This document shows positions 1 to 64,000 of a stretch of DNA of 64,000 bases, piece after piece. Within the stretch, counting starts at the first letter, position 1; the number at the start of each line of letters is the position of its first letter. The notes beneath the pieces were generated by a model, which made no database searches, was not told the origin of the DNA, and was given only the letters and a program-made list of their open reading frames with translations. Origin of the DNA: Candidatus Saccharimonadota bacterium (GTDB taxonomy: Bacteria; Patescibacteriota; Saccharimonadia; Saccharimonadales; Saccharimonadaceae); assembly GCA_017531585.1 (NCBI GenBank), contig JAFXKT010000002.1:382203-446202 (forward strand). The letters are read 5' to 3'. Made by a program: the position numbers and the translations under genes.

Positions 1-775
1 CGGAAGAAGCAGTGGTCTCTTCGACCTCTTCGCTGCCTTCTGCGACAATCTCGGGAGCGCCATCAGTTGCGATCACCCAACTGTCATTGCCGTATGCAAC
101 AAGTGCATACTTCTCATAGTCAGCAAAGGTGTTCTGATGTGCGGCATACTTCCATTCGGCATAGTGTCGATAGTCGAGGACAAGTGCCTCCCAACCATCG
201 CCGTACACAAATGTAGTACCCGGGCCAGGGCAGTAGGAAACTCGTCCCTCAGCCTTAAAAGTCCAGCCATCAACAGTAGTCTCGCCCATGTGAGCTGCGA
301 TAGGCATTCCGATAGCAACGCCATCATCGTGCCAAGTCAGCGGAGCGAAATCATCGCCCTTGTAGCAGCGATTAACCGTATCAAAGGTGAATGTCCAGTC
401 GCCCTCATCGAGAAGGTGGCCGGAAAGGGTAATCGTGCTACCATCGGTAATCTCAGTCACAAACTGAAAATCCTTCCAGTCGATAACGAAATTGTCGCGG
501 ACGGTCTGGTCACCCGGCTTAACGTAGTAACCAGAAATAGCAGGACCAATTGCAGTTGCAGAGTCTGTATCCTCAGTTGCCTCGATCGTAGCGGCCGAAC
601 CGCTTTCGAACTCGGTATTTGCTGCATACGAAGCCTCGATGGTAGCAGTGTCGCTAACAGAGGCCGGTGCGGTAACGGAAGCGGTAGTGTTCTCAGAGGG
701 AACAGCACCAAAACCATTGACCAGGGTGATTGCTGCAACAGCAGCGCTTGCGATTTTCTTGCTCATGTTGTACAT
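1..775 (-). CDS. Secreted protein of unknown function (partial)
   Basis: The reading frame is open from the ATG at 775 to the window edge, at least 258 codons, so the C-terminus is missing. The start is set by AGGAGG 8 nt upstream. The N-terminus (MYNMSKKIASAAVAAITLVN) looks like a signal peptide. A Ser/Thr/Ala/Glu-rich linker follows to about residue 85, then a folded Trp/Tyr/Asp-rich region containing CYKGDD and YCPGPG, then a second acidic Ser/Thr-rich stretch at the truncated end. I do not recognise a family. It has its own consensus promoter, a leader hairpin and a strong ribosome site, like the other accessory genes of the window. Export is an inference from the N-terminus. Confidence 0.72.
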   Translation of the reverse strand, partial: MYNMSKKIASAAVAAITLVNGFGAVPSENTTASVTAPASVSDTATIEASYAANTEFESGSAATIEATEDTDSATAIGPAISGYYVKPGDQTVRDNFVIDWKDFQFVTEITDGSTITLSGHLLDEGDWTFTFDTVNRCYKGDDFAPLTWHDDGVAIGMPIAAHMGETTVDGWTFKAEGRVSYCPGPGTTFVYGDGWEALVLDYRHYAEWKYAAHQNTFADYEKYALVAYGNDSWVIATDGAPEIVAEGSEEVEETTASS

Positions 776-800
776 AACCTGTACCTCCTAATAATGTTCT

Positions 801-823
801 ATGCGTTCAGTTTCCCAACGCAT
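801..823 (-). other. Leader hairpin of the 1-775 gene
   Basis: A 7-bp inverted repeat (ATGCGTT / AACGCAT) with a 9-nt loop lies between the predicted transcription start and the ribosome site. It would form a stem-loop near the mRNA 5' end. Confidence 0.5.
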
Positions 824-833
824 GATGCATAGT

Positions 834-862
834 ATTATAACACACAAGTCCAAAAAAGTCAA
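834..862 (-). promoter_or_regulatory. Sigma-70-type promoter for the 1-775 gene
   Basis: TTGACT, a 17-nt spacer and TATAAT on the minus strand, almost consensus, reading into the secreted-protein gene. Confidence 0.8.
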
Positions 863-898
863 TAGGCGCTTATGCTTTTTACCCCTTAACCTAAGTGA

Positions 899-933
899 AA
901 AGTCCCCCGACATTCGTGCCGGGGGACTTTTTT
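899..933 (-). terminator. Intrinsic terminator (bidirectional)
   Basis: A 9-bp GC-rich stem (AAGTCCCCC / GGGGGACTT) with a T run on both sides, just past the end of the deaminase gene. Confidence 0.75.
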
Positions 934-1426
934 ATTCTTTGGCGGTTTTCAAATCTTCGATATAGTTCTTGCCATTTGTATAGTTCAAGGTTTCTACATG
1001 CGGCATCGCCTCGAGAAGGGCAATAATCGCGGTATCCGTCTCAGTATTCTGCATCGAAGCCTTTGCTTTCTTAGCATGAGAGTTTACATGGAGCTGACGA
1101 TAAACAATCCTCGTTACGCCCGCCTGCAAAAGATGGCGAAGGCAGTCTACGCAAGGCGCCACGCTAGAATAAACCGTGCAATCCTTCAAATCGCAATGTG
1201 AGAAAATCATGGCATTCATCTCGCTATGAATAGAGAAGTAATACTTCATTGGGCGCTCAGAAAGAGTAAGTTTAGACTCGTCAGCGTGCTGAATTAAACC
1301 GTTATAGCCAAAAGAAATCGGACGATGGTTCTTCGTCGTAATAACTGTACCGACCTTAGTCGAAGGATCTTTAGACCTCAAAGCCACCGTTTCGGCAATT
1401 TTCAAAAAATATTCATCCCATTCCAT
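932..1426 (-). CDS. Deoxycytidylate (dCMP) deaminase family protein
   Basis: About 164 aa. The zinc-dependent cytidine/dCMP deaminase signature is complete: H-S-E at residues 67-69 and P-C-V-D-C with cysteines at about 92 and 95. Family members of this size convert dCMP to dUMP, which would feed the thymidylate synthase encoded at 42915. A longer frame opens at a GTG at 1465, but TATAAT at about 1457-1462 lies inside that extension, so the ATG at 1426, preceded by GAGG, is the better start. The CDS ends against a bidirectional terminator. ComEB-like or tRNA-related deaminases are alternatives; dCMP deaminase fits best. Confidence 0.85.
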   Translation of the reverse strand: MEWDEYFLKIAETVALRSKDPSTKVGTVITTKNHRPISFGYNGLIQHADESKLTLSERPMKYYFSIHSEMNAMIFSHCDLKDCTVYSSVAPCVDCLRHLLQAGVTRIVYRQLHVNSHAKKAKASMQNTETDTAIIALLEAMPHVETLNYTNGKNYIEDLKTAKE

Positions 1427-1526
1427 ATATAATTCCTCGCACAAATAATTAAGTTTATTATACACTAGTTCAGGAACAGATAGAGGCTAGACAAAGCCCG
1501 CAAAGATTATGTTATTATAAATTAAT

Positions 1527-3845
1527 ATGAGCAAAAACTTAGTAATCGTAGAGTCTCCAGCGAAAGCCCACACCATCGAGAAATATCTCGGTTCAGATTT
1601 TCAGGTCCTTGCATCTGTCGGCCACATTCGCAAAGATACTAAGGTAGATAAAAACACTTTTGACGTCACTTACGAAATTGACCCAGGTCACAAGCAAATC
1701 ATCTCTGACCTCAAGAAGGCTATGAAAGCTTGCGACAAAGTCTGGCTTGCAACGGATGAAGACCGCGAAGGAGAGGCTATTTCTTGGCACCTTACGCAGG
1801 TTCTAAAGCTTCCAGAAGATACCGCGCGTATTACTTTCCATGAAATTACCAAATCCGCCCTCGAAGAGGCTATCAAGCATCCTCGTACCGTAGATATGGC
1901 CATGGTTTCTAGCCAGCAGGCTCGCCAAACCCTAGATATGCTTGTAGGCTTTGACCTTTCTGGCATCGTACGCAAGAAGGTACCTGGCGCTATTTCTGCC
2001 GGTCGCGTTCAGAGCCCAGCACTTCGCCTTATTGTAGAGCGCGAACAACAAATCGAGAAATTCTCTAGTAAATACACCTACAAGGTCACTGGTGATTTCG
2101 GTTTTCCTGCCACCCTTAACCACACTTTCGAAACCGAAGAAGAAGTTAAAGCCTTCCTCGAGAAGCTTCTTAATGCCGAATATATCGTCAGCGCCGTCGA
2201 GCATACTCCTGGCGTTCGTAAACCAGCTCCGCCATTCACAACCGCAAGCATGCAGATTGAGGCCAACACTCGCCTTGGTTATTCTACGCGCGTTACCATG
2301 AATGCCGCCCAGGCCCTCTATCAGGCTGGTCTTATTACTTATCACCGTACCGACTCTCTAAACCTTAGTAAACAAGCTATTGCCAGCATGGCAAGCTATA
2401 TCGAATCCACCTACGGAAAAGAGTACCTAAAGATCCGTAGCTTCAAAACCAAGGATGCCAGCGCTCAGGAAGCTCACGAAGCTATCCGCCCAACTAACAT
2501 CGCAGTCGAGAGCGCAGGCAAAAACACCTACGAACAGCATCTTTATGCTCTTATTCGCGCTCGCGCTTTGTCTACCCAGATGGCAGACGCAGAACTTGCA
2601 AAAACTACAATTACCGTCAGTACGCCTACAGAATACGTCTTTGAAGGTAAGGGCGAAGTTGTCACTTTTGATGGCTTCCTCAAGGTTTACGGTCGCCTCA
2701 AAGAGAGTGAGCTGCCAGATCTTCAGACTGGCGATACTGTAGAAGCAAAAACTATCATCGCTCATCAGACCTATAGCAAACCGCCGGCCAGATACACCGA
2801 AGGTTCGCTTGTTAAAGAGCTTGAAAAGCTTGGTATTGGCCGCCCAAGTACCTACGCCAGCATTATGACCGCAATTCAGTCTCGTGGCTACGTTACCAAG
2901 GGCGAAAGCGAAGGCGAAGAGCGCGAAGTGACCGAATTCCGCCTAGAGAATCAGGTTATTACTCAGGGCATCGTCAAAGAGAAGTTTGGCGCCAACAAGG
3001 GCAAGCTCATGCCAACCCCTATTGGTGAGCTTATTTCCGGCTTCCTAACAGATAACTTCAAGAATATTGTCGATTACAAGTTTACCGCTAATATCGAAAA
3101 AGACCTCGACCTTATCGCCGAGAGAAAACTCGAGCGCGTCAAGATGCTCAGAGATTTCTATGGTCCATTCAATAACGATGTCTTGGCTGCTGAGGGAATC
3201 GAGCGCTACAACAACGCCCGCGTTCTTGGTCACGACCCAAAGACTGGCAAAACCATCTATGCCAAGGTTGGCAAAAACGGCGGTTTTATTCAGCTTGGTG
3301 AAAACGAGAAAGAATCTGGCGAAAAGCCACGCTTCGCGCCACTACCAAAGCGTAAATCCGTTAAGACTGTTACTCTCGAGCAGGCCCTCAAGCAACTCGA
3401 ACTACCACAGCTACCACGCAGCCTCGGCAAAGCCGCTGACGGCACAGAAATTATTGCTGCCGCTGGTCCATTTGGTCCATATCTAAAAGCTGGCAAATAC
3501 AACGTTCCAATGAAGAGCAAGGAGGAGACCTTCGACCCTTATACAATTACGCTCGAACAGGCCGAACCTCTCTATATCGCCAAGCGCGATAGCTATATTG
3601 CCGACTGGGGTGAGATTCAGATCATTAATGGCGCTTATGGCCCATACGTCAAAGGCCCAGGCCGCAGAAACAATGTCAAAGTTCCAAAAGATGTCGATCC
3701 AAAGACCATCACAAAGGAACAGGCTGAAGAAATGCTAGCCAACAAGCCGAAGGCTACGCGTCGCCCAGCTACTAGAAAGAAAGCTTCTACTGCAAAGAAG
3801 TCTACAGCCAAGAAAACTACAACCAAAAAGGCTACCAAGAAATAA
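1527..3845 (+). CDS. topA: DNA topoisomerase I (type IA)
   Basis: 772 aa. The TOPRIM acidic motif TDEDREGE is at residues 76-83 and the catalytic tyrosine is Tyr272 in GLITYHRTDS. The enzyme relaxes negative supercoils by transient single-strand breakage. Instead of zinc fingers the C-terminus has short repeats (GPFGPYL, GAYGPYV) and a Lys/Arg/Thr tail, an arrangement known from actinobacterial TopA, where the tail helps DNA binding. TATTAT/TATAAA ends only 5-8 nt before the ATG and there is no Shine-Dalgarno sequence, so the mRNA is probably leaderless. A clear terminator follows. Confidence 0.97.
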   Translation: MSKNLVIVESPAKAHTIEKYLGSDFQVLASVGHIRKDTKVDKNTFDVTYEIDPGHKQIISDLKKAMKACDKVWLATDEDREGEAISWHLTQVLKLPEDTARITFHEITKSALEEAIKHPRTVDMAMVSSQQARQTLDMLVGFDLSGIVRKKVPGAISAGRVQSPALRLIVEREQQIEKFSSKYTYKVTGDFGFPATLNHTFETEEEVKAFLEKLLNAEYIVSAVEHTPGVRKPAPPFTTASMQIEANTRLGYSTRVTMNAAQALYQAGLITYHRTDSLNLSKQAIASMASYIESTYGKEYLKIRSFKTKDASAQEAHEAIRPTNIAVESAGKNTYEQHLYALIRARALSTQMADAELAKTTITVSTPTEYVFEGKGEVVTFDGFLKVYGRLKESELPDLQTGDTVEAKTIIAHQTYSKPPARYTEGSLVKELEKLGIGRPSTYASIMTAIQSRGYVTKGESEGEEREVTEFRLENQVITQGIVKEKFGANKGKLMPTPIGELISGFLTDNFKNIVDYKFTANIEKDLDLIAERKLERVKMLRDFYGPFNNDVLAAEGIERYNNARVLGHDPKTGKTIYAKVGKNGGFIQLGENEKESGEKPRFAPLPKRKSVKTVTLEQALKQLELPQLPRSLGKAADGTEIIAAAGPFGPYLKAGKYNVPMKSKEETFDPYTITLEQAEPLYIAKRDSYIADWGEIQIINGAYGPYVKGPGRRNNVKVPKDVDPKTITKEQAEEMLANKPKATRRPATRKKASTAKKSTAKKTTTKKATKK

Positions 3846-3850
3846 TAAAA

Positions 3851-3875
3851 GCCTCCCATCAAAGGGAGGCTTTTT
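3851..3875 (+). terminator. topA terminator
   Basis: Stem GCCTCCC / GGGAGGC, 6-nt loop, then TTTTT. Confidence 0.9.
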
Positions 3876-3881
3876 AAAGAC

Positions 3882-3914
3882 AAAAAAAATAAACCCCCGA
3901 AGACAGCTCCGAGG
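3882..3914 (-). terminator. Terminator of the 3948-4574 gene
   Basis: On the minus strand a CCTCGGA / TTCGGGG stem (one or two G-T pairs) is followed by a long T-rich run. Confidence 0.65.
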
Positions 3915-3947
3915 ATTAACAAAAGAATAGATAGTGTTATGGTAAAA

Positions 3948-4574
3948 TCATACGTCAATCAGCACGATCTCAACCGTAGGCACCGAAGGACAATAAGGCT
4001 GTCCCGCAGTCTCGAAAAGACATCTCGGAATTAAAGCCTTAGGCCTCATAGGATTTTCGTTGTACTCGTATATTGCTTCCTCGAGAATCCTCACGCCACG
4101 CTTTGCCAGCCGTTCGTTCAGCTTATCATCTGCGCCACGAAGCTGAATAGAGACATAATATCTAGCCCAGTTTTTCTCCTTCTTACGAAACAGTCCACTA
4201 GGTTTCGTAATGTCGAAGCCAAGACAACCACGCCTGTTGTCACCCACATCAGCTCCTGCTTTGGGGTTATAGCTAGACATCACACCGTTAATGTGGCCAT
4301 TCCAAGCACAAGCGAAGATTCTTCCGAAAGCCAGCGATGCACGTCTGGTCTGAATCTCGCTGCTTGAGGGAAAATCGAACTTAGTCTGGCCGAAGTCAAT
4401 TTCGTAGCGTTTTGCATTCAGTGTCTTACAAGCATCACGACAGAGCGGCTCGACGCCAATAACTACCCAGCACTCACCCTTGCATTTTGCTCTCAGGTCA
4501 TCATGTTTCAGCGCATAGCGCTTAATACCCTCTGCGGCGATTCTTGCCATTTTTCTTGTTTCGATCGTATTCAT
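3948..4574 (-). CDS. Hypothetical protein, accessory-type gene
   Basis: 208 aa with no signal peptide or membrane segment. I do not recognise it. The sequence is basic and mixed alpha/beta in look, with a Cys-containing stretch near residues 33-50 and a segment around SYNPKAGADVGDNRRG. The stop codon is TGA, rare in this window. The start is uncertain: AGAGGAG sits 12 nt before the ATG at 4574 but only 5 nt before an out-of-frame ATG at 4581, which opens a 19-codon overlapping frame. The upstream leader folds into a strong hairpin. Own promoter and own terminator make this a monocistronic unit. Confidence 0.7.
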   Translation of the reverse strand: MNTIETRKMARIAAEGIKRYALKHDDLRAKCKGECWVVIGVEPLCRDACKTLNAKRYEIDFGQTKFDFPSSSEIQTRRASLAFGRIFACAWNGHINGVMSSYNPKAGADVGDNRRGCLGFDITKPSGLFRKKEKNWARYYVSIQLRGADDKLNERLAKRGVRILEEAIYEYNENPMRPKALIPRCLFETAGQPYCPSVPTVEIVLIDV

Positions 4575-4604
4575 GATCCATAAACACTCCTCTGGAAATT
4601 TACT

Positions 4605-4643
4605 TGTTCACCTCCAAAGTCCTATAGACTTTTTAAGCGAACA
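4605..4643 (-). other. Leader hairpin of the 3948-4574 gene
   Basis: Inverted repeat TGTTC...GAACA with an inner AAAGTC / GACTTT stem and a short ATA-type loop, starting about 8 nt after the predicted -10 box. It encloses a GGAGG that is not used as a ribosome site. Confidence 0.55.
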
Positions 4644-4650
4644 TTTTTCT

Positions 4651-4659
4651 ATTTTAACA
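4651..4659 (-). promoter_or_regulatory. Extended -10 promoter
   Basis: TGTTAAAAT (TGn plus TAAAAT) on the minus strand with no good -35 box, upstream of the 3948-4574 gene. Confidence 0.45.
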
Positions 4660-4712
4660 TAACAAAGCTCATGCTTAAGTGTCTTTTTTACAATGTTTAT
4701 AGAGATAAAAGC

Positions 4713-4744
4713 AAGAAAATAACCCCGGATCCAAAGACCCGGGG
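4713..4744 (-). terminator. hppA terminator
   Basis: On the minus strand CCCCGG / CCGGGG with a 10-nt loop and a TTATTTTC tail. Confidence 0.8.
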
Positions 4745-4777
4745 CAGAAAATAAAAAGAGGCTTTACATTTGCAAGC

Positions 4778-6880
4778 TTAGAACAGATGGAAGTGTACAA
4801 ATACCGTCGCCAGCGTATTTGCAACCGTGCTCATCATCTTAATAAAGATATCCAGAGCAACACCTACTACATCCTTTCTTGTGTCTCCGACTGTATCACC
4901 GACTACGGTAGCCTTATGAGCATCGGAGCCCTTGCCATAGCCTTCCAGAGCACCACTCTCGACATACTTCTTTGCGTTATCGAAGGCACCGCCAGAATTG
5001 CCCATGAAGATCGCACGAGTAATTGCTACGAGAGTTGCGCCAACCAGAATACCACCGACAAATTCCACGCCAAAGATAACGCCACCAATCACCGGCACAA
5101 GCATTGCGAGCAGAGAAGGCGCAAGCATCTTTCTCAGAGCTTCCTTCGATGCCATCTCGATACACTTGTCGTAATCAGGCTTAACATTGCCCTCGATAAC
5201 ACCCGGAATCTTCAGCTGGCGAATACTTTCGTCGGCCATCTTCTTGGCAGAATCGATAGTATTCTTGGTAAGCAGTGCAGTAAAGAATTCGATCAGAGCG
5301 CCACCAACCATTGCTCCAGCAATTACAATATACGAAGCAAAGTTGAGCACAGGCTCAGAAGCATCAGAATAGTTACCGACATAGGCAAAGATAAGCGAAA
5401 CGGTTGCAAAAGCTGCAGAACCAATCGCAAATCCCTTGCCGATTGCCGCTGTAGTGTTACCTACTGCGTCGAGCTTATCGGTAATCTTTCGTACACTCTC
5501 GTCCAAATGGCAACTCTCGGCAATACCGCCCGCATTATCTGCGATCGGACCGAAAGCATCGATCGTGACAGTAGTTGCCACAAAAGAGAGCATACCCATT
5601 GATGCAACCGCAATACCATATGCGCCACAAATCAAACCAGAAGCAACCAGCGAAATCGCAATTGTCAGAACCGGCAGCAAGCAAGATCTAGAGCCAACTG
5701 CATCACCTAACGTCACTACAAATGCAGAACCCTCAGGCGAAACCTTTGCCAAATCTTTGACGGGCTTAAAATCAGTCGAAGTATAGTATTCGGTTATCTT
5801 GCCAATCGCAACGCCCGATGCCACACCCAGCAAACTCGAGATTGCAGGCGAAAGCCAACCAATCTTAAAGCTATCAAAGACATCGATATTTCCGAAGAAA
5901 TAGTACGACGCTCCAAAGCTGGCCATGATAGCAATTGTCGCCGCAACGTAAGTCGCAAGATCAAGCTGCTTAGACGGATTGTCCTTGCCTTTTGCGTGCT
6001 GAGCATAGACGATACCAATAATCGAGCCAAGCAGTCCGCCAGCCGCAGCCAGCACGGGGAAGTGCATAGCCGCATCAAGCAGCTCGCCGCTTGCGCCCTT
6101 TGCAAGAGTAATCGCAATAATAATACAAGAAACGATTGTTGCTGCCGTAGATTCAAGCAGATCGGAGCAGTTACCAGCGATATCATTTACAGTATCACCA
6201 ATAAAGTCCGCGATTGTGGACGGGTTTCTGCTGTCGTCTTCGGGCAAATCAAAATCTACCTTGCCAACAATATCTGCAGAAATGTCTGCCGCCTTTGTAT
6301 AGTTACCACCGGCCACACGATTAAACATCGCAACCAGCGAGCAACCCAGCGAATAGGTCGTCAGACGCAGTCCAAATGCATTAGACTCGATCAGTGGAAC
6401 AATGCCAGTACTTTTGGTCGTAACATCCATGCCGCTCATAATAAGCAAGATGCCAACCAGACCAAGCAGACAGAAGCCCTGAACCGACAGACCACTAATA
6501 GAGCCGCCGCGCAGAGCTACCTTTACGGTATCGCCGATGGATTTTGTTGTTCTTGCCGCATTAGTCGTACGAACATTTGCGTAAGTAGCACCTTTCATGC
6601 CTATCAGACAGGCAGCACTACTCATCAGAGAACCAGTCAGGAATGTGAGGCCACTAAACGTCTCGATAAACAGAGAGAAGATCGCTGCTACAATTACAAC
6701 GACAATAGCAATAATTTTGAACTCCGTCTTCAGGAAAGTGTTAGCGCCCGAGCGAATTGTGCCTGCGAGTTCCACCATTTCAGGCGTACCCTCATCGAGC
6801 TGCTTGATATATTTATAGTTCAAGCAAGCCACGAGAAGAGCAATGCAAGCAATGACAATAACGATGACATAACTAAGCAT
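4778..6880 (-). CDS. hppA: Membrane-bound ion-pumping pyrophosphatase, probably K+-dependent
   Basis: 700 aa with about 16 hydrophobic segments. It hydrolyses pyrophosphate and pumps H+ or Na+. Active-site Asp-rich motifs are visible: ADISADIVGKVD then LPEDDSRNPSTIADFIGD, and near the C-terminus VGDTVGDTRKDVVG, where the usual GDPFKDT is altered. The diagnostic motif GNTTAAIGKGFAIGSA has Ala where K+-independent enzymes carry Lys, which predicts K+ dependence. The ATG at 6880 is chosen because AAAGGAGG sits in front of it; an upstream frame from 6997 has no such site. In a fermenter this pump would recover energy from biosynthetic pyrophosphate. H+ versus Na+ cannot be settled by eye. Confidence 0.95.
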   Translation of the reverse strand: MLSYVIVIVIACIALLVACLNYKYIKQLDEGTPEMVELAGTIRSGANTFLKTEFKIIAIVVVIVAAIFSLFIETFSGLTFLTGSLMSSAACLIGMKGATYANVRTTNAARTTKSIGDTVKVALRGGSISGLSVQGFCLLGLVGILLIMSGMDVTTKSTGIVPLIESNAFGLRLTTYSLGCSLVAMFNRVAGGNYTKAADISADIVGKVDFDLPEDDSRNPSTIADFIGDTVNDIAGNCSDLLESTAATIVSCIIIAITLAKGASGELLDAAMHFPVLAAAGGLLGSIIGIVYAQHAKGKDNPSKQLDLATYVAATIAIMASFGASYYFFGNIDVFDSFKIGWLSPAISSLLGVASGVAIGKITEYYTSTDFKPVKDLAKVSPEGSAFVVTLGDAVGSRSCLLPVLTIAISLVASGLICGAYGIAVASMGMLSFVATTVTIDAFGPIADNAGGIAESCHLDESVRKITDKLDAVGNTTAAIGKGFAIGSAAFATVSLIFAYVGNYSDASEPVLNFASYIVIAGAMVGGALIEFFTALLTKNTIDSAKKMADESIRQLKIPGVIEGNVKPDYDKCIEMASKEALRKMLAPSLLAMLVPVIGGVIFGVEFVGGILVGATLVAITRAIFMGNSGGAFDNAKKYVESGALEGYGKGSDAHKATVVGDTVGDTRKDVVGVALDIFIKMMSTVANTLATVFVHFHLF

Positions 6881-7287
6881 TAAAATTCCTCCTTTTTGTA
6901 AAAGATCGTATTGAACTCTGGCGAAGCCCAATAAAAATTGATGAGCCAACCCTGGGCTCATTAGCCTAAGTAAAACACTAAACTTATGTTTTAGCAAAGA
7001 TAAGCATTTACAAAATCGTGAAATATTGTAAAATTAAGCATAAGCAATATCATAATGATTAGTATCGTAAAGTCCTATATAATAAACGGCTATTCCATAA
7101 AGAATAATGTCATAAAAAGCTAACGTATAAAGTTTTATATATTTTTTTCGAAGCAACGTCAAAATTGTGTTAAACTAAAGATAGCAAAGGGGAAAACTGC
7201 ATTTGACAGCACCCAAATATTATGTTACAGTAATAGTAGTTTCAAATATTAAACCTAACAAACGGAGAGACAAAGGACACCCCACCA
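6881..7287. other. Divergent intergenic region, hppA / sigma4-HARE gene
   Basis: AT-rich, no gene seen. It carries the hppA ribosome site and the promoter at 7203-7231. Several ATAAG/CATAA-type short repeats occur but no clear operator. Confidence 0.5.
7203..7231 (+). promoter_or_regulatory. Promoter for the sigma4/HARE-HTH gene
   Basis: Perfect TTGACA, 17-nt spacer, TACAGT. The start codon is about 50 nt downstream. Confidence 0.6.
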
Positions 7288-8316
7288 ATGGACTATGCGG
7301 AAACGATTCGCGAAGCTATCAATAACAGCCTCGCAATCATTGAACAAGAACGCGAAAAAGAGATCATCTCACGCAGATATGGCCTAAATGGCCACAAAGA
7401 GACACTCGAACAAATCGGAGAAATGCTTACTATTACACGTGAGCGCGTTCGCCAGTTAGAGAAAGCAATTTTAATTAGACTCCGCATAGCTGCAGAGGAG
7501 AATCGTATTTCAAAATTGGCTCCAGCCGAAAAGATTATGATTCGCAATCTTACAGAAATGGGTCGAGTCGCTCGCACAAGTGAGCTTGCTAAAAAGATTC
7601 TTGGTCGTAATGCCAACGAAACCGAAAAAGCACAGTTCAACTTTATCGCAGAAATCTCTCCATCACTTACAGTCGTTAACGAAAACGACAAATATCACAA
7701 TTCCATTGGTATCGCCGAATACGGTGATGAAAAAACTATCCGCAACAAAATAGACGAAATTACAAACATAATTAAATCTAACAAACAGGCAATGAGCCTC
7801 GACGAGCTCGATGCCAAGCTAGACTACGAACATCCAAGCTACATCGAAGCAATCGCAAGTCTCAGCAAACAACTATCTTCTTTGAATGGTCAGTGGGGTC
7901 TTTCCAAGTGGCCAACCGTTAACCCAAAGAATATCCGCGACAAGATCTATGTCGTTCTTGAAGAGAATAAAGAGCCAATGCACTTCTCAGCAATCGCAGA
8001 AGCCATTAGCAAATCAGATTTCCGCCGCAAGAACGTTACTGTTCAGGCAATCCACAACGAGCTAATCAAAGATCAGCGCTTCGTACTTATCGGACGCGGT
8101 ATCTATGCACTAGATAGTTGGGGTTACGAAAAGGGTACAGTTTCAGACATCATTACTCGCATCCTCAAGGAAGCTGGTAGCGAAGGTCTATCCCGCAAAG
8201 AAATCGTCAAGCAGGTTCTACGCCGCCGCAAAGTCAAAGAAACAACCGTTCTTCTAAACCTACAGAACAAACAGCTTTACAAGCGCGTTGGTCGCGACCA
8301 CTTCACGAACGTCTAA
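7288..8316 (+). CDS. Sigma-70 region 4 protein fused to HARE-HTH domain(s)
   Basis: 342 aa. Residues about 20-65 read as sigma-70 region 4, the -35-recognising helix-turn-helix (ISRRYGL...TLEQIG...TRERVRQLEKA). There is no region 2, so it cannot melt promoters as a normal sigma factor. Residues about 215-275 form a HARE-HTH domain of the type in RNA polymerase delta (HFSAIAEAI...GRGIYALDSWG), and about 285-340 look like another winged helix. This architecture is known in CPR genomes as a transcription-associated protein. A role at RNA polymerase, perhaps promoter selectivity, is an inference. It has a dedicated promoter and terminator. Confidence 0.82.
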   Translation: MDYAETIREAINNSLAIIEQEREKEIISRRYGLNGHKETLEQIGEMLTITRERVRQLEKAILIRLRIAAEENRISKLAPAEKIMIRNLTEMGRVARTSELAKKILGRNANETEKAQFNFIAEISPSLTVVNENDKYHNSIGIAEYGDEKTIRNKIDEITNIIKSNKQAMSLDELDAKLDYEHPSYIEAIASLSKQLSSLNGQWGLSKWPTVNPKNIRDKIYVVLEENKEPMHFSAIAEAISKSDFRRKNVTVQAIHNELIKDQRFVLIGRGIYALDSWGYEKGTVSDIITRILKEAGSEGLSRKEIVKQVLRRRKVKETTVLLNLQNKQLYKRVGRDHFTNV

Positions 8317-8322
8317 AACAAA

Positions 8323-8350
8323 ATATCCAGCTGGGAGGCTGGATATTTTT
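8323..8350 (+). terminator. Terminator
   Basis: Stem ATATCCAGC / GCTGGATAT with a short loop and a T run, after the sigma4/HARE gene. Confidence 0.85.
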
Positions 8351-8380
8351 TATGCTTGCATTTTTTGATATAATATTTTC

Positions 8381-11167
8381 ATGAATAATATCTTGCACTT
8401 TCTTTTTACGCCAATCGTATGGATTCCAATCGTTGTAATCCTAGTGGTGTTAACGGTGCGAAATTACCGAAAACTTAATCGCATCAAAGTCCTCAATACC
8501 GAGAGCGCACTTTTGATGCTTGAAATTCCAAAAGACAACGACAAGAACGAACTTTCCGCAGAACAGATGTTTATGTCCCTGCATGGTATTTTGCGCGACG
8601 CCGAAGAGCTAAAAAATTCTGGCGGCGTCCAGGAACACCTTTCTTTCGAAATCGCATCAACCGGCAATCAGATTCGTTTCTTTGTTTGGGTACCAAAAAT
8701 CTACCAATCCTTCGTCGAAGGCCAGATTTATGCTCAGTATCCAAGCGTGCAAATCTATCGCATGAAGGAAGATTACGTTGATAGGCGCGAAAAATATCCC
8801 GTCGCTTATACTTCCGAAATTACCCTTACAGATAACGAAGCCTTGCCAATCAAGACCTTCGATAGCTTCGAGGTAGACCCTCTCGCTGGTATTACTGCAA
8901 CTCTCGCCAAGCTTAATCCATCCGGTGGAGAAGAGATGTGGATCCAGATTTTGACCCGTCCTATCGCTGACGATTGGCATAAAAAGAGCGACGAATGGAT
9001 CAAGACTGTCAAAGAAGGTAAAAAAGGCGGTCTATTCGGCATTATTGACGCAAAGTGGCTAGCAGAACTTTTTGCAGCACTCTGGAAACCACCGGAGGGT
9101 GGCGCAGCCGAGAAGAAAGTCGAGCTTAGCGAACGCGATAAAACTCGTGTCGCCAAGGCCGAAGAGAAGGGTGATAAACTTGGTTACCAGGTAAAGATTC
9201 GCCTCGCTTACGTTGGCTCTAAAGAGGTAGATGCTAAGCTAAACATGCAGGCTCTTGTTGGTACTTTTAAGCAGTACAACTCTACCGTTCTTAACGGCTT
9301 CAAGATGACCAAAGCCAGCTTCGACAAAGACACCCTAGACGCTTACAAAGAGCGTCGTTTCGCAGATGACGGCTTCATTTTGAACGTCTCTGAGCTTGCT
9401 TCCGTTTACCACTTACCACATACAAGCGTCGAAACGCCAAATATCGTTTGGGCTTCCAGCAAGACTGCCGAACCACCAGCCAAGCTTCCACTCATGACGG
9501 GCGATCCAAATATCGACGAAAACATTTCTGCCTTTGGTTTGACAGATTTCCGTGGCATCAAGAACCAGTTCGGTATGTATCGCCGCGACCGTTCTCGCCA
9601 TATCTATATCATTGGTCAGACCGGTTCTGGTAAGTCTGGTCTTTTGACTCTCTTTGGCTTGTCAGATATTTTCCATAACCAAGGTTATTGTATTATCGAC
9701 CCACACGGTGACCTTGCGATGGACAACCTTCGCTTCGTGCCAGAATCTCGCATCAAAGACGTCGTCTACTTTAACCCAGCCGACACTCAGTATCCTATGG
9801 CCTTTAACCCGCTCGAAGTCGACGACCCGAGCCGCAAACCAAATATTTCTTCCGAAGTTATCGGTGTACTAAAGCGTATGTTTGGCGACTCTTGGGGCCC
9901 TCGTCTTGAGCACATTCTTCGCTATACTTTACTCGCGCTTCTTGATCGCCCAAATACAACACTTCTAGATATTTCCCGCATGCTCACAGATACAGAATTC
10001 CGCAAAGAGACGCTTACTTATTGTAAGGACGTTACTGTTTTGCAGTTCTGGAAGAAAGAGTTCGGTTCCTGGAGCGATAAGCAGGTTACAGAATCTGTAG
10101 CACCTGTTCTTAACAAGGTCGGTGCCTTTACGGCAAACCCTATCGTTCGTAATATTATTGGTCAGCCAAAGTCTAGCTTTAATATTCGCAAGATTATGGA
10201 CGAAGGCAAGATTCTTGTCGTAAACCTATCTAAGGGTCTTATCGGCGAAGATAACGCTGGCCTCCTTGGATCATTCCTTGTTACGAAAGTCCAGCTTGCC
10301 GCTATGTCTCGCTCGGATATCGAGAATGTCGAAGATCGCCGTCCATTCTATCTATACGTAGATGAGTTCCAGAACTTCGCCACCGATTCTTTCTCGGTCA
10401 TTCTTTCTGAAGCTCGCAAATACGGCCTAAACCTTACTGTTGCCAACCAGTATACTAGCCAGATGACCGATAGTGTTCGTGACGCCGTCTTTGGTAACGT
10501 CGGTACAACGATTTCCTTCCGTGTTTCCGCCGACGACGCACCAGTTCTTGCCAAGCAATTCGAGCCAGTCTTTGAAGCACAAGATTTGCTCAACCTAAAC
10601 AACCGCCACTTCGTCATCTCTATGATTATTAATGGTGAAAAGGTCCCCGCATTCTCCGCAACAACTCTAAGTATTCCAAAACCACCTCACGATATCACAC
10701 CACAAATTATTGAATACTCTCGCCAAACTTATGCACGCCCACGCGAAGAAGTCGAAAAAGATATTTCGGCTAGTATTGCTGCTGCAGATAAGTTCAAGAA
10801 AGAACTCTCGGATTCTGGCCGCGCCGCTGGTGAACGTGGTAGCCAAAATCAAGGCAACAATTCTTCTAAGCCAGTCTTCAAATTCCAGCCAACCTTGCAG
10901 CAAGAATTCCGCAAACAAAAGATCTCGCCAAACGCCGCTCAGGGCGAAGATGAGAATGCCGGTAACGGCCTCCGCAACCTAGGTAAACTTTTTGCAGAGA
11001 AAGCCGCAACCATTAGCCCAAATATCAAAACTGAAGCGCCAGAAGAATCAAAAGCAGACACAAGCGTCTCCGACGAAGCCGCCAAGCGCCCAATTATCAG
11101 CTCCGGCAACGGCAACAAAAACAGCAAACATAACAATAACCGAAACCGCAATAAAAATCGCAAATAG
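8381..11167 (+). CDS. VirD4/TraG-like type IV coupling ATPase
   Basis: 928 aa. One N-terminal membrane helix (about residues 8-25), a cytoplasmic region, then a P-loop ATPase with Walker A GQTGSGKS at 412-419 and Walker B LYVDEF with D661-E662. The C-terminal ~170 residues are low complexity and end in an Asn/Arg/Lys-rich tail. Proteins like this couple DNA or protein substrates to type IV secretion channels and are common in CPR genomes. No relaxase or other channel genes are next to it, so the substrate is unknown. TATAAT ends 6 nt before the ATG: a leaderless mRNA is likely. Confidence 0.85.
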   Translation: MNNILHFLFTPIVWIPIVVILVVLTVRNYRKLNRIKVLNTESALLMLEIPKDNDKNELSAEQMFMSLHGILRDAEELKNSGGVQEHLSFEIASTGNQIRFFVWVPKIYQSFVEGQIYAQYPSVQIYRMKEDYVDRREKYPVAYTSEITLTDNEALPIKTFDSFEVDPLAGITATLAKLNPSGGEEMWIQILTRPIADDWHKKSDEWIKTVKEGKKGGLFGIIDAKWLAELFAALWKPPEGGAAEKKVELSERDKTRVAKAEEKGDKLGYQVKIRLAYVGSKEVDAKLNMQALVGTFKQYNSTVLNGFKMTKASFDKDTLDAYKERRFADDGFILNVSELASVYHLPHTSVETPNIVWASSKTAEPPAKLPLMTGDPNIDENISAFGLTDFRGIKNQFGMYRRDRSRHIYIIGQTGSGKSGLLTLFGLSDIFHNQGYCIIDPHGDLAMDNLRFVPESRIKDVVYFNPADTQYPMAFNPLEVDDPSRKPNISSEVIGVLKRMFGDSWGPRLEHILRYTLLALLDRPNTTLLDISRMLTDTEFRKETLTYCKDVTVLQFWKKEFGSWSDKQVTESVAPVLNKVGAFTANPIVRNIIGQPKSSFNIRKIMDEGKILVVNLSKGLIGEDNAGLLGSFLVTKVQLAAMSRSDIENVEDRRPFYLYVDEFQNFATDSFSVILSEARKYGLNLTVANQYTSQMTDSVRDAVFGNVGTTISFRVSADDAPVLAKQFEPVFEAQDLLNLNNRHFVISMIINGEKVPAFSATTLSIPKPPHDITPQIIEYSRQTYARPREEVEKDISASIAAADKFKKELSDSGRAAGERGSQNQGNNSSKPVFKFQPTLQQEFRKQKISPNAAQGEDENAGNGLRNLGKLFAEKAATISPNIKTEAPEESKADTSVSDEAAKRPIISSGNGNKNSKHNNNRNRNKNRK

Positions 11168-11191
11168 ACGCATTTAGACCCATTTCCCGCC

Positions 11192-11800
11192 ATGTTATTA
11201 AACTGCCTACAGAAACATAGTTCAGACTTCGAGCCGAAAGACTGCGCCAAATACTTTAAAGAGCAGGGCATAGATGCCATTATTTCTAGCGATTACACCG
11301 ACGACCAGTTGGTCATCGAAGTAAAACTAGCAAAGAATCCACAAAACCCATTTGTTTTTCGTAGCTACAAGATGGATAGGGCAACCAAAAACGAACTCCT
11401 TTCCGAGTATTCAGAACGAAAAGAAGCCCTAAAAAGTTGCAATTCCATCGCTGAAATCACAACCAAAGGCGCAAGCGAAGACGCAGCCGCCAGTATTCTT
11501 TTGAGCTTCCTTCATCTCCATCATAAAGCCCAAATCATTGATCCGACCGCCCAGAAATTCCGTGGCCAAAAAGCTCTCAAAAAGCTTCGCGAATCTTGCA
11601 TCGATGCGTATAATGCGACGCCAGAAAAGCTAAGCGTAATTGGCATTATTAAAAAATATCATCTGATCAAGCTCTTTATTTCTGTAGCTCTAATTATCGG
11701 ATACATAATCTACAGTCTCAAAGCAAACTACAACACAACTCTAATTCTTTTCTTGATCATCATCTCGCTCGTAATTCTATGGAGCAGTTCTAGCGACTAA
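11192..11800 (+). CDS. Hypothetical protein with two C-terminal membrane helices
   Basis: 202 aa. A soluble N-terminal part of about 155 residues, predicted mostly helical, is followed by two hydrophobic segments (about 160-178 and 183-197). Not recognised. It starts 24 nt after the VirD4-like gene with no promoter or terminator between, so it is probably co-transcribed and may work with it at the membrane. No strong ribosome site is seen. Confidence 0.65.
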   Translation: MLLNCLQKHSSDFEPKDCAKYFKEQGIDAIISSDYTDDQLVIEVKLAKNPQNPFVFRSYKMDRATKNELLSEYSERKEALKSCNSIAEITTKGASEDAAASILLSFLHLHHKAQIIDPTAQKFRGQKALKKLRESCIDAYNATPEKLSVIGIIKKYHLIKLFISVALIIGYIIYSLKANYNTTLILFLIIISLVILWSSSSD

Positions 11801-11811
11801 CTTTTGCTTCA

Positions 11812-11840
11812 TTGACTTTTTAACCTGTTTATGCTATAAT
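11812..11840 (+). promoter_or_regulatory. Consensus promoter for the lipoprotein gene
   Basis: TTGACT, 17-nt spacer, TATAAT. Immediately after the predicted start site the leader can form a TTCAGG / CCTGAA stem with a GCAA tetraloop. Confidence 0.85.
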
Positions 11841-11894
11841 ATCCATATTCAGGGCAACCTGAAAATACTACTTCCGTGAGAGGGGTTCTTTATC

Positions 11895-12359
11895 ATGAGA
11901 TGTTCAAGAGACAAGAAGTTTTGGGGCGATTACGTCATTAAGGTTGTCGTGCTTACAGCAATCACGATAATCCTTGCCGGATGCGCAACCTACAACTTCC
12001 GCAACAGGAATGCGGCTACAGCAGAAGCAATGAGCACATACCAGTGCGATGAGGTTGTTTTCGGCTACAACGAAGATGACGCCGCATCAGAACCTCTCGG
12101 CTACTATGTCGAGTGCCGCAACTACACAGAGCTTGGCGAAATGTCCAAAAGCTATGAGCGCAACGCAAAGGCTAAAGAGTGGCGTGAAGCCTACAGGACT
12201 GGCGAAGGATTCGGTACAATATTCACCTTTTTCGCAGTTCTTACTGGCTTCCTGGCACTGCTGTTTGCATACTTCGCTATCGACGGCTGGCTCTTCATCC
12301 GCAAGCTGTACAAAGTTGACGAAGCGCGCGCCAAAGACGCCATTGCAAGCTCGAACTAA
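11895..12359 (+). CDS. Small predicted lipoprotein with a second membrane helix
   Basis: 154 aa. The N-terminal signal ends in a lipobox (ILAGC, Cys at about residue 29), so the mature protein would be lipid-anchored. A hydrophobic helix near residues 110-132 is followed by a charged C-terminus. No known family recognised. The gene is monocistronic with a consensus promoter, a leader hairpin, a GAGAGGGG ribosome site and its own terminator, the pattern of the window's accessory genes. Confidence 0.75.
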   Translation: MRCSRDKKFWGDYVIKVVVLTAITIILAGCATYNFRNRNAATAEAMSTYQCDEVVFGYNEDDAASEPLGYYVECRNYTELGEMSKSYERNAKAKEWREAYRTGEGFGTIFTFFAVLTGFLALLFAYFAIDGWLFIRKLYKVDEARAKDAIASSN

Positions 12360-12367
12360 TCTCTCAT

Positions 12368-12390
12368 GCCGGCCAAAGTGCCGGCTTTTT
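12368..12390 (+). terminator. Terminator of the lipoprotein gene
   Basis: GCCGGC / GCCGGC stem, 6-nt loop, TTTTT. Confidence 0.9.
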
Positions 12391-12403
12391 CTTGGTCTCA
12401 AAA

Positions 12404-12432
12404 TTGCAGAGAAGGGGAATATATGTTATCAT
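12404..12432 (+). promoter_or_regulatory. Promoter for the nucleotidyltransferase-like gene
   Basis: TTGCAG, 17-nt spacer, TATCAT. The leader contains a short TTGTC / GACAA hairpin before AAGGAGG. Confidence 0.65.
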
Positions 12433-12484
12433 AATTTTATAGTTTGTCAAGCACGACAACAAGTTCTTTAAGGAGGTCAAAAGC

Positions 12485-13675
12485 ATGCATGAAATACCCG
12501 CAATCGAGAAGTTTTCCGATCCCTTTGTTTTCGCACAGATTACGGATAACCCCATAGCAAAGAAGAGCGTCATTTTTAGGCATTTTCACGCTATTGTTAT
12601 CTGCGATTATCTTATGCATCCCAATCGGTCAAATATCGAAAACTATTACCGCAGTATGTCCACTCTTCTGAAACAACCAGAGAATACAAGACTTGTCCTG
12701 TATCTCCCGCTCGAAGAGCTGCAAGACGCACCAGATTATTTTCAGGCTAGCTACATGGCCGCCTGGAGAAAATGCCTACGATTCGAAGACGTACGCGAAA
12801 ATTTCAACCTTGGTGATAGCCTCGAAATATCCGCAAGAGACGAAAATTTCCCCTACGTCACAAAAGCCGCCCACCTCATACCCTGGCTTCTAAAATACGG
12901 CTATCTAGGCGAGGCTTATGTTCTGAAGCTCTTGGAACAGGGAAGCGATTGCCTCGTTCGAAGCATCTGCGACTGCGAAAAGATGTTCTATAACATCTTT
13001 TTTCAGACTAGCCCAGAATTTCAGCTCCGCATCTCAAAGCGCGCTCGCGGTCTGCCAAAGAGAGAAAGCAAACCACTCTATAACAGCCCCGAGCGACAGA
13101 GTTGGCTTGAAAAGCTCGCAGAAGAGCGGTGGGGCAAGCTCACCCCTCGTAATATCACTGGACCTTTCTCGAATAACTATCACGTCTGGGATATAATACC
13201 GCCAACGGGCGACAAAATTATCCTTCTTGGAGGCTCCTACCTCAAAGGATACAGCGCCACGGTTAGCGATATCGACTCGTACGAATATGACGCAGATAAA
13301 ATGCAAATAGAAAACTATTGCGACGAGCTAAGCGACCATTTGAATATTCCCGATCAAAATATCGCTCACATCTGTCTTAATACTGTCTGGATAAGCGAAA
13401 GAAGTGATCTGAAGGAAATACAGAATGATTGCATTCGCCGCTATCTCGAACTAGAGCCAAATTCTATCGAGCGGAGTCAGAGCCTCGAAAGATTAGAGCA
13501 AGACCTGCTGCAATATCGCCTCATGCACAAGGGTATCAAACGTATCTACGAAAATGTTTCCGAAGCTACAAAACATTTTATAGGCATTGACGGCGCCAGC
13601 GCATTTTACGACCGACGCTATCGACGAATCGCCACTCAGCTTTTCGTAAAATACGTCTTCTTGCCTCAGCTTTAA
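12485..13675 (+). CDS. Predicted nucleotidyltransferase-fold protein, otherwise unknown
   Basis: 396 aa, AAGGAGG 8 nt before the ATG. No named family recognised, but residues 247-265 fit the nucleotidyltransferase superfamily pattern: hydrophobic residues, G249-G250-S251, ten residues, then D262-I263-D264, i.e. hG[GS]...DhD. The N-terminal ~240 residues are unlike any domain I know, and the C-terminal ~80 residues look helical. The product or target (nucleotide, tRNA or protein) cannot be read from the sequence. The gene is monocistronic and converges on the kinase/vWA/PurA-like operon; double terminators separate them. Stand-alone proteins of this fold occur in toxin, antiphage and nucleotide-signal systems, which is suggestive only. 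Confidence 0.65.
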   Translation: MHEIPAIEKFSDPFVFAQITDNPIAKKSVIFRHFHAIVICDYLMHPNRSNIENYYRSMSTLLKQPENTRLVLYLPLEELQDAPDYFQASYMAAWRKCLRFEDVRENFNLGDSLEISARDENFPYVTKAAHLIPWLLKYGYLGEAYVLKLLEQGSDCLVRSICDCEKMFYNIFFQTSPEFQLRISKRARGLPKRESKPLYNSPERQSWLEKLAEERWGKLTPRNITGPFSNNYHVWDIIPPTGDKIILLGGSYLKGYSATVSDIDSYEYDADKMQIENYCDELSDHLNIPDQNIAHICLNTVWISERSDLKEIQNDCIRRYLELEPNSIERSQSLERLEQDLLQYRLMHKGIKRIYENVSEATKHFIGIDGASAFYDRRYRRIATQLFVKYVFLPQL

Positions 13676-13721
13676 CTGTAAAAGTTAACTAGGTTAACTT
13701 TATCAACTTTTACAGTTTTTA
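13675..13721 (+). terminator. Terminator of the nucleotidyltransferase-like gene
   Basis: 12-bp perfect inverted repeat ACTGTAAAAGTT / AACTTTTACAGT with GTTAAC direct repeats in the loop, then a T run. Confidence 0.8.
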
Positions 13722-13730
13722 AGAAAAAGC

Positions 13731-13770
13731 ATAAAAATAGGGCGCCCCAAAAACGGGACGCCCATTTTTT
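13731..13770 (-). terminator. Terminator of the kinase/vWA/PurA-like operon
   Basis: 9-bp stem GGGCGTCCC / GGGGCGCCC followed by TATTTTTAT on the minus strand. Confidence 0.85.
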
Positions 13771-13787
13771 ATTCAGAGATGATAGGA

Positions 13788-14987
13788 TCAGAGAACCTCT
13801 TTGCCGCCCAGACCACGAATACCGCTCGGCGCATAGCCAAGCACACTCCAGTCAATAGCACGGCTGAGCTGCCAGAGGGCAGTCAGATAACGAGGCTCCT
13901 CGCCAGGCGAAAGTTCGGAGAACTTTGTTGCCGACAACACAAAGCGGGTCAGCATCTTCTCCTGGTGCACAAAGCTCGAAGAAATGTTCAGATTCAGAGC
14001 TTTCAGCATCTGATCGCGATTAGCGTAGCCGGTCATTGCCGGAAGCTGCGGATTCTCAAGAGCCTTCTTGATCTCCATAGCATCATAAGCCAGAGCCGAA
14101 GCCGTTACGCTACCAAGTCCGCCGAAGACGGAATTGATTGCGTCATTCAGCGTTTCAGTCGCGCTCTGTACTCCAGTAAACGGCGGTGTCTGCGGAACCA
14201 TACCCATACCACCGCCAGTCAGCAGAGAAGCCAAAGCCATCGGATTATTTGCCGAAGAACAGTAAGTTTCGTTCCAGGTATTAACCTCGTTGCTCACCGT
14301 ATAGACTGCCGGCAGCAACTTGTCGTTAACCTTTTTCAGGAACTTCTTGCGCTCGGAATCTGTTACAAAACTACCATCCAGTCCTTCAACTGCAGAAAAC
14401 AGATCCGCATAAGAACGACGAGTCAGCAGCTTGCGCAGCTTGAAGAATTCAGAACCAACCGGTTCGTCGGCGTTCTCTGCATAGCTTCTCATAGCCTCTT
14501 CCAGACGCTTGGGAGCATCATAGAGGCCACAACGCTCGGCATATACCGCACGAACAACTGCAATATAGCTATCCTGATTTACCTTCAGAACACCGCCAGC
14601 CTTAAGAGCCGTCAGCCAACTTTCATCACTCGGCAGTTCCGGCAGGATTGCCAGATCAGGAGCGATCACAGTCGGCGTAGCCGTAGGTGCAGGCTCAGCC
14701 TTTTTGGTCTTATCTGCAAGATAAGCCAAAAGCTTTCTTGCCTGGATAGTCTTCATGCCGCAAGAAACCAAATCTTCCTCGCTAACATAGGCCAGATCCT
14801 CCATGCTCTCGACACCCTTCATATCGAGGCCAACAAGCACTTCGCTCGAAGCGCCGAAGCCTTCGAGAAAACCTCTGAGCTCGAGCTTAGCGTCGTTCAT
14901 CTCCGAAGCAGCCTCACCTTTCTTTTCGGCGGCTGCTGCTGATGCCTTTTTCTCGTCCATGATTGCCGATACAATTTCGTTTGCCAT
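13788..14987 (-). CDS. Unknown operon protein with a possible SAM/HhH-like domain
   Basis: 399 aa, last gene of the operon. Residues 1-30 are Ala/Glu/Lys-rich and probably helical. Residues about 38-92 resemble a small helical SAM or helix-hairpin-helix module (FGASSEVL...MEDLAYVSEEDL...KLLAYLAD). A Pro/Thr linker and a ~280-residue helical domain of unknown type follow. Its ATG overlaps the stop of the PurA-like gene (TAATG), so translation is probably coupled, with AAGGAGG upstream. The stop is TGA. Not recognised beyond this. A scaffold or partner for the PurA-like enzyme would fit the coupling but is inference. Confidence 0.75.
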   Translation of the reverse strand: MANEIVSAIMDEKKASAAAAEKKGEAASEMNDAKLELRGFLEGFGASSEVLVGLDMKGVESMEDLAYVSEEDLVSCGMKTIQARKLLAYLADKTKKAEPAPTATPTVIAPDLAILPELPSDESWLTALKAGGVLKVNQDSYIAVVRAVYAERCGLYDAPKRLEEAMRSYAENADEPVGSEFFKLRKLLTRRSYADLFSAVEGLDGSFVTDSERKKFLKKVNDKLLPAVYTVSNEVNTWNETYCSSANNPMALASLLTGGGMGMVPQTPPFTGVQSATETLNDAINSVFGGLGSVTASALAYDAMEIKKALENPQLPAMTGYANRDQMLKALNLNISSSFVHQEKMLTRFVLSATKFSELSPGEEPRYLTALWQLSRAIDWSVLGYAPSGIRGLGGKEVL

Positions 14988-16345
14988 TACTTTTTCCTCC
15001 TTGGAATATAGTATTTGTCACGCTCGCTGCTGCCGAAGCTAAGCATACAGAGCGGAACATCCAGGTAATTCGACAGTATATCCGCACACCGCAAAGCGAT
15101 AGCCTCTTTACTGTCGGCGTATTCTTCATCAAAAGAATATGCATCGGTTACAATTTCAACCCTATCAATCTTATTGAACAGATTGTAATTGCCCAAATCT
15201 TTCAAATCCGAATACTCTTCATCATCAAGTTTGTAGGCTTTACAAATCGGCCAGTTTCCGTGATCCAGAACCTGATCCATACAAGTCAACGCAATTCCGT
15301 CAAATTTTACCGGCCTCGAAACATCAAGAGCATAACGCATCAGTACCGTGTCTATATAGCCATAGCGCGACGCACCCTGCCAACGATTGTTGTCTCTGGG
15401 CAAATCGCTCATATAGTTACTATCGGCGCTAGGCATAGGCCCAGCCCCATGACGATACTCATAGGCACGATGAACGCCGATGTTTATAATCTCACCCTCA
15501 AAGCCAGAATCACGGAACATCTCCTCTGAAAAACAGGGAAGAGTTCTCAGGGCACTAACATGCGGCTTGAGACCATACTCAGCATCCGTCAAAACTCCGT
15601 GCGAACGCTCAACGACAGCTATTTTACTCCGTTTACGTTTCATCAGAGTTTTAAGCGGTTCGAGATCCAGTTTCTTGCCAACCTCACGAAATTCATCAAC
15701 AATCTCGTTGTAGACATTACTGTCATCGATTGCTCGACAAATGTTCATAAAGTGTATCTGATCATTTTCGTCCAAATCATTAATGTCTACTCTTCTTGCT
15801 GCCTCACGAGCACGCTCGCGCGCAGCATTAATCTTCTTGGGCAGATCCGCATTAAGTAAATCTCTCGCAAAGATCAAACGATTCATCGAAGCTAAGCTTT
15901 CCTGCAAGGCAGCAACATACTCCCTATAAGCCACGCCTACTCCGCTCCCAACGGTGCCACGCGGGTTTTGACCGCGTGACATCTCGTTAATCTGTGAAAT
16001 ATACATGTGATAAGGAGTACTACAAAGACATTCCGGACTAGCCGAAATCGTCTTAAAAGCATCGTAAATGCCGTAACGCCTGAGCGCTTCAGCTTCACGA
16101 AGCAGCATTGATGGAGCAATGACCATTCGCTTAGACAGATAGGTCTGAACCGCGTTAAAAGTTCCACAACCCCACTGCGAAAAGCTAAAAGTTTCACCGC
16201 AAGCATCAATGCCATGCGAGCCCTGCGCTCCGCCTTCTTTAATAACCACTGCGGGATGAAAACGAGCACAGAGCGACTGAATAACAGAGCCTTTGCCTCC
16301 ATCTCCTGGTCCCAGATCGGTAACTGTATATATCTTTTCTATCAT
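14987..16345 (-). CDS. Divergent adenylosuccinate synthetase (PurA) homologue
   Basis: 452 aa from the ATG at 16345 (AAGGAGG upstream; a frame from 16378 lacks one). PurA landmarks are in order: P-loop GPGDGGKG (12-19) with the catalytic Asp at 15, a His at 44 in GGAQGSHG (GGHNAGHT in PurA), GTVGSGVGVAY (130-140), GVHRAYEYRHGAGP (290-303), RYGYIDTVLMRYA (327-339) and LTCMDQVLD (353-361). PurA joins aspartate to IMP using GTP. Here the GTP-recognition Lys of LTKLD is Cys, the GAQG loop reads ERSHG, and the Arg-rich GRRRR segment keeps one Arg. Changed nucleotide specificity or function is therefore likely. It sits between a vWA gene and an unknown gene, not with purine genes. Confidence 0.8.
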   Translation of the reverse strand: MIEKIYTVTDLGPGDGGKGSVIQSLCARFHPAVVIKEGGAQGSHGIDACGETFSFSQWGCGTFNAVQTYLSKRMVIAPSMLLREAEALRRYGIYDAFKTISASPECLCSTPYHMYISQINEMSRGQNPRGTVGSGVGVAYREYVAALQESLASMNRLIFARDLLNADLPKKINAARERAREAARRVDINDLDENDQIHFMNICRAIDDSNVYNEIVDEFREVGKKLDLEPLKTLMKRKRSKIAVVERSHGVLTDAEYGLKPHVSALRTLPCFSEEMFRDSGFEGEIINIGVHRAYEYRHGAGPMPSADSNYMSDLPRDNNRWQGASRYGYIDTVLMRYALDVSRPVKFDGIALTCMDQVLDHGNWPICKAYKLDDEEYSDLKDLGNYNLFNKIDRVEIVTDAYSFDEEYADSKEAIALRCADILSNYLDVPLCMLSFGSSERDKYYIPRRKK

Positions 16346-16355
16346 CGAGACCTCC

Positions 16356-17453
16356 TTAGAGCCATGCCGAGCTTTCACTCTCAGGCTCTACACCAGCGTC
16401 ATCCTCACGCTTAATAGTAGGAACAAGATCCGTCTTGTTTTCAAAGATATCTCCAGCCTTAGGAATATAAACCTTATTCTGCTGCTCAAGCTCACGCTGA
16501 GCACCAAAGGGAAGAGCAAGCAGTGCATGAATAGCGTGCTTAATATCGAACGACGACACTCCTTTACTCTCCAGATATTTCTCTACCTCTTCGGGCTCAA
16601 GAATACCTTCGGTTATGCCAATGATTGCCGATTCGAATTCCGGCAAGTAATCTGTCGAGAGCAGAGGAATAATTCTGCCCTCGAAATAACGCTGATAGAA
16701 CTCCTCTGCATCAATAGACAAGATAAAAGCATGTTTGTTCTTTTTTAAATCCTCTATCGTTTCCCTCAAATCAGGACGACACAGCGGATCGAAGTCGTAG
16801 CCATTGTCCTTCAGAGCTTCCCAAACTTTCTCGCCAAAGATTCTCTCCAGAGTATCATTCGAAATGGTACCATGCATCGGAGCATCAGTACACAAGAAGT
16901 AATAACCCTTGAGTCCAATCTTATTCGTATAGGCCGAAGTAAGATAAGCCGAGGCAAACATCGAATACTGCGGATCTTCAGGCGTGTCTCCACCATTACG
17001 TTCAGGATTCATCTCAGAGAGATAGCCAACAATCTTGTCAGCCTCCATCTCGAACTGAGGGCGATTCAGTACGAATTTATCACATACATCACCAAAGAAT
17101 CCCAAAGCCAGCTGAGGATCATATCCTGGCAGCATGGCAGAGCAAAGCTCGTAGGTTCTGGGTAACGCAGACATTGCACGATCAACATTGTCCCCCATTG
17201 ATCCAGTAGAATCTACCGAGGTTTCAATATCCATCGGGCAGCCAACGGTCACTTCCCACTTGCCATCTTCGGTCGGATCGAGACGCAGCATCGAACGACG
17301 CAGTGTATCAACCGACGGATCTACGGACGGCGGAAGCTTTCCAGTTTCTCTTACGTGCTGTTCCCCCTTACGGGTAACATCTTTGTCAGAGGTAACCCCT
17401 CTCGACTTGCGAGATGTTTCATACGCAGCCTTGGAAAATACCAATCTTCCCAC
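16356..17453 (-). CDS. von Willebrand factor A domain protein (TerY-like context)
   Basis: 365 aa, GTG start assumed. A metal-binding MIDAS motif is complete: D81-S-T-G-S85, then GGDTPED at 154-160 and CTD with D190. The N-terminal 70 residues are basic and polar. A helical C-terminal region (about 260-330) and an acidic tail follow. No signal peptide, so cytoplasmic. vWA domains bind partner proteins through a metal ion. In Ter-type stress systems vWA proteins are encoded with kinases and phosphatases, and here the upstream neighbour is kinase-like. The downstream PurA-like gene begins 10 nt after the stop. The exact start is uncertain because the AAAGGA site is 12 nt away. Confidence 0.85.
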   Translation of the reverse strand: MGRLVFSKAAYETSRKSRGVTSDKDVTRKGEQHVRETGKLPPSVDPSVDTLRRSMLRLDPTEDGKWEVTVGCPMDIETSVDSTGSMGDNVDRAMSALPRTYELCSAMLPGYDPQLALGFFGDVCDKFVLNRPQFEMEADKIVGYLSEMNPERNGGDTPEDPQYSMFASAYLTSAYTNKIGLKGYYFLCTDAPMHGTISNDTLERIFGEKVWEALKDNGYDFDPLCRPDLRETIEDLKKNKHAFILSIDAEEFYQRYFEGRIIPLLSTDYLPEFESAIIGITEGILEPEEVEKYLESKGVSSFDIKHAIHALLALPFGAQRELEQQNKVYIPKAGDIFENKTDLVPTIKREDDAGVEPESESSAWL

Positions 17454-17472
17454 TTAACATCACTATCCTTTC

Positions 17473-18321
17473 TTAAACAAAGTTGTCGACGTTTTTCCAA
17501 ACGCCGTCTTTATTGAAGGTGAACGGATGATATCCTTTCCCCCACAAAGCATCAAGAAATTCATAGTAGGCCACGTGAGCTTCCAGACCATTGTTAAAAT
17601 AGCCTGTAAACCGCTTCAGCCAACTCATGAATTCATCTTCGCCCTCAGTGTCATTCTTCTCAACCCAAGAAAGAATCGCATCAAACATACGATCAATATT
17701 GAGTTTAGAGATCAAATCACAGTGCGAATAGGAACGGTCGCCGCCATGCAGGAGTTCATCAAACCAACCTACATATACAAGGCGGTGCTGTTTCGGCGCA
17801 ATCAGAACCATATCGGGGTTAAAATCCAAGCTACGACAGTTCTCGCTCTCGTCAAGGAAGGCCTGGAGCTTCAAGAAGCGTCCAAGCACCCATGCGGCAC
17901 TTTTTGCATCGACTTTCGTGCCATTTTTCAGCTTCAAAAACGGAACAAACTTGTCCCACGAAGCGTCCAAAACCGAAAAAGTATTTATACGTCTATTGTC
18001 CGTAGCGTCACAAGAAAAACTTTGTTCACAAACAGGGAAGAGCCAGTCGTAGTGAATCTTGCGACCGTCATCACCCTGCTTCGCGATACGCTCCTGTTCG
18101 AGATTCTGAGACAATTCGCTCAGCTCGTCCAAAAGCTTCTTTTCGGCATACATGATGCCATTCTGGGCCTTACTTTTCACGATTCGGCAAAGCAATGCAT
18201 CGGCAGAGTTTTCACCTCTTCCAAGATACAGCTTGTAGTTATCTGTTTCTGCCAGTAAATCTCTCGGCGTAATACAGATACCTTCGTTGCCATTAGGATC
18301 ATTAATGACCAAATAAATCAT
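17473..18321 (-). CDS. Atypical protein-kinase-like protein
   Basis: About 282 aa, first gene of the operon. Residues about 20-60 resemble a kinase N-lobe: LYLGRGENS, then LLCRIVKSK, then NGIMYAEKKLLDEL with the spacing of the Lys and alpha-C Glu. About 95 residues further on, LDFNPDMVLI...HRLVYVGW resembles a catalytic loop (HxDxxPxNxLV) and the DFG/DW strand, but the His and the second Asp are missing, so it may be inactive or unusual. AAAAGGAG abuts the ATG at 18321; a TTG at 18312 has better spacing and may be the real start. Linked vWA-kinase pairs are known from Ter systems. The kinase call is a pattern judgement. Confidence 0.6.
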   Translation of the reverse strand: MIYLVINDPNGNEGICITPRDLLAETDNYKLYLGRGENSADALLCRIVKSKAQNGIMYAEKKLLDELSELSQNLEQERIAKQGDDGRKIHYDWLFPVCEQSFSCDATDNRRINTFSVLDASWDKFVPFLKLKNGTKVDAKSAAWVLGRFLKLQAFLDESENCRSLDFNPDMVLIAPKQHRLVYVGWFDELLHGGDRSYSHCDLISKLNIDRMFDAILSWVEKNDTEGEDEFMSWLKRFTGYFNNGLEAHVAYYEFLDALWGKGYHPFTFNKDGVWKNVDNFV

Positions 18322-18343
18322 CTCCTTTTCAAAATACAAAAAA

Positions 18344-18357
18344 CGAGACTAAGCTCG
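18344..18357 (-). promoter_or_regulatory. Attenuator-like leader hairpin of the operon
   Basis: On the minus strand CGAG / CTCG with a 6-nt loop is followed at once by TTTTTT and then the ribosome site. It has the form of a weak intrinsic terminator inside the 5' leader. Confidence 0.4.
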
Positions 18358-18371
18358 CCTTTATGAGTCAT

Positions 18372-18400
18372 ATCATAAACTATTTTACAGAGAAGGGCAA
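18372..18400 (-). promoter_or_regulatory. Promoter of the kinase/vWA/PurA-like operon
   Basis: TTGCCC, 17-nt spacer, TATGAT on the minus strand. Confidence 0.55.
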
Positions 18401-18500
18401 GGATAAGCGCTTAGCACTTGCACTCGCCTAGATAAACCGAACATTAGCCGAACAGAGAAGTGGTACTTCCCCGATCCCAATCTGTTTTTACATACCCCCT

Positions 18501-18554
18501 ACCCCTGTTATTTTTGATATTTTACCCCTGTTCTACCTCTGTTACGACCCCTGT
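18501..18554. repeat. ACCCCTGT box array
   Basis: Copies start at 18501, 18524, 18535 (ACCTCTGT) and 18547, i.e. offsets of 23, 11 and 12 bp, close to two, one and one helical turns. Read toward the operon they are ACAGGGGT direct repeats about 110-160 bp upstream of its -35 box. Confidence 0.6.
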
Positions 18555-19280
18555 AAACACTAGAATAGCTCCAGAAGCGCAAATCCTTCAAAGCCACAGA
18601 ATCGCACGTGTGATGATAATTAGCATAAGTAGTATAAAAATACTCGAAATGAAATAGAAAATCGCACACACGCGAAAATAGGGCGGAAATACAAACAAAT
18701 ACCAGCCAGGGTCCAAAAAGCTGGTTGAAATAGACGCATGGACAATCGTCTTTTGTCTATATTTTTAATGTCGCACAATGTATATTTTACGACATAGGGC
18801 TATTATGCATCACGACGTATAAGCAATCGTCTATATCGGAGAATATATCTGTTAAATGGGCTACGTATATACATATACTCACCCGTCTACATCTGTAAAT
18901 ATACAAACATACATCTAATCACCAATAATATATCTAACTGATCATAATAAGCTGCAATATCACCTTAAAAGCGGCCAAAACAGCTACCCCTACCACAAAA
19001 AGCGCTGGGGGAAGTCCTAAAACTTGACTTTTGTTTCGCCAAAATACACACACCACCCCTGTAAAATCACATATTATAACATAATGTAAACCCTACAACA
19101 CGCTCAATTTCCGTGAAATTTGCCCATTTTTGGCCATTTTTCAATTTTTCACGCTCCTCTACCCGACCCCATGTCCGAGACGATTTTTACCTATTTTGCA
19201 CCGCACCCACCGCAAACCTTCCCTAGAAACGTATGAAATCGTCTCAAAACAAACCGAACAAAAACCGAACACGAGAGTAG

Positions 19281-19309
19281 TAAAAGAAGTGATCTTCCGA
19301 CCACTTCTT
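19281..19309 (-). terminator. Terminator of the FtsQ-like gene
   Basis: 8-bp stem AAGAAGTG / CACTTCTT, 10-nt loop, then a short T run on the minus strand. Confidence 0.6.
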
Positions 19310-19318
19310 AAACTCAAC

Positions 19319-19981
19319 CTATTTGTAATATGCCTTGCCCTCTACACGCAGATCGACATATTCTGGCATTATCCCATTCTCGTCGAGGTATTTTACCATG
19401 CGTTCCATGTCCTCGGCTTGGACTGCACTACCCCGGTCGATAGACATTTTATAGAACTCTGTCCTGCCAGATAAATAAATCCTTAATTCCCTGGCCATAT
19501 TAGCTGGCAAGATAACTCTATCTATCTTTAGCGAAGTATTGATTACATCACTTTCGAGATTAGCCACGAAATCTTTCACGCGCGAGCTAACGTTATTACC
19601 AGCATTTTCGTCAATAATCGGAACCGTTGGCTCTAGCTTTACAGCCTGAGCCGCTAAGCGCTCAGCTTCGCGTTTAGCTTGCTGTTTTACAACAATATCC
19701 ATCACAATAACCAGCACAACTAGGACAGCGAGCGCAAAGAAGCTAATTACAGTCGCACGTTTAGCAATACGCCTTTTGCGATCACTTTGACGCTGCAACC
19801 TTGCCTCACGCGCTTTCTTGGCATCGCCGGCCATCGTGCTACCAACACGGAAAGTTGTATATGGGCGGCTAGTTTGCTGCGAAGGATTATTCCTAGTTTT
19901 TCGCGCAGCCAAACGCGCGGCCGAGCTTTCGCCGCGACCTTTTTCTTGCTTATCTCGTTTGTAGCCACCCATTATTTTCAT
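19319..19981 (-). CDS. FtsQ/DivIB-like single-pass membrane protein
   Basis: 220 aa. A long basic, polar cytoplasmic N-terminus (about 75 residues) precedes one membrane helix (about 76-97) and an extracellular C-terminal part. The end, EYVDLRVEGKAYYK, matches the closing strand of the FtsQ beta-domain, and the preceding strand/helix pattern fits, but no full POTRA domain is obvious. FtsQ links FtsL/FtsB to the divisome. Here it lies behind pgk rather than in the division cluster at 26491-33282. It could instead be a generic anchored protein. Confidence 0.5.
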   Translation of the reverse strand: MKIMGGYKRDKQEKGRGESSAARLAARKTRNNPSQQTSRPYTTFRVGSTMAGDAKKAREARLQRQSDRKRRIAKRATVISFFALAVLVVLVIVMDIVVKQQAKREAERLAAQAVKLEPTVPIIDENAGNNVSSRVKDFVANLESDVINTSLKIDRVILPANMARELRIYLSGRTEFYKMSIDRGSAVQAEDMERMVKYLDENGIMPEYVDLRVEGKAYYK

Positions 19982-19998
19982 CGTAAAACCCTAATAGT

Positions 19999-21075
19999 TT
20001 AAGCGTTTCTTAGAACCTCAAGTCCAGGCAACTTCTTGCCAGACAAAAGCTCAAGGCTAGCGCCACCGCCAGTCGAAATCAAAGAATACTTGAGCTCTGG
20101 ATTTTCCTTAATCAAGCCTTCAACAAAGCCGGCCGTATCACCACCACCAACAATCGTCGTACCGTTCTTATTGGTACCCATAGCAACAGCTACAACATTG
20201 GAGCCCTTAGCAAAGCGTTCATCTTCGACATAGCCCATCGTGCCGTTCCAGACGACCGTCTTTGCAGTATGAATATCCTGAAGCATCTTCATGCAGCTTT
20301 CGCCACCAATATCCATCTTGTTACCATTTTCGTCTTCGACAAAATCTTCGGCAACATAGATCTTTGGATCTGTAGCCTCATAACCGTCAGCCGCAATCTT
20401 ACCACCGACAAAGATCTTGTCCGCAATCGGCAAGAACTGCTCAATCATCGGAGCCTTATCTTCGACCTTAGCACCACCAATCACAACAACAAGTGGATGC
20501 TCTGGATTTGTAATTGCCCCTTCTAGCTCGGTAACTTCTTTTTCTACCAAGAAGCCTGCGACAGCTGGAACAACACGCGCAATCGCATCGGTCGAAGCAT
20601 GCGCACGATGAATCACTGCAAAACCATCCTGAACAAATAGCTCTGCGCCAGTAGCATCAAGAATTGCCTGTGCAAACTCAGCCGAGTTTTCTTCCTCAGC
20701 TGGCGAGAAACGCAAATTCTCAAGCAAAATTACGCCGCCACTTGGCAAGTTAGAAACAGCCGTCTTAACAGTATCGCCAGTCGTTTCACTGCAAAATTCT
20801 ACCGTCTTTCCCGGCATTAATTCGCCAAGGCGAGCCGCAATCGGGGCAAGAGTAAACTCAAGGTTCTTTTCACCCTTTGGGCGACCCATATGAGAAATAA
20901 GGACTACCTTCTCAGCGCCCTGCTCTAGCAAATAATTTATAGTTGGGAGACTTGCCCTAATGCGCATATCCTCCACAATCGCGCCGTCTTTCATTGGCAC
21001 GTTATAATCTACGCGTACTAGTACAATTTTCCCTATTATTTCGACATCGCGAACTGTCTTTTTCCTAAAACCCAT
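19999..21075 (-). CDS. pgk: Phosphoglycerate kinase
   Basis: 358 aa from the ATG at 21075 (GGAGAA upstream). Family motifs are present: RVDYNVPMKDG near the N-terminus, the ADP-site FVGGKIAADG, GGGDTAGF, and STGGGASLELLSGKKLPGLEVL near the end. It transfers the acyl phosphate of 1,3-bisphosphoglycerate to ADP in lower glycolysis. It follows pyk on the same strand with a hairpin in the 54-nt gap, so an operon with possible differential expression is likely. It is a little shorter than usual (about 390 aa). Confidence 0.95.
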   Translation of the reverse strand: MGFRKKTVRDVEIIGKIVLVRVDYNVPMKDGAIVEDMRIRASLPTINYLLEQGAEKVVLISHMGRPKGEKNLEFTLAPIAARLGELMPGKTVEFCSETTGDTVKTAVSNLPSGGVILLENLRFSPAEEENSAEFAQAILDATGAELFVQDGFAVIHRAHASTDAIARVVPAVAGFLVEKEVTELEGAITNPEHPLVVVIGGAKVEDKAPMIEQFLPIADKIFVGGKIAADGYEATDPKIYVAEDFVEDENGNKMDIGGESCMKMLQDIHTAKTVVWNGTMGYVEDERFAKGSNVVAVAMGTNKNGTTIVGGGDTAGFVEGLIKENPELKYSLISTGGGASLELLSGKKLPGLEVLRNA

Positions 21076-21089
21076 CACTTTTCTCCAAA

Positions 21090-21117
21090 GAAGGGGCACT
21101 ACCTCCAGTACCCCTTC
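21090..21117 (-). other. Intercistronic hairpin between pyk and pgk
   Basis: GAAGGGG / CCCCTTC stem extended by ACT/AGT pairs, with no long T run. It may protect mRNA ends or partly terminate transcription between the two glycolytic genes. Confidence 0.55.
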
Positions 21118-21129
21118 AAATTGATTTTA

Positions 21130-22566
21130 CTAAACTTTGCGAATCTGAATAGAGTTCGTGCCACCTTCAACATCGCGGAAGCCAGAAACTAGAACTACGG
21201 TAAGTTCAGTCTTGCCTTCTGGAAGCTTTAGGTAACCACTGTTCTTCAAATCCTGAACTGCATCGAATGCGTAGTTCTCATCAAACTCACGGACATATGC
21301 AGTGTTTGCAAAGCGAAGTGCTAGCTGACCAGCAACACGCTTGTCGCTTGTAACGCTAACGATTGGCATGTTTGGACGCTGTGCTGCGATTGCGTTTGCG
21401 GTTTCACCACTGCGGGTAGCAACTGCGATAACGTCAGCATCAAGATCGTTTGCCATCTTTACAGCTGCAGCTGCAAGAATGTCATAATTCTTGTAGTTAC
21501 CAACTGGTTCTGCTTCTAGTGGGCAGATTTCGCTATGATCCTGAGTATAAAGAATAATCTTCTTCATAGTCTTGATAGCTTCGATTGGATACTTACCGTT
21601 TGCAGATTCATCGGAAAGCATTGTTGCGTCTGCGCCAAGAAGAACGGCTGTAGCAACGTCGTTAACCTCTGCACGAGTTGGTTCTGGGTTATCTACCATG
21701 CTACCAAGCATCTGAGTTGCAACGATACAAAGCTTAGAATACTGGCGAGATAGAGCCAAGAGCTTGCGCTCAACGATAGGAACGATTTCTGCGCCTGCCT
21801 CGATAGCAAGGTCACCACGAGCAACCATGATACCATCGGAAGCCTTAACGATTTCTTCAAGATTTTCGTCTGTTTCGACTGCCTTCTTGGTTTCAATCTT
21901 TGCAACGATCTTTGCGCGGCTACCAAAACCAACAAGAAGCTGGCGAATGCGCTCAATGTCTGCAGCGGTCTGAATGAAGCTTACAGCAACATAGTCGAAG
22001 TCGCGACTTGCACCAAACTCTAGGTCAGCCTTATCCTTTTCGGTCAAGATGTTACCGCCAAGATCGGTTTCTGGAAGGTTGATACCCTTGCGGCTCTGAA
22101 TATGACCATCATTAAGAATACGGACCTTAATAGCGGTATCAGAAACAATTTCGATAATTTCGGTCTTAATCTTACCATCGAAGATGTATAGAGGCTCACC
22201 AACCTTACAATACTCAGCAAGGTTCCACTGAACTGGAAGGCGATTGCTACCATCATGCTCTTCAACAGCGTGGTCGAGAATAATCTCGTCGCCTTCATGA
22301 AGATCCATGTTGTCGTCCTTAATTGCGCCTAGGCGAATCTTTGGACCCTGGATGTCCTGCAAAATAGCAACAGCCTTACCGCGCTCTGCAGAATATTTGC
22401 GAATAATACGAATCTGTTCGTCACGTTCGTCATAAGTACCGTGACTAAAGTTTAGGCGGAAACCGTTAACGCCAGCGTAAACCATTTCCTTGAGCTTTTC
22501 TTCGGAAAATGTTGCTGGACCAACAGTAGCCAAAATTTTGGTTCTTTTAAAAAGTTTTTTACTCAT
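21130..22566 (-). CDS. pyk: Pyruvate kinase
   Basis: 478 aa. N-terminal RTKILATVGPAT and NFSHGTYDER carry the substrate and nucleotide residues. QDIQGPKIRLG, the catalytic loop IVAKIETKKAVE and the MVARGDLAIE metal site follow, with the C-terminal regulatory domain present. It makes pyruvate and ATP from phosphoenolpyruvate. TAAAAT ends about 8 nt before the ATG, so the leader is very short or absent. First gene of the pyk-pgk unit; with eno and pgi elsewhere in the window it shows a fermentative glycolytic route. Confidence 0.96.
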   Translation of the reverse strand: MSKKLFKRTKILATVGPATFSEEKLKEMVYAGVNGFRLNFSHGTYDERDEQIRIIRKYSAERGKAVAILQDIQGPKIRLGAIKDDNMDLHEGDEIILDHAVEEHDGSNRLPVQWNLAEYCKVGEPLYIFDGKIKTEIIEIVSDTAIKVRILNDGHIQSRKGINLPETDLGGNILTEKDKADLEFGASRDFDYVAVSFIQTAADIERIRQLLVGFGSRAKIVAKIETKKAVETDENLEEIVKASDGIMVARGDLAIEAGAEIVPIVERKLLALSRQYSKLCIVATQMLGSMVDNPEPTRAEVNDVATAVLLGADATMLSDESANGKYPIEAIKTMKKIILYTQDHSEICPLEAEPVGNYKNYDILAAAAVKMANDLDADVIAVATRSGETANAIAAQRPNMPIVSVTSDKRVAGQLALRFANTAYVREFDENYAFDAVQDLKNSGYLKLPEGKTELTVVLVSGFRDVEGGTNSIQIRKV

Positions 22567-22584
22567 ACCCTAATATTTTAACAT

Positions 22585-22627
22585 AAAAATACCCCTTTAG
22601 ATAGCACAAGCGGCATTTCTAAAGGGG
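22585..22627 (-). terminator. Terminator of the ABC exporter operon
   Basis: 10-bp perfect stem CCCCTTTAGA / TCTAAAGGGG with T-rich flanks on both sides. Confidence 0.85.
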
Positions 22628-22634
22628 TTATTTT

Positions 22635-23786
22635 TTAGGCCACGCGTTGCTTCTTTTTTGCAATAATATTTGCCAAAATTACAAACAAAATCGCAAAGCC
22701 AAGCATAATTCCCATATTGATTAGCACCGGAGCCATTTCGCCTAGACTAAAACCCTCAAGCGCCTGAATCTTGTAGTTCGAATCAATATAATAAAAGCTC
22801 GGTAATGCGTGCGCTACAAACTTCACCGATTCCGGCAAGAACTCTAGTGGCACAAACGCGCCGCATAAGAAGCTTGAACCCAAAGCCACAACATTCATAA
22901 TGCCATTTACAGCATTTCTGCCCTGCACCAACTGACTAATCAGATAAGCAATCGTCGTTGCGACGATACAGAAGATGAAAGAATTCACCGCGAATAGGAT
23001 TCCGTAATTGCTAAATAGTATGTCTCCGCCAGCCACGAGGTAGCCAAAGATCATGTACATTAGCCAGACGCCAAAGGCATAGAGACAGCTATTCCTCAGC
23101 AAGATACGATTCATCTTAGAAATCGCAACACTACTTACAAGATTTCGCTTACGAATCTCCATCCTGTTAAACGAGCTCATAATCAAGCAAATAATCGTAA
23201 TTACGCAGGCCAAAATCGCATAGTTCGCAAAGCTAAAGTAAGCCGAAGCTTTCGCATATTTCGAGCTATCCACCTTGCTGAGCACCTCTACCTTGGCGCT
23301 AGATTCAAGCGCAGCGTTAATCTTCTCTGTCATTTCACTAGCATCTAGTCCAAGAGTCGAATAACTCTGTGCAACGGACAAATATCTGCGTAACATCACC
23401 TTTGCAAGCTCCGCCCGATACCCCGCTGACGAACGCGTCGAAATCTCCGGATTCTTCCCTGCTAGATAATCCTTGTTATAGTTCTCCGGGATATCTACCA
23501 CCAAAACCACTTCTTCATAGAACAAAGCGTCTTTTAGCTTATCGTCATCAGAAAAGCCCGTCTTGATTTCCGCATTCTTATCTAGATATTCAACTAGATT
23601 CTTTGTAATCCCCTCTTCCTCGTCATGATTAAACACAACGATACTCGGCTCGACTGCCTCAAACTCTACTGTCGAAGTATTACCCTGAGCGCTCACGGTT
23701 CCAAAAGAAACCAAGATAACGGTATACATAATAATTGTACTAATATTCTTTAGCACAATCTTCCAGAAAGCTTTAGATACTGTCAT
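22635..23786 (-). CDS. ABC-2 type transporter permease
   Basis: 383 aa. One N-terminal membrane helix, a large extracytoplasmic loop (about 40-180), then five hydrophobic segments, the standard ABC-2/DrrB-like exporter topology. It overlaps the preceding permease gene by 14 nt, so the two form a heterodimer candidate with the ATPase at 24966. The substrate (lipid, drug or polymer) cannot be inferred. Confidence 0.88.
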   Translation of the reverse strand: MTVSKAFWKIVLKNISTIIMYTVILVSFGTVSAQGNTSTVEFEAVEPSIVVFNHDEEEGITKNLVEYLDKNAEIKTGFSDDDKLKDALFYEEVVLVVDIPENYNKDYLAGKNPEISTRSSAGYRAELAKVMLRRYLSVAQSYSTLGLDASEMTEKINAALESSAKVEVLSKVDSSKYAKASAYFSFANYAILACVITIICLIMSSFNRMEIRKRNLVSSVAISKMNRILLRNSCLYAFGVWLMYMIFGYLVAGGDILFSNYGILFAVNSFIFCIVATTIAYLISQLVQGRNAVNGIMNVVALGSSFLCGAFVPLEFLPESVKFVAHALPSFYYIDSNYKIQALEGFSLGEMAPVLINMGIMLGFAILFVILANIIAKKKQRVA

Positions 23787-24966
23787 AGCGCTGCCTCCTT
23801 AGCCCACGAATCGAAAGAATCATAAATATCGCTGCCACGATTAACAGGCCATAAACGTTCGAAAAATACCTTGCTAAGTCCGCGTAATAATAAAGCGAAT
23901 AGAAACCGTCCGTAATCATACCAACTGGGCTAATCTTGTTAATAATCGGGCTAAGATTATCAAAGAATCCCTTATTGCCACCAAACATACCAGCAAACAA
24001 ACAGCCAACCATGGTAATAATCAAGATAATCACGTTCTTTGCCGCGTTATTGGTTTTTAGAACGATCGAAAGCATCATGCCCATAACCGTCGAAGCAAGA
24101 CCACCAACAGCCGCAAGCAAGATTATGAAGCCAAGATTCGAGCCAAACTCAACTCCGAGCACAAAGCGCATAAAAGCAATCAAAGCAATCAGCGACAACA
24201 GTAGTATCGAGTAGCTAGCGAGCAAATTACTCGCAATCACAATGCCCTTACGCGTTGGTGCAACTGCCACACGCTTGCCACGACTCGTAATATTCGGCAA
24301 ACAACGATCCATCATCTCCGAGCTAAGCATCGAACCCTGCATACAAGCCATTGCAATGAGCGTATAAAATTCAATCACGACCATATTCATTACGCGCGAA
24401 TCGTCTTTAACGTTCGGCTCCGCCTCGCTAACCGTAGCAACTGCATCTTTGTAAATCTTCTCTACATCAGGCATTTCGCCACGCATTAGCTGCTCTGGAG
24501 ACATTTCGGAAACCGCTTCATTTATCTTTGTGCCCGCAATATCTTCAATCATCTTAGAACTCTGGTAAATCTGCTCTACTGCCGTAGTTAGAACCGTCTG
24601 GTTCGTACCGTTCTTTTTGATTTTTACATGCGGTTCACCATCAACGATGTAGACAATTCCATCAACTTTCTCATCAGCAAGAAGCTGATCCGCTTTCTCA
24701 GAATCAACATACTGAGTTACAAATAGTTGCTCTTCCCCTTCTTCGCTTAGCGTCTTGAAAGCCTCCTTAAAAATCTCCGAATCACGGAAATTCTCATCAT
24801 CTACTACGGCGACGTCAAAAGCTTCAAAAACATCGAAATCGTGCAAGCGAGCAAAAGCCATATTAAAGAGAATTGCCAAGATGAACGGAAAAATTAGAGT
24901 CCAAAACATCATCGCCTTACTCTTTAACAAGGCGCGAAATGCATATTTAAAACTATGCCAAAACAT
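23773..24966 (-). CDS. ABC-2 type transporter permease
   Basis: 397 aa with the same topology as the next gene: an N-terminal helix, a large outer domain with acidic stretches, and a C-terminal block of five to six membrane helices containing GMFGGNKGF. It starts at the last base of the ATPase stop region (1-nt overlap), which implies translational coupling. The pair of permeases suggests a heterodimeric exporter. Confidence 0.88.
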   Translation of the reverse strand: MFWHSFKYAFRALLKSKAMMFWTLIFPFILAILFNMAFARLHDFDVFEAFDVAVVDDENFRDSEIFKEAFKTLSEEGEEQLFVTQYVDSEKADQLLADEKVDGIVYIVDGEPHVKIKKNGTNQTVLTTAVEQIYQSSKMIEDIAGTKINEAVSEMSPEQLMRGEMPDVEKIYKDAVATVSEAEPNVKDDSRVMNMVVIEFYTLIAMACMQGSMLSSEMMDRCLPNITSRGKRVAVAPTRKGIVIASNLLASYSILLLSLIALIAFMRFVLGVEFGSNLGFIILLAAVGGLASTVMGMMLSIVLKTNNAAKNVIILIITMVGCLFAGMFGGNKGFFDNLSPIINKISPVGMITDGFYSLYYYADLARYFSNVYGLLIVAAIFMILSIRGLRRQRYDSI

Positions 24967-25904
24967 TAGTCGCGAAGCTCCTTGCCGGTAAGTTCTAGGA
25001 ACACGTCGTTCAAAGTTGGGCGTTCTGCAAAAATCTTGCTGTACTGAATCTTGTTATCTTTAAGATAATCCACCATATCTGCCAAGTTGTTCTTACCCTT
25101 ATTAAAGACAACTTTCATAACACCGTTATCGTAAGAAACTTCACTTACATTCTTGATCGATTCAAATCCGCTTAGCTGAATTGGAGATAGTTCAGGAACT
25201 TCAATCGTAACCTTCTCTTCTATCTTTGCAAGAGCCTTAAGTTCATCATTCGTGCCACTCGCAATAATCTTGCCCTTGTCCAAGATAATCACGCGGTCAC
25301 AAAGAATCTCGACTTCTTCCATATAGTGAGTTGTATAGATAATCGTTGCGCCGCTATCGCGAAGCTTCTTGATACCCTCAAGGATATTGTTACGACTCTG
25401 CGGATCCACGGCCACAGTTGGCTCGTCAAGGAAGATTAGCTTTGGCTTATGTGCAATACCACAGGCAATATTAAGACGTCTGAGCAAACCACCGGATAGC
25501 TGCTTCGGATACTGATTCTTATTCTCAGTCAAACCAACCAGTTTCAAGGCATCTTCGACATATTCAGCGCGGACCGTTTTGTCCTGGATATAAAGACCAC
25601 AGAAATAATCGATATTTCCATAGACAGTTAGCTCGTCAAATACAGCCACATCCTGAAAAACAACGCCAATCTTAGACTTAATATCATATGCGGACGGAGA
25701 CATTTCTTTACCAAAGATTTTAATCTCGCCCTCATTGTATTTTAGAAGCGCCAAAATACAATTCATTGTAGTAGTCTTACCAGAGCCATTTGGCCCAAGG
25801 AGACCCAAAATTTCACCCTCTTTCACTTCAAAGCTCAAGTCATCGACCGCTTTATGAGACTTATAGCTCTTGGAAAGATGCTTTACTTCAATCACATTTT
25901 TCAT
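24966..25904 (-). CDS. ABC exporter ATP-binding protein
   Basis: 312 aa. Walker A GPNGSGKTT, Q-loop region VVFQDV, signature LSGGLLRR, Walker B LIFLDEP and the switch His in TTHYMEEVE are all present, so it should be an active ATPase of the DrrA/ABC-2 class. The C-terminal 90 residues are the usual accessory domain. TATAAT ends about 8 nt before the ATG. First gene of a three-gene exporter operon. Confidence 0.93.
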   Translation of the reverse strand: MKNVIEVKHLSKSYKSHKAVDDLSFEVKEGEILGLLGPNGSGKTTTMNCILALLKYNEGEIKIFGKEMSPSAYDIKSKIGVVFQDVAVFDELTVYGNIDYFCGLYIQDKTVRAEYVEDALKLVGLTENKNQYPKQLSGGLLRRLNIACGIAHKPKLIFLDEPTVAVDPQSRNNILEGIKKLRDSGATIIYTTHYMEEVEILCDRVIILDKGKIIASGTNDELKALAKIEEKVTIEVPELSPIQLSGFESIKNVSEVSYDNGVMKVVFNKGKNNLADMVDYLKDNKIQYSKIFAERPTLNDVFLELTGKELRD

Positions 25905-25938
25905 CTTTTTTAATTATATCGCACTAAAACAAATCCAA

Positions 25939-25963
25939 GAAAAAGCCCCGCATCAAAGCAGGG
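25939..25963 (-). terminator. Terminator of the DUF1737-like gene
   Basis: CCCTGC / GCGGGG stem, 6-nt loop, CTTTTTC on the minus strand. Confidence 0.75.
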
Positions 25964-25973
25964 ACCGAAAAAA

Positions 25974-26258
25974 TTATTGCTGATCGAGAATTAAAGCCTG
26001 AATATGAACGATAGCAGCAGAAGAGGAAGCACCACCAAGAGCTTTCATACTTCCAAAAAGCCGATAGCCTTCTTCGAGTTTTTCGTTTACTTCTCTTGCA
26101 AACTCAACTACGCTACTACACTCAACAACCACATAACGAGGCTTAGAAGGTTCATACTCGTTCTCGAGTTCTTCGTCATCATCATTAGCTGCATTGACTT
26201 CATCAGCTAAGCCAGACAGACTAGCACCCTCAAAATCATCTCTTAAAAGTTCACACAT
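25974..26258 (-). CDS. Small DUF1737-like protein
   Basis: 94 aa. The GAGGAGG site fixes the ATG at 26258; a longer frame from a TTG at 26288 would contain that site. The acidic N-terminal third is probably disordered. The rest (YVVVECSSVVEFAREVNEKL, EEGYRLFGSM, then IQALI) matches the DUF1737 pattern of a strand, a helix and a G-W/Y-x-x-x-G turn. Function is unknown in that family. Own consensus promoter and terminator. Confidence 0.72.
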   Translation of the reverse strand: MCELLRDDFEGASLSGLADEVNAANDDDEELENEYEPSKPRYVVVECSSVVEFAREVNEKLEEGYRLFGSMKALGGASSSAAIVHIQALILDQQ

Positions 26259-26292
26259 ATCTCTACCCTCCTCTCGATATATGTTCAAATAT

Positions 26293-26321
26293 ATAATACA
26301 ATATTTTCACGATGATGTCAA
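26293..26321 (-). promoter_or_regulatory. Promoter of the DUF1737-like gene
   Basis: TTGACA, 17-nt spacer, TATTAT on the minus strand. Confidence 0.8.
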
Positions 26322-26342
26322 ATAAAATCAAGGCACAAAAAA

Positions 26343-26418
26343 TGGTGATCACGGTGGGAATCGAACCCACGATTGCCAGGATGAAAACCTGGAGTCCTAA
26401 CCACTAGACGACGTGACC
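26343..26418 (-). tRNA. tRNA-Glu (UUC)
   Basis: 76 nt. Acceptor GGTCACG / CGTGATC, D-arm with GTGGTTAGGAC, anticodon arm CCAGG-TTTTCAT-CCTGG with TTC, T-arm GTGGG-TTCGATT-CCCAC, and an encoded CCA. Confidence 0.96.
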
Positions 26419-26490
26419 ACTTAGGTATGCGTTTATTATAACACAGCTATCACCCTCAGGCAAGCCTATTTTGAAAACGCTTTTTCTTCC

Positions 26491-27645
26491 CTACTTTGCT
26501 TCCATGAGAACAATCTCAGCTAGCTGCTTTGCAGCATCATTCTTAGCGAACTTGCCAAGATTCTTACTATACTCCGCCCTCTTCTTCTCATCACCAAGAA
26601 GCGAATTAATCGCGGCAAGCAACTTCTTCTCGTCAACGCCTTCTTCCGCATCAGAAACGAGCATCGCTGCCCTACTCTTTTCGTAGTTCTCGGCATTCTT
26701 TACCTGATGGAAACCTGGCAACTTATGGTTTGGCACCAAAACAACTGCCTTTTCCATGCTAGCAAGCTCGCTCAGAGTCGAAGCGCCTGCCCTACTCACG
26801 ACAACATCTGCTGCGCCAAAGAACTTCACAATCTCGTTCGTAAAGCTAAGTAGCTGAAAATTCTTATTCTCTAGAAGCTCACTATTTTCCTTCTTTAAAG
26901 TCTCATAATCTGTCTGACCGGAAATGAGCGCCACGCATGATTCTTTCAAAAGCTCCGGCAAAATCTTTACCACGGCTTCGTTAATATGTCTTGCACCCAA
27001 ACTACCGCCAGTCACAACAACAAGCTTCTTGCCGGGATCAAAGCCAAGCTCTTCCTTTAGCTTCTTTTGCTCTGTCTTAGAAACAGGCACGAAATCGCTA
27101 GAAATCGGAATGCCAGTCCAAACCGCCCTACCCTCTGGATATTTGTAAAAATCTAACGGCATACCAGTCGCAATCTTTACGGCATGCCCCGCCAAGATCC
27201 TATTCGTAAGGCCTGGCGCTGCGTCGCTATCATGAATTACATAAGGAATTTTTAGCCATTTTGCCGCAATGCCTACCGGCAAACAAACATAACCGCCCTT
27301 CAAGAAAATCACATTCGGCCTAGAAAGTAGCAAGCGGAAAAAACTTTGCAAAACGCCAACAATCAGCTTAAAGCCATCAAAAATATTGCTTAGAACCATT
27401 CCAAAATGCTGTATATAGTCCCAAAAACCGAAATTCGTATATCTACGCAATTTTCCAGAACACAAGCGTTTTACAGGCATTTGGAGGCCTTTAGAAGCAA
27501 CTGCTTCTTTAGCATTCTTGTAGTATTTTGAATCAGTCCAAAAAACAAGCTTCGCATCAGCCTGCTTTTTTAGTATTTCGCTAGCGACGGCTACGACCGG
27601 CGTTACGTGGCCGCCACTGCCCCCGCCTACTACTAGAATTTTCAT
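26491..27645 (-). CDS. murG: UDP-GlcNAc:lipid I N-acetylglucosaminyltransferase
   Basis: 384 aa. The N-terminal GGGSGGHVTP is the MurG glycine loop; GGSLGARHIN and SRAGASTLSELASMEKAVVLVPN are the C-domain UDP-GlcNAc site. It makes lipid II at the inner face of the membrane. The start overlaps the end of ftsW by about 65 nt, and the order ftsI-mraY-ftsW-murG is that of a division/cell-wall cluster. Confidence 0.96.
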   Translation of the reverse strand: MKILVVGGGSGGHVTPVVAVASEILKKQADAKLVFWTDSKYYKNAKEAVASKGLQMPVKRLCSGKLRRYTNFGFWDYIQHFGMVLSNIFDGFKLIVGVLQSFFRLLLSRPNVIFLKGGYVCLPVGIAAKWLKIPYVIHDSDAAPGLTNRILAGHAVKIATGMPLDFYKYPEGRAVWTGIPISSDFVPVSKTEQKKLKEELGFDPGKKLVVVTGGSLGARHINEAVVKILPELLKESCVALISGQTDYETLKKENSELLENKNFQLLSFTNEIVKFFGAADVVVSRAGASTLSELASMEKAVVLVPNHKLPGFHQVKNAENYEKSRAAMLVSDAEEGVDEKKLLAAINSLLGDEKKRAEYSKNLGKFAKNDAAKQLAEIVLMEAK

Positions 27646-28771
27646 CAACTATTTCCCTTTTTGTCCAACTTGAAATTTGCAATACAATGCCGAGGACGAA
27701 AGCTACGAAAAGCATACTTGTACCACCGTAGCTAAGGAATGGCAATGTAATACCTTTGACTGGAATTATCCCAATCATACCCCCTACGTTAATTATAACA
27801 TGAGCAAAAATCCAAGCTATCACCCCTATCACAAAGAGCGCCCTATCTGCCTGTTCAGTATGGCGCGAAACGCTCATCATCTTAATTAACATGCCTAGAA
27901 ATAGCAAAAGCACGCCAATCGTTCCAACAAAGCCCATAACCTCACCAATGATCGAAAAGATCGAGTCACTCAAAGCCTCTGGCAAGTAACCTGTCGACTG
28001 AATACTGTTACCCATACCTACACCAAGGAAACCGCCAGTACCGAGCGAAATCAAAGAGTTCTCTACGTGATAGCTATCACCAAAGCTTGCAAGACGCGCA
28101 ACGCGATGCGGCGAGAACACGATAAGAAGTAGCGCCAAAACACCAATGCCAGCCAAAGCTATCCCCATAGATTTAAGACTTGCGCCACCGCAAAAAATCA
28201 TTAGTGCAACCATAAAGAAAATCACTACCGTGCTACCAAAGTCCTTCAAGCCCACAGCAACTAAGAGCGCCGTCAAGCCAACAATCGTCGCAACCGGAAT
28301 CCAGAAGTTCCTTGTATCGAGTTCGCCTTCCGCCTTTCTTGCCTTAACTAGCCATGCAACATAAAACAGTACGCCAACTTTTACAATCTCTACCGGCTGC
28401 ATGCCGACACCTAGCCCAGGAATATGAAATGACCTGCAGGCGCCTTCATCGCAAGTAACAATACTTGAAGCGCCAATCTTGCCAAGCACCCAAACCAAAG
28501 CACACAAAGCAAAGCCAATACCAAGAATCTTGAAGCTAATCTTCTCTAGCTTTGCGTACGGCAAGAAATAGCCAATAACCATTGCAATTACAGCAAGAAC
28601 CACCGCAAAAGCATGATGCACAAAGAAATAGCTCTCAGAGAAGTTACTACCACTCTGGCTATTTTCGAACTGCGCGACGCGAGGTCCAACCGAAAAAATC
28701 ACCAAAAGGCCAAGCACCATCAAAACGATGGCAAAAATCGCAATTAAATAATCCACCCTATGCTTGCGCAT
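27581..28771 (-). CDS. ftsW: FtsW-type peptidoglycan polymerase / division protein
   Basis: 396 aa with about 10 membrane segments. SEDS-family motifs are visible, including PVEIVKVGVLFYVAWL and the C-terminal KGITLPFLSYGGTSML. It polymerises lipid II glycan with its partner transpeptidase at the septum. FtsW is preferred over RodA because it sits between mraY and murG. Start and mraY stop overlap (TAATG). The C-terminal ~25 residues are basic and overlap murG. Confidence 0.92.
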   Translation of the reverse strand: MRKHRVDYLIAIFAIVLMVLGLLVIFSVGPRVAQFENSQSGSNFSESYFFVHHAFAVVLAVIAMVIGYFLPYAKLEKISFKILGIGFALCALVWVLGKIGASSIVTCDEGACRSFHIPGLGVGMQPVEIVKVGVLFYVAWLVKARKAEGELDTRNFWIPVATIVGLTALLVAVGLKDFGSTVVIFFMVALMIFCGGASLKSMGIALAGIGVLALLLIVFSPHRVARLASFGDSYHVENSLISLGTGGFLGVGMGNSIQSTGYLPEALSDSIFSIIGEVMGFVGTIGVLLLFLGMLIKMMSVSRHTEQADRALFVIGVIAWIFAHVIINVGGMIGIIPVKGITLPFLSYGGTSMLFVAFVLGIVLQISSWTKREIVDENSSSRRGQWRPRNAGRSRR

Positions 28772-29802
28772 TAGACGATCATCCCGCCGCTCATTGCCAA
28801 GAAGACGCCAAGCATTGCAAGAACACCACCAATAATCCAGAAGCGCATAACCACCTTACTCTCTTCCCAACCCTTGGCCTGCAGATGGTGATGGAATGGC
28901 GCAGAAATAAATATCTTGCGATGGAAGAATTTCTTGGAAAGAATCTGAATCAAAGAGCTACCAGCCTCGGCCACAAAAATGCCACCAATAACTGGAAGTA
29001 GCAAGAAACAGTCCGTCATCATTGACACTGCGCCTAGACCTGCGCCAAGCGCAAAGGAACCAGTGTCGCCCATCATAAAGCGGGCTGGATGAATATTAAA
29101 CCAGGTATAGGCTAGGAGCGAACCAACGACTACAAAACAGAAACCAGCCAAATACCACTGCTCCTGAGCAAGCGCAATTACACCATACGCGCCATAAGCC
29201 ATCATTGAAAGACCGCCAGCAAGACCATCGAGACCATCAGAAATGTTTACCGCGTTACCCGTTGCAACCACTGCAAAGGCAAACAAAATAATCATCGGAA
29301 TCGTGCCAATTTCTAGCGCGCCAACAAACGGAATCTCGATCGAAGTCCAGCCAAGTTTTACAGCAAAGAACCAACCAAGCGCAGCACCAAGAACGGAAAT
29401 CATGGCAAACTTTACCGGCGCACGAAGACCAGCTACGGCGCTCTGCCCTGTTAGATTCAAAACATCATCAATAAAGCCAATCAAACCACCGCCAATAAAT
29501 GCAGCGAGCGGAAGCCAAGTCTGACCACGAACCAAACAGCGACAAACAAGAACCGTAACAGGAACAGCAACAAGCATAATTACGCCAGCCATCGTTGGGA
29601 AATGCCTCTTAATCTTGTCAGCATGAAGCTTGTTCATGACGGACAATTTTTCGCCAGTCACAGCAACAGATTTTTGCTTCTTCCAAAGTTTGTGTTTGTA
29701 GGCAAAATTCGTATAGATTGGCGTTAAGAAAATCGAAAGTAAAAAGGCGCCGAGCGAAAGCATCAATTCATAGCCTAAACTCTGATTAATTTCGTTTAAC
29801 AT
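28771..29802 (-). CDS. mraY: Phospho-MurNAc-pentapeptide transferase
   Basis: 343 aa, about 10 membrane helices. The catalytic Asp-rich loop FIDDVLNL, the site around NISDGLDGLAGG, and the HHHLQAKGWEESKVVMRFW loop are typical of MraY. It loads UDP-MurNAc-pentapeptide onto undecaprenyl phosphate to give lipid I. Lies in tight order between ftsI and ftsW. Confidence 0.96.
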   Translation of the reverse strand: MLNEINQSLGYELMLSLGAFLLSIFLTPIYTNFAYKHKLWKKQKSVAVTGEKLSVMNKLHADKIKRHFPTMAGVIMLVAVPVTVLVCRCLVRGQTWLPLAAFIGGGLIGFIDDVLNLTGQSAVAGLRAPVKFAMISVLGAALGWFFAVKLGWTSIEIPFVGALEIGTIPMIILFAFAVVATGNAVNISDGLDGLAGGLSMMAYGAYGVIALAQEQWYLAGFCFVVVGSLLAYTWFNIHPARFMMGDTGSFALGAGLGAVSMMTDCFLLLPVIGGIFVAEAGSSLIQILSKKFFHRKIFISAPFHHHLQAKGWEESKVVMRFWIIGGVLAMLGVFLAMSGGMIV

Positions 29803-29812
29803 AATCCCTTTC

Positions 29813-31552
29813 CTAAGCGCCTGGCGCTATTCTTAAATATTCTATCATATAATTACTGAGCTGCGTGAAGACATCTGCCGCCTCATAACCCCATAGAAAT
29901 GTCTCGCCATCAAGCCTTACAAGAATCGTATATTCCGGCAAAGAACCTTCCTTGGAAGACATACCAAAACCCGCAATACCTACGATAGTTTTATCCGAAG
30001 TATAAGTGCCATCTTCGTTTAAAGTTTCACCCGTACCAGTCTTTGCGCCAATAATATAACCAGCTGGATCGTTGTCGCCACCATTATAGCTACGAACTTC
30101 CTGAAGCATCCTGCGCATCGTTGCGCTCGTCTCTGCGCTTACCGCCTGATGATCTGCACCCTTTAGCTCGTCCGGCACGTATTGACCATTCTGCATCGTA
30201 CCTGCAATGATCGTCGGCTTATAATAAGTACCGCCATTAACTACCGAGGAGAAACCTGCGAGCACCTGAATCATCGTAATATTCATACCCTGGCCAAAGC
30301 TCATATTCGAATAACGCACCGCGTTACCCTCTGCATCATCTGGGCTAATAATTACGCCGTCCGCCTCGTAAAGACCCGAACCAGTATTCTTGCCTAGTGA
30401 ATAATGATTAGTTAAATAGTCATAAATTGTCGATCGCGCCTGGTAAGAAATCGTGCCGTCACTACTTAGCCTACGCACCACTTCGACTGTACCAGTATTC
30501 AAAGAATAATCTAGCGCCGTCTGGAAGGTAATCGTGCCAAGATGCGCCATACTACCAAGAGCGTTCTGGATTGTAATATCATCAACGTCGGTATGGCCAG
30601 TATTTACATAAGTATCCTCTGGACTAATAACACCTTCGTTGATTGCCGTCGCATAAGTAAACGTCTTGCAAATCGAAGCTGGCTCATAAGGCGAATCAGC
30701 CGGAATATTTCTAAAGACGTTACCATCGGTAACCTTGTAATAGTATTCGGGATTAAAGCTAGGATAAGTAGCCATTGAGTAAATTTGGCCATTTTGCGGG
30801 TTCATTATAACAACGCTTGCGTTCTTGATCTTACCTTCGTAAGTATCATAGATACGCTTCAGAGCTTTCTCGCTCTCGCGCTGAACATTTTCGTCAAGCG
30901 TCAATACTAGCGTTTCGCCGTCCTGTGCAGGAATTTCGACATTCTCATCGCCAAGAGACAATGGAATTTCGTTAACATCTGTAACCGTCTTAAGAAGCCC
31001 GTTTTTGCCGGATAGACGATCATTTTGTGCACCTTCGAGACCAGAGCCTACACCCTCAGCATTCACGAAACCAAGCACCTGCGCTGCCATCTCGCCACGC
31101 GGATAGACACGCTTGGAAGTTTCCTTCTGTCCTACACCCTGAATATTTGCTTTCTTTACCGCTGCGACGGTATCGTAATCTACGCCCTTTGCAACCTCTA
31201 CATACATATTAGTAAGGTCTTTCCAGACGTCATCCCAACTCACAATAAGCTTATCGCCGAGAATCTCAGTAAGCTTTGCTTGGGCTTTATCACGGTTTAT
31301 GACATAACTTGGATCTACGAAAATCGTCCAAGTTCTTTCATTAAGAACAGCAGGCACGACTTCATTTTCGCCACTCTTCATATAGATTTCGCCGCGCTTC
31401 GCAAGTAGCTCATATTGCTTTACGCGTACGCTATTAGCAGCCGAAACATATTCATCGTGTTTAACTAGTTGCACATAAAAAAGTCTTGCACCAAAAACAA
31501 CAAAAACAAGACTTAAAAGAAAATAAACAAAACGGTAGCGCTTGCCAACCAT
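29813..31552 (-). CDS. ftsI: Septal peptidoglycan transpeptidase (class B PBP, FtsI-like)
   Basis: 579 aa. One N-terminal membrane anchor, a dimerisation domain and a transpeptidase domain with the three penicillin-binding motifs: S-I-C-K (SxxK), YSLNTG (SxN) and AKTGTGE (KTG). No PASTA repeats at the C-terminus. It cross-links septal peptidoglycan with FtsW. The start is 18 nt from the FtsL-like gene. Confidence 0.9.
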   Translation of the reverse strand: MVGKRYRFVYFLLSLVFVVFGARLFYVQLVKHDEYVSAANSVRVKQYELLAKRGEIYMKSGENEVVPAVLNERTWTIFVDPSYVINRDKAQAKLTEILGDKLIVSWDDVWKDLTNMYVEVAKGVDYDTVAAVKKANIQGVGQKETSKRVYPRGEMAAQVLGFVNAEGVGSGLEGAQNDRLSGKNGLLKTVTDVNEIPLSLGDENVEIPAQDGETLVLTLDENVQRESEKALKRIYDTYEGKIKNASVVIMNPQNGQIYSMATYPSFNPEYYYKVTDGNVFRNIPADSPYEPASICKTFTYATAINEGVISPEDTYVNTGHTDVDDITIQNALGSMAHLGTITFQTALDYSLNTGTVEVVRRLSSDGTISYQARSTIYDYLTNHYSLGKNTGSGLYEADGVIISPDDAEGNAVRYSNMSFGQGMNITMIQVLAGFSSVVNGGTYYKPTIIAGTMQNGQYVPDELKGADHQAVSAETSATMRRMLQEVRSYNGGDNDPAGYIIGAKTGTGETLNEDGTYTSDKTIVGIAGFGMSSKEGSLPEYTILVRLDGETFLWGYEAADVFTQLSNYMIEYLRIAPGA

Positions 31553-31570
31553 AAGAATATTATACGATAT

Positions 31571-31927
31571 TTATCGCTCAACAAAAGCCGCACTATTTGC
31601 ATCGACCATTGTTGATGCAACACTATTAGAATCCGCATCTGATGCTGCTGCAGTAATTTTCGCATTTTCTACCGCAAGTGCATCTCTTTGAGCTTCTAGC
31701 TCAGTTATTTCACTATTTACTTTAGCAACTTCCAAGTCATAATCTGTGACTTTGGAACTTTGCGAAACAAACATCAAGCCGATTAGTAATACAACCGCAG
31801 TCGTAAAAATTATATGACTAACTGGCCCCAGCGATAACTTAGAATTATGGCGCACAGAATTTCTGTTACGCATCCAAGGCGCTGAATTTGTCATTGTCAT
31901 ACTTCTACTCGCATTATAAGCTGACAT
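31571..31927 (-). CDS. FtsL-like bitopic protein
   Basis: 118 aa: a basic, polar cytoplasmic N-terminus of about 35 residues, one membrane helix (about 36-55) and a heptad-like coiled coil (DYDLEVAKVNSEITELEAQR). Size, topology and the place between rsmH and ftsI are those of FtsL, which is too variable to recognise by sequence alone. FtsL would bridge FtsQ and FtsW/FtsI. Confidence 0.6.
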   Translation of the reverse strand: MSAYNASRSMTMTNSAPWMRNRNSVRHNSKLSLGPVSHIIFTTAVVLLIGLMFVSQSSKVTDYDLEVAKVNSEITELEAQRDALAVENAKITAAASDADSNSVASTMVDANSAAFVER

Positions 31928-31999
31928 TAAAATCCAATTTTTCCTATTTTTGTTTTTGTTTTAAGAGATAATTTAATAATCTACTAAAGACACAAAAGG

Positions 32000-32051
32000 C
32001 TTTGGCTTATGCCGAGATTGAGAGAGATAGTTCTCGGCATAGCGGCCAAAG
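32000..32051 (-). other. Long imperfect stem-loop in the rsmH-ftsL gap
   Basis: A 7-bp outer stem CTTTGGC / GCCAAAG, a 1x3 internal loop, then a 10-bp perfect stem TATGCCGAGA / TCTCGGCATA closing a 14-nt loop. No T run follows, so it is not a simple terminator. Confidence 0.65.
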
Positions 32052-32106
32052 AAGGTCAAAAATAAATTGTGTTTTATACACACCCACAAATTATCTCGAG
32101 TGTTTG

Positions 32107-32242
32107 TTGCCCCGGTCAAAAGGCATAAAAAAGTTTTAAATTTATCGGTCAAAATAAATTTAGAGAGAGATTTTTTGTTCTAAAAAGATATCGGTCAAAA
32201 TAAATTTTTAGAGGTTACCAAGTTTATCGGTCAAAATAAAAT
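32107..32242 (-). repeat. TTTATTTTGACCGATA direct repeats
   Basis: On the minus strand three near-identical 16-mers lie within 32140-32242 and a partial TTTTGACC copy near 32115; another partial copy (TTTTTGACC) lies near 32057, outside this span. All are in the same orientation. They could be protein-binding sites on DNA or RNA. Confidence 0.65.
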
Positions 32243-32272
32243 GGTATTAAAAGGCTGTGCTCTTACGAGCGA

Positions 32273-32335
32273 TTAGCGAAAGTTTACTTTAACTTTCTCT
32301 GCGCGGGACCTGTTGGTCACCATGATCTTTGCCAT
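32273..32335 (-). CDS. Possible 20-residue leader peptide
   Basis: ATG at 32335 preceded by AAAGGAG 4 nt away; the frame runs 20 codons to TAA. The peptide begins MAKIMVTNRSR and is strongly basic. The mRNA around its end folds into a GAAAGTT / AACTTTC hairpin. A leader-peptide role is only suggested by the ribosome site and position after rsmH. Confidence 0.3.
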   Translation of the reverse strand: MAKIMVTNRSRAEKVKVNFR

Positions 32336-32406
32336 ATGGCTCCTTTGTTTTTGTTTTTGTTATTACGATAGCGCCTTATTTACGAACCACAGGCAACTAT
32401 CAAGAT

Positions 32407-33282
32407 CTAAATCTTCTCAGCCACCCTTAGCTTCGCACTTCTAGCGCGAGGATTGTAAACTAATTCATCATCCGCAGCAACAACTGGCTTCTTGGTCAAA
32501 ATCTTTAGCTCCGATTCAAGACCAAAGCTACTTTCTTCCTTAAAGAAGTCTTTTACTAGACGATCTTCCAAGCTATGAAAAGATATAATACCTACTCTTC
32601 CGCCTTTATTTAAAAGCTTAGGAAGCAGAGGTAAAGTCCTTTCAATTTCACCAAGTTCGTCATTTACAGCAATTCTAATGGCTTGAAAAACCCTAGTAGC
32701 TGGATGAGTATGCGAATAAGGCGACTTAGACTTAATAAGTTCAGCAAGTTCAGTAGTCGTATCAATTGGACGATTAAAGACGATTTCTCGCGCCAAAAGT
32801 TTAGCCCTACCAGGCTTTTCTTCTCCATAGCGCTCAAAAATATCGGCTAACTTTTTCTCGCTCCAATGATTCACGATTTCCCATGCATCCAAATCCTGAG
32901 ATTCGTCCATACGCATATCTAGTCGTGCATCTTTCGTAAACGAAAAACCTCGCTCAACATTGTCTAGCTGCGGCGAAGAAACTCCGAAATCCGCCAGTAT
33001 TAAATCAAATGTCCTTTTATTCTCCACAAAGCGTAGCGCAGTGCTATAAAAATCATCATGCACGATTTCCGGCTTCACCTTTTGGTACTTCGCATTGAGG
33101 TAATCGATTGCATTTTGATCCCGATCATTCAAGACCGAGTCTTTATAATTCTGCGTTACTTCCAAAATTTTATCAGCATGACCAGCATAGCCAGCGGTTA
33201 AGTCTAGATAACTTTCGCCAGGCTTTGGCCCAAGATACTCCAAAACATCGGATAATAACACCGGAATATGAATTTCTTCCAT
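32407..33282 (-). CDS. rsmH: 16S rRNA m4C1402 methyltransferase
   Basis: 291 aa from the ATG at 33282. HIPVLLSDVL, YLDLTAGYAGHA (SAM site), DLILADFGVSSPQLD, RVFQAIRIAVNDELG and IISFHSLEDRLVKDFF are the family motifs. It methylates C1402 of 16S rRNA and usually heads the division cluster, as here. TATAAT at about 33289-33294 leaves exactly 6 nt to the ATG, so the transcript is predicted leaderless. The longer frame from 33318 starts upstream of this -10 box. Confidence 0.95.
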   Translation of the reverse strand: MEEIHIPVLLSDVLEYLGPKPGESYLDLTAGYAGHADKILEVTQNYKDSVLNDRDQNAIDYLNAKYQKVKPEIVHDDFYSTALRFVENKRTFDLILADFGVSSPQLDNVERGFSFTKDARLDMRMDESQDLDAWEIVNHWSEKKLADIFERYGEEKPGRAKLLAREIVFNRPIDTTTELAELIKSKSPYSHTHPATRVFQAIRIAVNDELGEIERTLPLLPKLLNKGGRVGIISFHSLEDRLVKDFFKEESSFGLESELKILTKKPVVAADDELVYNPRARSAKLRVAEKI

Positions 33283-33982
33283 TCCTTCATTATACATTTG
33301 CTCAAACCTGGGTATCAAGAAATTTCAGGTTTTTGTGTTTTTTGTTTTTTGTTTTATTCCTAAACACTTTTATAAGTTAACCAAAATCTGAACCGCGTAT
33401 AGCAGATCACAACGATTTTGGCGTTGAGAGACTTAATTTGTGTGTGAGGTGAGATATATTTGTATTGGGAGGTGTGTATTTTGAGATGTGCTTATTGAAT
33501 TCTGTTTCGCGAATTCCAATCGCGCCCAAAACTCCTTGATATCCAGATTCGAGCGATGTTAAATTGCCCAAAAATATCGAAGAAATTAATGATTTTTTCG
33601 CAAGCGAATCACTTCGCAGGTGCCGCCGCGGAGGCATTTGACTTCAATGTTTCTCTTCATAGTAGTTATGCCAGTTTAATTTTTTCTTTATTTTTGTTTT
33701 AGTGGTTTTTGTTGTTTTTATTTTTGCTTTCCACTTGAAATAAGTATAAGCAATTTTTTGAAACTTTGCAAGTACTTTTGACCAAATTCGTATAAGTATT
33801 TTTTACAACCCATACTTAGTGTAGTGTGTAAAACTTTGGCACTATATATAGGGCTTACGCTTCTTTTACCTCTCATAGCTATATTTTGCGCAGGTTGGAT
33901 AAGTTTGACTAGTTTGACTAGTTTGACAAAGTAACCCGTCAAACCTGCAAACATGCAAGCTAGTCCAATCCGCGAACCTGCA
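33283..33982. other. 700-bp intergenic region upstream of rsmH
   Basis: No confident gene. It contains the rsmH -10 box, three tandem GTTTGACTA units at 33904-33928 with an inverted GTCAAAC beside them, T-rich low-complexity tracts, and three similar ATAAGTAT-type segments near 33740-33810. A 24-codon frame (33586-33660, minus) occurs but lacks support. Confidence 0.4.
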
Positions 33983-34018
33983 CAAAAAAGAATAGCCCAT
34001 CCGATAAATGAGCTATTC
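33983..34018 (-). terminator. Terminator of the capsule module
   Basis: Stem GAATAGC / GCTATTC, then TTTTTT on the minus strand; it overlaps the stop codon of the PHP phosphatase gene. Confidence 0.7.
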
Positions 34019-34777
34019 CGATTCTTTCTTTCTGTTCTTACGGCTATTTGCGGCCGAAACAATAATCCTCTTAGGATTATCATGGATAAGATCAGTCAGA
34101 TAATTATCATCCTTTACAATCTTATTAAGCTTTGCGATTGCTTTGGAATAATATCCGTCAGTTCTAATCTTGTGAATATCCGAACCAAAGGCAAAGACAT
34201 AGCGCTTCTTGAGCATCTTCTTCAAAGTCTTCTTGGCCTCACGACCGTACTGCCCCATAAGCGTTCCATAATTGCACTGGAAGCGGATTCCCATATCCAC
34301 TAATCTCTCAATCAAAGCAAAATCTTTCTGGAAGCTGGTATAGCGTTCTGGATGAGCCAAGATAACCTTGTATTTCCTATTCATGAAATTCAAGATATCT
34401 TCATAATCTTCAAACTCACCACTCATCGGAAGCTCAATCAAAAGATAACGCGAATTAGCAAGACCACAAACCTGTTTCTTCTTTAACAAAACGTCGAGAT
34501 CTTCGTCGATATACAACTCATTACCAATATATAGCGGCGTGCGAGGATCCTCTTCCTTAAGAAGATTCAAAAGTTGCCTGTTCTCTTTTAGCGGACTAAC
34601 CGAATCCGTATTTGGGATATAGTGAGGCGTACAAATAATTGCTTCAGCGCCCTCACTCCTTAGCTGAGCAATAAGAATCTTGGATTCGGCAATATTTTTG
34701 GCACCGTCATCAATTCCTGGCAAAATATGCGAGTGAATGTCTATAAAACTATAGTCACGATTCTTGTTAGCTAACAT
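34013..34777 (-). CDS. PHP-family tyrosine-protein phosphatase (CpsB/YwqE type)
   Basis: 254 aa from the ATG at 34777 (a TTG four codons earlier is possible). The metal-binding start FIDIHSHILPGIDDGAK is typical, followed by AIICTPHY and ILAHPERY, and the late SDIHK motif. Such enzymes dephosphorylate BY-kinases with which they are encoded, and the BY-kinase is the next gene upstream. Together they cycle polysaccharide assembly. Confidence 0.9.
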   Translation of the reverse strand: MLANKNRDYSFIDIHSHILPGIDDGAKNIAESKILIAQLRSEGAEAIICTPHYIPNTDSVSPLKENRQLLNLLKEEDPRTPLYIGNELYIDEDLDVLLKKKQVCGLANSRYLLIELPMSGEFEDYEDILNFMNRKYKVILAHPERYTSFQKDFALIERLVDMGIRFQCNYGTLMGQYGREAKKTLKKMLKKRYVFAFGSDIHKIRTDGYYSKAIAKLNKIVKDDNYLTDLIHDNPKRIIVSAANSRKNRKKESE

Positions 34778-34792
34778 TTTTGGGGTCAATCT

Positions 34793-36322
34793 TTAAGCAA
34801 GTCTTTTTCTTTTGTTGCCAGGAAGCGCAGCGGCGGCTTTCTTTACGACGTTTTTTGGCTGCTCTTCAACTTCTTCATAATAGTTGTAATAGTTCGAGCC
34901 CTTTGAATGACGAATTGCATTAACAATAATTCCGGCAAATGGAGCTTCAACCTTCTTGAGGTCATCAAGAACAGTCATCAAATCTGCACGGTTAGTCTTA
35001 CCGTTCCAGCAAACAACAGAAACAGCATCGACGAGCTTAGAAGCGACGATAGAATCTGCTAGGCCACCACATGGAGCACCATCAAGGATTACAATATCAA
35101 ACTTCTTCTTAAGTTTCTTCATAACTTCTTCAGCACGAACAGAGCCCAAAATCTCGCTTGGATTTGGCGGGCATGTACCACGAGTAATTACACTTAGACC
35201 CTTAACACTAGTCTTTTTGATGTATTTCTTTAGGGATTCTTCATCATTGCCATCAAGAAGCATATCAGAGAAACCGCTCTTGTTCTTTAGGCAGAAAATG
35301 CGATGCAAGCGACCCTTACGAAGATCGCAGTCAACAAGTAGTACCTTATGACCAGCCAAAGCATAGGCGCTAGCTAGGTTGGAAGAAACGAAGCTCTTAC
35401 CCTCAGACGGATTAACGGAAGTAATAAGAAGACTCTTCATGCCCTTATCGATGGAAGAAAAGCTAAGGTTTGCACGAAGGTTGCGGATACTTTCGGAAGT
35501 ACCAGCCTTTGGTAGATTTACGACAAGAAGTTCGCTGCCACTCTTTTTCATGTTGGCATCAGTTTTGGCGATTTTACCAATAATTGGGATATTGAGTTCT
35601 TTTTCGAGATTTTTGGAATATTTGACAGTATCGTCAAAGTAGAAGATAAGGAATGCAACTGCAGTTACGCCGAACACGCCGACGAAAGCAGCAATTGCCA
35701 TATCGCGCAAAGTCGTATTGTTACTCTGAACATCAGACACGATTGCAGTATCCCACTGCTTAACGTTCTTCTGACCGAACTTCTCTTCTACGACGTTTTC
35801 AAAAACATGAGCAATCTCATTAGTTAGAATCATTGCGCGTTCAGGATTCTTATCTTCGACAGAGATCTGCAAAATCTCAGTATCGTCAATATTTTTAACG
35901 CTAATCTTGCTCTTTAGACTATCGTAGCTTAGTTCATCAAGATTCAAATTAGCCAAAGTTTTCATACGTTCCTCAATTGCAGAATTATCTGCACCAGAAA
36001 CGTAACCTTCACAGGCATGTTTGTCGTCTCTACAAGCCTTTAAACCTTCAATCGTACGATCAAGAACGGTACGGTTCTTAACAAGCTCGCTATAAGTCGT
36101 AACAAGCTTCTGGTTCAAGTTGACCGTAGTCAAATCTTCCTGAACAGTTTTTGCACTGTTGCCACTGTTCAAAACAACAGTTGTCGAGCTCTTGTATAGT
36201 TTTGTTTTTATATTCAAGTCGTAGAACGAAATTGCGCTAACGAGCACAAAGACGGCTACGAGCATCATCCAAACGTATTTTCGGAGATACTTCAAAAATT
36301 CCTTTAGGTCAATCTCTTCCAT
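34793..36322 (-). CDS. Chain-length determinant / bacterial tyrosine kinase (Wzz-BY-kinase fusion)
   Basis: 509 aa from the ATG at 36322. The N-terminal Wzz-like part has two membrane helices (about 18-38 and 210-230) around an outer loop. The cytoplasmic kinase has Walker A SVNPSEGKS, Walker A' LLVDCDLRKG and Walker B FDIVILDGAP, and a Tyr cluster YYNYYEE near the C-terminus as autophosphorylation target. It regulates export and length of capsule or wall polymer. Encoded with its phosphatase and an LCP enzyme. Confidence 0.92.
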   Translation of the reverse strand: MEEIDLKEFLKYLRKYVWMMLVAVFVLVSAISFYDLNIKTKLYKSSTTVVLNSGNSAKTVQEDLTTVNLNQKLVTTYSELVKNRTVLDRTIEGLKACRDDKHACEGYVSGADNSAIEERMKTLANLNLDELSYDSLKSKISVKNIDDTEILQISVEDKNPERAMILTNEIAHVFENVVEEKFGQKNVKQWDTAIVSDVQSNNTTLRDMAIAAFVGVFGVTAVAFLIFYFDDTVKYSKNLEKELNIPIIGKIAKTDANMKKSGSELLVVNLPKAGTSESIRNLRANLSFSSIDKGMKSLLITSVNPSEGKSFVSSNLASAYALAGHKVLLVDCDLRKGRLHRIFCLKNKSGFSDMLLDGNDEESLKKYIKKTSVKGLSVITRGTCPPNPSEILGSVRAEEVMKKLKKKFDIVILDGAPCGGLADSIVASKLVDAVSVVCWNGKTNRADLMTVLDDLKKVEAPFAGIIVNAIRHSKGSNYYNYYEEVEEQPKNVVKKAAAALPGNKRKRLA

Positions 36323-36430
36323 CAAAAATCCCAAAAATTAATAAATAATCTTTATTATTATATCAATTTTTAGGGCAAAAGTCAAGGTTTAGAGAATAAT
36401 TCTTCCCTGTTACTTCGACAAAACAATCAA

Positions 36431-37915
36431 CTATTCGACGCTCATAAATTCGTCAATTTTTGCCTTTGCAGCATTGACGGTATTTTCGTCAGGAATCATA
36501 ACATAAAGCTTCTGTGCACCCATGCTATAAGTTGAAAGCATTGCACCAGAACCATCGACAGAAATGCGTTCCACTTCCCAGCCCTGCAAAGTGCTGAGTT
36601 GTAGCTTAGCAAAGCTAGTAATCTCGTCATAGCTCATACTTGTATCGAAAGAACCTTCGGCATTCTGCAAAATCTTTGGATACTTGGATAGGTAATGTGG
36701 ATCAGAAAGCTTGTCTAGAATAGCAACCACGACGTCTTGCTGATTCTGAATACGATGCCTATCACCACTTTCGTAAGCATAGCGCTCACGAGAATAAGCC
36801 AAAGCACAGTCACTATTAACCATTTGCTTGCCCTTTACAAAATAACAACTCTTATTAGTCCAAGCCGTAAATTCCTGATCAGAATTAATCTCAATTCCGC
36901 CAAGCGTATCTACGACGGAAATAACCGTACTAAAGCTAACCTTGGTCGTATAGTTAATATCAATATTAAACAAATCTTCAATCGTCTTGCGGCTCATCTC
37001 TACGCCGTAAACACCAGCGTGCGTTAGTTTATCCTTCGTACCAGTTGTACCATGAAGCTGAACATAATAATCGCGTGGAATCGAAACAAGCAAAATCTTA
37101 TGCTTCTGTGGGTTTACGACAGCGAGCATATTTACGTCGCTACGAGCAACCGTATTTAGGCCACTACGCGAGTCCGTACCGGAGATATACATAATAAATG
37201 GCTCGGTTTTGACGTCGACCTTGGCTGGCTCGTCTGGAGTATCACTGCGAACCTCAAAGCTATAAAGAACCTTCGTACGTTCTTCAAAATCCAAATCAGT
37301 ATCAGCAAGAATGTCTAGATAGCTCTCATTCAAAACAATTGCTGCAACCTTAGAATCATACAGTGCCGCAACAATCTCGCCAACGTTTTCAAAATCTGCA
37401 GTCTTATGGCTTACGGAAGCCTGAAGCTGGGCCTCGGTATCAGCACGATGCGGATTAGCGCCAATATAGCCAACTGTCTGGCGTTCAAGATTCTTTAACT
37501 CCTTGTATCCGCCATTCTTTAAAACATAAACCGAATAAGTCTCAGTCTCGACATGTTTACCAGTCGCACTCTCAATGAAAGAGATTGCGCTAGAAAGATA
37601 ATGACAGCCATAGCAGTAAAATACACCAAGAATGAACGCTAGAGCCACAAAAGTGATACGTACAGCCTTGCGGGTCTTTGAGTTAACAATCTTCCAGCCA
37701 GTAACCAAAATTAACGTTACAACAACGACGATAATTAGCGCCATCTGCCAGTTTGCTAGGATATTTAGCTTAATCAGACCACTGATTAGCCTAATGCCCA
37801 TTACCGCTTCAAAGACCCAAAATGGGAATAATACAAGCTGGAGCTTGCGAAACTTAGCAAATAATTTCTTATACTTGTTTTGCTCACCCTTCTTACTCTT
37901 GTTCTTATCTGTCAT
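36431..37915 (-). CDS. LytR-CpsA-Psr (LCP) family wall-polymer ligase
   Basis: 494 aa. Four hydrophobic segments in the first ~115 residues, then the outer LCP domain: GTDSRSG, RSDVNMLAVVNP, ILLVSIPRDYYV and the LAYSRERYAYESGDRHR stretch hold the Arg/Asp residues that bind polyprenyl phosphate. LCP enzymes transfer polymers from lipid carriers to peptidoglycan. Upstream neighbour of the BY-kinase gene, so the three probably handle one cell-surface polysaccharide. Confidence 0.92.
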   Translation of the reverse strand: MTDKNKSKKGEQNKYKKLFAKFRKLQLVLFPFWVFEAVMGIRLISGLIKLNILANWQMALIIVVVVTLILVTGWKIVNSKTRKAVRITFVALAFILGVFYCYGCHYLSSAISFIESATGKHVETETYSVYVLKNGGYKELKNLERQTVGYIGANPHRADTEAQLQASVSHKTADFENVGEIVAALYDSKVAAIVLNESYLDILADTDLDFEERTKVLYSFEVRSDTPDEPAKVDVKTEPFIMYISGTDSRSGLNTVARSDVNMLAVVNPQKHKILLVSIPRDYYVQLHGTTGTKDKLTHAGVYGVEMSRKTIEDLFNIDINYTTKVSFSTVISVVDTLGGIEINSDQEFTAWTNKSCYFVKGKQMVNSDCALAYSRERYAYESGDRHRIQNQQDVVVAILDKLSDPHYLSKYPKILQNAEGSFDTSMSYDEITSFAKLQLSTLQGWEVERISVDGSGAMLSTYSMGAQKLYVMIPDENTVNAAKAKIDEFMSVE

Positions 37916-37981
37916 AATATAAATCTTTTGCTATACTATAACATCTTCTAAGGGCTTACCAAAGCTTAAGCAGAACTGCCA

Positions 37982-39298
37982 CTAGACCACAGAAGGCGTA
38001 GCGTCCGGAGTTTTATTGTTCACTTTAGGCTTACGGAATCTCTGCAAACCATATTTTATGCGCTTCCCAAGCGGCGTATTCTTATGGACAATCCTACCTA
38101 CAGACTCGCCAATTGCTCTAGCCTCTCTTTCCGTTAGCTGAGTAAAATACGGTTTGTAGCCTTTTCCGTAATCGGGATTCTGATAATTCTGAGAATTAAG
38201 TAAAAGTAGTTCCGAACCAGGCTCTTTATCCTCGATTGCTTGGTGCTGACGAGCGTGCCATAGTTCATGAGACAAAGTATTAAGAAATTTCCAAGGCGTC
38301 GTCCTAACATTTGCTGCAATAACGAAAGATTCTGATTCTTGAAAGCCCGAAACATCCCCATTAGGATCCATCATCCTTATATTTGGTATATCTTTTAGGC
38401 CATATATCTCGCTAAAAAAGGTCGCGGCCTGAGTTGTGGCCTCAGAATATTTTCCGCTCCCAAACAATTCGGCAAATTTCATTAACTCTTCTTGAGATTC
38501 TTCGGTTTCTAGCGCTTCTACTATTTTTCCGACACGCTCAGCAACAAGCTCCTTGCTAGGATTAAAGGCTTCAGGATTATCTTTACGCATTTTTTCGTTA
38601 ACTTTCTCGTTTAGCCACTTTTCACCCTGTCGCGTAAAAAACCAGCCATTGTGCCACTCGCGCTCTTTTTCCGTAAGCTCATTCCATGCTCTCTGGTCTT
38701 CCATTTTATCTAGAGGACCATAATATTTTTCCTTATAATCATCAGGCTTATAGTCAAGTGGTTCAGCGTCGTAGAAACCCATCTCGGCCAACTGCTCTTT
38801 CCGCGCAGCGTCGGCCTTATCTTCCTCGCTCATTTGGCTATAATCCCAATCGCCCAAATCGCCACGCATAGAAGATCTCATATAATGACTTTTCAAATAT
38901 TCTGCATCAGCTTGATCTTGCAGCTTTTTGTTTTGCTCCTGACGCACAGATTCATGCTCAGCACTTTCCGGCTTAGTAACAATCGTTGAGCCTATCTGTT
39001 TGCCATAAATCAAGTTCTCGTCATAATCATGCAAAAGTTGCGGCGTTTTAATTTCTTTGCCCTGCGGCTGACTCGTTGCCTCTTTTATGCCTTCTGCACC
39101 CAAATCCGAACTATTTCTGTCAGCAAAAAACGGATCATTTTCTACATCTTCTGAAACTTGACTCGTTTCTGCTTCCGCGTCAGAATCATTCCCTTGTTCA
39201 GAGCCAAAAGGATGCTCATTCCCATAATCCACTACAGCATCCCAAGGATTCGCGGAATTATCCCCAGTTTGTTCGCCACTATGCTCATGATTAACCAT
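37982..39298 (-). CDS. Hypothetical protein with a zinc-protease-like HELWH motif
   Basis: About 438 aa. The N-terminal ~150 residues are acidic and Gln/Ser-rich, probably disordered. A charged helical middle follows; near residue 350 LNTLSHELWHARQHQA is an HExxH zinc-peptidase motif with the surrounding helix pattern of domesticated or gluzincin-like proteases. No signal peptide or membrane segment, so cytoplasmic or exported by another route. TAAGAT ends about 7 nt before the ATG at 39298, so the mRNA may be leaderless. Peptidase activity is an inference. Confidence 0.65.
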   Translation of the reverse strand: MVNHEHSGEQTGDNSANPWDAVVDYGNEHPFGSEQGNDSDAEAETSQVSEDVENDPFFADRNSSDLGAEGIKEATSQPQGKEIKTPQLLHDYDENLIYGKQIGSTIVTKPESAEHESVRQEQNKKLQDQADAEYLKSHYMRSSMRGDLGDWDYSQMSEEDKADAARKEQLAEMGFYDAEPLDYKPDDYKEKYYGPLDKMEDQRAWNELTEKEREWHNGWFFTRQGEKWLNEKVNEKMRKDNPEAFNPSKELVAERVGKIVEALETEESQEELMKFAELFGSGKYSEATTQAATFFSEIYGLKDIPNIRMMDPNGDVSGFQESESFVIAANVRTTPWKFLNTLSHELWHARQHQAIEDKEPGSELLLLNSQNYQNPDYGKGYKPYFTQLTEREARAIGESVGRIVHKNTPLGKRIKYGLQRFRKPKVNNKTPDATPSVV

Positions 39299-39320
39299 TA
39301 GTTTTATCTTATCACGCACC

Positions 39321-39350
39321 ACAAAAAATCGCCCCAGATAGAGGCGATTT
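39321..39350 (-). terminator. typA terminator
   Basis: AATCGCC / GGCGATT stem followed by TTTTTTG on the minus strand. Confidence 0.8.
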
Positions 39351-39355
39351 GTTAA

Positions 39356-41170
39356 CTAATTCTTTCTAGCACGCTTGCGCATGACTGGATCGAGCTCCTT
39401 CTTGCGAAGACGTAGAGACTTTGGTGTAACTTCTAGAAGTTCATCTTCCATCAAGAAGTCCAAGCACTGCTCCAAGCTTAGCTGTGTATAAGGAGTAAGC
39501 TGGATTGCGCCATCGGAAGCATGCGTACGCATGTTTGTAAGCTGCTTCTCGCGACAAACGTTAATATCTAGCTCATCTTTCTTGGACAAACCGACAATCA
39601 TACCCTTATATACATCTACCTGAGGCGGAATATATAGAATACCGCGTGCCTGAGCCATATCTAGTGCATAAGCCGTACTCTGACCAGTTTCACTAGCAAC
39701 CAAAGCACCGTTTCTTTCCTGGCTATAGTGAGTAGTTACAGGCTGGTAACCCTTTGGCAAAGTATTCATAATTGCCGTACCCTTGGTACCGGTCAAAAGG
39801 TTGTTGCGAAGACCAATCAAAGCAGCGGTTGTAATCATATAGCGAAAACGAGTTGCACCAGTAGTTGTAAGTTCCTGAGAGACTAGTTCTGCCTTGCGAA
39901 CGCCAAGCTCCTGAGAGACGGCACCGACGAATTCACTAGAAACCTCAATGGTAAGTTCCTCGACTGGTTCATATTCCTGACCATCCTTAATCTTGTAAAC
40001 AACCTCTGGGCGGCCAACTTCCATCTCGTAGCCTTCACGGCGCATAGTTTCAATCAAAACCGAAAGATGAAGCTCTCCGCGGCCAGAAACCTTATAGCCA
40101 AGACCCTGTGGTTCTAGGCGAAGAGCAATATTCGTTTCAAGCTCTTTCTTTAGGCGATCGCCAATCTGACGAGAAGTCGTAAACTCGCCTTCGCGACCCT
40201 TGAGTGGCGAAGTATTTGGGCCAATATAGATAGATAGAGTTGGAGCCTCAAGCTCGATAGTAGGCAAAGCTTCTGGAGTATCACCAGTAGCAACAGTATC
40301 GCCAATGCTTGCCTCGCCAAGACCAGCAAGAGCTACAATATCACCAGCAATAGCAACATCAGCCTCTTCGCGGCCAAGACCACGATAAGTAAATAGGCGA
40401 TCAATCTTACCCTTTACAGTAGAGCCATCAGTCTTCATAATTGTGACACTCTCGTTCTTCTTGAGCTTGCCACGGAAGATCTTACCAATTGCATACTTGC
40501 CAAGATAGCTATCAGCAGCAAGCGCAGCGACAAGAAGCTGTGCGCCCTTAGAGCTATCGACATCTACGTTTGGTTCTGGAATTTCATTAATAATTGCATC
40601 GAAGACAACATGAAGGTCGTTATCTAGCTCTGGAGTCTTACCAGCTTTACCATCACGGGCAACAGCATAATAAACTGGGTATTTGAGCTGATCTTCGCTT
40701 GTTGCGAGTTCTAGGAACAAATCTGCAATTTCGTCTTCAACAATGCCAAGACGCGCAGCTGGCTTATCGATTTTGTTTACAACAACAATAGGCTTCAAGT
40801 CCATTTCTAGCGCCTTCTGCAAGACGAACTTAGTCTGTGGCATTGGGCCTTCCTGTGCATCAACAACCAAAATAACACCGTCGGCCATGTTTAGAGTACG
40901 CTCGACCTCACCAGAGAAGTCTGCGTGACCTGGAGTATCAATAATATTAATCTTGTAGCCGTTGTAATAGATAGCGGTCTGTTTTGCAGTAATCGTAATA
41001 CCACGTTCATGCTCCTGATCACCAGAGTCCATAATGAGCGTCTGGCCCATTTCTGCCTGGTTATCACGGAAGGTATTACTCTGCTTCAAAAGCGCATCAA
41101 CCAAGGTTGTTTTGCCGTGGTCGACGTGTGCAATAATCGCAACGTTGCGAATTTTGCTCTTGTCTTGCAT
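39356..41170 (-). CDS. typA: Ribosome-associated GTPase TypA/BipA
   Basis: 604 aa. G-domain motifs [14 protein letters not shown], the switch [14 protein letters not shown] and NKIDKP, then the beta-barrel and EF-G-like domains and the BipA-specific C-terminal domain. It acts in ribosome assembly and stress adaptation. The ribosome site is AAGAAAGGGG. The 5' region carries three palindromes, one overlapping the -35 box, so its transcription may be controlled. Confidence 0.96.
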
Positions 41171-41197
41171 ATTTGCCCCTTTCTTCCAATAAATCAG

Positions 41198-41240
41198 GAC
41201 GAGCCAAACAGCACTTTATTTAAGCGGTGCTTGCTCGTCC
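41198..41240 (-). other. Leader stem-loop of typA
   Basis: Outer stem GGACGAGC / GCTCGTCC (8 bp) and inner AGCAC / GTGCT, in the 5' untranslated region close to the predicted start site. Confidence 0.6.
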
Positions 41241-41264
41241 CACTAATATATAAATCTGGGCAAA

Positions 41265-41305
41265 ATTATACCAGAAAACGCTTACGTAGTAAAGCGTAAG
41301 CGTTT
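41265..41305 (-). promoter_or_regulatory. typA promoter overlapped by a palindrome
   Basis: -35 TTTACT, 17-nt spacer, -10 TATAAT on the minus strand. An 11-bp inverted repeat AAACGCTTACG / CGTAAGCGTTT (8-nt gap, 41276-41305) covers the -35 box and part of the spacer, like an operator. Confidence 0.6.
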
Positions 41306-41314
41306 CAATAATCT

Positions 41315-41396
41315 AGATAGAATCAAGACGATTCTACTACGCCCTGAGCAGTTTTATGCCTTAATTTCTAAAACATGTTCCGTTTTAGAAATTACA
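41315..41396 (-). repeat. Two further palindromes between typA and its upstream neighbour
   Basis: TAGAATC / GATTCTA with a 5-nt gap (about 41315-41336) and an 11-bp repeat ATTTCTAAAAC / GTTTTAGAAAT with a 7-nt gap (about 41367-41396). Neither has a T run, so they are not obvious terminators for the 41411 gene. Confidence 0.55.
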
Positions 41397-41410
41397 GACA
41401 TAAAAACTCT

Positions 41411-41860
41411 TTACATCTTCTGCGCAAGACGAATCGAAGCATGGTTCACATACACGAAGTCTGCCACAAAGATAGCCAAAGCAAGACTACCGAAAAGCAC
41501 AGAGAGAATAAAGAAGAAATGCATATCGTCGCGCAAATTTTCCTGAATAGCAATATCCTGAAGAAGCTTGCTATTTTCAAACTGCCTCTTCATAACTAAA
41601 GCTTCTGGAGTTTCGGAATTTAGAACAAAATCCCTGTATTCGTCATCGGCAATATTCTCAGCCTCGAATGCCGGTGTAATAAGATTAGACTTCGTATCCT
41701 GAACCTTCAAGAAATTTGTAAAGCAGTAAACTGATGCCCAAGCCATAATTAGACCCAAAGCACCGATAATCATGCCGTCAATCGTAACGCGCGAAATAAA
41801 CGGCCTGTTACTTGCAAAAATCTTTTGCTTAGTTGTTTTTGTGTTTGTTTTTGTTGCCAT
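41411..41860 (-). CDS. Hypothetical two-helix membrane protein
   Basis: 149 aa. Thr/Lys-rich N-terminus, membrane helices at about 30-50 and 110-135, and a ~55-residue outer or inner loop between. Not recognised. The N-terminal MATKTNTKTTK style is shared with the 55059 gene, which also encodes a small membrane protein. AAAGGAC precedes the start. Confidence 0.65.
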   Translation of the reverse strand: MATKTNTKTTKQKIFASNRPFISRVTIDGMIIGALGLIMAWASVYCFTNFLKVQDTKSNLITPAFEAENIADDEYRDFVLNSETPEALVMKRQFENSKLLQDIAIQENLRDDMHFFFILSVLFGSLALAIFVADFVYVNHASIRLAQKM

Positions 41861-41936
41861 AAAAGTCCTTTATTACTTTTCTTAAATTATACAATAAACA
41901 AAAATAATCTCAAGCTTTTTGCCACCCCTGTCGGCC

Positions 41937-41967
41937 AAGAAAAACCGCCCATTTTTCATGGGCGGTT
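41937..41967 (-). terminator. Terminator of the HNH-repeat gene
   Basis: AACCGCCCA / TGGGCGGTT stem, 7-nt loop, TTTC on the minus strand. Confidence 0.85.
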
Positions 41968-41971
41968 AAAA

Positions 41972-42751
41972 TCATGAGACTTTCTCGACAATTTCCTGGA
42001 AATTCTGCCAGCTACCAAACACTTTGACATATGTTCGGTAACAATGCGTTCCATTCTTCTTGCCAAGTTCTTCGGTCGAGGGATGATGGCCGATTAGTTC
42101 CGTAGCGCGCAGATAGTCGGCAAGCAGTTTTGTCTTGTCATGCTCGCCGCGCTTCTTTTTCTTCTGCTTGTTTTTTGGTTTTCGAACCAAATTTGCAGCT
42201 TTGAGCGCATTACTCCAAGAGCCAAAAATCCTTTCAAAGCTCTTTCTACACGGCACACCATTCTTCCGGCCCAAGTCTTTAGCGTTCGGGATTCGCCCTA
42301 AGCATTCACTTAGATCGCTTAGCATTTTAATCATGCTCTCTTTATCCAGGACATTTCTGCAACGATCATAATCGTAGCCAGCCAGAGCGAAAGCTCTTTT
42401 TATGCTTCCAAAACGACTGAAATAAGTAAACCACGACGGCAAATCCTTATTGTTATTAAATTCTACCTGCGTCGGAAGATGACCTTCTCTCTCGACAAAT
42501 GCGCGAAGAGCCGAAAGCAATTCTTCTTCGGTATATCCCTTTGAACGAGTACGAGAACGCTTCGCTTTGAGTCCAGCTGCAAGTACTGCCTCCTCCCACG
42601 TTTTAAATATGGAACTATAGCTACTGTGCGGAAAATCAACCAAACCGCGCTTATGAAGCTCGTCCATTTCTGCCGAACTAGGAGTATGACCAAGAATTGC
42701 GTTGGCTTTAAGAAGCTCATCAATCAATCTTTTGCGTCTATCCTCTGCCAA
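41972..42751 (-). CDS. Four homing-endonuclease-associated repeats
   Basis: 259 aa, TTG start with AAAGGGGGG 8 nt upstream, TGA stop. The whole protein is about four tandem ~50-residue repeats of the form LL-x-LG-x-x-P-(S/T)-x-x-E/DLG....FGSW-x-x-A(L)-x-x-A(G), which match the homing-endonuclease-associated repeat (HNH_repeat) that accompanies HNH nucleases and binds DNA. No HNH nuclease domain is present. A stand-alone DNA-binding regulator is likely. The promoter spacer carries ACAGGGG, the same box as upstream of the kinase/vWA/PurA-like operon. A second ACCCCTGT lies just past its terminator. Confidence 0.78.
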   Translation of the reverse strand: MAEDRRKRLIDELLKANAILGHTPSSAEMDELHKRGLVDFPHSSYSSIFKTWEEAVLAAGLKAKRSRTRSKGYTEEELLSALRAFVEREGHLPTQVEFNNNKDLPSWFTYFSRFGSIKRAFALAGYDYDRCRNVLDKESMIKMLSDLSECLGRIPNAKDLGRKNGVPCRKSFERIFGSWSNALKAANLVRKPKNKQKKKKRGEHDKTKLLADYLRATELIGHHPSTEELGKKNGTHCYRTYVKVFGSWQNFQEIVEKVS

Positions 42752-42802
42752 GAATATCGCCCCCCTTTAAGAACTAGGACTATCAAAATCCCGTGCAAAT
42801 AA

Positions 42803-42830
42803 TTTATACCATTTTCCCCTGTTTTGTCAA
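42803..42830 (-). promoter_or_regulatory. Promoter of the HNH-repeat gene
   Basis: TTGACA, 16-nt spacer, TATAAA on the minus strand; the spacer contains ACAGGGGA. Confidence 0.7.
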
Positions 42831-42914
42831 GCTATTACCCTTTATTTTTATGCTTTATCTGCTTGCAAATTATCCCCCACTCAAAGATAATAAAAATAGA
42901 AAAGTGGAGGTAAT

Positions 42915-43880
42915 ATGAGTAAGTTCGACGATCAATATATTGATCTTTGCAAGCGTATTTTGGCGCACGGCGAAAAAATCACAAACTACAAGAAATCAGA
43001 CAAGCGCAGCAAGAAAACCGCATCCGCAATCCCAGATCACCGCGCTCAAGGCACTAGCGCCGCAGAGACTATCCGTTTGCCACATCAAGTCCTTCAATTC
43101 GATCTCGAAGAGGAGTTCCCTATTCTCGTTTCCAAACAAGTCGGTTTCAAGACAGCCGTTCTAGAAATGCTTTGGATCTACCAGGTCGCATCAAACGACG
43201 TTCGCTGGCTTCAGGATCGCAATATCAAGATTTGGAACGAATGGGAAATCGCCGAAGACGGTAGCTATCAAGGTCGCAACATCAACGAAATCTTCGCAAA
43301 AAAGCACTCCACTGAGCCAAAGACAAATTTTGCACACACAATTGGCACGGCTTACGGCTGGATCGTTAATCGCTATGATCTTATTCGCAATCTTATTGAA
43401 ACCCTCAAAACCAACCCTGGCAACCGCCGCATGGTTCTAAGTCTCTGGCAAAACGAATGGCTCGAGACCGCCGCTCTTCCTAGCTGCGTATGGAACTCGC
43501 AATGGAACCTTATCGACGGACATCTTAACTTACTTGTTACTTCCCGCTCGTCCGATGTTCCGCTTGGTCTTCCATTCAATGTTGTTCAGTACGCTACGCT
43601 CTGCTATCTAATTGCGCAAGTTATCGGCGCCAAACCTGGCCAATTCACCTTCATTACCAACGATGCACATATCTATGCCAACCAAGTCGACGGCATCCGC
43701 GAGCAAATCGCCCGTTATGACAAAGCGGTAAAAGACGGTACACTTCCAAAAGCACCAAAGCTTGTAATCAATCCAGAAATCAAAGATTTCTTCAAGTTCG
43801 ATAATTCACGCGATCTCAAAGATATCCATCTCGAAAACTATGAAAATCTTGGCAAAATCGTAATGCCAGTCACGGAGTAA
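42915..43880 (+). CDS. thyA: Thymidylate synthase
   Basis: 321 aa; GTGGAGGT precedes the start. The catalytic Cys191 is in LPSCVWNSQW. DVPLGLPFNVVQYA and NDAHIYANQVDG are the conserved dUMP-binding segments, and RRMVLSLW holds the phosphate Arg. It converts dUMP to dTMP with methylene-THF. The residue after the catalytic Cys is Val where most ThyA have His. It is 2 nt from folA, which regenerates the folate, and the dCMP deaminase at 932 could supply dUMP. Confidence 0.95.
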   Translation: MSKFDDQYIDLCKRILAHGEKITNYKKSDKRSKKTASAIPDHRAQGTSAAETIRLPHQVLQFDLEEEFPILVSKQVGFKTAVLEMLWIYQVASNDVRWLQDRNIKIWNEWEIAEDGSYQGRNINEIFAKKHSTEPKTNFAHTIGTAYGWIVNRYDLIRNLIETLKTNPGNRRMVLSLWQNEWLETAALPSCVWNSQWNLIDGHLNLLVTSRSSDVPLGLPFNVVQYATLCYLIAQVIGAKPGQFTFITNDAHIYANQVDGIREQIARYDKAVKDGTLPKAPKLVINPEIKDFFKFDNSRDLKDIHLENYENLGKIVMPVTE

Positions 43881-43882
43881 AC

Positions 43883-44356
43883 ATGTTTAGCATTATTGCA
43901 GCAGTGGGAAAGAATAATGAACTCGGTAAAAAAGGTGGCCTCGTCTTTCATATCAAAGAAGACATGAAATTCTTCAAAGAAACCACTACCAGCCACACGG
44001 TTGTTATGGGCTTTAAAACTTGGGAAAGCCTTCCAAAAAAGCTTCCAAATCGCAAAAATATCGTCATAACTTTTGAGGAATTCGAAGGCCCAGACGAATG
44101 CGTAACGGATCTCGAAAAATTCATCAAAGAAAACGAATCCACCAACGAAGAGATCTTTGTCATTGGTGGCGGCTCCATCTATGCACAATTCCTCGAACAC
44201 GCCAAAAAGCTCTACCTAACCGAAGTAGACGGCGAAGATAAAGATGCCGATGTCTTCTTCCCTACATTCGATAAAACACTCTACGACAAAAAAGTTCTCC
44301 GCGAAGGCAACGAATCTGGCATAGATTACAAAATGTGTCTCTACGAAGCAAAATAA
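43883..44356 (+). CDS. folA: Dihydrofolate reductase
   Basis: 157 aa. The N-terminal IIAAVGKNNELGKKGGLVF, the acidic active-site residue in KEDMKFFKE, GFKTWESLP, and the NADPH loop FVIGGGSIYAQFL are typical. It reduces dihydrofolate made by ThyA; the two genes are 2 nt apart and translationally linked. Confidence 0.95.
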   Translation: MFSIIAAVGKNNELGKKGGLVFHIKEDMKFFKETTTSHTVVMGFKTWESLPKKLPNRKNIVITFEEFEGPDECVTDLEKFIKENESTNEEIFVIGGGSIYAQFLEHAKKLYLTEVDGEDKDADVFFPTFDKTLYDKKVLREGNESGIDYKMCLYEAK

Positions 44357-44368
44357 TAAGCACGAAAA

Positions 44369-44400
44369 TACCCCCGGCATTACTGCCAGGGGATATTTTT
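44369..44400 (+). terminator. Terminator between folA and purC
   Basis: ATACCCC-type stem pairing with GGGGATAT around GGCA / TGCC, T run after it; also usable from the purC side. Confidence 0.85.
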
Positions 44401-44420
44401 TGTTTTTGTCTTACTGACGA

Positions 44421-45167
44421 TTAGTTCTGAAGATTGTCGACACGTGCACCAAGAATATCGTAACCCCAGGACACATTCTCGAGATTCTTGCGGAAACGAT
44501 CCTTGTCAAGCGATTCGCCAGTCTGCAGATCAACTGCCCTAACTGTATCGCCAGACACCTCGTCAATCACGACGAGAGAATCTCCAATGCGGCCAAATTC
44601 AATCTTGAAATCAATCAGCCTAGCGCCAACCTCTGAGAAGAAGTCACGCAAAACATAAGCCACCTGCTCGGTAGTCTCGCGGATAAAGCGAACTTCATCC
44701 ATATCACGAAGCAGCCCCTCTTTCAAAACTTCGCGATCGTACATCGGAGGATCACCCTCCTCGTCGCATTTGTACGTAAACTCGACGAAAGGCTTACTGA
44801 ACGGAATACCCTCAGGAAGCAGGAACCTCTTACAGAAGCTTCCCTTCGTGAAGAATCTACCGATCACTTCGAGCTTAATAGGCTCAGCCTTATGCACAAA
44901 GATGGATGAATCCTGAGAACCAGCGCCGAGAAAGTGGGTCTTAATGCCTGCGACTTCGAGATGCTTGAAGATTGCCTTGGAAATCGTGCAGTTCGCACGA
45001 CCTTTACCAGGAATCACAGAGCGCTTCTCGCCGTTTCCTGCAGAGACACGATCCGTCATTACAATTTCAAGCACGTCAGGGTTGTCGGTCTGCCAAACAT
45101 CATTGGCCTTGCCCTGATAGGGTTCACCGACACGCTTAATATCAGACAAAACAATATTAAGGGACAT
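44421..45167 (-). CDS. purC: SAICAR synthetase homologue (orphan PurC)
   Basis: 248 aa. YQGKANDVW (YEGKAKxxY, ATP loop), TDRVSAGNG, IPGKGRANCTIS, VIGRFFTKGSFCKRF, LIDFKIEFG, VIDEVSGDT and LDKDRFRK are the PurC landmarks in order and spacing. The known enzyme joins aspartate to CAIR in purine synthesis. No other gene of that pathway is nearby and Saccharibacteria usually lack it, so the substrate here may differ. GGAGGT is 7 nt before the ATG. The leader contains a UUCG-type hairpin followed by a T run. Confidence 0.9.
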   Translation of the reverse strand: MSLNIVLSDIKRVGEPYQGKANDVWQTDNPDVLEIVMTDRVSAGNGEKRSVIPGKGRANCTISKAIFKHLEVAGIKTHFLGAGSQDSSIFVHKAEPIKLEVIGRFFTKGSFCKRFLLPEGIPFSKPFVEFTYKCDEEGDPPMYDREVLKEGLLRDMDEVRFIRETTEQVAYVLRDFFSEVGARLIDFKIEFGRIGDSLVVIDEVSGDTVRAVDLQTGESLDKDRFRKNLENVSWGYDILGARVDNLQN

Positions 45168-45181
45168 AGGATTTACCTCCT

Positions 45182-45214
45182 AGAAAAAAAGATTTGTGAA
45201 CCCGAAGATTCACA
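45182..45214 (-). promoter_or_regulatory. Attenuator-like hairpin in the purC leader
   Basis: On the minus strand TGTGAA / TTCACA closes a UUCG-containing loop and is followed by seven T's, directly before the ribosome site. It has the form of an intrinsic terminator placed between promoter and gene. Confidence 0.5.
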
Positions 45215-45221
45215 TATAAAT

Positions 45222-45249
45222 ATATTATCACTTTTTAGCAATTATTCAA
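45222..45249 (-). promoter_or_regulatory. Possible purC promoter
   Basis: TTGAAT, 16-nt spacer, TAATAT on the minus strand. It abuts the copy of the tRNA-Val 3' end at 45253. Confidence 0.45.
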
Positions 45250-45252
45250 GCA

Positions 45253-45267
45253 TGGGCGGTATAGGAT
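45253..45267 (-). repeat. Copy of the tRNA-Val 3' end
   Basis: 15 bp identical to 45423-45437, the T-loop/acceptor end of tRNA-Val, in the same orientation and 170 bp downstream of it. It has the look of an attachment-site duplication. Confidence 0.65.
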
Positions 45268-45419
45268 ACGTCCTTTTGCTCCGCAAAAGGACATCGTCGG
45301 GCGTCGCCTCTTATTTGAAGAATAAAATTGTCTAGATAGGTTTTTTCTTCTTGTGAAGCGCTGTTATTGACAGAGCGAGCAAGAAAAAATGCCTAGATAG
45401 GCAATTTTAACTTCAAATA
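45268..45419 (-). other. Element between tRNA-Val and its 3'-end copy
   Basis: From the tRNA outward: a TGCC/GGCA terminator, an imperfect ~107-nt inverted repeat centred on the 24-bp repeat at 45355-45378, a GAGGCGACGCCC segment (45299-45310) and a 10-bp GTCCTTTTGC / GCAAAAGGAC hairpin next to the 3'-end copy. The 24-mer, the 12-mer and the hairpin position recur at the tRNA-Leu locus. Confidence 0.55.
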
Positions 45420-45496
45420 TGGTGGGCGGTATAGGATTCGAACCTATGACCTCTTCTACGTCAAAGAAACGCTCTAGCCAACTGAGCTAACCGCCC
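45420..45496 (-). tRNA. tRNA-Val (GAC)
   Basis: 77 nt. Acceptor GGGCGGT / ACCGCCC, anticodon arm TTTCT-TTGACGT-AGAAG with GAC, T-arm around GGTTCGAATCC, encoded CCA. Confidence 0.96.
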
Positions 45497-45540
45497 TTTA
45501 TTCCCATATAATACCAGATTAAAAACCAAAAATCAACAGC

Positions 45541-45569
45541 CCATAAAAAGACCCCGCGAAACCGCGGGG
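45541..45569 (-). terminator. Terminator of the 45646-46191 gene
   Basis: CCCCGCG / CGCGGGG stem with TCTTTTT on the minus strand. Confidence 0.85.
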
Positions 45570-45645
45570 CCATACAAGAAGAAAAAGCGCATGACTTCTA
45601 GAGAAAGAACCAAAACCCAGAATCACGCACCATGGAAATAGCTAC

Positions 45646-46191
45646 TTATTCTACCGTAACGATAGCGAGCTTAATGTCTTTTTCCGGATTATCTGCCCTG
45701 GTTTCCAAGAACCTCTTTGTCATTTCCGTAACTGCCTCGACCTGTCCTTCGCTTATCTTAATCTCAGACGCGAGTCTTCCTGCCTCGCCGCCAAAGCGGC
45801 TATGAGACAGAACAAAGCCTTTCATTTCGTCCTCTGCGTCTTTGTAAGCGGGCACCACGATTCTCTTCGAATGACCGAGTGCGACTCTGCCAGGAGTAAT
45901 AATATTTACGATAAAGACAGAGTTCCACTTTGCGCAGCCAGTCGTAAGATCAATGCCGATGGACGGATAATACTTAGGCAGCTCGGATTCGAGTCTTCCC
46001 CAGAGCAGCTCAACATTCATCTCGAACTCGTTAGTAGGAGCGAGACGCCAAGAACTGGTCCAGTTGTAGAAACGGAAGCGGTTGCGGTTTTCGATCTTCG
46101 CAGACTCGAGCGAACGCAGGCTTTCGTCAAAGAAAAGTGCGTCGATGTCGAGTTTTCCGTCGGTAAGGAAACGTTCCTTGATAGTACTCAT
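45646..46191 (-). CDS. Hypothetical protein, accessory-type gene
   Basis: 181 aa, soluble, no membrane segment. Mixed alpha/beta look, with a Trp/Arg/Phe-rich core (RFRFYNWTSSWRLAP) and a charged C-terminal helix. Not recognised. GGGGAGGT precedes the ATG, but the leader contains a complementary AAGTACCT that can pair with AGGTACTT over the ribosome site. A good promoter, a leader hairpin and a terminator make it a self-contained unit between two tRNA genes. Confidence 0.7.
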   Translation of the reverse strand: MSTIKERFLTDGKLDIDALFFDESLRSLESAKIENRNRFRFYNWTSSWRLAPTNEFEMNVELLWGRLESELPKYYPSIGIDLTTGCAKWNSVFIVNIITPGRVALGHSKRIVVPAYKDAEDEMKGFVLSHSRFGGEAGRLASEIKISEGQVEAVTEMTKRFLETRADNPEKDIKLAIVTVE

Positions 46192-46193
46192 AT

Positions 46194-46292
46194 AAGTACC
46201 TCCCCATTAAAAATAGAAGCAGCTTAATCTCCAATCATATTAAGGTACTTCCATAAGATTTACCCTCTAAAACCTTTGTGGTTTTTCGAGAG
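46194..46292 (-). promoter_or_regulatory. Structured leader of the 45646-46191 gene
   Basis: Next to the start site CTCT..AAAACC / GGTTTT..AGAG forms a hairpin (46265-46292). Closer to the gene, AAGTACCT (minus strand, 46243-46250) is complementary to AGGTACTT (46201-46194), which overlaps the ribosome site. Between them is a 4-codon frame ATG GAA GTA CCT TAA. This arrangement could control translation. Confidence 0.45.
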
Positions 46293-46300
46293 CATGCCTA

Positions 46301-46329
46301 AATATACCATGATTATCTAGCTGCTTCAA
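46301..46329 (-). promoter_or_regulatory. Promoter of the 45646-46191 gene
   Basis: TTGAAG, 17-nt spacer, TATATT on the minus strand. Confidence 0.65.
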
Positions 46330-46371
46330 GCACAAGCAAATAAGCTTCGAAAATTCTTTCCCTGCCACCAC

Positions 46372-46400
46372 TTGCAAAAAGTCAAAATAAGATATATAAT
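46372..46400 (+). promoter_or_regulatory. tRNA-Lys promoter
   Basis: TTGCAA, 17-nt spacer, TATAAT, 10 nt before the mature tRNA 5' end. Confidence 0.75.
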
Positions 46401-46410
46401 ATCAGGTGTT

Positions 46411-46487
46411 GGGTCCGTAGCTCAGGTGGTTAGAGCACCTGCCTTTTAAGCAGGGTGTCGTGAGTTCAAGTCTCACCGGACTCACCA
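46411..46487 (+). tRNA. tRNA-Lys (UUU)
   Basis: 77 nt. Acceptor GGGTCCG / CGGACTC, anticodon arm CCTGC-CTTTTAA-GCAGG with TTT, T-arm GTGAG-TTCAAGT-CTCAC, encoded CCA. Confidence 0.96.
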
Positions 46488-46510
46488 TTTCGAAATCTTT
46501 CATATGTAAA

Positions 46511-46537
46511 AACGACTCCCTAAAGAGCCGTTTTTTC
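46511..46537 (+). terminator. Terminator (tRNA-Lys, also usable from the minus side)
   Basis: AACGACTC / GAGCCGTT stem with T runs on both sides. Confidence 0.8.
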
Positions 46538-46542
46538 TTGTT

Positions 46543-47448
46543 CTAGTCCTCTTCGCCTGCGATTGGTTTGCGATGCTTCTTGCGAATAATAGCTACCACT
46601 ACAATAAGTACAATAATCGCAAACAGCACACCCCCAGCAATAAATACGCTTGCCCAAGGCAAATTAATGACGGTCTGTTTCAGAGTAGATTCGATTAGTT
46701 CCCCATTGCCATTTACGTACGTAACCGTCTGTTCAAGCTTATAAATACCATATTGATCCCGCGCAAACTCGCTAGCATCAAATTTTACTTCAGAACCAGC
46801 CGGAACTTCCTTTGTTTCAGAAATAATATCCTGAAAATGCTCTAGGCCAAAAGCTTCACCTTTCCTCAGTGTATAAGTCGTTACAAAACCCGCACTACCC
46901 GTGTTCTTGACAGTTGCGCCAGCCTGAATCTTGCCACCAAACGAAATCGAACGTGCATAGTTTCCACCAAGCGAGCCAGTTTTACTAAAACCATCACCGA
47001 GTATATCCATACGAACATCTATAGTCTTGAAAGTCTCAGATTCCAGATTAAGTTTTACAGATGCATAATAAGTGCCAGCCTTTACTGTATTTGGAAGATG
47101 CACGCGAACATTAACTACAGATTCGCCACCAGCTGGAACTGTATATTCATTCTTGCCATCAACAAAAGTTAGCCATTCATCAGCAATCTTGAAATCATTA
47201 CTCACGTTGCCATTCTCATAAGGCCCAACACTAGCAACAACCTTCTGCTCAGTGTCCGAATGATTACGTACGGTAAAATTCTGTGTATAAGAACGGCCGA
47301 GCTCACTAAGCTCGCCAAAATCTACATAATCCTTGTCTGTTTCAAAAATATTTTCGGTGCTATCAGCATACGTAAGCCCGCCAAAACACAGCACAAGAGC
47401 TAAAGCCGCTGAAGCTACAAATTTTATTTTCTTAAAAAAATTCTTCAT
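46543..47448 (-). CDS. Membrane-anchored surface protein, DUF916-like
   Basis: 301 aa. Signal peptide (first ~28 residues), two Ig-like beta-rich domains, then a C-terminal membrane helix (about 265-290) and a basic tail. The segment NFTVRNHSDTEQKVVASVGP and the following strands resemble the DUF916 domains of Gram-positive cell-surface (WxL-type) complexes. It should be exposed on the cell surface, possibly for host-cell contact. The next surface gene upstream (47533) may be its partner. Confidence 0.75.
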   Translation of the reverse strand: MKNFFKKIKFVASAALALVLCFGGLTYADSTENIFETDKDYVDFGELSELGRSYTQNFTVRNHSDTEQKVVASVGPYENGNVSNDFKIADEWLTFVDGKNEYTVPAGGESVVNVRVHLPNTVKAGTYYASVKLNLESETFKTIDVRMDILGDGFSKTGSLGGNYARSISFGGKIQAGATVKNTGSAGFVTTYTLRKGEAFGLEHFQDIISETKEVPAGSEVKFDASEFARDQYGIYKLEQTVTYVNGNGELIESTLKQTVINLPWASVFIAGGVLFAIIVLIVVVAIIRKKHRKPIAGEED

Positions 47449-47500
47449 AGTTCACGCACCTCACTAGTTATGATTCTATTTTAGCATAAATAATATGCAC

Positions 47501-47527
47501 CAAAAAGCGCCCACATTTGGAGCGCTT
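47501..47527 (-). terminator. Terminator of the 47533-48555 gene
   Basis: AAGCGC / GCGCTT stem, then TTTTT on the minus strand. Confidence 0.6.
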
Positions 47528-47532
47528 ATAAA

Positions 47533-48555
47533 TTATTTAGACGACTTTTTGAGCTTTACTGCGATAGCTGTAGCGGCTCCACCAACAATCAAAGCAACAG
47601 CCAAAATTGTTAGATAGCCGTTAATATTATCCGCTGTATTTGGTACATAGGTAATATCGCTCGAAGGAGCTGGCGCTGGAGCCGGGGTTGGTTCCGGTTC
47701 TGGTTCTGGCTCAGGAGTTGGCGCTGGCGTTGGAGGGGTCGGTTCCGGTTCTGGTTCAGGCTCAGGTTCTGGAGCTGGAGGAATAGGATCTGGTTCTGGT
47801 TCCGGTTCCGCATCTGGATCCTGTTTGTATGGACGAGTTGGTGCACCATAGCCACCAATCAAATCGCCACAATCCTCATTATTGCCTTCAATATTAATGC
47901 CGTTGACAGTTAAAGTGTAGCCACAAAGATAAATATTCGAGAAGTCTTGAACTTCGTCAGTAAGATAGTAAATGGAACTATTGCCGGTCAAGTACAAAGT
48001 CGAATCATTAGAAAGTAGCAAAGCAATGCTACCATTAAGGCTACCGCGAAAAATATTTCCGTTCGTCATCGAAGCATTCAAAAATGCTCCACCAAGCGTA
48101 GAAATTGCACCATTAGCGCTAGAGTTTGATTCAAAGAAAATTCTAGAGTTACCATTCCTAGCAACGACTAGATCACCATTACTAGAAGCAGCGCTCTGAG
48201 ATAATCTTAATTCCGCATTATCATTTAACCAGAAAGCATTACCGTTCGCACTATTTGCAATAACAGTACCGCCAATCAAGCTTAACTTAGCATCCGTAAC
48301 TTCCACAGCAGCGGAATTAATACCACTAGCAGTGATCGTAGCAAGGCTCAGCTCACTCTCTCCACCATTAACAAGTAGTGAAGATATTCCGTCTTCAATG
48401 CCAGAATAAACATCACCTGTCGTAGAGAGGCTATCAGAAATCTCGTACTGACCGTTATGATTCGTAGCGGCAACAGAAAACGCAAGAAGCGCAGAACCAA
48501 GCAACACTGCACCGCCAGAAACATAGAAAGAGAGACCTTTCCTATTCCTTCTCAT
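47533..48555 (-). CDS. Surface protein with Pro-Glu repeats and a sortase-like C-terminal signal
   Basis: 340 aa. Signal peptide, a Ser/Asn-rich beta-helix-like region (about 35-230), a stretch of about 60 residues built from PEPEP and PAPTP units, and at the end YVPNTADN followed by a hydrophobic helix and KLKKSSK. That end has the layout of an LPxTG-type sorting signal, with VPNTA in place of LPxTG. The Pro-Glu stretch would span the wall. The DNA of that stretch is a direct-repeat tract (47680-47810) prone to slippage, which could vary its length. Confidence 0.8.
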   Translation of the reverse strand: MRRNRKGLSFYVSGGAVLLGSALLAFSVAATNHNGQYEISDSLSTTGDVYSGIEDGISSLLVNGGESELSLATITASGINSAAVEVTDAKLSLIGGTVIANSANGNAFWLNDNAELRLSQSAASSNGDLVVARNGNSRIFFESNSSANGAISTLGGAFLNASMTNGNIFRGSLNGSIALLLSNDSTLYLTGNSSIYYLTDEVQDFSNIYLCGYTLTVNGINIEGNNEDCGDLIGGYGAPTRPYKQDPDAEPEPEPDPIPPAPEPEPEPEPEPTPPTPAPTPEPEPEPEPTPAPAPAPSSDITYVPNTADNINGYLTILAVALIVGGAATAIAVKLKKSSK

Positions 48556-48875
48556 ATTAATCCTTTTTGTTTTTATTTTTGTTTCGACTTTTTGACCTTG
48601 TCTTACAAAAATTTTAGCATAAGAAGATTGGATTGTCTAGTAGGTTTTATATATCTATAGTCCAGCACGCAGCAGCAATCGATTTTTTGAATATTTGATC
48701 TGCCTCGGACGCCTAGTAAAGGCTATACCCTATTGACAATATATGCCGCTTATGCTATAATAGTCGTCAGAGTTTGAGAATTTCTCAGGCTCAGTAGTTT
48801 TCCGGCAGAACATCCCAGCAGTCCAGAGCGGGGAAAACCCCTTAATCTACATGGCTCGGACTTTTAGGAGGAATT
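48556..48875 (+). other. Intergenic region with a promoter and structured leader
   Basis: Between divergent genes. The right half holds the promoter at 48733-48761 and an about 108-nt leader for the 48876 gene. The leader can form GAG..GAGA / TCTC..CTC at its 5' end and either GTTTTCC / GGAAAAC or GGGG-AAAA-CCCC further on; the last two are mutually exclusive. No known riboswitch was recognised. Confidence 0.55.
48733..48761 (+). promoter_or_regulatory. Perfect consensus promoter
   Basis: TTGACA, 17-nt spacer, TATAAT, reading into the 48876 gene. Confidence 0.9.
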
Positions 48876-49253
48876 ATGAGTATTTGTGCGTCGTCTGAAT
48901 GGGGCACCAAGTTCAAGGAAGTAGCGCAAGACCACGGTCTTGAGCCGACTATCCACATTGAGCCCTTCGGCTACCCCGGTTACGCAGTCATCCGTCATGG
49001 TCACCGCGACTGTTTGTATTCCCTCGACGAATGGGGATTCAAGGCATTTCTCCAGGACTTACCGATATACTCAACGGCAACTTTCAGACCCAAGTTTATA
49101 GCTCTTGCAGCTAAAGCCGGGATCGAAGAAGCTATCGCCGCGTGGGGTCACACAGCAATTTGGTTTCACCACGGAGAGTACTCCCTCAACAAGAACGGTT
49201 ACGACGCGTTCGTACGGAGACTCAAGCGTGAGTTCCCTGCACTCAACGAGTAA
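48876..49253 (+). CDS. Hypothetical small protein, accessory-type gene
   Basis: 125 aa, soluble. AGGAGG 6 nt before the ATG. It contains two similar halves: YSLDEWGFKAFLQDL and YSLNKNGYDAFVRRLKREF share the pattern Y-S-L-(D/N)-x-x-G-(F/Y)-(K/D)-A-F-(L/V), each preceded by a GH-containing strand (IRHGHRDCL, FHHGEYSL). The protein may be an internal duplication. Not recognised as a known family. It has a fully consensus promoter, a long structured leader and strong terminators. Confidence 0.75.
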   Translation: MSICASSEWGTKFKEVAQDHGLEPTIHIEPFGYPGYAVIRHGHRDCLYSLDEWGFKAFLQDLPIYSTATFRPKFIALAAKAGIEEAIAAWGHTAIWFHHGEYSLNKNGYDAFVRRLKREFPALNE

Positions 49254-49296
49254 TACCGTTCTACCATGCTGTTATACTGCTGTTCCGTTCTGCTCA

Positions 49297-49336
49297 CAAA
49301 CCCCCCGGAGCGAAGGCTCTGGGGGTTTGCCGTTTT
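49297..49336 (+). terminator. Terminator of the 48876 gene
   Basis: CAAACCCCC / GGGGGTTTG with an inner GGAGC / GCTCT stem, then CCGTTTT. Confidence 0.9.
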
Positions 49337-49341
49337 ATAAG

Positions 49342-49366
49342 ACCGCTAGGGCGGTATTTTTTATAT
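49342..49366 (+). terminator. Second terminator
   Basis: ACCGC / GCGGT stem with a TTTTTT tail, just behind the previous one. Confidence 0.7.
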
Positions 49367-49388
49367 AAAAAAATCGGCCTTTTGGTCA
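49366..49388 (-). terminator. Weak minus-strand terminator
   Basis: GACC-AAAA-GGCC followed by GATTTTTTT on the minus strand; could end a transcript coming from the tRNA-Leu side. Confidence 0.4.
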
Positions 49389-49399
49389 TTTCTTTATTT

Positions 49400-49423
49400 G
49401 AAGCGCTGTTATTGACAGAGCGA
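49400..49423. repeat. 24-bp repeat shared with the tRNA-Val locus
   Basis: Identical over 24 bp to 45355-45378 and itself an imperfect hairpin (GC-CTGT / ACAG-GC). In both places it lies just beyond a TTGCC/GGCAA terminator on the 3' side of a tRNA-type end. Confidence 0.75.
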
Positions 49424-49451
49424 AAATAAAAAATTGCCCAAATAGGCAATT
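49424..49451 (-). terminator. Terminator beyond the tRNA-Leu 3'-end copy
   Basis: ATTGCC / GGCAAT stem, then TTTTTTATTTT on the minus strand; similar in sequence to the terminator after tRNA-Val. Confidence 0.65.
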
Positions 49452-49465
49452 CTAAATCGAATTAA

Positions 49466-49612
49466 TGGTGCGCCCGACTAGACAGCTGGCCAAATAAATT
49501 TGGCCAACATTGCGGGGCGTCGCCTCGGAAAATCCGAAGCGCCCGCGCTTCTCTGTTTTCTCTCGGCTCCTACCGCAACCGAACTACGTTCTCGTCTAGT
49601 CTGGGGCAGCCA
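49466..49612 (-). ncRNA. Candidate structured RNA/element ending in a tRNA-Leu 3'-end copy
   Basis: Nearly 150 nt with nested complementarity: GACTAGAC / GTCTAGTC closing stem (49594-49601 with 49476-49483), TTGCGG / CCGCAA (49573-49578 with 49510-49515), an 8-bp TGGCCAAA / TTTGGCCA hairpin (49487-49506) and a CTTCGG / CCGAGG hairpin between. On the minus strand it ends ...GTCTAGTCGGGCGCACCA, 18 nt identical to the end of tRNA-Leu including CCA, and a terminator follows. I do not recognise RNase P, SRP, tmRNA or 6S RNA in it. Strand and transcription are inferred; the fold is nearly symmetric, so the plus strand is possible. Confidence 0.45.
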
Positions 49613-49650
49613 AGAATAAAAATAAGACCCGTCGGGTCTTCTTTTTATTC
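49613..49650 (-). terminator. tRNA-Leu terminator
   Basis: AAGACCC-GAC-GGGTCTT stem extended by AT pairs, with an ATTTTTATTC tail on the minus strand. Confidence 0.8.
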
Positions 49651-49651
49651 T

Positions 49652-49741
49652 TGGTGCGCCCGACTAGACTCGAACTAGCACAGCTCTAAAATGGCCACTA
49701 CCACCTCAAGGTAGCGTGTCTACCAATTCCACCACGGGCGC
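49652..49741 (-). tRNA. tRNA-Leu (GAG)
   Basis: 90 nt, class II with a long variable arm (GTGGCCATTTTAGAGCTGT region). Acceptor GCGCCCG / CGGGCGC, anticodon arm CTACC-TTGAGGT-GGTAG with GAG, encoded CCA. Confidence 0.95.
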
Positions 49742-49825
49742 AATACCTAAATTATATCACAAGACAAACTAAAATCAACCAAGAAAAAGCCCGCACGACC
49801 TGCAGGCTTCTCCATATTCAAATAC

Positions 49826-51640
49826 TTATGGCGTAAGATTTACTCTACCCTTTTGCGTTGCAAAGTTTCTTACGTCTGCAAACCTATCGAGCGCATCTGT
49901 CATTGTTACATCTTCAGAATAGATCTGTGCGCCATCCATATAGTAATAACTCAAGCTCGAACGATAAACACCAATTGATGGCACATCTTCAACCCAATAG
50001 CCAAGGAATGATTCGTACTTCATCTTACGAAGATCAAAGTCGTTTGTCGTACGTGCAGACAACAACGCGTCATCGGCCAACTTGTTATTGTAGTTACTCA
50101 AGTTCCAACCATGCTCCGTTGCTTGCTTTGAGCTGTAATATACAAACGGATCGGCGCTTACGCCCAAGTTCACTTCGTAAAGCAAGATATCGAAATTCCT
50201 AGGCTGAATATAATTCGAATAGAAATCGCCACCACCTGGAGCCATCGGCATATCTTCATAAATCGTAACATTAACCTCGAAGCCAAGCTGGATTAGCTGC
50301 TGCTCGATACGTTCCGCAACAAGCTTCTGCTCGCTACCACCACGAAGGACTAGTCTAATTGTCTGAGGCTGGCCATCCTTAGAAAGGATGCCATCTTTAA
50401 ACTCGTAACCTGCATCTGCTAACGCCTTACGCGCATCAGACAAGTTATAGCCTTCAATCTCTGGGAACGCCAAATCTTCAATCTGAGCCTGAAGAATCGG
50501 ATAATCCAAGCCACGCTTAGCGAACTCATCGCCACGAACCGTAGCCATATCAATACCCTTGCGAATTGCCTTGCGAACCTTAACGTCGCCAACGGCATTC
50601 CTGCTAGTCGTATTAAAGAACATAAATACACCTGCATTGAGTGAGCTATCCCTCTCGGCTACCTGTTCACGACTAAAATGCTCATTCTGATCAAGCTCGG
50701 CCGTAGCCGTAACCTCGGACATCTCGAACGCCTCGCGAATATCCGCAACGCTATCATAAGTCTTCAAAGTAAAGCTAGATAGACGCGTGCCGCTCAAATA
50801 ATATTGTTCGTTCTTATTAAGATAAATCGTCTGAATTGCCTTACTCTTGGCATTCTCTGTCTGAACCGCATTAAACTTAAAGACACCAGAACCGACTGGA
50901 TTCTTCGAGAAGTTGCTTTCATAAACAAGCGCAGGTTCAATATCGCCAAGAATATGCTTTGGCACAATTGGGAATTCCAAGCTATCCGTAAAATCAATAT
51001 AAGGCGATGGCAAATCAAACTCAACCGTCTTATCGTCAATCTTTACCAAATCGACGCTCGAGAAATCCGTAGCAATCGTCGTCTTCGCGCTCTTATCAGA
51101 CAACAAGCCAATTGTATAGATAACATCGTCGGCCGTAATTGGCTCGCCATCAGACCAACGCAAATTCTCGCGCAACTTCAAAACCCATTTAGCCGCATCG
51201 CCATCAACGCGCTTCACAGATTCTGCCAACTCACCCTTCATATGACCAGTCGTATCAGGAGACATCAAGTTCGCAAAAAGAAGCTTTGCCAGCGTTTTCT
51301 CACTACTTGAAGCCGCATAAAGCGGATTCATAGACTTCACTTCACCAAGCGTAGCTTCACTATAGTCGCCACCGTTTACATAAGTCGTAGATTTATAGGC
51401 ATCGTCATACCAGTAGAGCTGAACAATTGCTAGCAAAAACACTACGAGGCTAAGCAGGCCCCATTCCAAAATCCATAGACGTACCGAGCGGAGATTCTTC
51501 CACCTTTTTACAAAAAGACGCTCGAAATGCTGATTAGCGCGCTCATTTGCTTCGCGCACAGAAAGTAAGACAGATTTTTTAGGCTTCTCTTCAGATTCTG
51601 CCTTTTTTGTTTGCCCACTCTTTTTGTTGAATTTTTTCAT
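49826..51640 (-). CDS. Extracellular solute-binding protein, peptide/nickel ABC type (family 5)
   Basis: 604 aa. A basic cytoplasmic N-terminus and one membrane helix near residues 55-75 anchor the protein instead of a lipobox. KSMNPLYAASSSEKTL...LMSPD and WVLKLRENLRWSDGEPITADDVIYT are the family-5 binding-protein signature. It binds oligopeptides for uptake. It begins at the base after the secG stop, in one operon with uvrC, holin and secG. No permease genes are in the window, so it may use a distant transporter. Confidence 0.9.
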   Translation of the reverse strand: MKKFNKKSGQTKKAESEEKPKKSVLLSVREANERANQHFERLFVKRWKNLRSVRLWILEWGLLSLVVFLLAIVQLYWYDDAYKSTTYVNGGDYSEATLGEVKSMNPLYAASSSEKTLAKLLFANLMSPDTTGHMKGELAESVKRVDGDAAKWVLKLRENLRWSDGEPITADDVIYTIGLLSDKSAKTTIATDFSSVDLVKIDDKTVEFDLPSPYIDFTDSLEFPIVPKHILGDIEPALVYESNFSKNPVGSGVFKFNAVQTENAKSKAIQTIYLNKNEQYYLSGTRLSSFTLKTYDSVADIREAFEMSEVTATAELDQNEHFSREQVAERDSSLNAGVFMFFNTTSRNAVGDVKVRKAIRKGIDMATVRGDEFAKRGLDYPILQAQIEDLAFPEIEGYNLSDARKALADAGYEFKDGILSKDGQPQTIRLVLRGGSEQKLVAERIEQQLIQLGFEVNVTIYEDMPMAPGGGDFYSNYIQPRNFDILLYEVNLGVSADPFVYYSSKQATEHGWNLSNYNNKLADDALLSARTTNDFDLRKMKYESFLGYWVEDVPSIGVYRSSLSYYYMDGAQIYSEDVTMTDALDRFADVRNFATQKGRVNLTP

Positions 51641-51865
51641 TTATCCGAAAATTATCATTGATAGAATCGAAACACAGAAAATTACTGCAATGACGACAGT
51701 TACGTTAAACATCGTCTTTTCGAGACCACGACGCTCGGTATAAAGCTCACCAGAACCGTTAAGACCGGCACCAAGTGAAGCACCACGCTGCTGAAGCAAA
51801 ATCAATAAGATTAATAGAATTGCAGAGACAAAAGTCGTTACTGTACAAAACACACCTATATTCAT
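51641..51865 (-). CDS. secG: Preprotein translocase subunit SecG
   Basis: 74 aa, two membrane helices with the linker LLQQRGASLGAGLNGSGELY, typical of SecG. It assists SecYE-dependent export. It sits 4 nt after the holin-like gene and directly before the binding-protein gene. Confidence 0.88.
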   Translation of the reverse strand: MNIGVFCTVTTFVSAILLILLILLQQRGASLGAGLNGSGELYTERRGLEKTMFNVTVVIAVIFCVSILSMIIFG

Positions 51866-51869
51866 AAGA

Positions 51870-52247
51870 CTATTTTACACTAGGTACCGCTAAATTGACA
51901 AGGAAGTTAATAAGCGAGATCACAATACAGCTAAAGAATACACCCCAAAAACTCATGCCGACATCAGGCATAATCCAAATCGTAACCGCCACCATGAGCA
52001 TGTTAATAATAATCGTAAACAGACCAAGAGTAATAACCAAAACCGGCAAAGCAAACAGCGTTACAAGCGGTTTCAAAATCGTATTCACAAGCGCATAAAC
52101 TAAGCCCGCAAGCGCATAAAACCACCAAGAAGAAGCAATAAATCGTCCACCATCATTAACCTTACCAAAAAGATTAATACAGACATACATTGCGATACTA
52201 GAAATCAACCACTTGAAGATAAAGCCAAGAAATTGCTTTTTAACCAT
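51870..52247 (-). CDS. Four-helix holin-superfamily membrane protein
   Basis: 125 aa with four hydrophobic segments, and ALVYALVNTILKPLVTLFALP and FTIIINMLMVAVTIWIMP as in the phage-holin superfamily IV / YvlD-type proteins found on bacterial chromosomes. In chromosomes these are not lysis proteins as a rule; function unknown. Tightly spaced (5 nt) after uvrC. Confidence 0.8.
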   Translation of the reverse strand: MVKKQFLGFIFKWLISSIAMYVCINLFGKVNDGGRFIASSWWFYALAGLVYALVNTILKPLVTLFALPVLVITLGLFTIIINMLMVAVTIWIMPDVGMSFWGVFFSCIVISLINFLVNLAVPSVK

Positions 52248-52252
52248 AAAAG

Positions 52253-53545
52253 TTATTTTATCGCATTCTTTCGTTTTAATAAAGTGTGATACTGAACCGC
52301 AAAACGATGACTCTCTTCGTCAATGCGCGCAATCAGCTTCGCTATATGCCCATCTGGCATCAATTCTTCCATCCTATAATCCCCGCCATCTTCAGGAATC
52401 ACAATCCTTACCCTAGCATTTTTACTATGATCGCCACTCTTATCTCTACCAATCACAGGAATGCCCGCTTTCTCTAGGATCTCACGCACAGCAGAAACTT
52501 GCCCAACCGAGCCATCAAGCACGATCAAATCCGGCCTACCCCAATCTTCCAAATGATTCAGGCGCCTAGAAATCACCTCGAACATGCTTGCCGTATCGTT
52601 ATTCTGCTGCTTACGCAGTTTAAAACGACGATACTTCGTCCTATCTGCCGCACCATTGATAAAACAAACCATCGAGCCAACCACATTCGTACCGGATTGA
52701 TGGCTAATATCATAACCCTCGATACGTACTGGCGGTTTTTCGAGATTCAAAACTTCCTGCAGTTCAGACAAAGCCTTATCACTCGAAATATCTAGCAGTT
52801 CTTTATCAGAAAAGACAATCTTTGTTCCAATCCCCTTCAAACCGAACAACTGATTCCTATACTCTGCCGCCTTCTCATAATCACTCTTTGCAGACGCCTC
52901 GTACATCAACTTTTCAATCTCGCGCGAAAGCTTCTTTCTGTTTCCCTTGAGATAAGAAATCATATGGCGAAGCTCGTGCTTGTACTCCGTCTCGGTCATC
53001 TTTCCAACCTCTACACCAGGAGCAAGACCCAAATCCGTATCCAGCGTCTTCTTGCCAGTATATGGACGAATATAATATGGAAAAATCCTACGTAAAATCC
53101 TGAGCGCCCTAGTAATCGCCGTCTTGCCATAATATGGACCAAAATACTCCGCGCCATCGTCGTCTGGATTTCTCGTCATCGAAACATACGGCACTTTGTC
53201 CTTCATATTAATGCGCACATAGCTTACAGATTTATCGTCACGAAGCAATATATTCCACTTCGGCATATAGCGCTTAATCATCTCGGATTCAAGAAACAGC
53301 GCATCCATTTCCGTGTCAACAACAATCCAATCCGTATCGTCGATTTCCGCCACCAAAGCACGCGTTTTTGCATCTTTTCTTTCAGGCGACTGAAAATATT
53401 GACGCACGCGATTCTTCAAAATCGCCGCCTTGCCAACATAAATCACTTCGCCTTCGCGATTTTTATGAAAATACACTCCAGGCTCAGCCGGGAGTTGTTT
53501 GAGTTTTGCTTTAAGTTTATCTGTAATTTTTAAACTTGAGCTCAT
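52253..53545 (-). CDS. uvrC: UvrABC excinuclease subunit C, short form
   Basis: 430 aa. N-terminal GIY-YIG nuclease (GVYFHKNREGEVIYVGKA), a UVR segment (YEKAAEYRNQL) that binds UvrB, and the RNase H-like nuclease (EGYDISHQSGTNVVGSMVCF...LIVLDGSVGQ...HRFAVQYHTLLK). The C-terminal tandem helix-hairpin-helix of normal ~600-aa UvrC is missing; the protein ends just after the nuclease. TATAAT ends about 7 nt before the ATG, so the mRNA is probably leaderless. First gene of the uvrC-holin-secG-SBP operon. Confidence 0.93.
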   Translation of the reverse strand: MSSSLKITDKLKAKLKQLPAEPGVYFHKNREGEVIYVGKAAILKNRVRQYFQSPERKDAKTRALVAEIDDTDWIVVDTEMDALFLESEMIKRYMPKWNILLRDDKSVSYVRINMKDKVPYVSMTRNPDDDGAEYFGPYYGKTAITRALRILRRIFPYYIRPYTGKKTLDTDLGLAPGVEVGKMTETEYKHELRHMISYLKGNRKKLSREIEKLMYEASAKSDYEKAAEYRNQLFGLKGIGTKIVFSDKELLDISSDKALSELQEVLNLEKPPVRIEGYDISHQSGTNVVGSMVCFINGAADRTKYRRFKLRKQQNNDTASMFEVISRRLNHLEDWGRPDLIVLDGSVGQVSAVREILEKAGIPVIGRDKSGDHSKNARVRIVIPEDGGDYRMEELMPDGHIAKLIARIDEESHRFAVQYHTLLKRKNAIK

Positions 53546-53574
53546 TAACTCTATTATACCATTCTGAAACCAAC

Positions 53575-53606
53575 AAAAATTCACCCCAATGAGTGAGGTG
53601 AATTTT
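53575..53606 (-). terminator. Terminator of the 55421-53616 operon
   Basis: AATTCACC / GGTGAATT stem, then TTTTTG on the minus strand. Confidence 0.75.
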
Positions 53607-53615
53607 ATAGCTTAT

Positions 53616-55049
53616 TTAGCGAATTCCGCCAAGATGTCCCATTAGTGAAGTTGCTTCAGAGCCACCGGTGTTCTGAACCGAGAAAGTTTCGATAAGATCT
53701 TCGATATCAACTTCTTCGTCATCACCACCGAACTGTTCTTCAACTGCATCCTTTACATAGGATTCACAAGCTTCCTTGCTGCCCTTACCCATATACTGCA
53801 TAGATTCAGTACAATACTGAGCAGACATAGCCTTTACATAGTAACTAACAACACTTGCCTTCAAGGTCTTTACAAGTTCCTTGATTTCCTTAGCGTCGCT
53901 AGGAATTTCAACCTTATCTACGCTGTATTCAATGTTAGCTTCGATAGAAGTTTCAGTATCGTCTTCCTTGGAAGTTAGATTGATATACTTTAGTTCGTGA
54001 GTCCAGCCAGTAATACCAAGCTGAATGTCACCCTTGAACTCTTTTTCCTTCTCTGGAGATACAACAATATCATCATCTTCGTCATCGAAATCGTAGTCGT
54101 AATCTTCGTCTAGATATTCTTCGTATAGACTTGTAGACTTAACGCTTGAAGAAGAAGTACACTCGCTAAGCTCTTTGTAAGCATCGATCTCTTCGAGAGC
54201 CTTAGAGAACTCTTTGTACTCATCGTTATCAACTTCGATAGTGTAAAGCTTGTAGCCATCTTTGCTCTTTACTTCTGCACCATCCTTAGCCTTCATGAAT
54301 GGATGTTCTTTGAAAGCTTCCTTGATAGCCTTTGTAGTTTCTTCACTCTTAAGATTCTTGCTCTTTTCGACGAGACAGCTCATTGGATTCTTTGAGCTAC
54401 CAATCTTCATATCAGCTGGAATCTTGTACCAGTTACCATCGAGTTCGTTGATAGCAGTACCAAGAACACCACTAATCAAATCGGCAACATCGCTATCCAT
54501 CGAGTAGCTCAAACCGCCAATAAGACCACCGAGAACATCTTCGATATTACCCTTGTCTGCTAGGCGGAAGTAAACATTACCATCGCTATCGGCAGCAACA
54601 TCAACGCCAGCCTTGATCGTAGTACCATCAGCTTCTACGTTAATCTTGCCTGTACCGCTAAATGCGCCGTCTTTTTCAGTAACGGTATATTCTAGCTTAA
54701 CAGTGTTTCCATCGCTTTTTGATGTCAAAGTACCAGAAATCTTTTGCTGATCGGCGGTTAGAAGCTTCGTAAAGCCATCGCTGATTGTATTTTCTGCAGA
54801 TTCATGGATGTTATAGAAGATGATTGCTGCAACGGCAGCGCCAGCAAGTAGCAAGAATATAATAATCAAGGCAATGATTAAACCAACCTTACTCTTCTTC
54901 TTTGGAGCTACTGGAGCCTGGCCCATTACTGGAGTTGCAGGCGCTGCAGCTAGAGTAGGATTAGCTACTGGAGCAGCAGGTGCAGCTGGAGCTGGTGCTG
55001 GAGCTGCTGGAGCTGCGCCGGCTGGCGCAGCTGGATTGGTATTTTCCAT
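53616..55049 (-). CDS. Hypothetical anchored extracellular protein with Ala/Pro-rich N-terminus
   Basis: 477 aa. Residues 1-50 are Ala/Pro repeats (cytoplasmic), then a membrane helix (about 55-80) and a ~395-residue outer domain with a very acidic loop (EDDDIVVSPEKEKEF preceded by Tyr/Asp repeats). The outer domain alternates KSDG-type strands and helices. Lipoproteins measuring precursor or carrying sugars have a similar look, but no family is recognised. Probably co-transcribed with the small membrane protein 9 nt upstream. Confidence 0.7.
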   Translation of the reverse strand: MENTNPAAPAGAAPAAPAPAPAAPAAPVANPTLAAAPATPVMGQAPVAPKKKSKVGLIIALIIIFLLLAGAAVAAIIFYNIHESAENTISDGFTKLLTADQQKISGTLTSKSDGNTVKLEYTVTEKDGAFSGTGKINVEADGTTIKAGVDVAADSDGNVYFRLADKGNIEDVLGGLIGGLSYSMDSDVADLISGVLGTAINELDGNWYKIPADMKIGSSKNPMSCLVEKSKNLKSEETTKAIKEAFKEHPFMKAKDGAEVKSKDGYKLYTIEVDNDEYKEFSKALEEIDAYKELSECTSSSSVKSTSLYEEYLDEDYDYDFDDEDDDIVVSPEKEKEFKGDIQLGITGWTHELKYINLTSKEDDTETSIEANIEYSVDKVEIPSDAKEIKELVKTLKASVVSYYVKAMSAQYCTESMQYMGKGSKEACESYVKDAVEEQFGGDDEEVDIEDLIETFSVQNTGGSEATSLMGHLGGIR

Positions 55050-55058
55050 AATTAATTA

Positions 55059-55421
55059 TTAGCGAGCAGCCTCTTCTGCGTTATCTACGACAGTATCGTC
55101 TGTGTAGTATTCGGTCTTGTCGGTATTATCTGCCTTCTTAACATAAACCGAGCAGTTCTTGTCAGAAGTTAGACAAGTAGTCAATTCTTCGTACTTTGTC
55201 TCAAGATCGCTTGCGCGAACAAAGAGATAAACTGTCAAACCGGCAAAGATAAGAGTTGTAAGAGCGAAAATGACATAGAAGATTACATAGTGACGCTCAG
55301 ACTTCTTTACAAGAAGAAGATCCTTCGCGCTTAGTTTGCTTGTGCTAGAAGTAGTTTTTCTAGCTGCGCTACTAGTAGCTCGCTTCGTGCTAGTAGCTTT
55401 TTTGGCGGTTTTTGTAGCCAT
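55059..55421 (-). CDS. Small single-pass membrane protein with basic N-terminus
   Basis: About 120 aa from the ATG at 55421 (GGAGGG upstream); a longer frame from 55526 crosses AT-rich promoter-like sequence. A Lys/Thr/Ser/Ala-rich N-terminus (about 45 residues), one membrane helix (about 48-70), a Cys pair in the outer tail (TTCLTSDKNC) and an acidic end. Not recognised. Confidence 0.65.
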   Translation of the reverse strand: MATKTAKKATSTKRATSSAARKTTSSTSKLSAKDLLLVKKSERHYVIFYVIFALTTLIFAGLTVYLFVRASDLETKYEELTTCLTSDKNCSVYVKKADNTDKTEYYTDDTVVDNAEEAAR

Positions 55422-55601
55422 AGTTAATGTATGCCCTCCATTAGCATTATGATTAATTTTAATAAAAATATAACACAGCTTATGCTTTTTTGAAACAGGC
55501 ACTTTTTTACCCACAAACACGCCCAAATACCCTAAACAATTGCTTATCGCTCGTGCTAAAATATACTCAGCATTTTATGTTTAATGTGGAGAAAGGCATA
55601 A

Positions 55602-56903
<1,302 letters not shown>

Positions 56904-56921
56904 TAATCTAGCTTAGCAGAG

Positions 56922-56949
56922 AGCGCCTCTTTAAAAGGGGCGCTTTTTA
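56922..56949 (+). terminator. eno terminator
   Basis: AGCGCC / GGCGCT stem with extra TTT / AAA pairing, then TTTTTA. Confidence 0.85.
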
Positions 56950-56985
56950 TGGTATAATATGCATAACTCCAAGCAATTGGGGAGT
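56950..56985 (+). promoter_or_regulatory. Extended -10 promoter and leader hairpin of the 57044 gene
   Basis: TGGTATAAT with the ACTCC / GGAGT hairpin (56966-56985) starting about 8 nt after the -10 box, followed by TATTTTATATT. Confidence 0.6.
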
Positions 56986-57043
56986 ATTTTATATTAACTC
57001 AAATTCCATTCCAGCAATCTGTCGCAAAAAGGAGATGATTCGA

Positions 57044-57709
57044 ATGACAGATGCCAAACTGGCGCATATTTTCCTTGAAACAGGCGAAAAACTCGGCGTT
57101 GTCCTTATTGACCTCAGAAAGCTGGACGAGATACATCACGGCTGGATCGAAGACCTTAAAAAGGTATACGCCACGGATAATCCGCTAGGTAATTTTATTC
57201 TCGACACAAGAGATATCGTCAATATGGAAGGCAACTTCCTAAATGGCGATTATTACCTGGCACTACACGGACTCCGCCAGTTGCATTTTGCATTTTATCG
57301 CAAGAAGCACTACTTCGAGGACACGAAATCCAACGAAGGCGAGCTTTACTGCGATATCAACAATGCTTTAGATGCCTTCTATCTTCATGCCGACGAAGTT
57401 TTTGAGTACAGAATGGGTCAGCTCACGAACGACAAACGCGAAGCTCTCTATGACAAGCTGCGCGTTTGGAGCGTTTATCGTAGACTCTATTCCGACGCTA
57501 GCAACGAAATCAGCACCCTGATTTGTCATGACGCTACACTCAAAACTCGCCCAGTCTTTCTCGAGATGTCTCTGGCACACCAAGTCATAGCTCAGGCCAA
57601 ATACCAAAAGGAAAACGGCTATGAAAAGCTCGATGCCGAAGAAAAACAGCTTCTCGATGCACTCGTAAGCAATCAATTGTTTAACGAGCTGGAATCATGG
57701 AAAATCTAA
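57044..57709 (+). CDS. Unknown helical protein, member 1 of a three-gene family
   Basis: 221 aa from the ATG at 57044, 9 nt after AAAAAGGAG; an in-frame ATG at 57035 touches that site and is unlikely. No membrane segment; predicted almost all helix. Residues about 47-80 (NFLNGDYYLALHGLRQLHFAFY) share a pattern with the next two genes: aromatic-x-x-G, four to six residues, A/V-x-x-x-L/I-R/Y-x-L-(N/H), then a hydrophobic helix. No known family recognised. Own promoter, leader hairpin and terminator. Confidence 0.72.
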   Translation: MTDAKLAHIFLETGEKLGVVLIDLRKLDEIHHGWIEDLKKVYATDNPLGNFILDTRDIVNMEGNFLNGDYYLALHGLRQLHFAFYRKKHYFEDTKSNEGELYCDINNALDAFYLHADEVFEYRMGQLTNDKREALYDKLRVWSVYRRLYSDASNEISTLICHDATLKTRPVFLEMSLAHQVIAQAKYQKENGYEKLDAEEKQLLDALVSNQLFNELESWKI

Positions 57710-57721
57710 GCCCTACCCCAA

Positions 57722-57756
57722 AGCCCCGTTCATACCGAACGGGGCTCTTTTATTTT
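57722..57756 (+). terminator. Terminator of the 57044 gene
   Basis: 10-bp stem AGCCCCGTTC / GAACGGGGCT and a T-rich tail. Confidence 0.9.
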
Positions 57757-57767
57757 CTAAATCCCTA

Positions 57768-57807
57768 TGCTAAAATCAAATACCTAGTCTTCTGAAAAGA
57801 AAGACTA
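57768..57807 (+). promoter_or_regulatory. Extended -10 promoter and leader hairpin of the 57845 gene
   Basis: TGCTAAAAT followed about 8 nt later by the TAGTCTT / AAGACTA hairpin (57785-57807). Confidence 0.5.
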
Positions 57808-57844
57808 AAAATGCGTACGCATGCGCTACGAAGGAGGAACAAAA

Positions 57845-58180
57845 ATGCGAGCACCTCATGATCAGAAAGAAGAAGCATTCGTAAACGTCTTTCCGCCCAG
57901 GAAGGTCGCAGACGTAAAGGTAAGATGTCTGCTCCAGCAGGCCATCGATATCGTGGGCAAGATTCGCAAAAACGACGCTTTGCCCTACTCTGCATCCCTG
58001 GACGTAATTAGCGAGCTTTTCGATGGAGGATTCAATCAGCGTGCCTATAAGGCAATCTATGATCTCAACCATCGCCTGCGTTGCGAAGAGCATCCTTGCG
58101 GCGAACAGACCGAAGATTGCCTCAACCAGATGGTTCAGACAATCGACAGAGCTCACCTTCTTACTGAATCGGGAAGCTAA
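57845..58180 (+). CDS. Unknown small helical protein, member 2 of the family
   Basis: 111 aa from the ATG at 57845, 7 nt after AAGGAGG; the frame is open from 57821 but the site lies inside that extension. Mostly helical and charged, with FDGGFNQRAYKAIYDLNHRL matching the shared pattern of the neighbouring genes. A Cys pair (RCEEHPCG and EDC) follows. Half the length of its two neighbours, so it corresponds to one core domain of them. Function unknown. Confidence 0.7.
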   Translation: MRAPHDQKEEAFVNVFPPRKVADVKVRCLLQQAIDIVGKIRKNDALPYSASLDVISELFDGGFNQRAYKAIYDLNHRLRCEEHPCGEQTEDCLNQMVQTIDRAHLLTESGS

Positions 58181-58196
58181 AACTACCCAAACCGAA

Positions 58197-58226
58197 ACCT
58201 CGCCCAGTATGGCGAGGTATTTTTTA
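58197..58226 (+). terminator. Terminator of the 57845 gene
   Basis: 8-bp stem ACCTCGCC / GGCGAGGT with ATTTTTT. Confidence 0.9.
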
Positions 58227-58255
58227 TTGCAAAAACTATGAGTTTATGGCATAAT
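58227..58255 (+). promoter_or_regulatory. Promoter of the 58301 gene
   Basis: TTGCAA, 17-nt spacer ending in TGG, CATAAT. The -10 box with its TGG is identical to that of the 60361-61002 gene. Confidence 0.65.
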
Positions 58256-58300
58256 ACACACATTCACAATCCACCCTTCTACTACGATTGGAGGTTCTTT

Positions 58301-58945
58301 ATGTATCAGTATTCAGATCTTGCATTTGTCAATATGGCCGCAAACAGGGTCATTTCTGACATTAATGCACATATCGTCAAATTCACACAGAGATACAGCG
58401 ACGACATAGAGCTCATGCAAAAGCTCGCCATTGTTGACAATCTCGAAACTTCCTGGCAGACAGGCCGCTTCGTAAGCTTCGTTCGCACTCTGCGCAAGCT
58501 GAACGAGATTCTTTGGGATTCTGGTTATGTTAGCACTGTTAGCGGCAGCGAATTAGAGCATCATATCAGCTGCGGCATAATCGACGTTCTTAAGTATGAC
58601 TCCGTACTCTACGAGTACCTGTCTTGTCGTAGCGACGGAAGCTTCAATGAAGCAACTCGCCTGGGACGGCTCGCAAGACTCAAAAAGGATCTCGAAACCA
58701 GAGTTTTCCTTATCGACGCTCCTGCCGAGTTTAAACAGCTCGTCTACAACCACCTCTCCGACTGCAAAAAGTTCACAGCTGAATATCCCAACCTTCAGCC
58801 CTGTCTCCTCGTCGAGATGGCTGACGCTCTGGAATTCGGAGATAAGATCCTCGAATACGAAAAGAAAGACTACTGTCCTGAAATGGTCGAAATCAAAAAC
58901 ATCCTGACAAAAATCGGCGTTTTTGACCGCTGGCAGAAGCTCTAA
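58301..58945 (+). CDS. Unknown helical protein, member 3 of the family
   Basis: 214 aa from the ATG at 58301 (TTGGAGG upstream; a frame from 58238 starts before the promoter's own start site). Nearly all helix. SWQTGRFVSFVRTLRKLNEIL aligns with the shared motif of the two genes upstream, and the C-termini of members 1 and 3 are also alike (hydrophobic helix then F-x-x-W-x-x). No known family recognised. A TTTCTTTTG terminator follows. Confidence 0.72.
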   Translation: MYQYSDLAFVNMAANRVISDINAHIVKFTQRYSDDIELMQKLAIVDNLETSWQTGRFVSFVRTLRKLNEILWDSGYVSTVSGSELEHHISCGIIDVLKYDSVLYEYLSCRSDGSFNEATRLGRLARLKKDLETRVFLIDAPAEFKQLVYNHLSDCKKFTAEYPNLQPCLLVEMADALEFGDKILEYEKKDYCPEMVEIKNILTKIGVFDRWQKL

Positions 58946-58949
58946 TCTC

Positions 58950-58982
58950 AAAACCCCGCAATCACTTACGGGGTTTCTTTTG
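58950..58982 (+). terminator. Terminator of the 58301 gene
   Basis: AAACCCCG / CGGGGTTT stem, 10-nt loop, TTTCTTTTG. Confidence 0.85.
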
Positions 58983-58984
58983 TC

Positions 58985-60244
58985 CTATTTTCTTTCGAAT
59001 CCTGGTTTACCAAGTAGTTCAAACATTCTTGTTTTGTATGCTTCAACTCCAGGCTGATTAAACGGATTGACGCCAAGGCAAAATGCGCTAAGCGCACAGC
59101 TCATCTCGAAGAAGTAAATCAAAGCACCAAGCGACCTCTCGTCGAGTTCTGGCATTTCGATCTCGAGTACTGGAACGCCGCCGACAAAGTGAGCCTCGCG
59201 CGTTGCGCGCTCTGCCTTTTTGCAAACATAGCTCATTTCCTTGCCCTCAAGATATCCAAGGCCGTCAAGATCTTCGCCAAACTTTGGCACCTTTACACCC
59301 TTGTATTCATCCTTAACCTCGACGAATGTCTCGAAAAGATTGCGGCGACCTTCCTGCATATACTGGCCCATAGAATGAAGATCTGTAGAATAGATTACGC
59401 TTGCTGGGAAGATACCCTTATTTTCCTTGCCTTCGCTTTCGCCAAAGAGCTGTTTCCACCATTCGTTAAAGAAAGCAAAGCTTGGCTCAAAGTTTGCCAT
59501 AACTTCAATATCAAAGCCCTTCTCTAGGAGCAAATTGCGCATTGCCGCATATTCTGCCGCAAGACCACCATCGGAAATAAGGCTTGCGCGCTCTTCTTCA
59601 GCGCCGTCCATAAGCTTGTCGATATCAATACCAGCGACTGCAATTGGCAAAAGACCAACAGCCGTCAAAACAGAATACCTACCACCAATATTATCTGGAA
59701 CTACAAAGCTTTCATAGCCCTTTGCCTTTGCCTCATCATGCAAAGCACCCTTGTTTGCGTCGGTAGTTGCATAAATACGCTGAGCAGCCTCAGTTTCACC
59801 ATATTTCTCGATCAGCTTCTCTTTCAAGATACGGAAAGCTACGGCAGGCTCGGTTGTTGTGCCAGATTTAGAAATAACGTTAATCGAAAAGCTATGTTCG
59901 CCAATCTCGTCGATAACCTTCTTAAGCTCGCGTGGACTCAAAGAATTACCAGCGTAAAGTATCTTCGTGCGCGAAGTATTACCAAGCGTTTCAATAACAG
60001 CTTTGTGACCAAGATAACTACCGCCAATGCCAATACAAACAAGATAATCCGAATTCAAGTTAATGCGCTCGGCAGCCTTCTTGATGCGAGCAAACTCTTC
60101 CTTATCATAATTAATAGGAAGATCCGCCCAACCACCAAAAGAATTCTCTTGCACGCGCGGCACGATGCTACGAACAATATCTATCTGCTTTTGAAACTCT
60201 TCTTCGTCTACGAAGCCTTTAGTATTGTATTTAAAATCAATCAT
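58985..60244 (-). CDS. pgi: Glucose-6-phosphate isomerase
   Basis: 419 aa, the short bacterial form. CIGIGGSYLGHKAV, VISKSGTTTEPAVAFR (sugar-phosphate site), GGRYSVLTAVGLLP and the late QPGVEAYKTRMF are the signatures. Interconverts glucose- and fructose-6-phosphate. GGAGG sits 5 nt before the ATG. Glycolysis genes are scattered in this window (pgi, pgk, pyk, eno) rather than clustered. Confidence 0.96.
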   Translation of the reverse strand: MIDFKYNTKGFVDEEEFQKQIDIVRSIVPRVQENSFGGWADLPINYDKEEFARIKKAAERINLNSDYLVCIGIGGSYLGHKAVIETLGNTSRTKILYAGNSLSPRELKKVIDEIGEHSFSINVISKSGTTTEPAVAFRILKEKLIEKYGETEAAQRIYATTDANKGALHDEAKAKGYESFVVPDNIGGRYSVLTAVGLLPIAVAGIDIDKLMDGAEEERASLISDGGLAAEYAAMRNLLLEKGFDIEVMANFEPSFAFFNEWWKQLFGESEGKENKGIFPASVIYSTDLHSMGQYMQEGRRNLFETFVEVKDEYKGVKVPKFGEDLDGLGYLEGKEMSYVCKKAERATREAHFVGGVPVLEIEMPELDERSLGALIYFFEMSCALSAFCLGVNPFNQPGVEAYKTRMFELLGKPGFERK

Positions 60245-60314
60245 TTAAACCTCCTCGATATATAAAGTATAGCAAATTCGAAGCATTTTATCCCTTGCCG
60301 AACAGATTCTGAAC

Positions 60315-60346
60315 AATAAAAATCCCCCGACCTTTCGGCCGGAGGA
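60315..60346 (-). terminator. Terminator of the 60361-61002 gene
   Basis: TCCTCCGGCC / GGTCGGGGGA stem with a GAAA loop and ATTTTTA on the minus strand. Confidence 0.85.
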
Positions 60347-60360
60347 CTAGCGCGAACAAA

Positions 60361-61002
60361 TTACAGCAAAGTAACGTTCGTACTAACGATGGTTGCCTTA
60401 TTAAGCATGCTAGTGCAATCCACAAGGGATTTCTCCTTCGTTTCCAGCAAATCGTCACACTGTCTCATCTGCTCATCAAGCATCAGCTCGCCAGAACCGG
60501 AAAAACCAACCCAGCTATTTCCGATTTTTGCATAATCGCCAGGCTTCATCTTGATAATTCCGAATCGTCCATGGCAATACAGCTTTCTCTTGACGATACT
60601 CGGGCAAAGCAAAACCTCGCTGCAGAGCTGATTAGTCAAAGCGATAATCAGGTTATTATCCCTGCTACGCTCGACGATCGAGAAATGCGCCTTCTTGGAC
60701 CTAGAGAACACCAGCTCATGGCTTCCACCGCCAGCCTGATAGTACGCAGCACGAAACGGCGAAAGCTCCTGGTCGTTAAGTCTCGGAACGAAGCATCTCT
60801 TAAAGCCGAGCGCATTGAGCGCGTCCTTAAAGTTGATGCCACCAAGCGAAGTATAGTAAGATTCGTGAATCTCACTAAACATATCAGTATACTTAACCAA
60901 AACATCCTGAGTCAGGTCGCCATGCACGTTTTCGTAGAAGCGGATGATGGGCTGATCTACAATCAGTCCAGAGTCGGTAGTCGTGCGAATCACTCTAAGC
61001 AT
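60361..61002 (-). CDS. Hypothetical protein, accessory-type gene
   Basis: 213 aa from the ATG at 61002 (AAAGGAGG 6 nt upstream; the longer frame from 61026 contains that site). Soluble, mixed beta/alpha. A Gly-rich segment YYQAGGGSHELVFSRSKKAHF and a beta-rich middle (GRFGIIKMKPGDYAKIG) are visible, then a helical C-terminus. Not recognised. Own promoter and terminator. Confidence 0.7.
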   Translation of the reverse strand: MLRVIRTTTDSGLIVDQPIIRFYENVHGDLTQDVLVKYTDMFSEIHESYYTSLGGINFKDALNALGFKRCFVPRLNDQELSPFRAAYYQAGGGSHELVFSRSKKAHFSIVERSRDNNLIIALTNQLCSEVLLCPSIVKRKLYCHGRFGIIKMKPGDYAKIGNSWVGFSGSGELMLDEQMRQCDDLLETKEKSLVDCTSMLNKATIVSTNVTLL

Positions 61003-61107
61003 ATTTGCCTCCTTTAGAGCCCACAAATCATCACTGCAAACCTCTTGCAGATTATAGACCTGTGCCGATTTAGCCGTTAAAGAACAATTTACTAAATCAA
61101 TTTATAT

Positions 61108-61136
61108 ATTATGCCACAAAAAAGCAGGTAAATCAA
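61108..61136 (-). promoter_or_regulatory. Promoter of the 60361-61002 gene
   Basis: TTGATT, 17-nt spacer ending in TGG, CATAAT on the minus strand. The -35 box lies in the loop of the upstream gene's terminator. Confidence 0.6.
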
Positions 61137-61154
61137 ATGACTCACCTGCTTTTG
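61117..61154 (-). terminator. Terminator of the 61168-62313 gene
   Basis: AGCAGGT / ACCTGCT stem, 14-nt loop, TTTTTTG on the minus strand. Confidence 0.75.
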
Positions 61155-61167
61155 TTATCGTTATCTC

Positions 61168-62313
61168 TTATAAACTAATTGCAATATCGTGCAAATCATC
61201 AGTAGTCAAGTTGCTGCCGTGATCCTCGATCTGATACAGAACACCGCCGTTAACCCAAACTGCATTCGAACCAGAGATATAAACTGTCAAACCCTGCCCC
61301 TTGGCAACTACGTAATCGCTTCCCCACTTTTCTTCAACAAAGTTACTTAGAACCGTTGCGGAATCCCAGCTAGATTTCTTTTCGATAAGCTGAAAACTGC
61401 CACCATTTTCCTGTACGAAGTTCATCGTAATGACGCCATTATCTTCCTTTACGAGCCCGCTTAGGCGATAGTTCATTGGAACATAGCTTGGATAAGCGTT
61501 CTCGATGCCAGTCTGCATAGCCGCAACACGTACAGATAGATCTGGAAGATTTAGATAAACCAAATAGCCAAGAAGCGCGATAGAGATAATTGCGACTGCA
61601 CCAGAGATTAAGAATCCCTTCTTCTGCCAGAAACGACGCTTTGGCTGGCATTCTTCCTGCTCTTGCTGCATAGTAGCGACATCACGAAGAGCTTTCTGAA
61701 TCGCCTTATCCTTCATTTCCTTAGCAGAGATATGTTCTTGCTGCTGATTCTTATACTGAACACGCGCGCGAGCATTTCTTGCGATTGGAGATTGAGCCAT
61801 TCTTGCCTGCTGCTGAGCACTTAGATTTGCATACTTTGCGGCAGCCTGCTGTGCGGCCTGAGCATATTCACTTTGCTGCTGCTGAGCATTCTTGAGCGAT
61901 ACGATCTCTTGTTGCTTCTGAGTAATAGCCCTTGTAGCCTGCATACTTACGCGGTCAAGGCCCTGCTGTTGCTGGGTTTTTGCAGAACTAATTGGTTGCA
62001 AACGAACCCTCTTCTGGCGAGCGATAAGCTGTTGCTGATTCTTTGCCGTTATGACACGAGCTTTAGCCGCAGTTGCTCTTGTAGCACTATGCTTGCGAAG
62101 CTGCTGGGTCGTAGTTCTCTGAGCGGCCTGCTGCTGAGCGGTTTGCTGTTGCTTTGCGACCTGAGTTGCCTGCCTCGCAGTAGCAGTCTTAGAAAGGACT
62201 GGACGCTTCACGAATCTGCGGTTAAGCGTAGTGGATTTCTGAACGCGACGATGATCAATACTACTCGAATGATTAATCGTTGCATTAGCTCCACGCCTTT
62301 TTATTCCGTCCAT
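61168..62313 (-). CDS. Gln-rich membrane-anchored protein with DUF4367-like end
   Basis: 381 aa from the ATG at 62313 (AGAGAGGT upstream; a frame from 62394 is possible). The first ~245 residues are cytoplasmic, rich in Gln, Ala, Arg and Lys with long QQQ-type coiled-coil runs. One membrane helix (about 258-278), then an outer domain of about 105 residues (PSYVPMNYRLSG...GGVLYQIEDHGSNLTTDDLHDIAISL) that resembles DUF4367. Poly-Gln codon runs make the DNA repetitive at about 61660-62200. Function unknown. Confidence 0.7.
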   Translation of the reverse strand: MDGIKRRGANATINHSSSIDHRRVQKSTTLNRRFVKRPVLSKTATARQATQVAKQQQTAQQQAAQRTTTQQLRKHSATRATAAKARVITAKNQQQLIARQKRVRLQPISSAKTQQQQGLDRVSMQATRAITQKQQEIVSLKNAQQQQSEYAQAAQQAAAKYANLSAQQQARMAQSPIARNARARVQYKNQQQEHISAKEMKDKAIQKALRDVATMQQEQEECQPKRRFWQKKGFLISGAVAIISIALLGYLVYLNLPDLSVRVAAMQTGIENAYPSYVPMNYRLSGLVKEDNGVITMNFVQENGGSFQLIEKKSSWDSATVLSNFVEEKWGSDYVVAKGQGLTVYISGSNAVWVNGGVLYQIEDHGSNLTTDDLHDIAISL

Positions 62314-62468
62314 CTTACCTCTCTTTAATTCCGTTAAATCTATCTTAAAACATAAGCATGCCAAAAACAAGAGCGTTTTAAAAAATTTATTCATGCAAAA
62401 TATGCCGGTTTTTCCCTGTAAAAAATTAGATTTTTAATTAAACATAAGCACTTTATAAGCATTAATGA

Positions 62469-62474
62469 TATAAT
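62469..62474 (+). promoter_or_regulatory. -10 box of the PEGA-domain gene
   Basis: TATAAT ends 11 nt before the ATG at 62486, giving a leader of only about 5 nt. Confidence 0.5.
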
Positions 62475-62485
62475 CATTCTTAAGT

Positions 62486-64000
62486 ATGAGTACTAAAAGT
62501 AAGAAAATTCGCAATGCGCGAGTTATTGCCACCGATATTTTCATGCTTATAGCAGTCTTGGCAATAGTTTTCCTAATGATGCTTGTAGCAATGGGCTACA
62601 AATTTACAGATAAAGGCGGAATTGAACAATCAGGTCTTCTTGAAATTTCTTCACAACCAAGCTCAGCCAAGGTTACGATTGATGGTGACGAGCTCTTCTC
62701 ACCAACCGAAATCAGCAAACTCCTAAGCGCCGGAACTCACGACGTGAAACTTAGCAAAAACGGATATGATGTTTGGAAATCTCAGGTCGAGATTGAAGCG
62801 GGCCTTCTTACAAAAATCACCTGGGCACGTCTATTCCCAATTAACCCAACTGTTGATACTGTAGACATTCACGATAAACCCCTTACAATCACAAGCTTCT
62901 CGCCAAGTCGCAAGAACCTAATTATCGCAGAAGCCGAATCGGAAAGCCTAGAACTCCTTAACATTCAATCAGACAAGCTCAAGGCAAAGATAATCAAATT
63001 TGCAGATTTCGCATATATCCCAAGCGAAAGCGATGCAAAAATTCAATCATCAGATTTTAAGATCGTTTCCTGGAGCAACAACGACAGCAAAATTCTTGTC
63101 CGTCAGCAAGTCGGCGAAAGCGCTCACTGGATTCTTGTAAATTTGTCCGACACCAAAAAGAGCGTCGACCTTACTACGATCTTCAATAAAAATTTTACTC
63201 AGCTACTACTCGCAAATGATTCAGCTTCAAAAATCTGGGCACTAGCCGAAGGCGAGCTTACTGAAATTAATGTTGAAGACAAGACGATGACTCAGGTCAT
63301 CGCAACCAACGTTACTCGTATCGCAAATAACCAGAACACGGTCGCCTATGTCGCAAAAAGTACCGATACAATCCTAGGCGCCAAAACCGACAGTACTGAC
63401 ACCGAAATCGACGACGGCGATACACCAACAAACAAAATCTACATTTACAACGAAGGCGAAGACGGTTCTACTGCAATCGTAGAACTTGGCGATAATAGCA
63501 CCCCACTAATCACTATGGGTACATATTGGAGCAAAAATTGGCTCGCCTATGCCGATGACGGAGATTTTCATTGCATGAGCGGCAAATATCCAGCCTTCAA
63601 TAAAGCCCGCGAAACAGACTTTAAAGATATTTACAAAACCGCTATTACTTTCGAGCCAAACTACATTACAAATAATCCGGAGCAGCGCGTTATTATTACC
63701 GCTTCAAACAAAGAACTACTTGGCTTCGATATTGAAACTTTGCGCCCATATACCTTCTCAGTCGATTCCGACCTTTCAAGTATCAACTGGCTAGATAATT
63801 ACCTAATCTGGAACCAAGAAGGCGACAAGATCGTAACTCACGACTTCACTGGCGAAAACCGCCGCGAACTAGCTTCTACAAACCTTTCCGGTTTCCCTGC
63901 TGTTATTAGCGATAATAATCAATATTTCTACTTCTTCACGACAGAAGATGGCGTAGTTGAATCATTGAGTGATGATAATAGCAATTTAGATACTAGCGAA
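62486..64000 (+). CDS. PEGA-domain surface protein (partial)
   Basis: The frame stays open for 505 codons to the window end. A short basic N-terminus and one membrane helix (about 18-38) are followed by a PEGA domain (SAKVTIDGDEL...LSAGTHDVKLSKNGYDVWKSQVEI). After that comes a ~400-residue beta-rich region with repeated S/N-W and Y-x-x-N-(W/Y)-L motifs that looks like a beta-propeller. PEGA proteins are usually exposed at the surface and bind peptidoglycan or polymers. Ligand unknown; C-terminus missing. Confidence 0.85.
   Translation, partial: MSTKSKKIRNARVIATDIFMLIAVLAIVFLMMLVAMGYKFTDKGGIEQSGLLEISSQPSSAKVTIDGDELFSPTEISKLLSAGTHDVKLSKNGYDVWKSQVEIEAGLLTKITWARLFPINPTVDTVDIHDKPLTITSFSPSRKNLIIAEAESESLELLNIQSDKLKAKIIKFADFAYIPSESDAKIQSSDFKIVSWSNNDSKILVRQQVGESAHWILVNLSDTKKSVDLTTIFNKNFTQLLLANDSASKIWALAEGELTEINVEDKTMTQVIATNVTRIANNQNTVAYVAKSTDTILGAKTDSTDTEIDDGDTPTNKIYIYNEGEDGSTAIVELGDNSTPLITMGTYWSKNWLAYADDGDFHCMSGKYPAFNKARETDFKDIYKTAITFEPNYITNNPEQRVIITASNKELLGFDIETLRPYTFSVDSDLSSINWLDNYLIWNQEGDKIVTHDFTGENRRELASTNLSGFPAVISDNNQYFYFFTTEDGVVESLSDDNSNLDTSE

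Follow-up and report, generated by a model that had tools for sequence, protein, structure and literature searches.

A divergent PurA-like enzyme in a Saccharibacterium belongs to a conserved, mainly phage-borne gene module with a vWA protein and a predicted pseudokinase

Results

We analysed a 64,000 bp stretch of DNA (hereafter the window) from a Saccharibacterium. An initial annotation of this DNA had described four tightly packed genes, encoding an atypical kinase, a vWA protein, a divergent PurA homologue and a further protein, behind one promoter and before one terminator. All four open reading frames (here genes A, B, C and D) are present at 13788-18400, on the minus strand, which had been left unstated (Table 1). 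The stop codon of C and the start codon of D share TAATG, as described, and D is followed, as claimed, by a strong predicted terminator. The proposed single promoter exists as a sequence, but it is weak evidence, since it matches at only 9 of 12 positions and the region holds 10 promoter-like sites of that grade where 5.6 are expected. The extent assigned to the locus was right for A to D but missed gene E, which belongs to it too. None of the locus proteins matched a PADLOC model at E<=1; hence, we reject identity with a known anti-phage defence system.

Table 1. Genes and sequence features of the locus, in window coordinates
Feature	Position	Strand	Remarks
Gene E, 396 aa	12485..13675	+	Convergent, tail-to-tail with D
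GGSxLKGYxxxxSDxD motif of E	codons ~13235-13276	+	Typical of Pol-beta-type nucleotidyltransferases
Intrinsic terminator hairpin	13740..13763	-	10 pairs, GC-rich; between convergent genes D and E
Gene D, 399 aa	13788..14987	-	SAM/HhH-like start at ~residues 54-90; start overlaps stop of C
Gene C, divergent PurA-like enzyme, 452 aa	14987..16345	-	ATG start
Residues of C			Asp15 (= E. coli Asp13), Lys18, His44 (= His41), Arg298-His299-Gly300, Trp-Gln323-Gly324, Asp357 (= Asp333)
Gene B, vWA/integrin beta-I-like protein, 365 aa	16356..17453	-	GTG start, N-terminus Met-Gly
MIDAS D81-S-T-G-S85 of B	codons 17213-17199	-	
Gene A, kinase-like protein, 288 aa	17473..18339	-	Start TTG 18339 or ATG 18321
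Promoter-like TTGCCC-17-TATGAT	18372..18400	-	5' of gene A

Gene C starts at an ATG preceded by AAGGAGG rather than at the GTG of the longest open reading frame. Its product matches PF00709 (Adenylsucc_synt; 1.1e-35, 123.6 bits against a cut-off of 27) and phrog_1211, and shares with PurA the fold family, the GDxGKG loop with its catalytic Asp and Lys, His41 and the guanine-binding position Asp333; Asp15 and His44 are thus kept, as had been noted. The PurA contacts to IMP (Asn38, Thr129 and Arg143) and the aspartate-binding loop (Thr300-Thr301-Arg303-Arg305) are absent, in agreement with the described loss of most of the Arg-rich loop. Two other reported losses are accurate for the window protein but mean less than was supposed. 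The GTP-recognition Lys is gone (LTCMD), but this is not diagnostic, because several housekeeping PurAs lack it (Priestia has S there, Haladaptatus H). The GAQG loop is replaced by RSHG, but most relatives keep GAQG, so its loss is specific to the Saccharibacterial branch. That branch also lacks equivalents of Gln224, Thr129 and Arg143, and may use other substrates than its relatives.

Across 127 members of the C family, the catalytic residues are kept almost throughout (D13 in 124, K16 in 125, H41 in 126 and D333 in 123), as are three substitutions relative to PurA (N38 to Q in 119, V273 to H in 126 and T301 to Q in 121). R303 is absent from all 127, Arg305 is lost too, and the aspartate loop is replaced by a conserved W/F/Y-Q-G. 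Since the phosphoryl-transfer residues are almost invariant, the "lost" catalytic features do not mean a dead enzyme: as judged from the alignment, the phosphoryl-transfer site is intact and the aspartate co-substrate site has been replaced. Such residues would be consistent with a ligase without proving one over a kinase, GTPase or sensor. C could instead be an idle PurA relic, a GTP-binding scaffold or sensor in a vWA/J-domain chaperone complex; the vanished aspartate site, a standalone copy (L045) without Asp13, Lys16 and His41, and the resemblance of A and B to chaperone or adaptor proteins all fit, but near-invariant catalytic residues in 127 members from phages and cells would be unusual for a relic, and we think this explanation improbable.

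C forms one clade apart from both PurA and PurZ (100/100 split; SH-aLRT 99 in a second tree), so a position inside ordinary PurA, which would have refuted the initial annotation, is not what the trees show. It also falls far below the NCBIfam PurA equivalog cut-offs (98.6 versus 402 and 88.3 versus 395.55) and, unlike PurA, has the obligate partners B and A. Like PurZ/PurZ0, the enzymes of 2-aminoadenine synthesis, it is a phage-borne PurA paralogue with an apparently changed substrate, but PurZ has Ser for Asp13 and lies in another clade, whereas C keeps Asp13. The window's genome encodes no PF00709 protein besides C, and PurB was not found there (controls were found in 14 of 14); C therefore cannot serve the usual AMP route. 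The matches to PF00709 and phrog_1211 are what one would expect of a PurA, or of a PurZ-type enzyme for 2-aminoadenine DNA, but the equivalog scores, the altered active site with its missing aspartate loop, the trees and the lack of PurB lead us to reject ordinary PurA or PurZ identity, and a role in ordinary purine metabolism is highly implausible. Part of a survey of phage PurA homologues (PMC12884076) counts 481, of which 151 are assigned to PurZ, the others being without characterisation in that part.

The MIDAS reported in gene B is complete, with both the DxTGS motif and the distal Asp, and the predicted structure (pLDDT 88.3) matches integrin beta, the family looked at in the fold list (Z 15.2 over 188 residues, rmsd 3.0). 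The Met-Gly N-terminus of the window protein is certain, because its GTG start lies directly 3' of an in-frame stop. Among 99 diverse B proteins, 98 start with Met-Gly, 76 of them from the earliest start codon available; Gly2 is one of 14 invariant columns, counted in an alignment whose rows were trimmed to MG, and the residues flanking it vary. vWA paralogues found without C begin M[SAP]EG. These observations, together with the swap of the aspartate loop in C for W/F/Y-Q-G, would suit protein-nucleotide conjugation, in which C uses the free N-terminal Gly of B, after Met removal, as its amine in place of aspartate, and A and/or E act on the adduct. However, one B paired with C (in L238) begins Met-Ala, and an invariant N-terminal Gly may be structural; to our knowledge, no nucleotide adduct on B has been described. 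We regard such conjugation as unlikely. The fuller proposal, a new chemistry in which C, across hundreds of large phages as well as episymbiotic bacteria, would attach a purine- or NAD-derived nucleotide to the N-terminal Gly of its vWA partner in a GTP-dependent reaction, is a shade more doubtful still.

The degraded catalytic residues reported for the kinase-like gene A were found again: the catalytic loop of the window copy is degenerate (CRSLDFNPDMVLI) and its HRD Asp is lost. Beyond that claim, the HRD Asp is replaced in nearly all A proteins, with an HGA-type motif in nearly all C-linked members, so that the family is best described, from its sequences, as pseudokinases with a kinase fold but no catalytic Asp. 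Of 87 A proteins, 59 have the HPD motif of a J domain, and Pfam matches to the DnaJ J domain and to kinases were each found in 22 of 40. The J domain (HPD motif or DnaJ Pfam match) is usual outside the window lineage but missing within it, including from the window copy, which an HMM match nevertheless ties to the J-domain pseudokinases.

Genes D and E are Patescibacteria additions to A-B-C, D not being universal; among 393 genomes, 25 carry both, a co-occurrence with p=4e-35. The SAM-like module ascribed to D corresponds to an N-terminal match, but at 24.3 bits it falls just under the Pfam cut-off of 25; the remainder of D is all-helical, and an AlphaFold model from four sequences (pLDDT 62.6) had no PDB match. 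In E, the Ser, Lys-Gly-Tyr and Ser-Asp-x-Asp of its motif are invariant in 12 sequences, matching the hG[GS]...SDxD pattern, and profile searches against known nucleotidyltransferases gave sub-threshold matches (E 0.51, and 0.011 at best).

Far from being a one-genome oddity, which we reject, A-B-C recurs in viral contigs and across Patescibacteria. On viral contigs, B is encoded at 76 of the 80 loci recovered with C, and C at 43 of the 45 recovered with B; most loci carry A too, and many of the contigs are of jumbo-phage size. Among cultured phages, the trio is present in 190 mycobacterial, 10 Rhizobium and 6 Vibrio records; B and C, used independently as queries, gave identical counts. Shaqnato, a cluster C mycobacteriophage, carries the trio as gp252, gp253 and gp255, with a probable intein in gp253. 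It is also found on plasmids of Rhodococcus and Alphaproteobacteria. The distribution is patchy, and its bacterial part outside plasmids and Patescibacteria is under-sampled, since a scan of genome contigs with the single window protein returned only two near-identical loci. The neighbourhood is thus kept across phyla and phages, and we conclude from this linkage that A-B-C is, as far as gene content can tell, a real functional module, mobile and mainly phage-borne. We found no description of it in the open-licence literature, within which it is a previously undescribed module; the combination that the initial annotation did not recognise is therefore real and conserved.

Genes of NAD metabolism are enriched among the neighbours of the module: ADP-ribose-sensing Nudix regulators of NrtR type, NAMPT, NadD, PncA and PncB. 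Among 103 non-redundant phage loci, 10 have NAMPT, which is intercalated at L121 (B-NadM/Nudix-NAMPT-C-A); L113 reads B-NAMPT-PRPP synthetase-like-C, and L237, which L048 resembles, NrtR-NadD-A-B-x-C-PncA-NadD-ADPr glycohydrolase-Nudix-PncB. A Nudix gene adjoins the module at 9 of 14 other cellular loci. Part of the NAMPT adjacency is background, as NadV/NAMPT is frequent (33%) in jumbo phages anyway (PMC9503650). No NAD gene adjoins the window copy, so the NAD link is made through relatives only; no NrtR-type Nudix was seen in the part of the window scanned, and NAPRTase was not found in its genome. With the NrtR-type Nudix regulators, the nucleotidyltransferase motif of E and the patchy distribution in mind, one could picture a signalling pathway: C, joined by E in Patescibacteria, would synthesise a messenger, a modified nucleotide, that the Nudix regulator or D would sense, with A and B as regulators. 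We doubt this, as no effector gene recurs among the loci and most phage copies lack an adjoining sensor.

Discussion

In our preferred reading, to which we give about even odds, C is an active enzyme that ligates nucleotides, in a GTP-dependent reaction, to an acceptor that is not aspartate; it would do so together with A and B in NAD/ADP-ribose metabolism, as part of a mobile, mainly phage-borne module. C would activate a nucleotide carbonyl or phosphate with GTP, as PurA does to the O6 of IMP, and couple the activated nucleotide to an acceptor that differs from free aspartate. A, a nucleotide-binding pseudokinase that may recruit Hsp70 in the copies with a J domain, and B, a putative Mg-dependent peptide-binding protein, would form the partner complex that presents or supplies this acceptor. 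The substrates may be NAD-, ADP-ribose- or purine-nucleotide-derived molecules from phage-host conflict, and the module might help phages to keep or protect nucleotide pools; hosts would have acquired it. In Saccharibacteria, where A lacks the J domain, two genes appear to have joined the module: D, which would be a helical adaptor, and E, a putative nucleotidyltransferase that may add or process a nucleotidyl group. The earlier suggestion of a nucleotide-related system thus remains the best guess, with NAD/ADP-ribose company added.

Previously, the three genes were recorded only separately, as "PurA-like", "serine/threonine kinase" and "hypothetical"; they prove to be linked almost always, in jumbo phages, cluster C mycobacteriophages, megaplasmids and Patescibacteria. 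Should C turn out to be a ligase that uses a new acceptor, a textbook enzyme family would gain an extra reaction, and phage-host conflict over NAD and nucleotides a new arm. The module also offers a way to ask why 1-Mb episymbionts that lack PurB have retained an enzyme of the PurA family, and it is directly testable, because cultured phages that grow on laboratory hosts carry it.

TerY-P and Ter stress systems pair a vWA protein with a kinase-like protein, as A and B do, and the initial annotation had drawn this parallel. It holds only as an analogy: the kinase here is a predicted pseudokinase with a J domain, no TerB, TerC or TerD was seen in Pfam results for the part of the neighbours scanned, the genes that recur beside the module are NAD/ADP-ribose genes, and we know of no counterpart of C in Ter systems. 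SelO- and SidJ-type pseudokinases have a kinase fold without the HRD Asp and can transfer AMP or glutamate; their likeness to A is a resemblance only. The ARG/Nudix NAD+-ADP-ribose conflict systems (Iyer et al. 2022, PMC9503650) share a Nudix-HTH regulator, an ADP-ribosylglycohydrolase, a vWA "peptide-binding chaperone" and NAD salvage genes with the relatives L048 and L237, but most copies of the module lack ARG, and a term search of that paper for a PurA-like ligase gave no matches. A scan of part of the window found neither an NrtR-type Nudix nor an ADP-ribosylglycohydrolase at the locus, while L048 and L237 have both.

Gene layout of the operon

All four genes described as tightly packed in the initial annotation are real open reading frames, lying on the minus strand with short gaps in a Saccharibacteria genome of 1.01 Mb that is 99.6% complete. 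They encode a kinase-like protein (A), a vWA protein (B), a PurA-like protein (C) and a protein with a SAM-like start (D). The TAATG overlap of C and D was found as described, as was a single terminator after D, a GC-rich hairpin of 10 pairs. The proposed promoter, TTGCCC-17-TATGAT, is present but is a weak call (9/12 match; 10 sites versus 5.6 expected in shuffles). Apart from C, Pfam matched only the SAM-like start of D, below the cut-off. PADLOC gave no match on the operon.

Positions of module genes and related features
Feature	Locus	Positions	Strand	Basis
A	window	17473-18339	minus	ORF
B	window	16356-17453	minus	ORF
C	window	14987-16345	minus	ORF; Pfam Adenylsucc_synt 1.1e-35
D	window	13788-14987	minus	ORF; SAM-like start below Pfam cut-off
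E	window	12485-13675	plus	nucleotidyltransferase-like; tail-to-tail with D
Pyruvate-kinase-barrel-like protein	L236	13650-14753		by eye
Pyruvate-kinase-barrel-like protein	L237	6824-7774		by eye
Pyruvate-kinase-barrel-like protein	L049	5350-6288		by eye
Pyruvate-kinase-barrel-like protein	L242	7860-8894		by eye
Shaqnato vWA gene	L054	6879-8660		Hint, E 0.0016
Standalone C homologue	L045	9064-10536		

The A-B-C trio is conserved across phages, plasmids and Saccharibacteria

Conservation of the gene neighbourhood, on which the initial annotation had staked its reading, was found across phages, plasmids and Saccharibacteria. Of 199 genomes in the family, 24 have a relative of C, with a patchy spread inside the genus; 16 of the fetched loci have the full A-B-C-D order, with 27-52% identity outside near-identical copies. 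Using profile searches built from these proteins, we detected neighbouring A, B and C genes well beyond the phylum: in mycobacteriophage Shaqnato (gp252, gp253 and gp255) and on plasmids of Rhodococcus, Tsukamurella, Variovorax, Agrobacterium, Acetobacter and Rhizobium. Methylorubrum and Vibrio phage VB_VaC_TDDLMA have a B-C pair, and Rhodovulum has an A-B pair. Scanning IMG/VR with the C alignment identified 253 relatives; B is present in 76 of the 80 loci fetched, and in three of the four loci without it C sits at a contig end. C is present in 43 of the 45 fetched loci found with B. Many viral-contig loci lie on contigs of 100-500 kb. Among annotated phages, B and C run independently as tblastn queries gave identical counts: 190 records from mycobacterial phages, 10 from Rhizobium phages and 6 from Vibrio phages. 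Saccharibacterial-type operons also occur on IMG/VR 'viral' contigs (L155, L156/L075/L202), which are either misassigned host DNA or Saccharibacteria phage/prophage.

C is distinct from housekeeping PurA

As had been proposed, C differs from ordinary PurA: module C proteins form one group outside housekeeping PurA in a first tree (100/100) and in a second of 126 members (SH-aLRT 99), where PurZ also lies outside the group. In E. coli numbering, the residues for phosphoryl transfer and guanine binding are retained (Asp13 124/127, Lys16 125/127, His41 126/127, Asp333 123/127). The co-substrate side is changed: Asn38 to Gln (119/127), Val273 to His (126/127), Thr301 to Gln (121/127), Thr300 to an aromatic residue in most of the 127 members, and Arg303 and Arg305 lost in all 127. 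Since the former positions are kept and the co-substrate side is rebuilt, the natural reading of the alignment is that C would be a working GTP-dependent enzyme with an acceptor other than aspartate. The window branch is further diverged (Gln224 to His, Thr239 to Ser). Loss of the GTP-recognition Lys, listed in the initial annotation, is not diagnostic, since some housekeeping PurAs (Haladaptatus, Priestia; L070-L074, L062) also lack Lys331.

C is the sole PF00709 protein in the window's genome, and a search that finds PurB in 14/14 control genomes finds none there; hence, C cannot serve the usual AMP route. The family is misleadingly labelled '2-aminooxy adenylosuccinate synthetase' in PHROG. 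Among open-licence papers, PurA or adenylosuccinate is not mentioned in Iyer et al. 2022 (PMC9503650), a jumbo-phage survey (PMC7824862) or the R2K paper (PMC4431377). A PurZ survey put the number of phage PurA homologues at 481, of which the passages covered here characterise the 151 PurZ alone (PMC12884076); a mycobacteriophage note gives the kinase and 'PurA-like' gene as separate entries (PMC9476963). A standalone Saccharibacterium homologue (L045), with no A, B or D nearby, lacks Asp13, Lys16 and His41 and is likely a pseudoenzyme.

B and A as putative partners of C

B has a predicted vWA/integrin beta-I fold (pLDDT 88.3; Z 15.2 over 188 residues against integrin beta) with an invariant MIDAS. 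Of 99 non-redundant viral-contig loci, 98 have a B that begins Met-Gly (Leu-Gly where the start codon is TTG), at the earliest possible start codon in 76 and with an RBS-like site in 79; a cellular exception (L238) begins Met-Ala. The Shaqnato vWA gene is apparently interrupted by an intein, and in many cluster C phages the tblastn match likewise falls into two pieces.

A matches Pkinase in 22/40 and DnaJ in 22/40 (E<=0.01), with an HPD motif close to the N-terminus in 59/87; window A has lost the J domain. Almost every C-linked copy has another residue in place of the HRD Asp (HGA), so A, with its kinase fold, is a pseudokinase family-wide. Paralogous vWA proteins without a dedicated C (L239, L242, the second of L236) start M[SAP]EG[AG]DY, not MG. 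An A-like kinase is present in two of these three loci; those of L236 and L239 retain the HRD and DFG residues (intact HGD and DFG), each adjoining the paralogous vWA.

NAD-related genes recur near relatives of the window module

Among recognised Pfam neighbours of phage copies, NAMPT is the most frequent (6/84 and 1/85 neighbours scanned). It lies within 8 kb in 10/103 loci versus ~2.7 expected by our own arithmetic, from a jumbo-phage prevalence of 33% (PMC9503650) and a 200-kb genome. NadM/Nudix and NAMPT separate B from C in L121, as do NAMPT and a PRPP-synthetase-like gene in L113; NadA, NAD kinase, NADAR and R2K ATP-grasp enzymes are likewise found near phage copies. Of 14 non-redundant cellular loci beyond the Saccharibacterial lineage, 9 adjoin an NrtR-type Nudix. 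The L237 module is set among NrtR, NadD, PncA, a NadD-like protein, ADP-ribosylglycohydrolase, Nudix and PncB, mostly named by reading sequences, and L048 has similar company. The window locus has no NrtR-type Nudix and its genome no NAPRTase, so its NAD link is by kinship. In four loci, a protein that by eye resembles a pyruvate-kinase barrel accompanies either the module or vWA paralogues without C.

We give an even chance to a model in which C would act as a GTP-dependent nucleotide ligase with a non-aspartate acceptor, held by the MIDAS protein B and pseudokinase A, usually bringing a J domain; its substrates in the conflict between phage and host would be molecules derived from NAD, ADP-ribose or purines. 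Linkage, clade, active-site pattern, folds and gene company are shown by the data, whereas catalysis, substrate, complex formation and the role in conflict are inferred. An attractive but hypothetical and rather improbable idea is that B might supply the acceptor through its N-terminal glycine.

D and E are patescibacterial additions

Of 393 genomes of the order, 28 have D, 26 have E, a fifth gene, and 25 have both (Fisher p 4e-35). In the loci inspected, D and E lie tail-to-tail. E has an invariant core, S-x-x-K-G-Y-x4-S-D-x-D, and looks like a Pol-beta nucleotidyltransferase from its sequence; database matches to nucleotidyltransferases are sub-threshold. Structure prediction gives D as all-helical, with low confidence. 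An in-frame TAG is reported in two E copies (G152 and G120).

Follow-up and report, generated by a model that had tools for sequence, protein, structure and literature searches.

Two tRNA genes of a Candidatus Saccharimonadota bacterium, tRNA-Val(gac) (45420..45496; ARAGORN) and tRNA-Leu(gag) (49652..49741; ARAGORN and Rfam tRNA), both intact and on the minus strand of the 64,000-nucleotide stretch analysed here (the window; JAFXKT010000002.1:382203-446202), are followed by DNA that has two short sequences in common. This raises the question of whether one kind of element lies behind both genes and what part the tRNA plays in it. The first of these sequences, the 24-mer GAAGCGCTGTTATTGACAGAGCGA, is identical at 45355-45378 and 49400-49423, where shuffles expect 0 occurrences, and the 12-mer GGGCGTCGCCTC is identical at 45299-45310 and 49515-49526 (0.12 expected with one mismatch allowed). 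On the minus strand, which is that of the tRNAs, the 12-mer is followed at both loci by a short spacer, a hairpin that we term P6 (inverted repeats of 10 bp at 45270-45292 behind Val and 9 bp at 49487-49506 behind Leu) and a copy of the tRNA 3' end, detected as a direct repeat (45253-45268 for Val, without the CCA; 49466-49483 for Leu, covering nt 59-76). The preliminary description had placed all these sequences in a single family; this holds for the 12-mer, the hairpin and the tRNA copy but not for the 24-mer, which belongs to an unrelated structured repeat.

The 24-mer is the apex of this separate palindromic repeat (module A), which lies outside the element with the 12-mer. Module A is an imperfect palindrome of 105-120 bp, one arm of which carries the tRNA terminator. 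Behind tRNA-Val(gac), where it occupies 45311..45419 (inverted repeat and congener alignment), an alignment of 13 congeners gives 39 predicted pairs, of which 21 are changed on both sides, with 95% of the cells paired. Here it takes the place that is held by the terminator and the 5' half of the element in the congener G011, whose Val locus has the same downstream flank. Behind tRNA-Leu a partial module A with a terminator (49393..49465; sequence, repeat and terminator scans) comes after the tRNA copy. The two modules are differently placed, and therefore both sequences are common to the two loci yet stand at different positions. An exact genome search with the 12-mer returned three copies, all in elements of the same kind, the third being at tRNA-Gly(ccc). 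For the 24-mer, in contrast, at least one near-copy with 2 mismatches (locus L004) has no tRNA within 1.5 kb. In the window and at L320-L346, module A takes the form of a long, conserved and strongly covarying terminator hairpin behind several tRNAs of the genus, with a conserved apical CGCTC..TAA..GCGC, and at L005 (1480-1720) several half-copies occur in a row behind tRNA-Arg(cct).

The element that holds the 12-mer, hereafter the tRNA-tail element or unit, is 100-190 bp long, with a longer unit at tRNA-Gly(ccc) that contains two cores. Along the tRNA strand, its order is CCA, a palindromic terminator, an antisense copy of tRNA nt ~70-49, a sense copy of the T-stem 5' strand with TTCG, a core, and the tRNA sequence from nt 58/59 onward (to 76), often with the same terminator repeated. 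A partial second tRNA copy holds the conserved core of ~50-110 nt in its T-loop, with sense nt 49-57 ahead of the core and nt 58-76 after it; the host tRNA itself is intact and retains its own terminator. The antisense piece constitutes the 5' strands of two helices, P1 and P2; the T-stem piece with TTCG is the P2 3' strand, and the copy from nt 58/59 onward is the P1 3' strand. The antisense copy, the sense T-stem copy, the structure of the core and the E. coli relative treated below had been overlooked in the preliminary description.

At the Leu locus, a palindromic intrinsic terminator with 22-nt arms that are 95% complementary (49610..49654; inverted repeat and terminator scan) fills the interval between the tRNA and the unit. 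The antisense of the tRNA-Leu 3' strand, i.e. the P1 5' strand, lies at 49594..49609 and has 87% pairing with 49469-49483, its assignment being further based on isoacceptor permutation. The P2 hairpin GAACGTAGTTC (49581..49591) copies in its 3' strand the T-stem 5' strand and the TTC of the T-loop. P2, P3, P4 with its tandem G.A, and P5 make up a type Y unit at 49507..49593, recognized by covariation and by an R3 score of 85.2 bits, given by a sequence that was itself among those used for model building; the 12-mer falls inside this unit. At the Val locus, only a 3' remnant of a type Y core is seen (45293..45310), identified by by-eye alignment to the intact G011 unit and holding the 12-mer. 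Across the window, Rfam reports nothing but tRNA above a family cut-off, and the promoter and terminators at the Leu locus are matches to consensus only.

The matching between unit and local tRNA extends well beyond these two loci. In the source genome, 11 of the 44 distinct tRNA genes have their own nt 59-70 copied within 420 bp downstream with at most one mismatch, as against 5 of 1892 mismatched pairs of tRNA and downstream region. The proposal that the last part of the family is the 3' end of the local tRNA proves true for most copies across the genus. The antisense piece has a mean pairing score of 22.5 with its own tRNA versus 16.8 (sd 0.6) when isoacceptors are permuted, with a maximum of 19.7 in 20,000 permutations, and the T-stem piece scores 3.06/5 against its own tRNA versus 2.30 (sd 0.14; maximum 2.89). 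Six of the six units of tRNA-Leu(caa), whose T-loop has TTCA, contain the CA. The cores are of two types: type X, GGTTCGTCCAATGCCCGG..CGACGGCGCATTGTTTAT, is found at Gln, Ser, Lys(ctt), Arg and Glu(ctc), and type Y, GGAGCCGAG..CGAGGCGACGCC, at Ala, Asn, Glu, Gly, Leu, Lys(ctt), Ser(tga), Tyr and Val; which of the two is present at Lys(ctt) and Glu(ctc) depends on the species. Together, they cover about 20 isoacceptors across the genus. Among the fetched loci, a sample biased to those bearing cores, there is no unit at the His, Arg(cct), Arg(gcg) and Met tRNAs. Tandem arrays are frequent, with spacings of, for example, near 105, 118, 135 and 143 bp. Truncated units are likewise common (in the source genome at Leu-caa, Leu-taa, Gln-ctg and Val-gac); therefore, any function would be dispensable at a given tRNA.

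We predict that the unit closes as a four-way junction, with the antisense piece pairing with both sense pieces to form P2 and P1. In 20 type Y sequences, the structure has 28 pairs that are 91.2% paired, a figure favored by the derivation of the structure from the same 20 sequences; the stronger point is that 15 pairs are changed on both sides versus 9.3 in shuffled alignments. The covariation score is 0.333, as against 0.144 for shuffled and 0.06-0.10 for slid alignments. P3 alone occurs as 33 distinct strand pairs, with 4.8 of 6 positions paired versus 3.0 when shuffled, and in about half of the 20 sequences two adjacent P3 positions lack standard pairs, being mostly tandem G.A on reading. 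This structure was recovered from a parsed alignment, whereas MAFFT with RNAalifold on all Y units gave P5 only, due to misalignment. Type X cores have compensatory stems such as CAATGC/GCATTG, CAAAAC/GTTTTG and CAATAC/GTATTG. Selection seems to act on the fold of the element itself, because P1 still pairs in several elements in which its two strands have both diverged from the tRNA sequence. At L288 the P1 antisense pairs with the copy at 12 of 12 positions and with the tRNA at 10, and at L303, L277 and L257 the pairing is likewise better with the drifted copy. Among 30 flagged cases, several of which are mis-assigned neighboring tRNAs, the copy pairs better in 17 and the tRNA in 10, with 3 ties; the drift argument therefore depends on a small number of clear cases. 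Truncated tRNA copies, for their part, retain about the 11-13 nt that pair.

The X core is present in 33 of 45 genomes of the genus and in none of 36 other genera sampled; in a pattern scan of 84,980 species genomes it was restricted to Ca. Saccharibacteria, mostly from gut or rumen where the source is named, apart from one chance match (L214). The Y core is also present in 33 of the 45 genomes, and a structural Y model has matches in 24 of 379 genomes of the phylum. Among these, the layout was confirmed in a different genus of the same family (Val(tac) and Val(gac)), in a different family of the same order (Thr(tgt)) and in further families of the phylum, Patescibacteria (Gly(tcc) and Arg(gcg)), with R3 matches in other genera that fall on opposite-strand tRNA genes or away from tRNAs being counted as chance or unconfirmed. 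The nearest neighbor of a core is at the same tRNA in 53 of 90 cases and in the same genome in 2 of 90. A core is hence closer to its counterparts at that tRNA in other species than to the other cores of its genome, which makes the units old residents; recent intragenomic transposition was rejected on the same count. Within P4/P5 there is a weak same-genome similarity (43/3000 permutations), and the Val(gac) unit is confined to three genomes (G011, G035 and G000) among 27 loci read; these two observations suggest that units are gained. Viral carriers were also considered and rejected, the scan with the X pattern giving none and that with the Y pattern two matches, both by chance; a distant phage search with RttR returned one 515-kb Salmonella record in which RtT was already annotated. 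Our literature searches found no description of elements of this sort in Patescibacteria.

What the data establish for these units is their layout, tRNA specificity, covarying fold, persistence and tandem copies. We consider it probable, if by no means certain, that they are RtT-like tRNA-tail elements in which the fold is maintained by selection at the RNA level and the stems are derived from the tRNA by an origin through copying. Transcription of the units would start at the tRNA promoter and reach them by read-through; the one locus scanned showed no separate promoter for the unit, and an intrinsic terminator is often present downstream of the tRNA copy. The folded RNA would then be the target of selection. 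A new unit might arise by a copying event, either fold-back or template switch, that puts a core into the T-loop, with the same event rebuilding P1 and P2 from the target tRNA. Later recombination between direct repeats could account for both tandem arrays and losses. Our best guess is that the RNA has a role linked to tRNA supply or stress.

The same tRNA genes also serve as addresses for larger islands. Large serine recombinases, found in 16 congeners, mostly adjoin tRNAs; such sites are usually exploited by tyrosine integrases, so serine recombinases there are unusual. At L172-L189 they are convergent beside tRNA-Leu, Gln, Ala, Asn, Phe, Glu and Gly. Islands behind tRNA-Lys(ctt) and Gln(ctg) (L131 2900-8995, L133 4477-8040, L134 11176-15219, L132 5057-15800 and L190 1712-8238) contain genes for restriction-modification, Fic/macro-domain proteins, a Schlafen-type helicase or ABC transporters, and some hold a large serine recombinase, whole or as a fragment. 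Behind tRNA-Lys and Gln, the islands stop at, or close to, CACCA or a unit and lie upstream of complete units. Since at tRNA-Lys this end is CACCA with a complete unit downstream, the serine-recombinase islands look like a different element using the same tRNA address. The idea that the units are integron-like cassettes with cargo, as the restriction-modification, Fic/macro and ABC-transporter neighbors at tRNA-Lys could imply, was rejected, as the islands end at CACCA and are tied to serine recombinases. Elsewhere, a tyrosine integrase accompanied by small HTH-like and AAA/RecA-like genes is situated directly upstream of a tRNA-Arg(tcg) (L137 566-2873, G027:C3), which has an X unit 755 bp downstream.

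Such neighbors bear on an alternative that we regard as unlikely, namely that the units are relics of attachment sites, or minimal passengers, of integrative elements with the tRNA 3' end as attB and a recombinase (tyrosine, Xer or serine) supplied in trans. A direct repeat of the tRNA 3' end beside an intact tRNA, the tandem disposition of the units, and the presence of large serine recombinases and one extra tyrosine integrase at tRNA genes of the genus are all consistent with it. However, the units are gene-less, with no recombinase gene fitting into 100-190 bp; the source genome has a single tyrosine recombinase, nearest to XerD/XerC, and no PF07508 serine recombinase; and the serine-recombinase islands behind tRNA-Lys seem to be an element in their own right. 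Nor does this alternative predict the antisense copy, the T-stem piece or a covarying multi-helix core. Palindromic units with two paired boxes, arrays at tRNA genes and nearby cargo islands also recall folded single-strand sites of the integron type, i.e. attC analogues exchanging cassettes at tRNAs. We give this hardly any credence: no integron integrase was found in the source genome, whose sole PF00589 protein reaches 128.7 bits against a cut-off of 265 (integrase_gron) and is best matched by XerD; no R/L boxes (GTTRRRY/RYYYAAC) were seen when the aligned units were read by eye; the cargo belongs to the serine-recombinase islands; and the core is multi-branched and conserved in sequence.

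The antisense piece, in turn, has complementarity to both the copy and the real tRNA, and the unit sits in the read-through path of the tRNA. A cis regulator could be built on this, in which the antisense binds either its own copy or invades the tRNA precursor and thereby sets tRNA output. The departure of both P1 strands together from the tRNA sequence (L288, L303 and L277) and the intrinsic terminator between tRNA and unit count against such a switch and make it rather improbable; the drifted pairs, with the paired length of the truncated copies, speak against a design for binding the tRNA itself. Since tRNA end, terminator and antisense copy amount to one long inverted repeat, and decayed units are common, the units might instead be neutral by-products of template-switch duplications at palindromic tRNA terminators, which look structured as inverted repeats and have no selected function. 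We consider this very improbable, as the core does not come from the tRNA, has been conserved between families and carries compensatory changes.

If the preferred reading of the units as RtT-like elements is correct in that they copy the local tRNA, they would exemplify an unusual, protein-free adaptation of a small element to new sites. If their retention reflects an RNA function, these highly reduced genomes would contain a set of tRNA-linked RNAs that calls for an explanation; the source is a small gut bacterium in which about a quarter of the tRNA genes have an element behind them. A wider possibility, which we raise tentatively and hold to be doubtful, is that these units belong to a broad unrecognized class of tRNA-tail RNAs stretching from Patescibacteria to Enterobacteria, which would spread without a protein of its own and have its stems rebuilt from the T-arm of each new host tRNA.

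Among known systems, tRNA-integrated mobile elements with their attL/attR resemble the units in having a tRNA 3'-end copy beside an intact tRNA, but the units have no recombinase gene, span just 100-190 bp, and possess a conserved structure and an antisense copy. Integron attC sites are likewise imperfect palindromes in tandem arrays, from which the units differ in being tRNA-bound, in their multi-branched core, and in having neither an integron integrase nor visible attC boxes. REP and other extragenic palindromes are similarly short, gene-less, structured and repeated; unlike them, the units have their site set by a tRNA and match that tRNA in part of their sequence.

The only close known relative is the tRNA-Tyr repeat of E. 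coli. In K-12, four such units are found at tyrT/tyrV, one of them annotated as rttR (b4425; Rfam RF00391), and a match is present in 4,695 of 5,426 E. coli genomes surveyed, at 1-14 places per positive genome; in strain SK1144, the tRNA-Tyr pair that was read has no annotated unit and is followed by a coding gene. Early-1990s work reportedly presented RttR as an RNA that is freed from the tyrT transcript and has an effect on the stringent response, and we know of no agreed origin or function for either the repeats or the RNA. With the Rfam RtT model, Y units align over the full length (1-130) but score at best 34.0 bits against a gathering cut-off of 45, the E. coli repeats scoring 133-138 bits as a control; hence we name them RtT-like rather than RtT. 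At least 16 of the 18 sub-threshold matches in the genus are on X or Y units. In the reciprocal search, the Y model found no match in the E. coli repeats, so that what is demonstrated is a shared layout and not common descent. The E. coli repeats further differ in core sequence, in their restriction to tRNA-Tyr in the records read (versus about 20 isoacceptors), and in that no intrinsic terminator is seen between tRNA and unit. Nevertheless, they too lie downstream of the tRNA, end in a perfect tRNA-Tyr 3' end, have an antisense stem (GGGGAAGGAT) and a T-stem piece (AAGGTTCGA), and occur in tandem, 178 bp apart. A tandem GA motif has been reported for RtT from covariation analysis (PMC7657543), and type Y units have one as GCCGAG/CGAGGC. 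The Patescibacteria units thus have the tRNA-3'-end location, the antisense closing stem, the P2 T-stem copy and, in Y, the G.A of RtT, while falling short of its score. X cores, Y cores and the E. coli tyrT repeats all obey one rule, a core set in the T-loop of a partial tRNA copy with the antisense strand as a splint, which can be searched for and tested; with the layout present at about 20 isoacceptors in Patescibacteria, one odd E. coli locus becomes a rule-bound class.

What the first reader, a model, noticed from the sequence alone, without database searches (positions are those of the whole stretch)
49400..49741. tRNA-Leu followed by an 18-bp copy of its 3' end joined to a foldable RNA-like element
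Bases 49652-49669 recur exactly at 49466-49483, 186 bp away. The intervening 130-150 nt form a closing stem with the copied tRNA sequence (GACTAGAC / GTCTAGTC) and three inner stems, so on the minus strand the RNA would end in the tRNA's own CCA end and is followed by a terminator. An RNA that borrows the 3' end of a neighbouring tRNA is unusual; it could be an integrated element, a tRNA mimic or a decoy for CCA-end enzymes.
Basis: partly seen in the sequence, partly recalled or inferred. Interest (0 to 1): 0.8.

Follow-up and report, generated by a model that had tools for sequence, protein, structure and literature searches.

The report
tRNA-end mobile units in Saccharibacteria
Next to this bacterial tRNA gene sits one copy of an undescribed family of tiny, folded DNA units that each carry an exact copy of the end of the tRNA gene beside them, and that appear to use that copied end as the docking site where mobile DNA, including restriction-enzyme islands, plugs into the chromosome.

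Summary
Bases 49466-49483 repeat the last 18 nt of tRNA-Leu(GAG) exactly. The stretch between is a structured unit (A1). A model of its core hits 34 of 45 genomes of the genus and 171 of 394 of the family. The copy matches the neighbouring tRNA better than every other tRNA in 89 of 106 units, over 21 tRNA types. The core covaries (15 of 21 pairs). Relatives at the same locus lack the unit, and the native flank then starts at the tRNA CCA end. At that site another relative carries two tandem restriction-modification islands with large serine recombinases, bounded by 13-nt copies of the tRNA end. Recombinase reading frames end inside the 18-nt block. A second core type, A2, flanks cargo. I conclude that these are non-autonomous attachment units for tRNA-3'-end mobile DNA, probably moved by serine recombinases. 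Whether the conserved fold works as single-stranded DNA or RNA is open. The tRNA-mimic reading is possible, but no promoter supports it.

The parts
49652..49741 (-). tRNA-Leu(GAG), target gene
   Evidence: ARAGORN; Rfam tRNA 50.9 bits; promoter-like site upstream 49778-49751
49652..49669 (-). last 18 nt of the tRNA (positions 59-76), attachment block
   Evidence: exact repeat; block boundary 58/59 in 85 copies
49613..49651 (-). palindromic terminator that belongs to the unit
   Evidence: terminator-like 49640-49624; absent from empty sites, which keep a different native terminator
49594..49612 (-). anti-arm: imperfect reverse complement of the tRNA 3' end (P1 5' strand)
   Evidence: sequence; family test
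49581..49591 (-). P2 hairpin GAAC-GTA-GTTC (GNA triloop)
   Evidence: loop survey
49514..49584 (-). conserved core A1 with two tandem G.A motifs and hairpin P4 (model R1 hit, 89.8 bits)
   Evidence: covariation
49484..49507 (-). P3 hairpin TTGGCCAAAT-TTAT-TTGGCCAG
   Evidence: P3 survey
49466..49483 (-). exact 18-nt copy of the tRNA 3' end (P1 3' strand)
49430..49465 (-). second terminator-like hairpin after the copy; it continues into a family-B-like palindrome
   Evidence: comparison with family B loci
45420..45496 (-). tRNA-Val(GAC), second target in the window
45253..45310 (-). truncated A1 unit ending in a 15-nt copy (45253-45267) of the tRNA-Val 3' end, behind a family-B palindrome (45311-45419)
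   Evidence: intact counterpart L069

Best explanation
The feature is one unit of an undescribed family of roughly 165-190 bp non-autonomous mobile units that dock between the CCA end of a tRNA gene and that gene's native terminator. A unit is: its own terminator palindrome, an inverted partial copy of the tRNA 3' end, a folded core, and a direct 18-nt copy of tRNA positions 59-76. Because it keeps the tRNA intact and brings a terminator, insertion is harmless to the tRNA. The copied end is itself an attachment site, so units stack in tandem and larger cargo islands insert beside them. I infer that a trans-acting recombinase moves them, most likely the large serine recombinases encoded by tRNA-3'-end islands in the same genus. 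I also infer that the selected form is a folded single strand in which the inverted copy pairs with the direct copy and so rebuilds a double-stranded piece of the attachment block. SHOWN: family, own-tRNA match, empty sites, tandem units, cargo between units, covariation, serine-recombinase islands at the same site. INFERRED: which enzyme acts, that the units move today, and whether the folded strand is DNA or RNA.
For: Own-tRNA copy: 57 of 106 units 18/18 and 16 of 106 17/18; own better than all other tRNAs in 89 of 106. The block is exactly positions 59-76; identity falls to 0.20 and 0.08 at 58 and 57 (85 copies). Empty sites: the native flank after the copy in L203 aligns immediately at the tRNA CCA in L216 (105/117), L210 (93/117) and L219 (56/63), with no unit. 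Tandem units: L095, L088, L089, L117. The same tRNA-Leu(GAG) site in G169 holds two islands with serine recombinases (Resolvase 2.3e-24, Zn_ribbon_recom) and R-M genes (DpnII 1.8e-109), bounded by GTCRGGCGCACCA and ending at the same kind of native flank. Recombinase C-termini overlap the tRNA 3' end by 12-18 nt or abut a unit's copy (L046, L309, L342). A2 units flank cargo in L340, L341, L342. Covariation score 0.268 against 0.107 shuffled, 0 of 500. P1 inner 7 bp paired 87% with the own copy against 64% across tRNA types; all 7 paired 49 of 98 against 2%.
Against: No excision, circle or transposition was observed. No recombinase lies in or beside the window unit. No unit was found on phage, plasmid or viral contigs. 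Serine integrase sites are usually described as sharing only a short core (recalled), so 18 nt of identity is long. The mover cannot easily explain how one core type comes to carry the ends of different tRNAs. One unit clearly carries another tRNA's end: L041 sits at tRNA-Lys but carries a tRNA-Glu end; in 17 of 106 units the own tRNA is not strictly best. G.U and A.C cells are equal in P1 (30:29), which gives no sign of RNA pairing there. DNA energy parameters did not fit the comparative fold better than RNA.
Confidence: 0.62

Rival explanations
1. Structured RNA gene: a tRNA-like RNA whose acceptor-like helix and CCA end imitate the neighbouring tRNA, made by read-through and trimmed by tRNA-processing enzymes, acting as a mimic or regulator of that tRNA.
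For: Strong covariation on the tRNA-sense strand; G.U exceeds A.C 34:16 in the core and 5:0 in P3; four-way fold ending in CCA; tandem G.A motifs invariant in 98-101 of 101 cores.
Against: A terminator stands between the tRNA promoter and the unit, with no promoter-like site in between. Patchy presence and empty sites. Identity extends over the outer 11 nt, where pairing with the anti-arm is weak. GNRA or UNCG loops in 1 of 234 P2-P4 hairpins against 12 of 74 terminators. No Rfam match.
Confidence: 0.17
2. Passive scars: left-over attachment ends of serine-recombinase islands that lost their cargo, without function of their own.
For: Recombinase remnants and cargo lie directly next to unit copies; truncated units exist.
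Against: Scars do not conserve a covarying 72-nt core with invariant G.A motifs over 101 distinct sequences; units carry their own terminator and a matching anti-arm; G169 islands are bounded by bare 13-nt copies without A1/A2 cores.
Confidence: 0.13
3. Retroelement-like origin: an 18-nt copy of tRNA positions 59-76 is what reverse transcription of a tRNA end stopping at position 58 gives, as in retroviral primer-binding sites (recalled).
For: Exact 58/59 boundary in 85 copies.
Against: No reverse transcriptase (PF00078) in the own genome and in only 7 of 45 genus genomes, including G109, G161 and G068, which have no A1 hit. The boundary is equally explained by the recombinase frame ending in the same block.
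Confidence: 0.03

Closest known systems
Genomic islands integrated at tRNA genes (as in the Islander database)
   Same: Intact tRNA on one side, displaced copy of its 3' end on the other, empty sites in relatives; the Islander abstract (PMC4383910, start seen in the search listing) describes exactly this regenerated target and displaced fragment.
   Different: The Islander abstract names tyrosine integrases. Here the unit has no gene, is under 200 bp, and carries an inverted tRNA copy and a covarying fold. The recombinases found at the same sites are large serine recombinases, and the one tyrosine recombinase of G000 is single-copy, as in most genomes of the genus.
Miniature non-autonomous elements (MITEs)
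   Same: Short, gene-less, multi-copy, flanked by a repeated target sequence.
   Different: No conventional terminal inverted repeats were seen; one defined target class (tRNA 3' ends); a conserved internal fold.
attC cassette sites and CTX-phage attP (folded single-strand recombination sites; recalled, not tested)
   Same: A strand that folds so that its own arms rebuild a recombination site; sites that terminate cargo cassettes.
   Different: Target is a tRNA 3' end, arms copy the target tRNA, no integron integrase was looked for.
Casposons (recalled; starts of abstracts of PMC4046053 and PMC6614799 listed)
   Same: Insertion near tRNA 3' ends with a duplicated target.
   Different: No cas1, no polymerase, no terminal inverted repeats.

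Membership tests
tRNA-gene integrative element | Intact tRNA plus displaced copy of its 3' end at the far side | tested here: met
   89 of 106 units; window
tRNA-gene integrative element | Relatives with an uninterrupted site | tested here: met
   L210, L216, L219 against L203
tRNA-gene integrative element | Encodes its own integrase | tested here: not met
   no ORF of 80 aa or more in the 186-bp unit; integrases only in neighbouring islands of relatives
tRNA-gene integrative element | Excision and integration by a recombinase | not testable with these tools
   needs experiment or read data
MITE | Terminal inverted repeats at both element ends | tested here: inconclusive
   an inverted copy of the tRNA end lies inside the unit, not at its left end
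Casposon | Cas1-type integrase and polymerase genes | tested here: not met
   unit holds no ORF of that size
tRNA, tmRNA or Rfam RNA family | Match to a covariance model or tRNA finder over the unit | tested here: not met
Integron cassette (attC) | attC core boxes and a cognate IntI | not tested
   no IntI search was made
LTR-type retroelement | Reverse transcriptase in the genome | tested here: not met
   PF00078: 0 in G000, 7 of 45 in genus

The most novel reading that the evidence does not exclude
A re-addressable mobile unit: a folded single strand carries the end of its target tRNA gene in both orientations, so that in single-stranded form the two arms pair and rebuild the attachment site that a recombinase needs. 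The address has been swapped between some 20 tRNA genes while the core stayed the same, so almost any tRNA gene can become a docking port for defence islands.
Probability: 0.33. Interest if true: 0.92.

Novelty: new variant of a known kind. Interest (0 to 1): 0.78.

Why it matters
It adds a gene-free, fold-conserved class of mobile unit to the tRNA-targeting elements, in a phylum of reduced-genome symbionts whose means of gene gain are little known. It marks tRNA 3' ends as docking ports where units, restriction-modification islands and other cargo accumulate, and points to large serine recombinases as candidate enzymes. The exact match between each unit's arms and its neighbouring tRNA makes a concrete question testable: how can one element carry many different target addresses?

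Tried and rejected
Rfam, gathering and lax: only the tRNA itself; the microRNA-like hits are far below their gathering scores.

Tyrosine recombinase as mover: PF00589 hits 39 of 45 genomes, nearly always one Xer-like copy, one in G000 ('Xer-like' is my reading of its size and single-copy presence). It cannot be excluded but is less well linked than the serine recombinases. Reverse transcriptase as mover: rejected as a resident helper.

Clustering of cores by host genome (gene conversion or host-specific adaptation): the nearest neighbour lies in the same genome no more often than shuffled labels give (0.028 against 0.021). Among other genomes the nearest neighbour shares the tRNA type in 52% against 9%. 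So lineages are mostly tRNA-specific, with switches (L105/L107; L041).

The first P1 register was wrong by two bases and was redone. The first CM input alignments were misaligned and not used. The right flank of L041 was no help. The relaxed viral pattern gave 23 contigs that look like coding sequence by eye, with no significant model hit. DNA-versus-RNA pairing probabilities slightly favour RNA, against my DNA reading, and do not discriminate. Papers: searches found no description of this family; only passages of PMC4686876 were read, other papers were seen as listings with abstract starts.

Full report
WHERE IT IS. The window lies in G000, a 1.01-Mb genome in 6 contigs. Relatives are Candidatus Saccharibacteria: all 55 stretches found by a core pattern in the genome collection carry that name except one called only 'bacterium'. 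Two contigs of the close relative G094 have the same lengths as records of one such isolate.

THE OBSERVATION. The 18-nt repeat, the closing stem and the terminator are real. Chance does not give an exact 18-mer: 0.02 matches are expected even at three mismatches.

IT IS A FAMILY. Searching the own genome with the element gave further copies beside tRNA-Tyr and tRNA-Gly(TCC) and remnants beside tRNA-Leu(CAA) and (TAA). Each full copy carried the end of its own neighbour, not that of tRNA-Leu(GAG). A 72-position model R1 of the core hits 34 of 45 genomes of the genus at E<=0.1, 171 of 394 of the family at E<=0.01, in 13 of 61 genera, and 66 of 294 of the class at E<=0.001, all but one in the same family. 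Hits outside the two main genera are mostly weak.

THE OWN-TRNA RULE. From 125 model hits in 118 loci and the window I dropped the two weakest and analysed 123. Of these, 107 have a tRNA gene of the same orientation within 300 nt upstream; the other 16 have none called or a far one, ten of them at contig ends. After removing one duplicate, 106 remain, beside 21 tRNA types. The last 18 nt of the own tRNA are found after the core with 18/18 identity in 57, 17/18 in 16, mean 16.1 against 10.5 for other tRNAs, and the own tRNA is strictly best in 89 of 106. The block runs from position 59 to 76; positions 58 and 57 match in only 20% and 8%. The anti-arm also tracks the own tRNA: mean score 24.0 against 14.5, strictly best in 50 of 106. 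Its inner seven pairs with the copy form in 87% against 64% across tRNA types (98 units parsed).

ANATOMY. Reading on the tRNA strand: tRNA; unit terminator; anti-arm; P2; core; P3; 18-nt copy; native terminator. In the core, two tandem G.A steps flank a three-pair helix, G-GA-GCC-GA-G facing C-GA-GGC-GA-C, and are invariant in 98-101 of 101 distinct sequences, while the pairs between them change together. On 101 distinct rows (100 of the 119 sources were given to that call, 62), 15 of 21 pairs show changes on both sides, covariation score 0.268 against 0.107 in shuffles and 0.04-0.08 in slid versions. That alignment was fitted to the structure, so it leans towards it; I judge the size of the effect to be beyond that bias.

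RNA OR SINGLE-STRANDED DNA. For RNA: G.U exceeds A.C 34:16 in the core and 5:0 in P3; G.T is also the milder mismatch in DNA (recalled). Neutral: 30:29 in P1. For DNA: P2 loops are GNA triloops in 61 of 87 and P3 loops GNA or GNYA in 33 of 66, whereas GNRA occurs once among 234 P2, P3 and P4 loops and UNCG never; in the terminators of the same loci GNRA occurs 11 times and UNCG once in 74. DNA mini-hairpins with GNA or GNNA loops are described as extraordinarily stable (PMC4686876, passages). Many copies are related, so these counts are not independent. Energy models did not separate the two and slightly favoured RNA. No promoter-like site precedes the unit, so an RNA would need read-through of a terminator. 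I lean to single-stranded DNA at about 55:45.

IT INSERTS. At the tRNA-Leu(GAG) locus, recognised by the neighbouring binding-protein gene (44 of 45 genomes), 30 loci were fetched and 26 show the tRNA. A1 follows directly in the window genome and G094; one relative (L204) is masked there. In G094 the sequence after the copy matches the sequence directly after the tRNA in G152 (105/117), G153 (93/117) and G177 (56/63), which have no unit. G157 has a different palindromic element (family B) between the tRNA and a short copy of its end, then the same flank (62/69). Units stack: exact 182-nt tandem copies in L095, diverged ones in L088, L089 and L117. tRNA-Lys in G144 carries a unit armed for tRNA-Glu(CTC), whereas the orthologous locus of G153 (94% identical upstream) carries an A2 unit armed for tRNA-Lys.

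A SECOND CORE. In the own genome, tRNA-Arg(TCG), Ser(CGA), Gln(TTG), Gln(CTG) and Glu(CTC) carry units with another, shorter core, A2, in the same arrangement. Of 38 tRNA genes examined there (43 found), 12 bear A1, A2 or remnants by my count over. A strict A2 pattern occurs in 23 of 246 family genomes, all in the own genus, and its hairpin varies in compensated fashion by eye.

CARGO AND RECOMBINASES. One own-genome A2 unit (L308) lay about 6 kb from tRNA-Lys. Fetching the interval showed an AAA ATPase, a fused C5/N6 methyltransferase and an HNH nuclease between tRNA-Lys and the unit, with the same terminator after both tRNA ends. In G136 two A2 units with identical cores flank about 4 kb with a Fic protein, a Macro-domain protein and a recombinase remnant; in G154 they flank an ABC transporter. 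In G169 the tRNA-Leu(GAG) site itself holds two tandem islands of about 6.7 kb. One has a complete 528-aa large serine recombinase and a DpnII-type R-M system, the other a second recombinase and an Eco57I-like methylase. Each is bounded by GTCRGGCGCACCA, and the last copy is followed by a native flank like that of the empty relatives. Recombinase C-termini run into the tRNA end (gap -12 or -18 nt in L211, L287, L295, L298, L299) or end at a unit's copy (L046, L309, L342). So units and serine-recombinase islands share one address.

HOW IT PROBABLY WORKS. Shown: units and islands use the tRNA 3' end as a common insertion point, keep the tRNA intact and can be layered. Inferred: island recombinases act on units in trans. 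Inferred with less confidence: the inverted arm exists so that a single strand can rebuild part of the double-stranded block, which would explain why it tracks the tRNA although only the direct copy is needed in duplex DNA. What re-addresses a unit to another tRNA is unexplained.

VERDICT. Real, new as a family as far as the held libraries and my ten paper searches show, and best filed as a new variant of tRNA-gene integrative elements; the folded, re-addressable aspect may deserve more.

Noticed in passing
window 45253-45419 (minus): Behind tRNA-Val(GAC) a family-B palindrome is followed by a truncated A1 unit and a 15-nt copy of the tRNA-Val end; the intact counterpart is L069 in G171.
   Followed up: partly
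L206, L209, L213, L218, L220, L221, L224 and others after tRNA-Leu(GAG): A second kind of small element (family B): a ~110-130 nt long palindrome with an embedded terminator, found after many tRNAs, sometimes followed by a copy of the tRNA end.
   Followed up: partly
L222, L224: A ~60-bp minimal repeat (terminator plus short copy of the tRNA end) between tRNA-Leu(GAG) and the next element.
   Followed up: no
L340 (own genome, downstream of tRNA-Lys(CTT)): Restriction-modification island with a fused C5-cytosine and N6/N4 methyltransferase of 592 aa, an HNH nuclease and an AAA ATPase, without a recombinase gene among its listed ORFs.
   Followed up: partly
L340 and L341, last ~90 bp before the A2 unit: Two islands with unrelated cargo share a similar ~90-bp end that finishes in CCCCTCACCA.
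   Followed up: no
L348 209-1795 and L298 near 1577: Large serine recombinase genes (one complete, one remnant) whose last codons are the reverse complement of the tRNA 3' end, so the gene end is rebuilt by the target.
   Followed up: partly
L273 (tRNA-Gly(CCC)) and G270:C6:71932-72075: Units that appear to hold two cores one after the other.
   Followed up: no
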